Shown one piece after another: positions 1-13,732 of a DNA stretch of 13,732 nt; position 1 is the stretch's first letter, and every line of letters begins with the position of its first letter. The translations under genes and the position numbers were made by a program. The stretch comes from Promethearchaeota archaeon (lineage in GTDB: Archaea; Asgardarchaeota; Lokiarchaeia; Sigynarchaeales; SOKP01), in assembly GCA_016839845.1 (NCBI GenBank), contig JAEOTL010000094.1:1-13732 (forward strand), given 5' to 3'. The notes beneath the pieces are model-generated. The model was not told the DNA's origin, ran no database searches, and was given only the letters and a program-made list of their open reading frames with translations.

Positions 1-26
1 AATGATCATTCCAGATATTATATTTT

Positions 27-2258
27 TTATTTTGGAATCAATTTAAGGGTACCTTCTAAGTTTTTAGTGATCGTTTCTCGTGTAAAAAGCAATGGGATAT
101 ATTTGCCCTTTACCCATAATCTCATTAGGTCTCTGTAATGTGGATGAAAAGGCAATCCAGATTGCCCTCCGGGAATTATTCCAATGGATTTATCCCAATC
201 AGATAAATCATGGATTTGACGAAACGATGGGCTCGTTATCATTTGAAAGTTTTGAGCGGGATCATAAGAGCCATTATTTAGTGTATTGGGATCACCACCG
301 ACTTTAAAAGGACCAATGTTTAATACTTTTGCTTCTTCATTCGCTTCAGAGAAAGGATGAGTAAGTACGATTTGGTGGAGATTTCCCCATTTCCATTTGT
401 TAATATCTGATGATAGTTTTACATTTAAAAATTCAATTGTGTTTTCCAAGGATTTCACTAAAATCTCTTGTAGCTCCTGACTTTTCCCCTCATACAATTT
501 AAATAATCTTTCAAGTTCAAAGGGTTTTGAAGCAAGATAAGTATCAAAAAGCTTTTGTCCAATTATCGGGACTAAAATAGTTTTCAAGGATTCTTGACAC
601 CAGATTTTATAAATCGTTCCGGCTATGCTTTCTTTAGTAAGCTTATAATCCCATTGTTTCAAAATTTTAATAAGTTCTTTATGAGATTCATCTTCTATTT
701 TATCTTGTATGTGTTGTAATAGAAGTGGTAGCAGCTCTTGCGCTTCTTCGGTGAAATAGTCAAATTGAAACTTCTTAAAATCCTCAATAGTAAAAATTTC
801 TTGTGATTGGAGTAGGTTTTTAATTCTTCTTTGACGGTAAGGGGGAGCCCTATCTTGGGCAATGAGGACACCATTTGGGGCTTTATCTTCATTATAATTG
901 GCAGTATATATGAACCCATAATCAGGATTATAGATCGAAAACATTTTTTCAAAAGGAACGATACCACTCCAATTATATTTCTCGTCAGTTCCAGGAGTAA
1001 CCATTGATCCATCGCCAAATTTTCGCATTGGTAAGTGTCCTCCATGTTGATGCCCAATATTCCCCAATTTATCCCCATATATAAAATTTTGTGGAGTAAC
1101 GGTTATCTTATTTAACGCTTCACGGAATTCCATCCAGTTTGAGGCTAGATTGATCATTCTAAAACCTTCAATTGAATCTTCCAGATTCGAATCGTGACTA
1201 GTCCAGCGCAGGGCATATTTTCCTGGTAATTCAATTCTCTCCACTTTATTCTCATGCTCGAGATATTCTATAACGGGACCAAATTTAGTAATTTTAACTT
1301 GATGATCGATCGGTTCGGACACGTCTAGTACATTGATAGGTTCATTTATAATCTCAAAATCAATCCATTTCCCGTTATATTTGTACTGATTATCATTCTC
1401 GGGATTGATTTCTAGTTTAAACAAATCAACATTATCCGATACTACAGTTGTAGCACCCCAAGCAATATCCTCATTATGGCCCAGTACAATGCTGGGGACT
1501 CCTGGAAATGAGGAGCCGATAGCATTTAGCCCGGGACAACTTAAATGCATAAGGATCCAAATCACAGGGAGCATAAGGGGTAAATGGGGATCATTGGCAA
1601 ATAATACGGATCCTGATCCTGATTTATTGGGACTAACAACCCAACCATTACTACCCTTAGATTCTTCTATAGTAGCTCCTGAATAATAAGGTACAATCTT
1701 TTTTGCAGTTTCAGCTCCTAAATTTACAATTAAATATTCTCGTAATAATTCATATCGGTAACTCCAACTACCTAATCCCCATTCAATAAAACTCATTATT
1801 TTTAGAGAATCTTCTAAACTCCAAGGTTTTGGTTTAAGATTTAGCACAGCAAATTCAATCGGGAGATTATCGCCCATTTTCTCAATCCCTCTGTTAACTC
1901 CCTTTACATAAGAATTTAAACTTCTTACTATTTCACTTTCGGGATTCTTATTGAGATTAGCAACACACTTTTTTGCAATTCGGTGTAAACCGATTGTTCT
2001 ATAATGCTTATCTCGATCGAGTGTAGCATCTCCAATAAGTTCGGATAATTCTCCTGAAATTACTCTTCTAAAAAACTCTAACTGCCATAATCTATGTCGT
2101 GCATGAACATATCCTTGAGTAAAATATGCATCATCAACTGATTTTCCATAGATGTGGGGAATACCCCATTTATCCCATAGAATTTCAACATCATCTTTAA
2201 TTCCTTCAATAATTTCTGAGCCAGAATTAGGTGGAAACGCGTTCTTTGCTATACTCAT
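27..2258 (-). CDS. Penicillin acylase family (S45) Ntn hydrolase
   Basis: Predicted amidohydrolase of the penicillin G/cephalosporin/AHL acylase family, which cleaves N-acyl amide bonds and matures by autocatalytic removal of a spacer to expose an N-terminal Ser nucleophile. The N-terminal part has the family's VEILWDKWGIPHIYG and QGYVHARHRLWQLEFFRR segments. The cleavage site and nucleophile are visible as GSNGWVVSPNKSGSG (Ser about residue 203), followed by FANDPHLPL. Near the C-terminus GGDPNTLNNGSYDP and GGQSGLPFHPHYRDL are also typical. Length is about 743 aa, normal for the family. I chose the ATG at 2258 because a GGAGG (2264-2268) sits 5 nt upstream; the frame stays open to a TTG at 2279, but that would put the Shine-Dalgarno inside the gene. 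There is no hydrophobic signal peptide, so a cytoplasmic enzyme is inferred, unlike the periplasmic bacterial relatives. The substrate cannot be read from the sequence. Confidence 0.93.
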   Translation of the reverse strand: MSIAKNAFPPNSGSEIIEGIKDDVEILWDKWGIPHIYGKSVDDAYFTQGYVHARHRLWQLEFFRRVISGELSELIGDATLDRDKHYRTIGLHRIAKKCVANLNKNPESEIVRSLNSYVKGVNRGIEKMGDNLPIEFAVLNLKPKPWSLEDSLKIMSFIEWGLGSWSYRYELLREYLIVNLGAETAKKIVPYYSGATIEESKGSNGWVVSPNKSGSGSVLFANDPHLPLMLPVIWILMHLSCPGLNAIGSSFPGVPSIVLGHNEDIAWGATTVVSDNVDLFKLEINPENDNQYKYNGKWIDFEIINEPINVLDVSEPIDHQVKITKFGPVIEYLEHENKVERIELPGKYALRWTSHDSNLEDSIEGFRMINLASNWMEFREALNKITVTPQNFIYGDKLGNIGHQHGGHLPMRKFGDGSMVTPGTDEKYNWSGIVPFEKMFSIYNPDYGFIYTANYNEDKAPNGVLIAQDRAPPYRQRRIKNLLQSQEIFTIEDFKKFQFDYFTEEAQELLPLLLQHIQDKIEDESHKELIKILKQWDYKLTKESIAGTIYKIWCQESLKTILVPIIGQKLFDTYLASKPFELERLFKLYEGKSQELQEILVKSLENTIEFLNVKLSSDINKWKWGNLHQIVLTHPFSEANEEAKVLNIGPFKVGGDPNTLNNGSYDPAQNFQMITSPSFRQIHDLSDWDKSIGIIPGGQSGLPFHPHYRDLMRLWVKGKYIPLLFTRETITKNLEGTLKLIPK

Positions 2259-2263
2259 TAATT

Positions 2264-2268
2264 CCTCC
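2264..2268 (-). promoter_or_regulatory. Shine-Dalgarno deciding the acylase start
   Basis: GGAGG on the minus strand ends 5 nt before the ATG at 2258. This strong site favours the internal ATG over the TTG seven codons upstream. Confidence 0.7.
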
Positions 2269-2375
2269 ATATTAATCAAATCATGACAAAAGTGATAATT
2301 TAATGATAAACAGTAATGTAATTTGCATTAAATTTGTTTGTTAAAAAACTAAAATGACAACCTTGATTTTAGACT

Positions 2376-2386
2376 AAAAAAAAAAA
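2376..2386 (-). terminator. U-tract terminator after acyl-CoA dehydrogenase
   Basis: An uninterrupted run of 11 T on the minus strand, about 25 nt past the dehydrogenase stop codon and followed by few other signals. Oligo-T downstream of a stop is the usual intrinsic archaeal termination signal. It separates this gene from the acylase downstream. Confidence 0.55.
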
Positions 2387-2410
2387 GAAAGAGATGGTTA
2401 TTGGTATTTT

Positions 2411-3694
2411 TTATAACATCTTAAAAAGTTGACGAAGGGCCATTGACATAATATATTGCTGTATCTGCCTACTTCCACCAACAATCTCTTGTATTCTTGA
2501 GATATTTACATAATCATGCATCATTGTGTTATCACTTAATCCTGCTCCTCCCATCAAGTTACCCGCTTCATAACATACTTCCTTTGAAAGGTTAGTGCAG
2601 TGATATTTAAACTGAGAAGCGCTTGCAACCATAGCTCTAGAAATATTTGGGGGGATTTCCCCACCAAATTTCTCCATCTTTGCATCATATGATTCGCAAA
2701 ATTTCAAGAGTGCAAGCGTTAAATTAGTGGTTCTTGCCCATATATCAGTTAATAAGAAACCAACACCTTGGAATTTCAATATTTCTTGATCAAATTGCTT
2801 TCTCATGTTGGCATAAATTGCTGCATGTGATACAGCACCCCAACATTGAGATATAGCGCCACACGCAATACCAATTCTCTCAGGTACTAATCCTTCAAAT
2901 AAATATTCTCTTCCTCTACCAACTCCCCCTAAAACATATTCTTTTGGTATCCTCAAGTTTTCAAAGCGCTCGTGACCTAAGTAAAGTTTAGGGACATATG
3001 GAATATTAACTCTATCGCATATCCAACCATCCCAAGAAGTATTTATTAAGAATTGTGCCATCAAATTCCCATTATTTTGTTCTGCTGAAGCATACGCTAC
3101 AGCCCATTTTGATTTAGGTGCATTAGTAGTATAAACTTTTTCCCCATTGAGAATAAAACTTCCATCCTCTTGTTGATCGCAGGTAGATAATTGATGAACG
3201 GCATCAGAACCTCTTTCTGGCTCCGTAATACATATACACCCAGGTGCTATACCTTTTGCCAGATCTTTTAATGCTTCAAGTCTTTCGGGCATATTTTCGT
3301 GGTGCTCATAAATTGGATTCATACACAATACGGTTGCTCCACTCCCCATAGCAAATTGCGTATCGAACAAATCAATTGCTAGATACCGTAAGAAATCTGC
3401 TGTAGCCCCCCAATATTCATAGTTTATATCGATCATTTCAAAATTATGAAGTCTTGTGATATATCCTTCTGCTCCAAATGCAGGAATCCAATCATATATA
3501 TCTTCATCTGGGCCATGGGTAATGTTATTCTTTTTCTCAAATCTCATACAGAATTTTTGCACCTTTTTAAGAAAAGAAAACTGCTCGGGGGAAAGAATCG
3601 CCATCAAATTATTATTTAGAAAATTGTATCGGTTTTTTACACTTAGTTTTTCTAAAATCTCATCACTAATAACTTGGTCCATAAATTTAGACAT
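2411..3694 (-). CDS. Acyl-CoA dehydrogenase family flavoprotein
   Basis: A 427-aa protein with the complete acyl-CoA dehydrogenase layout: N-terminal helical domain (about 30-150), central beta domain and C-terminal helical domain (about 260-420). The family forms the alpha-beta double bond of acyl-CoA thioesters with FAD as cofactor. Signature 1 is seen as CITEPERGSDAVH (residues 155-167). Near the C-terminus RIQEIVGGSRQIQQYI aligns with the usual 'IYEGT' motif, but the Glu that is the catalytic base in medium/short-chain enzymes is Gly. A Glu in LVPERIGIACG (Glu272) sits where isovaleryl-CoA and long-chain dehydrogenases keep their base, so activity is probably retained. A GAGGG Shine-Dalgarno (3704-3708) supports the ATG at 3694. 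The chain-length class and electron acceptor are not visible; no ETF genes are nearby. Confidence 0.93.
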   Translation of the reverse strand: MSKFMDQVISDEILEKLSVKNRYNFLNNNLMAILSPEQFSFLKKVQKFCMRFEKKNNITHGPDEDIYDWIPAFGAEGYITRLHNFEMIDINYEYWGATADFLRYLAIDLFDTQFAMGSGATVLCMNPIYEHHENMPERLEALKDLAKGIAPGCICITEPERGSDAVHQLSTCDQQEDGSFILNGEKVYTTNAPKSKWAVAYASAEQNNGNLMAQFLINTSWDGWICDRVNIPYVPKLYLGHERFENLRIPKEYVLGGVGRGREYLFEGLVPERIGIACGAISQCWGAVSHAAIYANMRKQFDQEILKFQGVGFLLTDIWARTTNLTLALLKFCESYDAKMEKFGGEIPPNISRAMVASASQFKYHCTNLSKEVCYEAGNLMGGAGLSDNTMMHDYVNISRIQEIVGGSRQIQQYIMSMALRQLFKML

Positions 3695-3822
3695 TAATTA
3701 ATCCCTCAACTAATTAAATTAAACAATTTTAATTTAAATAAATAGAATTTTTATAGAAATTATAATTCCACTTGTAAAAAAGGTAAAATTACTTTTTAAC
3801 TCTTGCAATAAGATGAACGAGA

Positions 3823-3838
3823 ATGGTTAAAAAACCAT
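3823..3838. repeat. Short perfect hairpin/palindrome in spacer
   Basis: ATGGTT-AAAA-AACCAT, a 6-bp stem with a 4-nt loop, in the 191-bp spacer between the longin-like gene's stop and the acyl-CoA dehydrogenase start. It lies 48 nt past the first and about 130 nt before the second. It could be an operator or a 3' end structure; nothing distinguishes these. Confidence 0.35.
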
Positions 3839-3885
3839 CTATGAAATCGTTAATAATTAGTTTTTTCAATTACATATACATTAAC

Positions 3886-4635
3886 CTAACAAATTAATTT
3901 CTGCAATCTATTTGAAAATCTCTTTGAAATTACAAGACCCGTTTCAAATGGACAATTTTTCTTAAATTGAATAACTGATATAAAGTACTCACTCAATCCT
4001 GATAAAGAAAGAACCCCAAATTTTTCAAGAGAAATAAGCTCATTTACTCTATAATTTCCGGAGAGAAAACGGCCCTCTAAAAGTCGTATAATTTCTTGAA
4101 GGATATCTTGATCTAGATTTGACACAATAACTCGTCCCGTTTGAGTTAATAAACCTGAAGCAACAACAAAAGATGAAAATGTATGGAGCTCATTAAATAT
4201 ATTTAGTAAATCTGCTTTAATCTCTTCTGATACTAGCTGATTTCCGTTTTCCATAATATTATTAATATTTTGTTCGAAATCCAGGAATTTTGAAACTTCA
4301 CCATCGTAATTATCAGTTAATAAAGCTACATCAAATTTACTGATGAATTGATCTTTTATCTCTCTTAGTTGATTGCGAAGCTCAACTAAATTGTCAGTTC
4401 TATCACTAAAAAGAGCAAAGAGCAATTCTTCATCTTTTATTTTCTCAATTTCGAAAATGAACCGAAATAGACCAACTTCTATTTCAGACAATTCCTCAGT
4501 TTTAAGGGTTTGTTTTACAAATGAAAAAATCGCACTAAGAAAGCTGCTGGTTAATTTTACATTAAAGATATCTTCATAAGTTTTATAGAAGATCAATTCA
4601 CCTGTACTTTTCATTATGAAGATATTTTTTATCAT
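3886..4635 (-). CDS. Longin/roadblock-like two-domain protein
   Basis: A 249-aa protein with no catalytic motif. The first ~110 residues look like a longin/profilin-type fold: a MIKNIFIMKSTGELIFYKTY beta hairpin, a helix rich in F/V/L, then FRFIFEIEKIKDEELLFALFSD strands and a long helix (LRNQLREIKDQFISKF). Residues about 150-249 (ASGLLTQTGRVIVSN, a helix, then FGVLSLSG, YFISVIQF, ETGLVISKRF) resemble a roadblock/LC7 unit. Such proteins act in eukaryotes and Asgards as GTPase partners and scaffolds for membrane trafficking or signalling complexes. The role here is inferred from fold impression only; two small GTPase genes lie 3-5 kb away. The ATG at 4635 is used; M8 is an alternative. No Shine-Dalgarno is evident. 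Confidence 0.6.
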   Translation of the reverse strand: MIKNIFIMKSTGELIFYKTYEDIFNVKLTSSFLSAIFSFVKQTLKTEELSEIEVGLFRFIFEIEKIKDEELLFALFSDRTDNLVELRNQLREIKDQFISKFDVALLTDNYDGEVSKFLDFEQNINNIMENGNQLVSEEIKADLLNIFNELHTFSSFVVASGLLTQTGRVIVSNLDQDILQEIIRLLEGRFLSGNYRVNELISLEKFGVLSLSGLSEYFISVIQFKKNCPFETGLVISKRFSNRLQKLIC

Positions 4636-4868
4636 TTAACCCAATATATTCTGTAGAAAAAAGTTTATCATAACCTCATTATTTCAATAAAAAAAGTTTA
4701 GATATAAAAATCCTCTTATTTTTAAGGTTCTTACCGTATATACAGCAAGCGTACATGAATATTCCTTCTAAATCATTCGAAAATGGTTATGAAAATCAAC
4801 AAATCCACACGTATAATGAAAATTAAATTAGGTATTAAGAGAACTTTTAATGGGAAGGGATCTATCTT

Positions 4869-5633
4869 CTAGAATCCATCGAACTTAGCCCACTCATCTT
4901 CTTCTTCAAGTTCGTCCTCATCATCAGTATATTCTTCAATTACTTCACGACTAGTACTTTCTGCAAGTTCCTCTTCAAATTCTTCGAATTCATCTTCAAA
5001 AGTTATTGCTACTTCCATGTCTATGTCGGTTGATGTCTCATCTGCTACTTTTACTTCCGGTACTGGTTCGATTACGTGTTTCTTCTTTTCAACTAATTTT
5101 AAGTAGTCTCCATGAATTTTGATCGTAATCGGAGTTTCTTCTTGTAGAAGTCGAACAACGACTTCTTCGCTACTACTACTATCATGTGGCATCCTCATTA
5201 CAATCGCACGAGACCCTTCGAATACACCACTTATTATTTCTACAGTATCACCTTCTTCTAAGTATTCGGTAACGCTTCTTGGTAATAACACATGTTTAAG
5301 TTCACCAAGACTAATATTTTGCACAATTCTCCCTTTAATATGGGGGATTCCTTGAACAGCAATTTGAACCTCTCTCTTGGTCGGTGCTTCAAAAAAGCAA
5401 TACCCAGGTAATAATGGACTTACCAACATGGCTCTTATATCTGGAATAGTTTCCAAAATTCGAAACCGATAAAAAATTTGCTTTAGAATATTACTTTCTT
5501 GATTGATAGTGGTTCTAACAGCAAATAAAGTTGTCAGTTCCTCTCCATGCTCAGTTAACTCTGATATTAAATTATCCTCAACTATGAGTTCTTCATCTTT
5601 ACTTTTTTTTACATCCTCTTTTTGGTCACTCAT
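4869..5633 (-). CDS. spt5: Transcription elongation factor Spt5 with acidic tail
   Basis: Archaeal Spt5/NusG: binds the RNA polymerase clamp together with Spt4 and increases processivity. The NGN domain spans about residues 35-117 (LFAVRTTINQE..., LVSPLLPGYCFFEAPTKREVQIAVQGIPHIKG) and the KOW domain about 124-182 (LEEGDTVEIISGVFEGSRAIVMRM...). Archaeal Spt5 is usually about 150 aa; this one has 254. The extra length is a charged N-terminal extension of ~33 residues and a C-terminal tail from about 189 dominated by Glu/Asp (FEDEFEEFEEELAES, YTDDEDELEEEDEW). Eukaryotic Spt5 also has an acidic segment, but at the N-terminus. The next gene upstream, 109 nt away, is aIF1A on the same strand, giving an information-processing neighbourhood. 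Confidence 0.93.
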   Translation of the reverse strand: MSDQKEDVKKSKDEELIVEDNLISELTEHGEELTTLFAVRTTINQESNILKQIFYRFRILETIPDIRAMLVSPLLPGYCFFEAPTKREVQIAVQGIPHIKGRIVQNISLGELKHVLLPRSVTEYLEEGDTVEIISGVFEGSRAIVMRMPHDSSSSEEVVVRLLQEETPITIKIHGDYLKLVEKKKHVIEPVPEVKVADETSTDIDMEVAITFEDEFEEFEEELAESTSREVIEEYTDDEDELEEEDEWAKFDGF

Positions 5634-5742
5634 TTATATTCTCACGAATCTCATTTGAATTTAGGGTTTTAATAAATATTAAGGAAAAATAAGCCAAATC
5701 TAGTAAAGAATTCCTAAATTAAAAATTTTTGCTTTTCCCGAT

Positions 5743-6120
5743 TTAAAATTGAATATTATTGATATCTAAAATATCAGGAATTTTATTATTTCTTTCGAGC
5801 CAAGAGATCTCTGCGCGTGTATATCTCCAAGAGATTTCGCATTTCCCTAATTTATCATCACTTTCCGTTGCCCAATCCCATGGATTTACTATGACTAAAT
5901 CCCCTCTTCGAACCCAAACTCTCTTTTTTATTTTCCCACGAATTCTACCTATTCTATGTTTGCCATCTTCACAAAATACCCTCATTCTCTCACCACCGAG
6001 GATATCTACAACAATTGCGAACATCTCCCCCATTCTCTTACTAGGATATTTCACTCGGGTAATTACGGGTGGGCCAATATTTTTTCCTCTTTTCCCTTTC
6101 TTAGCTTTTTTTTTAGCCAT
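5743..6120 (-). CDS. eif1A: Translation initiation factor aIF1A
   Basis: Archaeal homologue of eIF1A, which binds the A site of the small ribosomal subunit and helps place initiator tRNA. The protein (125 aa) has a basic N-terminal tail (MAKKKAKKGKRGKN), an S1/OB-fold with GERMRVFCEDGKHRIGRIRGKIKKRVWVRRGDLVIV, and the helical C-terminal extension containing RYTRAEISWLE. Length and layout are normal for the family. The ATG at 6120 is preferred; a TTG lies one codon upstream. The cupin gene ends only 28 nt upstream on the same strand, so the two may be co-transcribed. Confidence 0.95.
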   Translation of the reverse strand: MAKKKAKKGKRGKNIGPPVITRVKYPSKRMGEMFAIVVDILGGERMRVFCEDGKHRIGRIRGKIKKRVWVRRGDLVIVNPWDWATESDDKLGKCEISWRYTRAEISWLERNNKIPDILDINNIQF

Positions 6121-6148
6121 CAATAAAATCTAATTCTTTTTTTTTCTA

Positions 6149-6484
6149 TTATATTTTATCATCGGGTTTATAATCTCCCTTAATAAATACAATTTTTATT
6201 GGTTTTTCTGACTTATTTTTTATATTATGTATTTCTTTAGGCTCACATAAAAACACACTACCCTGGGGTGCAGGATAATCTTTATCATCAACAACCATTA
6301 CCCCATCCCCTTCAATAAAATAAAATGTCTCGTCAATATAGTTATGCCCATGAGCCTTCTCACCCATAGAATCCCCCGGTTTTAGTTTTATTACACCCCA
6401 ATCTATCGATGGACCGCGCATTAAATATTTTACTCCGCTCTCTCCACCTCTATACTCAAAATCATTCTCATGAACTTGTTTAAT
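6149..6484 (-). CDS. Small single-domain cupin, probable AUU start
   Basis: Cupin_2-type beta barrel with a complete metal site: HGH-x4-E (His24, His26, Glu31 counted from the ATG at 6421) and the second-motif His (EIHNIKN). Function within the superfamily is unknown; small stand-alone cupins include isomerases, dioxygenases and sensors. The first ATG (6421) has no Shine-Dalgarno and discards a conserved-looking segment. The frame stays open upstream, encoding KQVHENDFEYRGGESGVKYL, and contains no ATG, GTG or TTG before a TAA. An ATT at 6482-6484 lies exactly 7 nt after GAGAGGTG (6492-6499). I therefore place the start at AUU, 111 aa; the conservative alternative is 6421. Confidence 0.75.
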   Translation of the reverse strand: MKQVHENDFEYRGGESGVKYLMRGPSIDWGVIKLKPGDSMGEKAHGHNYIDETFYFIEGDGVMVVDDKDYPAPQGSVFLCEPKEIHNIKNKSEKPIKIVFIKGDYKPDDKI

Positions 6485-6491
6485 TGTAAAA

Positions 6492-6499
6492 CACCTCTC
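6492..6499 (-). promoter_or_regulatory. Shine-Dalgarno pointing to an AUU start
   Basis: GAGAGGTG on the minus strand, complementary to the 16S 3' end, 7 nt before ATT (6484-6482), in frame with the cupin. No standard start codon exists between the upstream in-frame stop and the late ATG at 6421. Confidence 0.5.
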
Positions 6500-6628
6500 G
6501 TGCTTATTGAGTTATAAAACAATTTATCTAGAGTAAATTATAAATCTTACCTAGAACAATGAGAGTCATGGTTTCATGTTTCTGTTATAATATCATCTTC
6601 AAAATCCTAAATAGATACACAAGATAAA

Positions 6629-7828
6629 ATGAATAAATCTATGATACAGCCTTTCAATTTTGCTAGTATTCCCCAAATAATTTTCGGTACCGGGAAGCTA
6701 TCTACTCTCTATGAGGTAATTCCAACATTTGGGAGAAATGTACTTATGGTGATTGGGGAAAATTCATTAATAAGATCGGGTCGCTGGGATGAAATTACAT
6801 CGAATTTGGATAGTAAGGAATTAAATTATTCTCAAATCTCGATTTCAGGGGAACCTTCCCCATCACTGATTGATGATTCTACTGAGAAATTTAGAAGCTA
6901 TGATATTGATGTAGTTGTTGGTATTGGTGGAGGAAGCGTTATAGATGCAGGTAAAGCAATTTCAGCGATGCTCCCAAAAAATGATTCCATTGTAAACTAC
7001 CTAGAGGGCATCGGTCATAAAGCTCACAATGGGAGTAAGATTCCATATATAGCAATCCCAACTACTTCTGGTACGGGGAGTGAAGCTACTAAGAACGCTG
7101 TCATTAGTAAGATTGGAAAAAATGGATTTAAAAAATCTCTTCGTCATGATAATTTAATTCCCAATATTGCAATAATCGACCCTAAATTACCGATTACTTG
7201 TCCCCCCTCTATTTCTGGATCCTGTGGAATGGATGCTTTTACCCAATTACTTGAAGCTTATCTATCACCCAGTGGGAGCCCTTTAACGAATTCTCTAGCT
7301 TTAAGCGGAATGAAATATATTAATGAAAGTCTATTGGCTGTATGTTCGGAAGGAGCTTCAAATATAGAAATGCGAGCAGCCATGGCTTATGGTGCTCTTT
7401 TATCTGGAATTTGCTTAGCTAATGCTGGACTTGGTATCGTTCACGGCTTGGCAAGTTCAATTGGGGGTGCTTTCGAAATACCGCATGGAGTTTTGTGCGG
7501 TACGCTCTTAAGTGAAGCCACCAAGATGAATGTTTCTAAGTTGAAGAGACTAGGAACTCAAGGAGATTTGGGATTAGAAAAATACGCAGAAATAGGAGCA
7601 TTATTAGCAGGAGTATATCCCCCATACTTTGACAACAAACTTGATCATTGTAATTTTTTAATCAAAACACTCGAGACTTGGACCCAAAAGTTAAAACTAG
7701 AACGATTGAGCAATTATGGAATTACTGTAGAAAATATTGGTGATCTACTAGAGAAGACGGGGTTAAAAAATAATCCTGTTACTTTAACTAAGGAAGAAAT
7801 TAGAACAATAATAATTAATAGAATTTAA
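6629..7828 (+). CDS. Iron-containing alcohol dehydrogenase family
   Basis: A group III alcohol dehydrogenase, 399 aa, NAD(P)-dependent oxidation/reduction of alcohols and aldehydes. The nucleotide-binding GIGGGSVIDAGKA (98-110) and PTTSGTGSEAT (144-154) motifs are intact. Metal-site positions are Asp202, Gln206 (in MDAFTQLLEAYLS), His272 (VHGLASS) and His286 (IPHGVLCG). The second ligand is usually His; Gln there is seen in a subset of the family and may mean a different metal or specificity. A TTATAATAT box at about 6585-6593 suggests a promoter with a short leader, and no Shine-Dalgarno precedes the ATG. Its stop overlaps the stop of the convergent GTPase gene. Substrate unknown. Confidence 0.92.
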   Translation: MNKSMIQPFNFASIPQIIFGTGKLSTLYEVIPTFGRNVLMVIGENSLIRSGRWDEITSNLDSKELNYSQISISGEPSPSLIDDSTEKFRSYDIDVVVGIGGGSVIDAGKAISAMLPKNDSIVNYLEGIGHKAHNGSKIPYIAIPTTSGTGSEATKNAVISKIGKNGFKKSLRHDNLIPNIAIIDPKLPITCPPSISGSCGMDAFTQLLEAYLSPSGSPLTNSLALSGMKYINESLLAVCSEGASNIEMRAAMAYGALLSGICLANAGLGIVHGLASSIGGAFEIPHGVLCGTLLSEATKMNVSKLKRLGTQGDLGLEKYAEIGALLAGVYPPYFDNKLDHCNFLIKTLETWTQKLKLERLSNYGITVENIGDLLEKTGLKNNPVTLTKEEIRTIIINRI

Positions 7829-8340
7829 GTATAGAAATCCTTAATGATTTCTCTTGCTAATAATTCGAAAGCGAGATGTATATTCTCACCTGTCTTAGAA
7901 GAAATCTTCAAGTATTTAAAAAAACCATATTTCTCTGGAAATGTGGCAGCAAACTCATCGCTCACGGTTATTGATTCTGTCAAGTCCAATTTAGTGCCTA
8001 AAAAGATAATTGGAATCCCCGGATTTTCAGCTCTACAAATATTGACCCATTGATCAATACTCTGTAAACTTGATGGCCGTGTGAGATCAAACAAAAGTAG
8101 TGCCCCTCGTGCTCCTTTTGAATAATCTTTTAATAATGGTCTAAAATGATCTTGACCACCAAAATCCCAGATCTGTAGATTTACTTTTTCCCCATTCACA
8201 TCCACTTCCTGAAGGAAAAAATCAACCCCAAGGGTCATCATAGTATCAACTAAAAATTGTCCCTTTATGTACCTATAAAGAAGTGTAGTTTTTCCTACAC
8301 CACCATCTCCAGCTGTTATCACTTTAAGGAGCTTGGGCAT
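7825..8340 (-). CDS. Ras-superfamily small GTPase (WDFGGQ type)
   Basis: A single-domain GTPase of 171 aa with all five G motifs: P-loop GDGGVGKTT (11-19), switch I Thr36 in MTLGVDF, switch II WDFGGQ (58-63, Gln63 matching Ras Gln61), TKLD (116-119) and SSKTGEN (147-153). Switch I (T-x-GVDFF) is Rab-like, while WDxGGQ is typical of Arf and G-alpha proteins; this mixture is common in Asgard GTPases. There is no C-terminal Cys motif for prenylation and no N-terminal Gly for myristoylation, so membrane attachment, if any, needs a partner. GAGGT (8349-8353) 8 nt before the ATG supports the start. It is a close, nearly gap-free paralogue of the GTPase at 8924-9445. Confidence 0.95.
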   Translation of the reverse strand: MPKLLKVITAGDGGVGKTTLLYRYIKGQFLVDTMMTLGVDFFLQEVDVNGEKVNLQIWDFGGQDHFRPLLKDYSKGARGALLLFDLTRPSSLQSIDQWVNICRAENPGIPIIFLGTKLDLTESITVSDEFAATFPEKYGFFKYLKISSKTGENIHLAFELLAREIIKDFYT

Positions 8341-8483
8341 TTCTTCTTACCTCATTCATAACTTGATGAAATATCTTAATAAATATGTAGCGAGGATTAT
8401 ACCATATTAAATTACTTCTAATATTATATTTATATAGAATTTATATTAATATCTTTTTGTGGTTCTTTAATACTCCTCGTATT

Positions 8484-8927
8484 TTAGACTCTCTCAATTG
8501 ACAAAAATTTTTTTTGACGAAGATAAATTGTGTTTAACTCTGACCTTCTTGCTTTTCTACGTAATTCAGAATCATTTGTTGCTAGGAAGACAAGAAAACC
8601 TTTATCTTTGAGTTCCAATGACTTTCTTAGGAGGAATTCATCAGTTAATTCATCCCGATTTTTAACATCTTCTAAAAAATCGATCTCAAAGTTTGGTTGA
8701 TTCTTTTCTAAATACGATAAACCAGAATCTAGTAATCTTGTAAACTTGGTAGCTTTTGGTTCCCGTTTCCTTTTTGATTCCAGCTCATTGAAGATTTGTT
8801 GGTATACAATAAATTTGAGTTTACCTTCCACTTTCATTCTGATTTCTTCTAAATAGTCTACTTTAAACTGAAAAGGAAGAAGAATGAAGTTAGAGTCAAT
8901 TATAACTATCCTGATATTAGATTTCAA
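8484..8927 (-). CDS. PIN-domain nuclease, FCF1/UTP24-like
   Basis: A 147-aa PIN-domain protein. Acidic residues expected of the two-metal nuclease site are visible: Asp11 (IIDSNFILLPFQF), Glu48 (IFNELE), Asp96 (ELTDEFLL) and Asp119 (LATNDSELRRKAR). The ending LATND-x-ELRRKARR...TIYLRQKKFL is characteristic of the archaeal family related to eukaryotic FCF1/UTP24, which cuts pre-rRNA. A ribosomal RNA processing role is inferred, not shown; VapC-like toxins share the fold, but no antitoxin gene is adjacent. The start is a TTG whose TTGA overlaps the TGA stop of the upstream GTPase by 4 nt, implying translational coupling. Confidence 0.8.
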   Translation of the reverse strand: MKSNIRIVIIDSNFILLPFQFKVDYLEEIRMKVEGKLKFIVYQQIFNELESKRKREPKATKFTRLLDSGLSYLEKNQPNFEIDFLEDVKNRDELTDEFLLRKSLELKDKGFLVFLATNDSELRRKARRSELNTIYLRQKKFLSIERV

Positions 8928-9445
8928 TAAGTTTGTCGCTCAAGGATTTTTGTTGTGAGTATTTCGAATGCTCGCCCAACATTTTCACCAGTTAGAGATG
9001 AGATTTTAAGAAAGCCAAGTAAATTGTACTCCTCAAGGAATGATTGAGCATAATCATCATCAACTTGGATCTCATCAACCAAATCCAGTTTTGTACCAAC
9101 AAAAAGAACAGGAAGATTTGGGTCTCCCTTACGGACAATTCCAAGCCACTGTTCAAGGTTTTCCAGGGTCATCATCCTAGTGAGATCGAACATGAGCAAC
9201 GCTCCCTTAGCACCTAATACGTAACTCTCAAGAAGAAAACGAAATCGTTCTTGACCCCCAAAATCCCATAATTGTAAAGTGCATTGCTTAGAATCTATTT
9301 CCGTCTCTTTTAGAAAGAATTCAACACCAATCGTCATTTTTGTATCTGCTGAGAACCTCCCCTCTACATACCTATGGAGGAGTGTTGTTTTTCCTACACC
9401 ACCATCTCCTGCGGTTAAGATCTTAAGTATGAACTTCTTTGGCAT
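8924..9445 (-). CDS. Ras-superfamily small GTPase (WDFGGQ type), paralogue
   Basis: Second small GTPase, 173 aa from the ATG at 9445; a GTG two codons upstream (9451) is less likely because the ATG gives the MPK- start shared with the paralogue. Motifs: GDGGVGKTT (13-21), switch I Thr38 in MTIGVEFF, WDFGGQERFRF (60-70, Gln65), GTKLD (117-121) and SSLTGEN (149-155). The G5 motif has Leu where Ras has Lys/Ala. The C-terminus (ILERQTY) has no lipidation signal. It is the first gene of a two-gene unit with the PIN nuclease. GAP/GEF partners and target membrane are unknown. Confidence 0.95.
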   Translation of the reverse strand: MPKKFILKILTAGDGGVGKTTLLHRYVEGRFSADTKMTIGVEFFLKETEIDSKQCTLQLWDFGGQERFRFLLESYVLGAKGALLMFDLTRMMTLENLEQWLGIVRKGDPNLPVLFVGTKLDLVDEIQVDDDYAQSFLEEYNLLGFLKISSLTGENVGRAFEILTTKILERQTY

Positions 9446-9488
9446 TCTCACGAACTCTTGTTTTGTATTAGACGAAATTTTAAGAAGA

Positions 9489-9528
9489 TTAACCTTTTGG
9501 AGCTTTTTTTTCCAAAATTTAACCTTTT
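9489..9528. promoter_or_regulatory. Direct repeat and hairpin upstream of GTPase gene
   Basis: Two copies of TTAACCTTTT (9489-9498 and 9519-9528) begin 30 bp apart, about three helical turns. Between them TTTTGGA (9495-9501) and TCCAAAA (9511-9517) form an inverted repeat. An AT-rich TATA-like stretch (9529-9544) lies just beyond, on the upstream side for the minus-strand GTPase gene. The arrangement could be a paired operator; low complexity makes chance possible. Confidence 0.3.
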
Positions 9529-9765
9529 TTTATTATAATTATAATCGTTATTCTACTTAATATTCTTTTTTTAATCGAGAGTACAGAATTAAATTTGTGA
9601 AATAATTGCTTATTTTTGATTTTTACTCTTTTTTCCCATTTAAATCTAAAAATAACCAAGACTAAAATAAATTTTTATAACATAGGAATAATACTTATTA
9701 GCAGTGTAAATCAGAAAGATAAGATATTTTAGAGAAAAACCATTATTTAAAAATCGTGATATAAA
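9529..9765. other. AT-rich divergent intergenic region
   Basis: The spacer between the divergent GTPase (start 9445) and cupin (start 9766) genes is about 320 bp. It is strongly AT-rich with T- and A-runs. I see no open reading frame, tRNA or recognisable RNA in it; it presumably holds the two promoters. TATA-like stretches exist but none is distinctive. Confidence 0.5.
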
Positions 9766-10059
9766 ATGAAAATGAAAAAGAAAATCCCAACAGAGGAAGA
9801 TTTGAAAAAGCTTGATGTGGAGTCATGGGGTACTTGGAGTAAGGAAGTGAGTGAATTTGATTGGTCTTACGGTGATACAGAGACATGTTATATTTTAGAT
9901 GGTGAAGTGGAAGTCACTGACCCTAAAACTGGGGAAAAAATTGAATTTACAAAAGGAGATCTTGTTCAATTTGAAAAAGGCTTAAAATGCATATGGAATG
10001 TAAAGAAACCCGTACGAAAATATTTCAGCTTCGATTTAGACTTTGGTGTTATTGACTAA
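9766..10059 (+). CDS. Cupin, DUF861/EutQ-like (cupin_3)
   Basis: A 97-aa single cupin. The pattern W-x-W...FDWSYGDTETCYILDGEVEVT, then KIEFTKGDLVQFEKGLKCIWNVKKPVRKYFSF, matches the DUF861 consensus, including the ETCYILxGEVEV strand, the GDLVxFxKGLxCxW turn and a VRKxY/F ending. Members include EutQ- and ureidoglycolate-hydrolase-like barrels; most small ones have no known substrate. The usual cupin His pair is absent (YGDTETCY), so metal binding is uncertain. The start may be Met1 or Met3. A T-run follows the stop, and the next plus-strand gene begins 110 nt on. Confidence 0.85.
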   Translation: MKMKKKIPTEEDLKKLDVESWGTWSKEVSEFDWSYGDTETCYILDGEVEVTDPKTGEKIEFTKGDLVQFEKGLKCIWNVKKPVRKYFSFDLDFGVID

Positions 10060-10075
10060 ATACAAATTTTCTTAC

Positions 10076-10097
10076 TTTTTTTTTAATTCTCTTTTTT
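10076..10097 (+). terminator. U-tract terminator after DUF861 cupin
   Basis: Nine consecutive T (10076-10084), then a second six-T run (10092-10097), 17 nt past the cupin stop; typical archaeal intrinsic termination context. Confidence 0.5.
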
Positions 10098-10169
10098 CAT
10101 AACAAGGAAATCTATAAATAATCTTCGAAACCAATACCAATAATAAAATCAACTTTATATTGGATTATT

Positions 10170-10643
10170 ATGGAAGATAAATTGCTCGAAGATTTAAATA
10201 ACTTTAAGGTAGAACAGTTAGGTTTTGTGTATAAGGACATTAAAAAGCAAGCAGCAATAATGGAAACCTTCTTTGGAATCCAAAAGTTCAATATTTTGGG
10301 ACCAATTGAAATGGAAATTACATATCGAGGAAAAGAAACAAAGTGGACCGCGTATGGAGGATTTGGGCGGCTTTTTAATGACGTCGAAGTTGAATTAATC
10401 CAATTTGAAAATGGTGAAAGTATTCATAAGGAATTTCTTGATCAAGGTAGGGAAGGATTACACCATGTTCGTTATGACGTTCAAGATATACAGGCTGTGG
10501 TGAAAAAATTTGAAGAAGAAGGCATTGGCGTTTTACAAACAGGGAAAATAGTAGGTTTAACGTATGCCTATATGGATACTGAAGATATCTTAGGTATAAT
10601 TATTGAATTTGCTGCTACAAAAAGAGGTAGAAGAAGAAAGTAA
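10170..10643 (+). CDS. VOC/glyoxalase-fold protein
   Basis: A 157-aa protein with two beta-alpha-beta-beta-beta units of the vicinal oxygen chelate superfamily (methylmalonyl-CoA epimerase, glyoxalase I, dioxygenases). Putative metal positions are Gln16 (VEQLGFVYKDI, normally His), Glu75 (VEVELIQFE), a His of GLHHVRYDV (98/99) and Glu146 (GIIIEFA). The GLHHVRYDVQDI segment is close to epimerase-like and lyase-like members. The first ligand being Gln leaves metal binding and reaction open. It ends in a basic tail, KRGRRRK. It is convergent with the membrane protein gene, with a 17-nt gap. Confidence 0.82.
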   Translation: MEDKLLEDLNNFKVEQLGFVYKDIKKQAAIMETFFGIQKFNILGPIEMEITYRGKETKWTAYGGFGRLFNDVEVELIQFENGESIHKEFLDQGREGLHHVRYDVQDIQAVVKKFEEEGIGVLQTGKIVGLTYAYMDTEDILGIIIEFAATKRGRRRK

Positions 10644-10660
10644 GTAGAATCCCGGCTCTT

Positions 10661-11203
10661 CTATGCAAACCTTTGTTTTTCTTTATGTTCCTTTACAGAG
10701 ATGTCTCTATCACTAAGTCTATTTAGTTTTACTAGAGTGTCTTTTATTAATTTGATTTCAGCACGAGTAGTGACTTTATAATCATTTAATGCATCCAAAA
10801 TCTCTTTTTCACTATATCCTTTATTATAAACATCTTTGAATGCTTGAATGGTTTCTTCATGATAACAAATATATTGTTTGTTTAAAAATACAATAAGCCA
10901 TTTTCTTTTCTCCTGGGATTGCGAGAGCTCGAACATTTTCTCTCTAATTTTGCTTATCGGCTTTTTGAATTTTTTAGCGATTAATTCATCCTCAATTTTA
11001 TAATAGCCTTTCATAAATTTAAATAATTTATTTTTGAGCATGAACTTGGGTACATAAGATAATAAAAATAGAATTAGGGTTATAATCGCCATCCATATGG
11101 CGGCTAAAAGGTTGAAAAAAGCAATAATGACGATAACAATAACAAGAATTAAAAACCAGCTGCGTCCAATTGTTTTTAAAAAAACTATATACTTTTTTGG
11201 CAT
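10661..11203 (-). CDS. Membrane protein of unknown function
   Basis: A 180-aa protein I do not recognise. Two adjacent hydrophobic segments (about residues 15-31 and 33-52) form a membrane hairpin near the N-terminus. They are followed by a basic, helical soluble part (YYKIEDELIAKKFKKPISKIREKMFEL, then EETIQAFKDVYNKGYSEKEILDALNDY). The last ~50 residues are charged and probably coiled or helical. By the positive-inside rule the soluble domain is likely cytoplasmic. There is no catalytic motif. The ATG at 11203 has no clear Shine-Dalgarno. The permuted 5S gene lies upstream on the same strand and its U-tract separates the two. Confidence 0.65.
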   Translation of the reverse strand: MPKKYIVFLKTIGRSWFLILVIVIVIIAFFNLLAAIWMAIITLILFLLSYVPKFMLKNKLFKFMKGYYKIEDELIAKKFKKPISKIREKMFELSQSQEKRKWLIVFLNKQYICYHEETIQAFKDVYNKGYSEKEILDALNDYKVTTRAEIKLIKDTLVKLNRLSDRDISVKEHKEKQRFA

Positions 11204-11281
11204 ATTTTTCCAATTTAGAGCTAATCTTTATGATCTATCCTATATTTGATCACATAAAAAAATTGTTTTTAGCTAGAATTT

Positions 11282-11297
11282 TAAATAAAAGAAAAGG
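11282..11297 (-). terminator. U-rich terminator of the 5S unit
   Basis: Minus-strand CCCTTTTCTTTTATTTAA directly after the 3' arm of the flanking stem (about 10 nt past it). T-rich tracts of this type terminate archaeal small-RNA transcripts. Confidence 0.5.
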
Positions 11298-11307
11298 GTT
11301 AATTGTA

Positions 11308-11322
11308 TATAACCACATAAAA
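11308..11322 (-). repeat. 3' arm of 15-bp processing stem around 5S
   Basis: Perfect reverse complement of 11477-11491; together they would close the 5S precursor as a 15-bp stem (arm on the plus strand: TATAACCACATAAAA). Comparable to the long stems that enclose 16S and 23S in archaeal precursors. Confidence 0.8.
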
Positions 11323-11334
11323 AAGCGTTTCCGG
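11323..11334 (-). promoter_or_regulatory. 3' half of bulge-helix-bulge-like element
   Basis: RNA CCGG-AAA-CGCUU. CCGG (11334-11331) can pair with the CCGG at 11456-11453, AAA (11330-11328) is a 3-nt bulge, and CGCUU (11327-11323) pairs with AAGCG (11461-11457). Standard BHB cleavage after the second bulge base gives a 3' end at 11329. Confidence 0.6.
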
Positions 11335-11450
11335 GTTCGGATGGGTCCGGGTATTTTCCTCGGCCCCCATGACCGTGAGCGAACTCACAGTTTGGTATTT
11401 CCCACAAACTTTCAATTGCAGTACTATTACTCAACGAGACCGAGTTTAAC
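11329..11450 (-). rRNA. rrf: Circularly permuted 5S ribosomal RNA
   Basis: Read on the minus strand this holds all 5S rRNA helices in permuted order. First comes the 3' half: GUUAAACUCGG (helix III/II 3' strands, 11450-11440), helix V UUG-A-GUA (11434-11428), loop E and helix IV CUGCAAUU-GAAA-GUUUGUGG (11421-11402), and helix I 3' strand ACUGUGAG (11391-11384). UUCG (11383-11380) then caps helix I where the natural ends should be. The 5' half follows: CUCACGGU (11379-11372), helix II GGCCGAG (11365-11359), then CCGG-ACCCAUCCGAAC-CCGG (11350-11331; helix III and loop C, almost the archaeal consensus). Pairings: helix I 8 bp, II 7 bp, III CCGG/CCGG with the conserved AA bulge, V 6 bp with a bulged A. 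The unit is 122 nt; without UUCG it is 118, normal for 5S. The ends given are the predicted circle junction. The 5S component binds uL18/uL5 in the large subunit. Confidence 0.9.
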
Positions 11451-11461
11451 TTCCGGCGCTT
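11448..11461 (-). promoter_or_regulatory. 5' half of bulge-helix-bulge-like element
   Basis: RNA AAGCG-CCGG-AA(G)-UU. The outer 5-bp helix and central 4-bp helix pair with the 3' half. The bulge is AA, or AAG if G11450 is left unpaired; GUU can pair with AAC (11337-11335). Cleavage after AA leaves G11450 as the 5' end. CCGGAA is present at both halves, so joining restores CCGGAA-GUUAAAC exactly. Confidence 0.6.
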
Positions 11462-11476
11462 AACTGATTGTTATAA

Positions 11477-11491
11477 TTTTATGTGGTTATA
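11477..11491 (-). repeat. 5' arm of 15-bp processing stem around 5S
   Basis: Perfect inverted partner of 11308-11322. Between this arm and the bulge-helix-bulge-like element lies an unpaired 15-nt stretch (11476-11462) present only on the 5' side. Confidence 0.8.
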
Positions 11492-11507
11492 AAACCACGT
11501 TTTTACC

Positions 11508-11517
11508 ATTTAATAAG
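11508..11517 (-). promoter_or_regulatory. Probable TATA box of the 5S unit
   Basis: Minus-strand CTTATTAAAT, centred about 21 nt before the outer edge of the processing stem. A start 22-27 nt downstream would begin transcription at or near the stem's 5' arm. This is a plausible but ordinary AT-rich match. Confidence 0.35.
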
Positions 11518-11704
11518 TGCGGTTATTTCCTATGTAAATACCTTCTTATTAGGTAATGAGTAAATAGAAATAATATAGGCTAGTAATTAAATTTTTCCTA
11601 TGAAATGGCAAAATTTAAAAGGAGCAAGCTAAGTCATGCGTTAGAATATGATTTTAGGTCTAATGAGAATGATTGTTATATGATTGTTTTCTAAACGGAA
11701 GAGC
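11518..11704. other. Intergenic region without recognised feature
   Basis: Between the 5S promoter and the C25 peptidase stop. No open reading frame of note, tRNA or C/D-box pair is seen. It must contain the peptidase 3' end and any upstream promoter elements of 5S. Confidence 0.4.
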
Positions 11705-13732
11705 CTACTGCTTAACCAAACCGTCAGCAATTCCTGAATATGTTCGCAGATTTCTAAATACCAGAAGAACTGAGACACTTACTACACCGATAATGGTGAA
11801 TAAAGATACTAAAAACACGTATTCCATTATTGGTTTAGGTATAGTAAATGAAAAATTATCACCGTAAAAGACATTCGTGTTATTTGCATAATCCCGAGCG
11901 ACAATTAAAAAGGAGTATATTCCTGGATTCATCTTATTAACATTTAAAACGATCTCATTTTCATTTTCATCAAAATCATTGATTAAACTATAATGCGAAT
12001 AATTATCAAAATCATTCTGTGAGACAAGTAGCAATACCCGTTCCACACCTGAACGATTTTCATCAATATTGATATTGAAATATATGGAATTTGAAGTTGA
12101 GGGATTGTGTGGTAAGCATTCAACACTGTGTAGTGAGGGTGTAATGTCGTCGGTGAGTGTTGTAAAGTTAAAGTACGAGGGAATCAAATTATGACCTGTT
12201 ATTGTTACATTATAGGTTTCATTAGCTTGAGCTGGTAACCGAAATTTAGCCAATCCATTCTGGTCAGCATAGACTGTATGATATTTCCCATCAGTTGTAG
12301 AGAAATGAATTCTAGCATATGGAATTGTTACATTATCTTCATTAGTAATAGTAAGAGAGACTAATTGAGCTTCATAAATATCTTTAGTAAAAGGATCACT
12401 AGCTGATTTTGGGACTGCTGTGTACACATCTACTTCAGGATCACCCAAAAGACAGTATGTTAGCAGATTCTTACGTTCAGCGTCGGGGTGTAGGACACCT
12501 CCCCGATAATAATCACTGTTGATATACGAAACTTTGGAGTCATACAATGCTCTTCCTTGCTGGTATTTCTTTTGTTGAAAAAACTCCTTCCAAAATAGTT
12601 TTGCATTCCCACGATTTAATTTTTCTAGATTCACATCATATTGATAATACCATGTAGTTCTTAAACCCCCAATGTATCCTATAGCGCCCCCTAATGTCCT
12701 TTTTATTAACGTCTCTCCTATGCTGTTATCGTTGACATCATATGTGGAGGTTGAACATGCATCTACATAAACTAATGATGGCATATAATCATTTGCAGAA
12801 ATGGCAGCATCACCAGAAGTGAAATAAGTACTCACAACATCACTAAATTGGGCATCAGTCCCGTGTCCTGCAAAGAGCATTGTAGAATAACCAGTATTAA
12901 CTCGTGATCGAAGATTATTTCGAGTTAGAGTATCCTCATCATTTGGTGCAGGTGCTTCATTAGGGGTAAAGCTACTTGTTGTGCGGTATAAATGGGTAAA
13001 GTTTGTATCTGGAAATAAATAATTCTCCCAAATGTGTTCGGTCAATCTTGCCTCATCTTCTGGAGGATTCATGCTGGATATTCCTCCGGCAAGAAGCATT
13101 CTACTCATCCAGTTACCTTTCAATGGGTTTTTTTCATATTTAACTGTCTTATTTACCATGAGTTCAAGTTCACTGGCGTCATTTGCTGGCAGTCGGCCAA
13201 CATAAACTTCGGGATCCCATGAAATTTCATCCAAACCAAATGTATTATCTAGTGGTGCTTCCCCATAATTACCATCCTCATCGCTATCCCAGCTTCCAGT
13301 AAGATCAGCATAATAATAGTCTGTAGGTTTATAATTTTCATTTCCAACTAGCTCATGTGCTCCCTCCCCCCATCTTAGTACATCAGGATTAAAAACATTT
13401 CTAATTGGGATTTTATTTGATTGAGCATCCCCCGCTAATAGTACCCATTGTATATCTTCTTTTTCGTAGTAAGATTTAATCATATTTCTTATCTTTTCTT
13501 GAGTATCTACCCCCTCATACAAAGAAAAATTGCTCAATATTATAGTATTAACTCCCTTATCATTTTTCCAGTCTCTTAATGGTTTTAACGCATCGATAAA
13601 GTCAGTTTCATTTGGTGAAATTATCAACATATTGACTTTTGGGTTATACCAGCTGTCATTTAAAGAAGTATAATCAATTTCTGGTATGAAGGACAACTCT
13701 ACATCAGAATATCCACTATAACCGAGATCTAC
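11705..13732 (-). CDS. Gingipain-like C25 cysteine peptidase, membrane anchored (5' partial)
   Basis: Clan CD protease of the C25 (gingipain) family, secreted and membrane-tethered. The catalytic dyad is visible as LFAGHGTDAQ (His) and LVYVDACSTSTYD (Cys), about 278 and 314 residues from the in-frame TTG at 13696. The N-terminal propeptide-like and alpha/beta part includes VNMLIISPNETDFIDALKPLRDWK and DIQWVLLAGDAQSNKIPIR. After the catalytic domain come two beta-sandwich regions: one like a carboxypeptidase-regulatory/Ig fold (SLTITNEDNVTIPYARIHFSTTDG...), and one Ig-like with many N-x-S/T sites. A C-terminal transmembrane helix (EYVFLVSLFTIIGVVSVSVLLVF) and a short basic cytoplasmic tail follow. 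The frame stays open to the window edge (12 further codons, VDLGYSGYSDVE), so the true start and signal peptide lie outside; the TTG is not the start. Likely role: extracellular protein breakdown for peptide use. Confidence 0.93.
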   Translation of the reverse strand, partial: VDLGYSGYSDVELSFIPEIDYTSLNDSWYNPKVNMLIISPNETDFIDALKPLRDWKNDKGVNTIILSNFSLYEGVDTQEKIRNMIKSYYEKEDIQWVLLAGDAQSNKIPIRNVFNPDVLRWGEGAHELVGNENYKPTDYYYADLTGSWDSDEDGNYGEAPLDNTFGLDEISWDPEVYVGRLPANDASELELMVNKTVKYEKNPLKGNWMSRMLLAGGISSMNPPEDEARLTEHIWENYLFPDTNFTHLYRTTSSFTPNEAPAPNDEDTLTRNNLRSRVNTGYSTMLFAGHGTDAQFSDVVSTYFTSGDAAISANDYMPSLVYVDACSTSTYDVNDNSIGETLIKRTLGGAIGYIGGLRTTWYYQYDVNLEKLNRGNAKLFWKEFFQQKKYQQGRALYDSKVSYINSDYYRGGVLHPDAERKNLLTYCLLGDPEVDVYTAVPKSASDPFTKDIYEAQLVSLTITNEDNVTIPYARIHFSTTDGKYHTVYADQNGLAKFRLPAQANETYNVTITGHNLIPSYFNFTTLTDDITPSLHSVECLPHNPSTSNSIYFNINIDENRSGVERVLLLVSQNDFDNYSHYSLINDFDENENEIVLNVNKMNPGIYSFLIVARDYANNTNVFYGDNFSFTIPKPIMEYVFLVSLFTIIGVVSVSVLLVFRNLRTYSGIADGLVKQ

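What the first reader, a model, noticed from the sequence alone, without database searches (positions are those of the whole stretch)
11329..11450. A circularly permuted 5S rRNA gene in an archaeal (Asgard-like) genome
The minus strand carries the near-consensus 5S segment CCGG-ACCCAUCCGAAC-CCGG, but what should follow it (AAGUUAAACUC..., helices II, V, loop E, IV, and the 3' strand of helix I) lies upstream of it instead. All five helices can be formed once the order is rotated, including compensating and wobble pairs in helix I (CUCACGGU/ACUGUGAG) and the conserved AA bulge of helix III. Total length minus the tetraloop is 118 nt, as for an ordinary 5S. Permuted 5S rRNAs are known from some stramenopile (brown-alga-type) mitochondria; I know of no description in archaea, but cannot search. 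A linear 5S covariance model would score only half the gene, so genomes with this layout would appear to lack 5S.
Basis: partly seen in the sequence, partly recalled or inferred. Interest (0 to 1): 0.96.

Follow-up and report, generated by a model that had tools for sequence, protein, structure and literature searches.

The report
Inside-out gene for circular 5S rRNA
In this Asgard archaeon the two parts of the 5S ribosomal RNA gene stand in swapped order between complementary flanks, so the cell's tRNA-splicing enzymes would likely join them into a ring; a model of this layout matches 137 of 227 Asgard genomes, which would explain why ordinary searches miss this essential gene there.

Summary
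Confirmed at 11329-11450, minus strand. Rfam finds nothing in the window, but a profile of 28 linear Asgard 5S genes gives 15.3 bits in genomic order and 47.0 after rotation at the helix I cap. A diverged copy in a related neighbourhood lies in Lokiarchaeia archaeon ABR03. A covariance model of the permuted order matches 137 of 227 Asgard genomes at E<=1e-10; 132 of these have no RF00001 match over cut-off. Helices II-IV covary.

36 of 47 cluster representatives have such a BHB; re-paired flanks give 3.1 on average, 8 at most. Other genomes break the gene at two other sites, again with BHBs, or carry BHB introns in 5S. EndA is found in 226, RtcB in 206 of 227 genomes. Against: computed minimum-energy folds contain the BHB in only 15 of 86. 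The circle is inferred; no RNA data. It would explain the 5S of Heimdallarchaeum genomes reported as not predictable.

The parts
11329..11450 (-). Permuted 5S rRNA: the 122 nt predicted to be excised and closed into a circle (cut sites 11451|11450 and 11329|11328)
   Evidence: covariance model R1 match 11317-11462, 117.3 bits (the window is one of the 28 rows R1 was built from)
11372..11391 (-). Helix I as a hairpin: ACUGUGAG (11391-11384), UUCG cap (11383-11380), CUCACGGU (11379-11372)
   Evidence: perfect 8-bp stem; ABR03 has ACUGUAAG-UUCG-CUUACGGU
11437..11444 (-). Helix II, 3' strand CUCGGUCU, pairs with 11366-11359
   Evidence: sequence; helix II covaries in alignment A1
11359..11366 (-). 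Helix II, 5' strand GGGCCGAG
   Evidence: sequence
11331..11350 (-). Helix III CCGG (11350-11347) / loop C / CCGG (11334-11331)
   Evidence: sequence; helix III cells 100% paired and all four pairs with two-sided changes in A1
11453..11461 (-). 5' half of the predicted BHB: outer strand AAGCG (11461-11457) and central strand CCGG (11456-11453); bulge A11452 A11451 | G11450
   Evidence: central helix 4 bp, outer helix 5 bp; not in the minimum-energy fold
11323..11334 (-). 3' half of the predicted BHB: central strand CCGG (11334-11331, shared with helix III), bulge A11330 A11329 | A11328, outer strand CGCUU (11327-11323)
   Evidence: outer pairs present in the minimum-energy fold
11481..11490 (-). 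Terminal stem of the precursor, 5' strand AUAACCACAU
   Evidence: pairs with 11318-11309 in the MFE fold of 11300-11500 (z -4.28)
11309..11318 (-). Terminal stem of the precursor, 3' strand AUGUGGUUAU
   Evidence: largely kept in ABR03
11500..11591 (-). Conserved upstream block with TATA-like CTTATTAAAT (11517-11508), likely promoter
   Evidence: strong intergenic identity to ABR03; function inferred

Best explanation
The minus strand at 11329-11450 carries a 5S rRNA gene whose two parts stand in swapped order, and its flanks form a predicted bulge-helix-bulge that the tRNA-splicing endonuclease likely cuts and the ligase RtcB likely closes, giving a circular 5S rRNA of normal internal sequence. 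Shown: the permuted order, the covarying 5S helices, complementarity of the flanks in BHB register far beyond re-pairing controls, exact restoration of the consensus if both bulges are cut after their second base, the same layout in relatives by model match and in those read, and the presence of EndA and RtcB families in most Asgard genomes. Inferred: transcription from the TATA-like block, folding of the precursor with the two CCGG strands paired, cleavage, ligation, and use of the circle in the large subunit with the usual ends of helix I replaced by a UUCG cap. A BHB intron in a linear 5S at the same site (G014 contig 117) suggests that such introns preceded the permutation.
For: Rotation: 86 permuted genes, median 19.7 bits in genomic order, 46.6 at the best rotation, 79 of 86 gain at least 15 bits, shuffles median 0. 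ABR03 copy beside a C25 peptidase 61% identical to the window's. R1 at E<=1e-10 in 137 of 227 Asgard genomes (counted by hand; 25 of the 137 supplied training rows); RF00001 over cut-off in 64 of 227, 5 of them among the 137. Covariation on A1: 17 of 17 pairs with two-sided changes, 147 two-sided cells against 35.6 in shuffles, score 0.878 against at most 0.221 for slid pairings. BHB with central at least 3 bp and outer at least 4 bp: 36 of 47 representatives and 55 of 86 rows; 300 re-pairings of flanks give mean 3.1, maximum 8 of 47 (mean 5.3, maximum 13 of 86). Central pairs vary: CCGG/CCGG, CGTG/CACG, CAGG/CCTG, CTGG/CCAG, CGGG/CCCG. Two further break points, loop C in 6 loci and loop B in 1 genome, also have a 4-bp central helix and rejoin to 5S consensus; BHB introns in loop C of 17 loci, helix III of 1, and in 1 linear gene. 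EndA 226 of 227, RtcB 206 of 227 over cut-off. Precedent: Thermoproteus permuted SRP RNA, BHB cut by EndA, circular by RNA-seq (passages).
Against: No RNA data. Energy folding does not favour the BHB: the central helix is in the minimum-energy fold of 15 of 86 precursors, reaches probability 0.5 in 13, and forcing it costs a median 2.5 kcal/mol; in the window probability 0.09 and cost 1.8, the upstream CCGG pairing with the 5' strand of helix III instead. ABR03 does form it (probability 0.71). In the window no helix adjoins the 3-nt bulge on the inner side (forced fold), so the motif is a relaxed form. 11 of 47 representatives miss the criterion: L070, L110, L120, L122, L124, L126 with a short outer helix; L081, L088, L109, L139 with none; L052 poor. 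RtcB has no match in 20 of 227 genomes, 13 of which have the permuted model match (G023, G024, G051, G055, G063, G074, G100, G101, G102, G108, G128, G155, G170), among them G051, about 1.4 Mb and nearly all in one contig. 29 of 227 genomes show neither form. PMC12918454 says pure-culture studies find circularisation of 16S and 23S but not 5S in archaea.
Confidence: 0.84

Rival explanations
1. The permuted 5S works as a linear molecule with new ends in helix III, as reported for organellar permuted 5S, and the flanking complementarity only helps trimming.
For: Circular permutation of 5S rRNAs is on record (Valach 2014, cited in a passage of PMC10085705; that paper itself not held). The BHB central helix is rarely the minimum-energy fold.
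Against: The flanks keep the EndA register (4-bp central helix, 3-nt bulges) and covary outside the RNA; ligation would restore the conserved GGAAGUUAA; the other break points do the same.
Confidence: 0.11
2. The ring is opened again at the helix I cap after ligation, so that the ribosome holds an ordinary linear 5S, as happens with permuted tRNAs.
For: Permuted tRNA transcripts are circularised and cleaved back to standard tRNA (passage of PMC10085705).
Against: 63 of 85 helix I stems are closed by exactly 4 nt, UUCG in the window: a short cap with little to remove.
Confidence: 0.12
3. A pseudogene or assembly artefact; the true 5S is linear and elsewhere.
For: The window's own genome is not held; five genomes have both kinds of match.
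Against: Model match in 137 of 227 genomes and covariation; contigs over 1 Mb in G009, G050, G051, G076, G122, G123, G174 carry it while those genomes have no RF00001 match over cut-off.
Confidence: 0.02

Closest known systems
Permuted SRP RNA of Thermoproteus tenax/uzoniensis (Plagens et al. 2015, PMC4731332; abstract and passages seen)
   Same: Permuted gene missed by annotation, leader/trailer BHB, EndA cleavage in vitro, circular product restoring a loop, TATA box upstream.
   Different: Another RNA, two species, experimental proof; here 5S rRNA, much of a phylum, several break points, prediction only.
mtPerm-5S (Rfam RF02547), permuted organellar 5S rRNA (Valach et al. 2014; seen only as a citation in PMC10085705, otherwise recalled)
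   Same: A 5S rRNA gene in permuted order.
   Different: No RF02547 match over cut-off in 8 Asgard genomes and none in the window; organellar and, as recalled, without BHB.
Circular pre-16S/pre-23S rRNA of archaea through BHB, EndA and RtcB (PMC7714728, PMC12918454; passages)
   Same: Same motif and enzymes acting on rRNA.
   Different: Large rRNAs from genes in normal order; 5S is named as not processed this way in pure cultures.
Circularly permuted tRNA genes (review PMC3978253; listing only)
   Same: Swapped halves and a BHB, by its abstract start.
   Different: tRNA; the ring is cut back to standard tRNA (passage of PMC10085705); no such step is evident here.

Membership tests
5S rRNA | Helices and loop consensus once the order is rotated | tested here: met
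   helix V judged by eye only
5S rRNA | Rfam RF00001 match in genomic order | tested here: not met
   no match in window at E<=1; best 18.3 bits in G001, cut-off 38; this follows from the permutation
5S rRNA | Present in the 50S subunit | not testable with these tools
   needs ribosomes
BHB-processed circular RNA | 4-bp central helix, 3-nt bulges on both strands, outer helix, by complementarity | tested here: met
   window central 4 bp, outer 5 bp; 36 of 47 representatives against 3.1 on re-pairing
BHB-processed circular RNA | BHB is the favoured fold of the precursor | tested here: inconclusive
   15 of 86 minimum-energy folds; window probability 0.09, cost of forcing 1.8 kcal/mol
BHB-processed circular RNA | Helix on the inner side too (strict form) | tested here: not met
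   none next to the bulge in type B and C loci nor in the window's forced fold
BHB-processed circular RNA | EndA and RtcB encoded | tested here: met
   in the relative G001: EndA 3.5e-28, RtcB 2.2e-169; the window's own genome is not held
BHB-processed circular RNA | Junction reads or RNase R resistance | not testable with these tools
   no RNA data
mtPerm-5S RF02547 | Match over the gathering score | tested here: not met
   0 of 8 genomes over cut-off, one chance-level match at E 6.6

The most novel reading that the evidence does not exclude
In most Asgard archaea the ribosome carries a covalently closed circular 5S rRNA without 5' or 3' end, made from an inside-out gene by the tRNA-splicing machinery, with the break set at three different sites by BHB introns that had invaded 5S: a ribosomal RNA permuted at gene level in cellular genomes across much of a phylum.
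Probability: 0.72. Interest if true: 0.97.

Novelty: new variant of a known kind. Interest (0 to 1): 0.94.

Why it matters
[quoted passage not shown] The permuted layout would explain it, gives a model with which to annotate these genomes and to mend quality rules that demand a 5S gene (such as in PMC13036324), and predicts a ring-shaped 5S in ribosomes of the archaea closest to eukaryotes. The linear gene with an intron at the same site gives a testable route from intron to permutation.

Tried and rejected
Chance origin: L001 and L002, the other two hits of the pattern scan, have no Rfam match and no 5S around them, and were rejected. Contaminant linear 5S: the RF00001 hits of G111 (L007), G042 (L009) and G134 (L147) look bacterial by eye (recalled motifs); L007 and L009 were left out of the linear profile. 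The RF00001 hit of G031 (contig 90, 77-196) overlaps its permuted gene (contig 90, 1-139) and is no separate linear gene. A strict regex for type A missed most loci and was replaced by anchors and a covariance model. A loop-C intron count in the wrong register was redone. The sigma-70 scan says nothing for an archaeon. RF00001 scoring of rotated letters was not possible; an HMM was used.

Rows dropped: 13 of 99 rows (type B: L050, L051, L069, L130, L131, L132; with inserts: L135, L137, L140; unclassified: L143; type C: L067; cut by contig ends: L113, L144). Alignment A1 holds 28 chosen rows (the window and 27 rows from 26 loci of 25 genomes). The search was given 98 of the sources then held.

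Full report
Observation. The minus strand reads ...AAGCG CCGG AA|GUUAAACUCGGUCUCG...ACUGUGAG-UUCG-CUCACGGU...ACCCGGACCCAUCCGAACCCGGAA|A CGCUU.... It lies between a 180-aa ORF without Pfam match and a C25 peptidase. Rfam finds nothing in the window at E<=1.

It is a 5S rRNA. A profile was built from 28 conventional 5S genes of other Asgard genomes (30 taken, L007 and L009 left out as probable contaminants). Every rotation of the segment was scored: the window rises from 15.3 to 47.0 bits, the best cut lying in the UUCG cap of helix I; over 86 permuted genes the median rises from 19.7 to 46.6 bits, 79 of 86 gain at least 15 bits, and shuffled letters score 0 at the median. Helix I is a perfect stem of at least 6 bp in 85 of 86 genes, with 47 distinct stems and a 4-nt loop in 63 (L072 fails). 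Helices II, III and IV covary on 28 chosen rows: 95.4% of cells paired (shuffles 65.1%), 147 two-sided changes (shuffles 35.6), covariation score 0.878 (slid pairings at most 0.221). Helix V was paired by eye only. In ABR03, 5 of 7 helix II pairs are kept by eye in A1. Circular folding of the window segment gives helices I, II and III; over six segments z ranged from -1.15 (L003) to -3.82 (L047).

Spread. A strict pattern scan of 84,980 GTDB species gave 3 hits; one, Lokiarchaeia archaeon ABR03, is a real permuted gene. It lies near a C25 peptidase 61% identical to the window's, with one extra ORF between, and its 5' flank is strongly conserved. The scan is too strict to say anything about other phyla. 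In the Asgard phylum (227 genomes held), RF00001 passes its cut-off in 64, and R1, the permuted model, matches at E<=1e-10 in 137 (counted by hand; 25 of them supplied the training rows). Five have both: G031, whose RF00001 hit overlaps its permuted gene; G042, G111 and G134, whose linear hits lie on other contigs and look bacterial by eye; and G014, below. G022 (gene cut by a contig end) and G085 (type C) match more weakly; 29 genomes have neither. Genomes with linear genes only reach 1.2e-7 at best with R1 (G216). I read 99 matches from 98 sources: 86 type A, 3 type A with inserts, 2 cut by contig ends, 6 type B, 1 type C, 1 unclassified (L143).

How it likely works. CCGG is self-complementary, so the copy upstream of the gene (11456-11453) can pair with the 3' strand of helix III (11334-11331). 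With outer pairs AAGCG/CGCUU and bulges AA|G and AA|A this is a bulge-helix-bulge, the substrate of the archaeal tRNA-splicing endonuclease (motif as in passages of PMC7714728 and PMC4731332; the cut after the second bulge base is recalled). Cutting both bulges and closing the inner piece gives CCGGAA|GUUAAAC, as in linear Asgard 5S (CCGGAAGUUAAG and the like). In relatives the letters differ but the complementarity stays: CGUG/CACG in 11 rows, 10 of them with outer helices of 8-16 bp, and CAGG/CCUG, CUGG/CCAG, CGGG/CCCG. With homologous cut sites (12 registers allowed, the same for controls), central at least 3 bp and outer at least 4 bp occur in 55 of 86 rows and 36 of 47 representatives at about 80% identity; 300 random re-pairings of 5' and 3' flanks give 3.1 on average and 8 at most for the 47. 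The failures are listed. A terminal stem AUAACCACAU/AUGUGGUUAU encloses the whole, and a TATA-like box ends 17 nt before it in a conserved block.

Against it, energy folding rarely chooses the BHB: 15 of 86 minimum-energy folds have at least 3 of the 4 central pairs, 13 reach probability 0.5, and forcing the helix costs a median 2.5 kcal/mol (53 of 86 cost 3 or less). In the window the outer pairs form, but the upstream CCGG pairs with the 5' strand of helix III, and the BHB has probability 0.09 and costs 1.8 kcal/mol; ABR03 folds into it at probability 0.71. The same 3' strand must serve helix III in the mature RNA, so competition is expected; proteins could decide it. This is the weakest point short of RNA data.

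Other break points and introns (all). Six loci (L050, L051, L069, L130, L131, L132) start in loop C: CUGG[AA|C]...CCGG[UC|A], rejoining to CCCGGUC|CCAUCCGAAC in five and CCCAGAA|ACAUUCCGAA in L069. One genome (G085; L067 and L151) breaks in loop B: CCGA[AA|A]...UCGG[AA|A], rejoining to CAUCGGAA|ACACCCG. Seventeen permuted genes carry a short BHB intron in loop C (central 4 of 4 bp in each; rejoining CAUCYGAA|CCCRG), one (G160) in helix III, one (L159) in helix IV where the join leaves a base or two extra. These were found by patterns written after seeing examples, so their number is not a test; the 4-bp centres and restored consensus are. A linear 5S on a G014 contig with archaeal-type RNA polymerase genes and a tRNA-Thr has a BHB intron exactly at the type A site: CACG[GA|A]...CGUG[AA|A]GUUAAAC. 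This suggests that introns came first, as Plagens et al. proposed for SRP RNA; the order is inference, and G014 may be a mixed bin.

Machinery. PF01974 (EndA) passes its cut-off in 226 of 227 genomes and PF01139 (RtcB) in 206 of 227. Of the 20 without any RtcB match, 13 have the permuted model match, among them G051, nearly all in one contig; there another ligase, a diverged RtcB or a missing piece would be needed.

Literature. Searches for 5S with permuted, circular, Asgard, BHB, Odinarchaeum, Heimdallarchae and related terms listed no paper whose title, abstract start or passages seen describe a permuted or circular 5S gene in archaea; only CC0/CC BY/CC BY-SA PMC papers are held, no preprints. 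Seen as passages: PMC12918454, PMC7758197, PMC8997704, PMC8339473, PMC12558985, PMC10085705, PMC7714728, PMC9723677, PMC8813620, PMC8481954, PMC13036324, PMC4731332 (the last also its abstract); no paper was read whole. PMC12558985 reports circular reads from 5S of Halobacterium, perhaps a part of degradation. PMC9723677 says a Borrarchaeum and a Jordarchaeum MAG have 5S genes, so some Asgards have detectable ones, as found here.

Verdict. The gene order is shown; the BHB is strongly supported by comparison and weakly by energy; the circle is predicted. A new variant of two known kinds (permuted 5S; BHB-circularised permuted RNA), not seen together in what I could search.

Noticed in passing
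window 7825-8340 and 8924-9451, minus: Two small Ras-family GTPases (PF00071), fitting an Asgard genome.
   Followed up: partly
L064 (G055 contig 510), L150 (G031 contig 90): G055 has two permuted 5S genes in tandem, each with its own long outer BHB helix (12 and 14 bp); G031 has four model matches on four contigs.
   Followed up: partly
L042, L043 (G009): Two permuted 5S copies in one 3.33-Mb contig; L043 has an outer helix of 5 bp next to the BHB, L042 none; this group has a hairpin inserted upstream.
   Followed up: partly
L126, L127, L154: Long extra hairpins in the helix I cap of permuted 5S, perhaps further introns.
   Followed up: no
L049, L133: Insert of about 28 nt in helix IV/loop D of permuted 5S, near-identical in two genomes.
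   Followed up: no
L169 (G212 contig 15): Linear 5S with an insert of about 30 nt after GGAAGUUAA, perhaps an intron.
   Followed up: no
window 11170-11463, plus: 97-aa ORF on the opposite strand of the 5S gene; judged spurious by eye.
   Followed up: no
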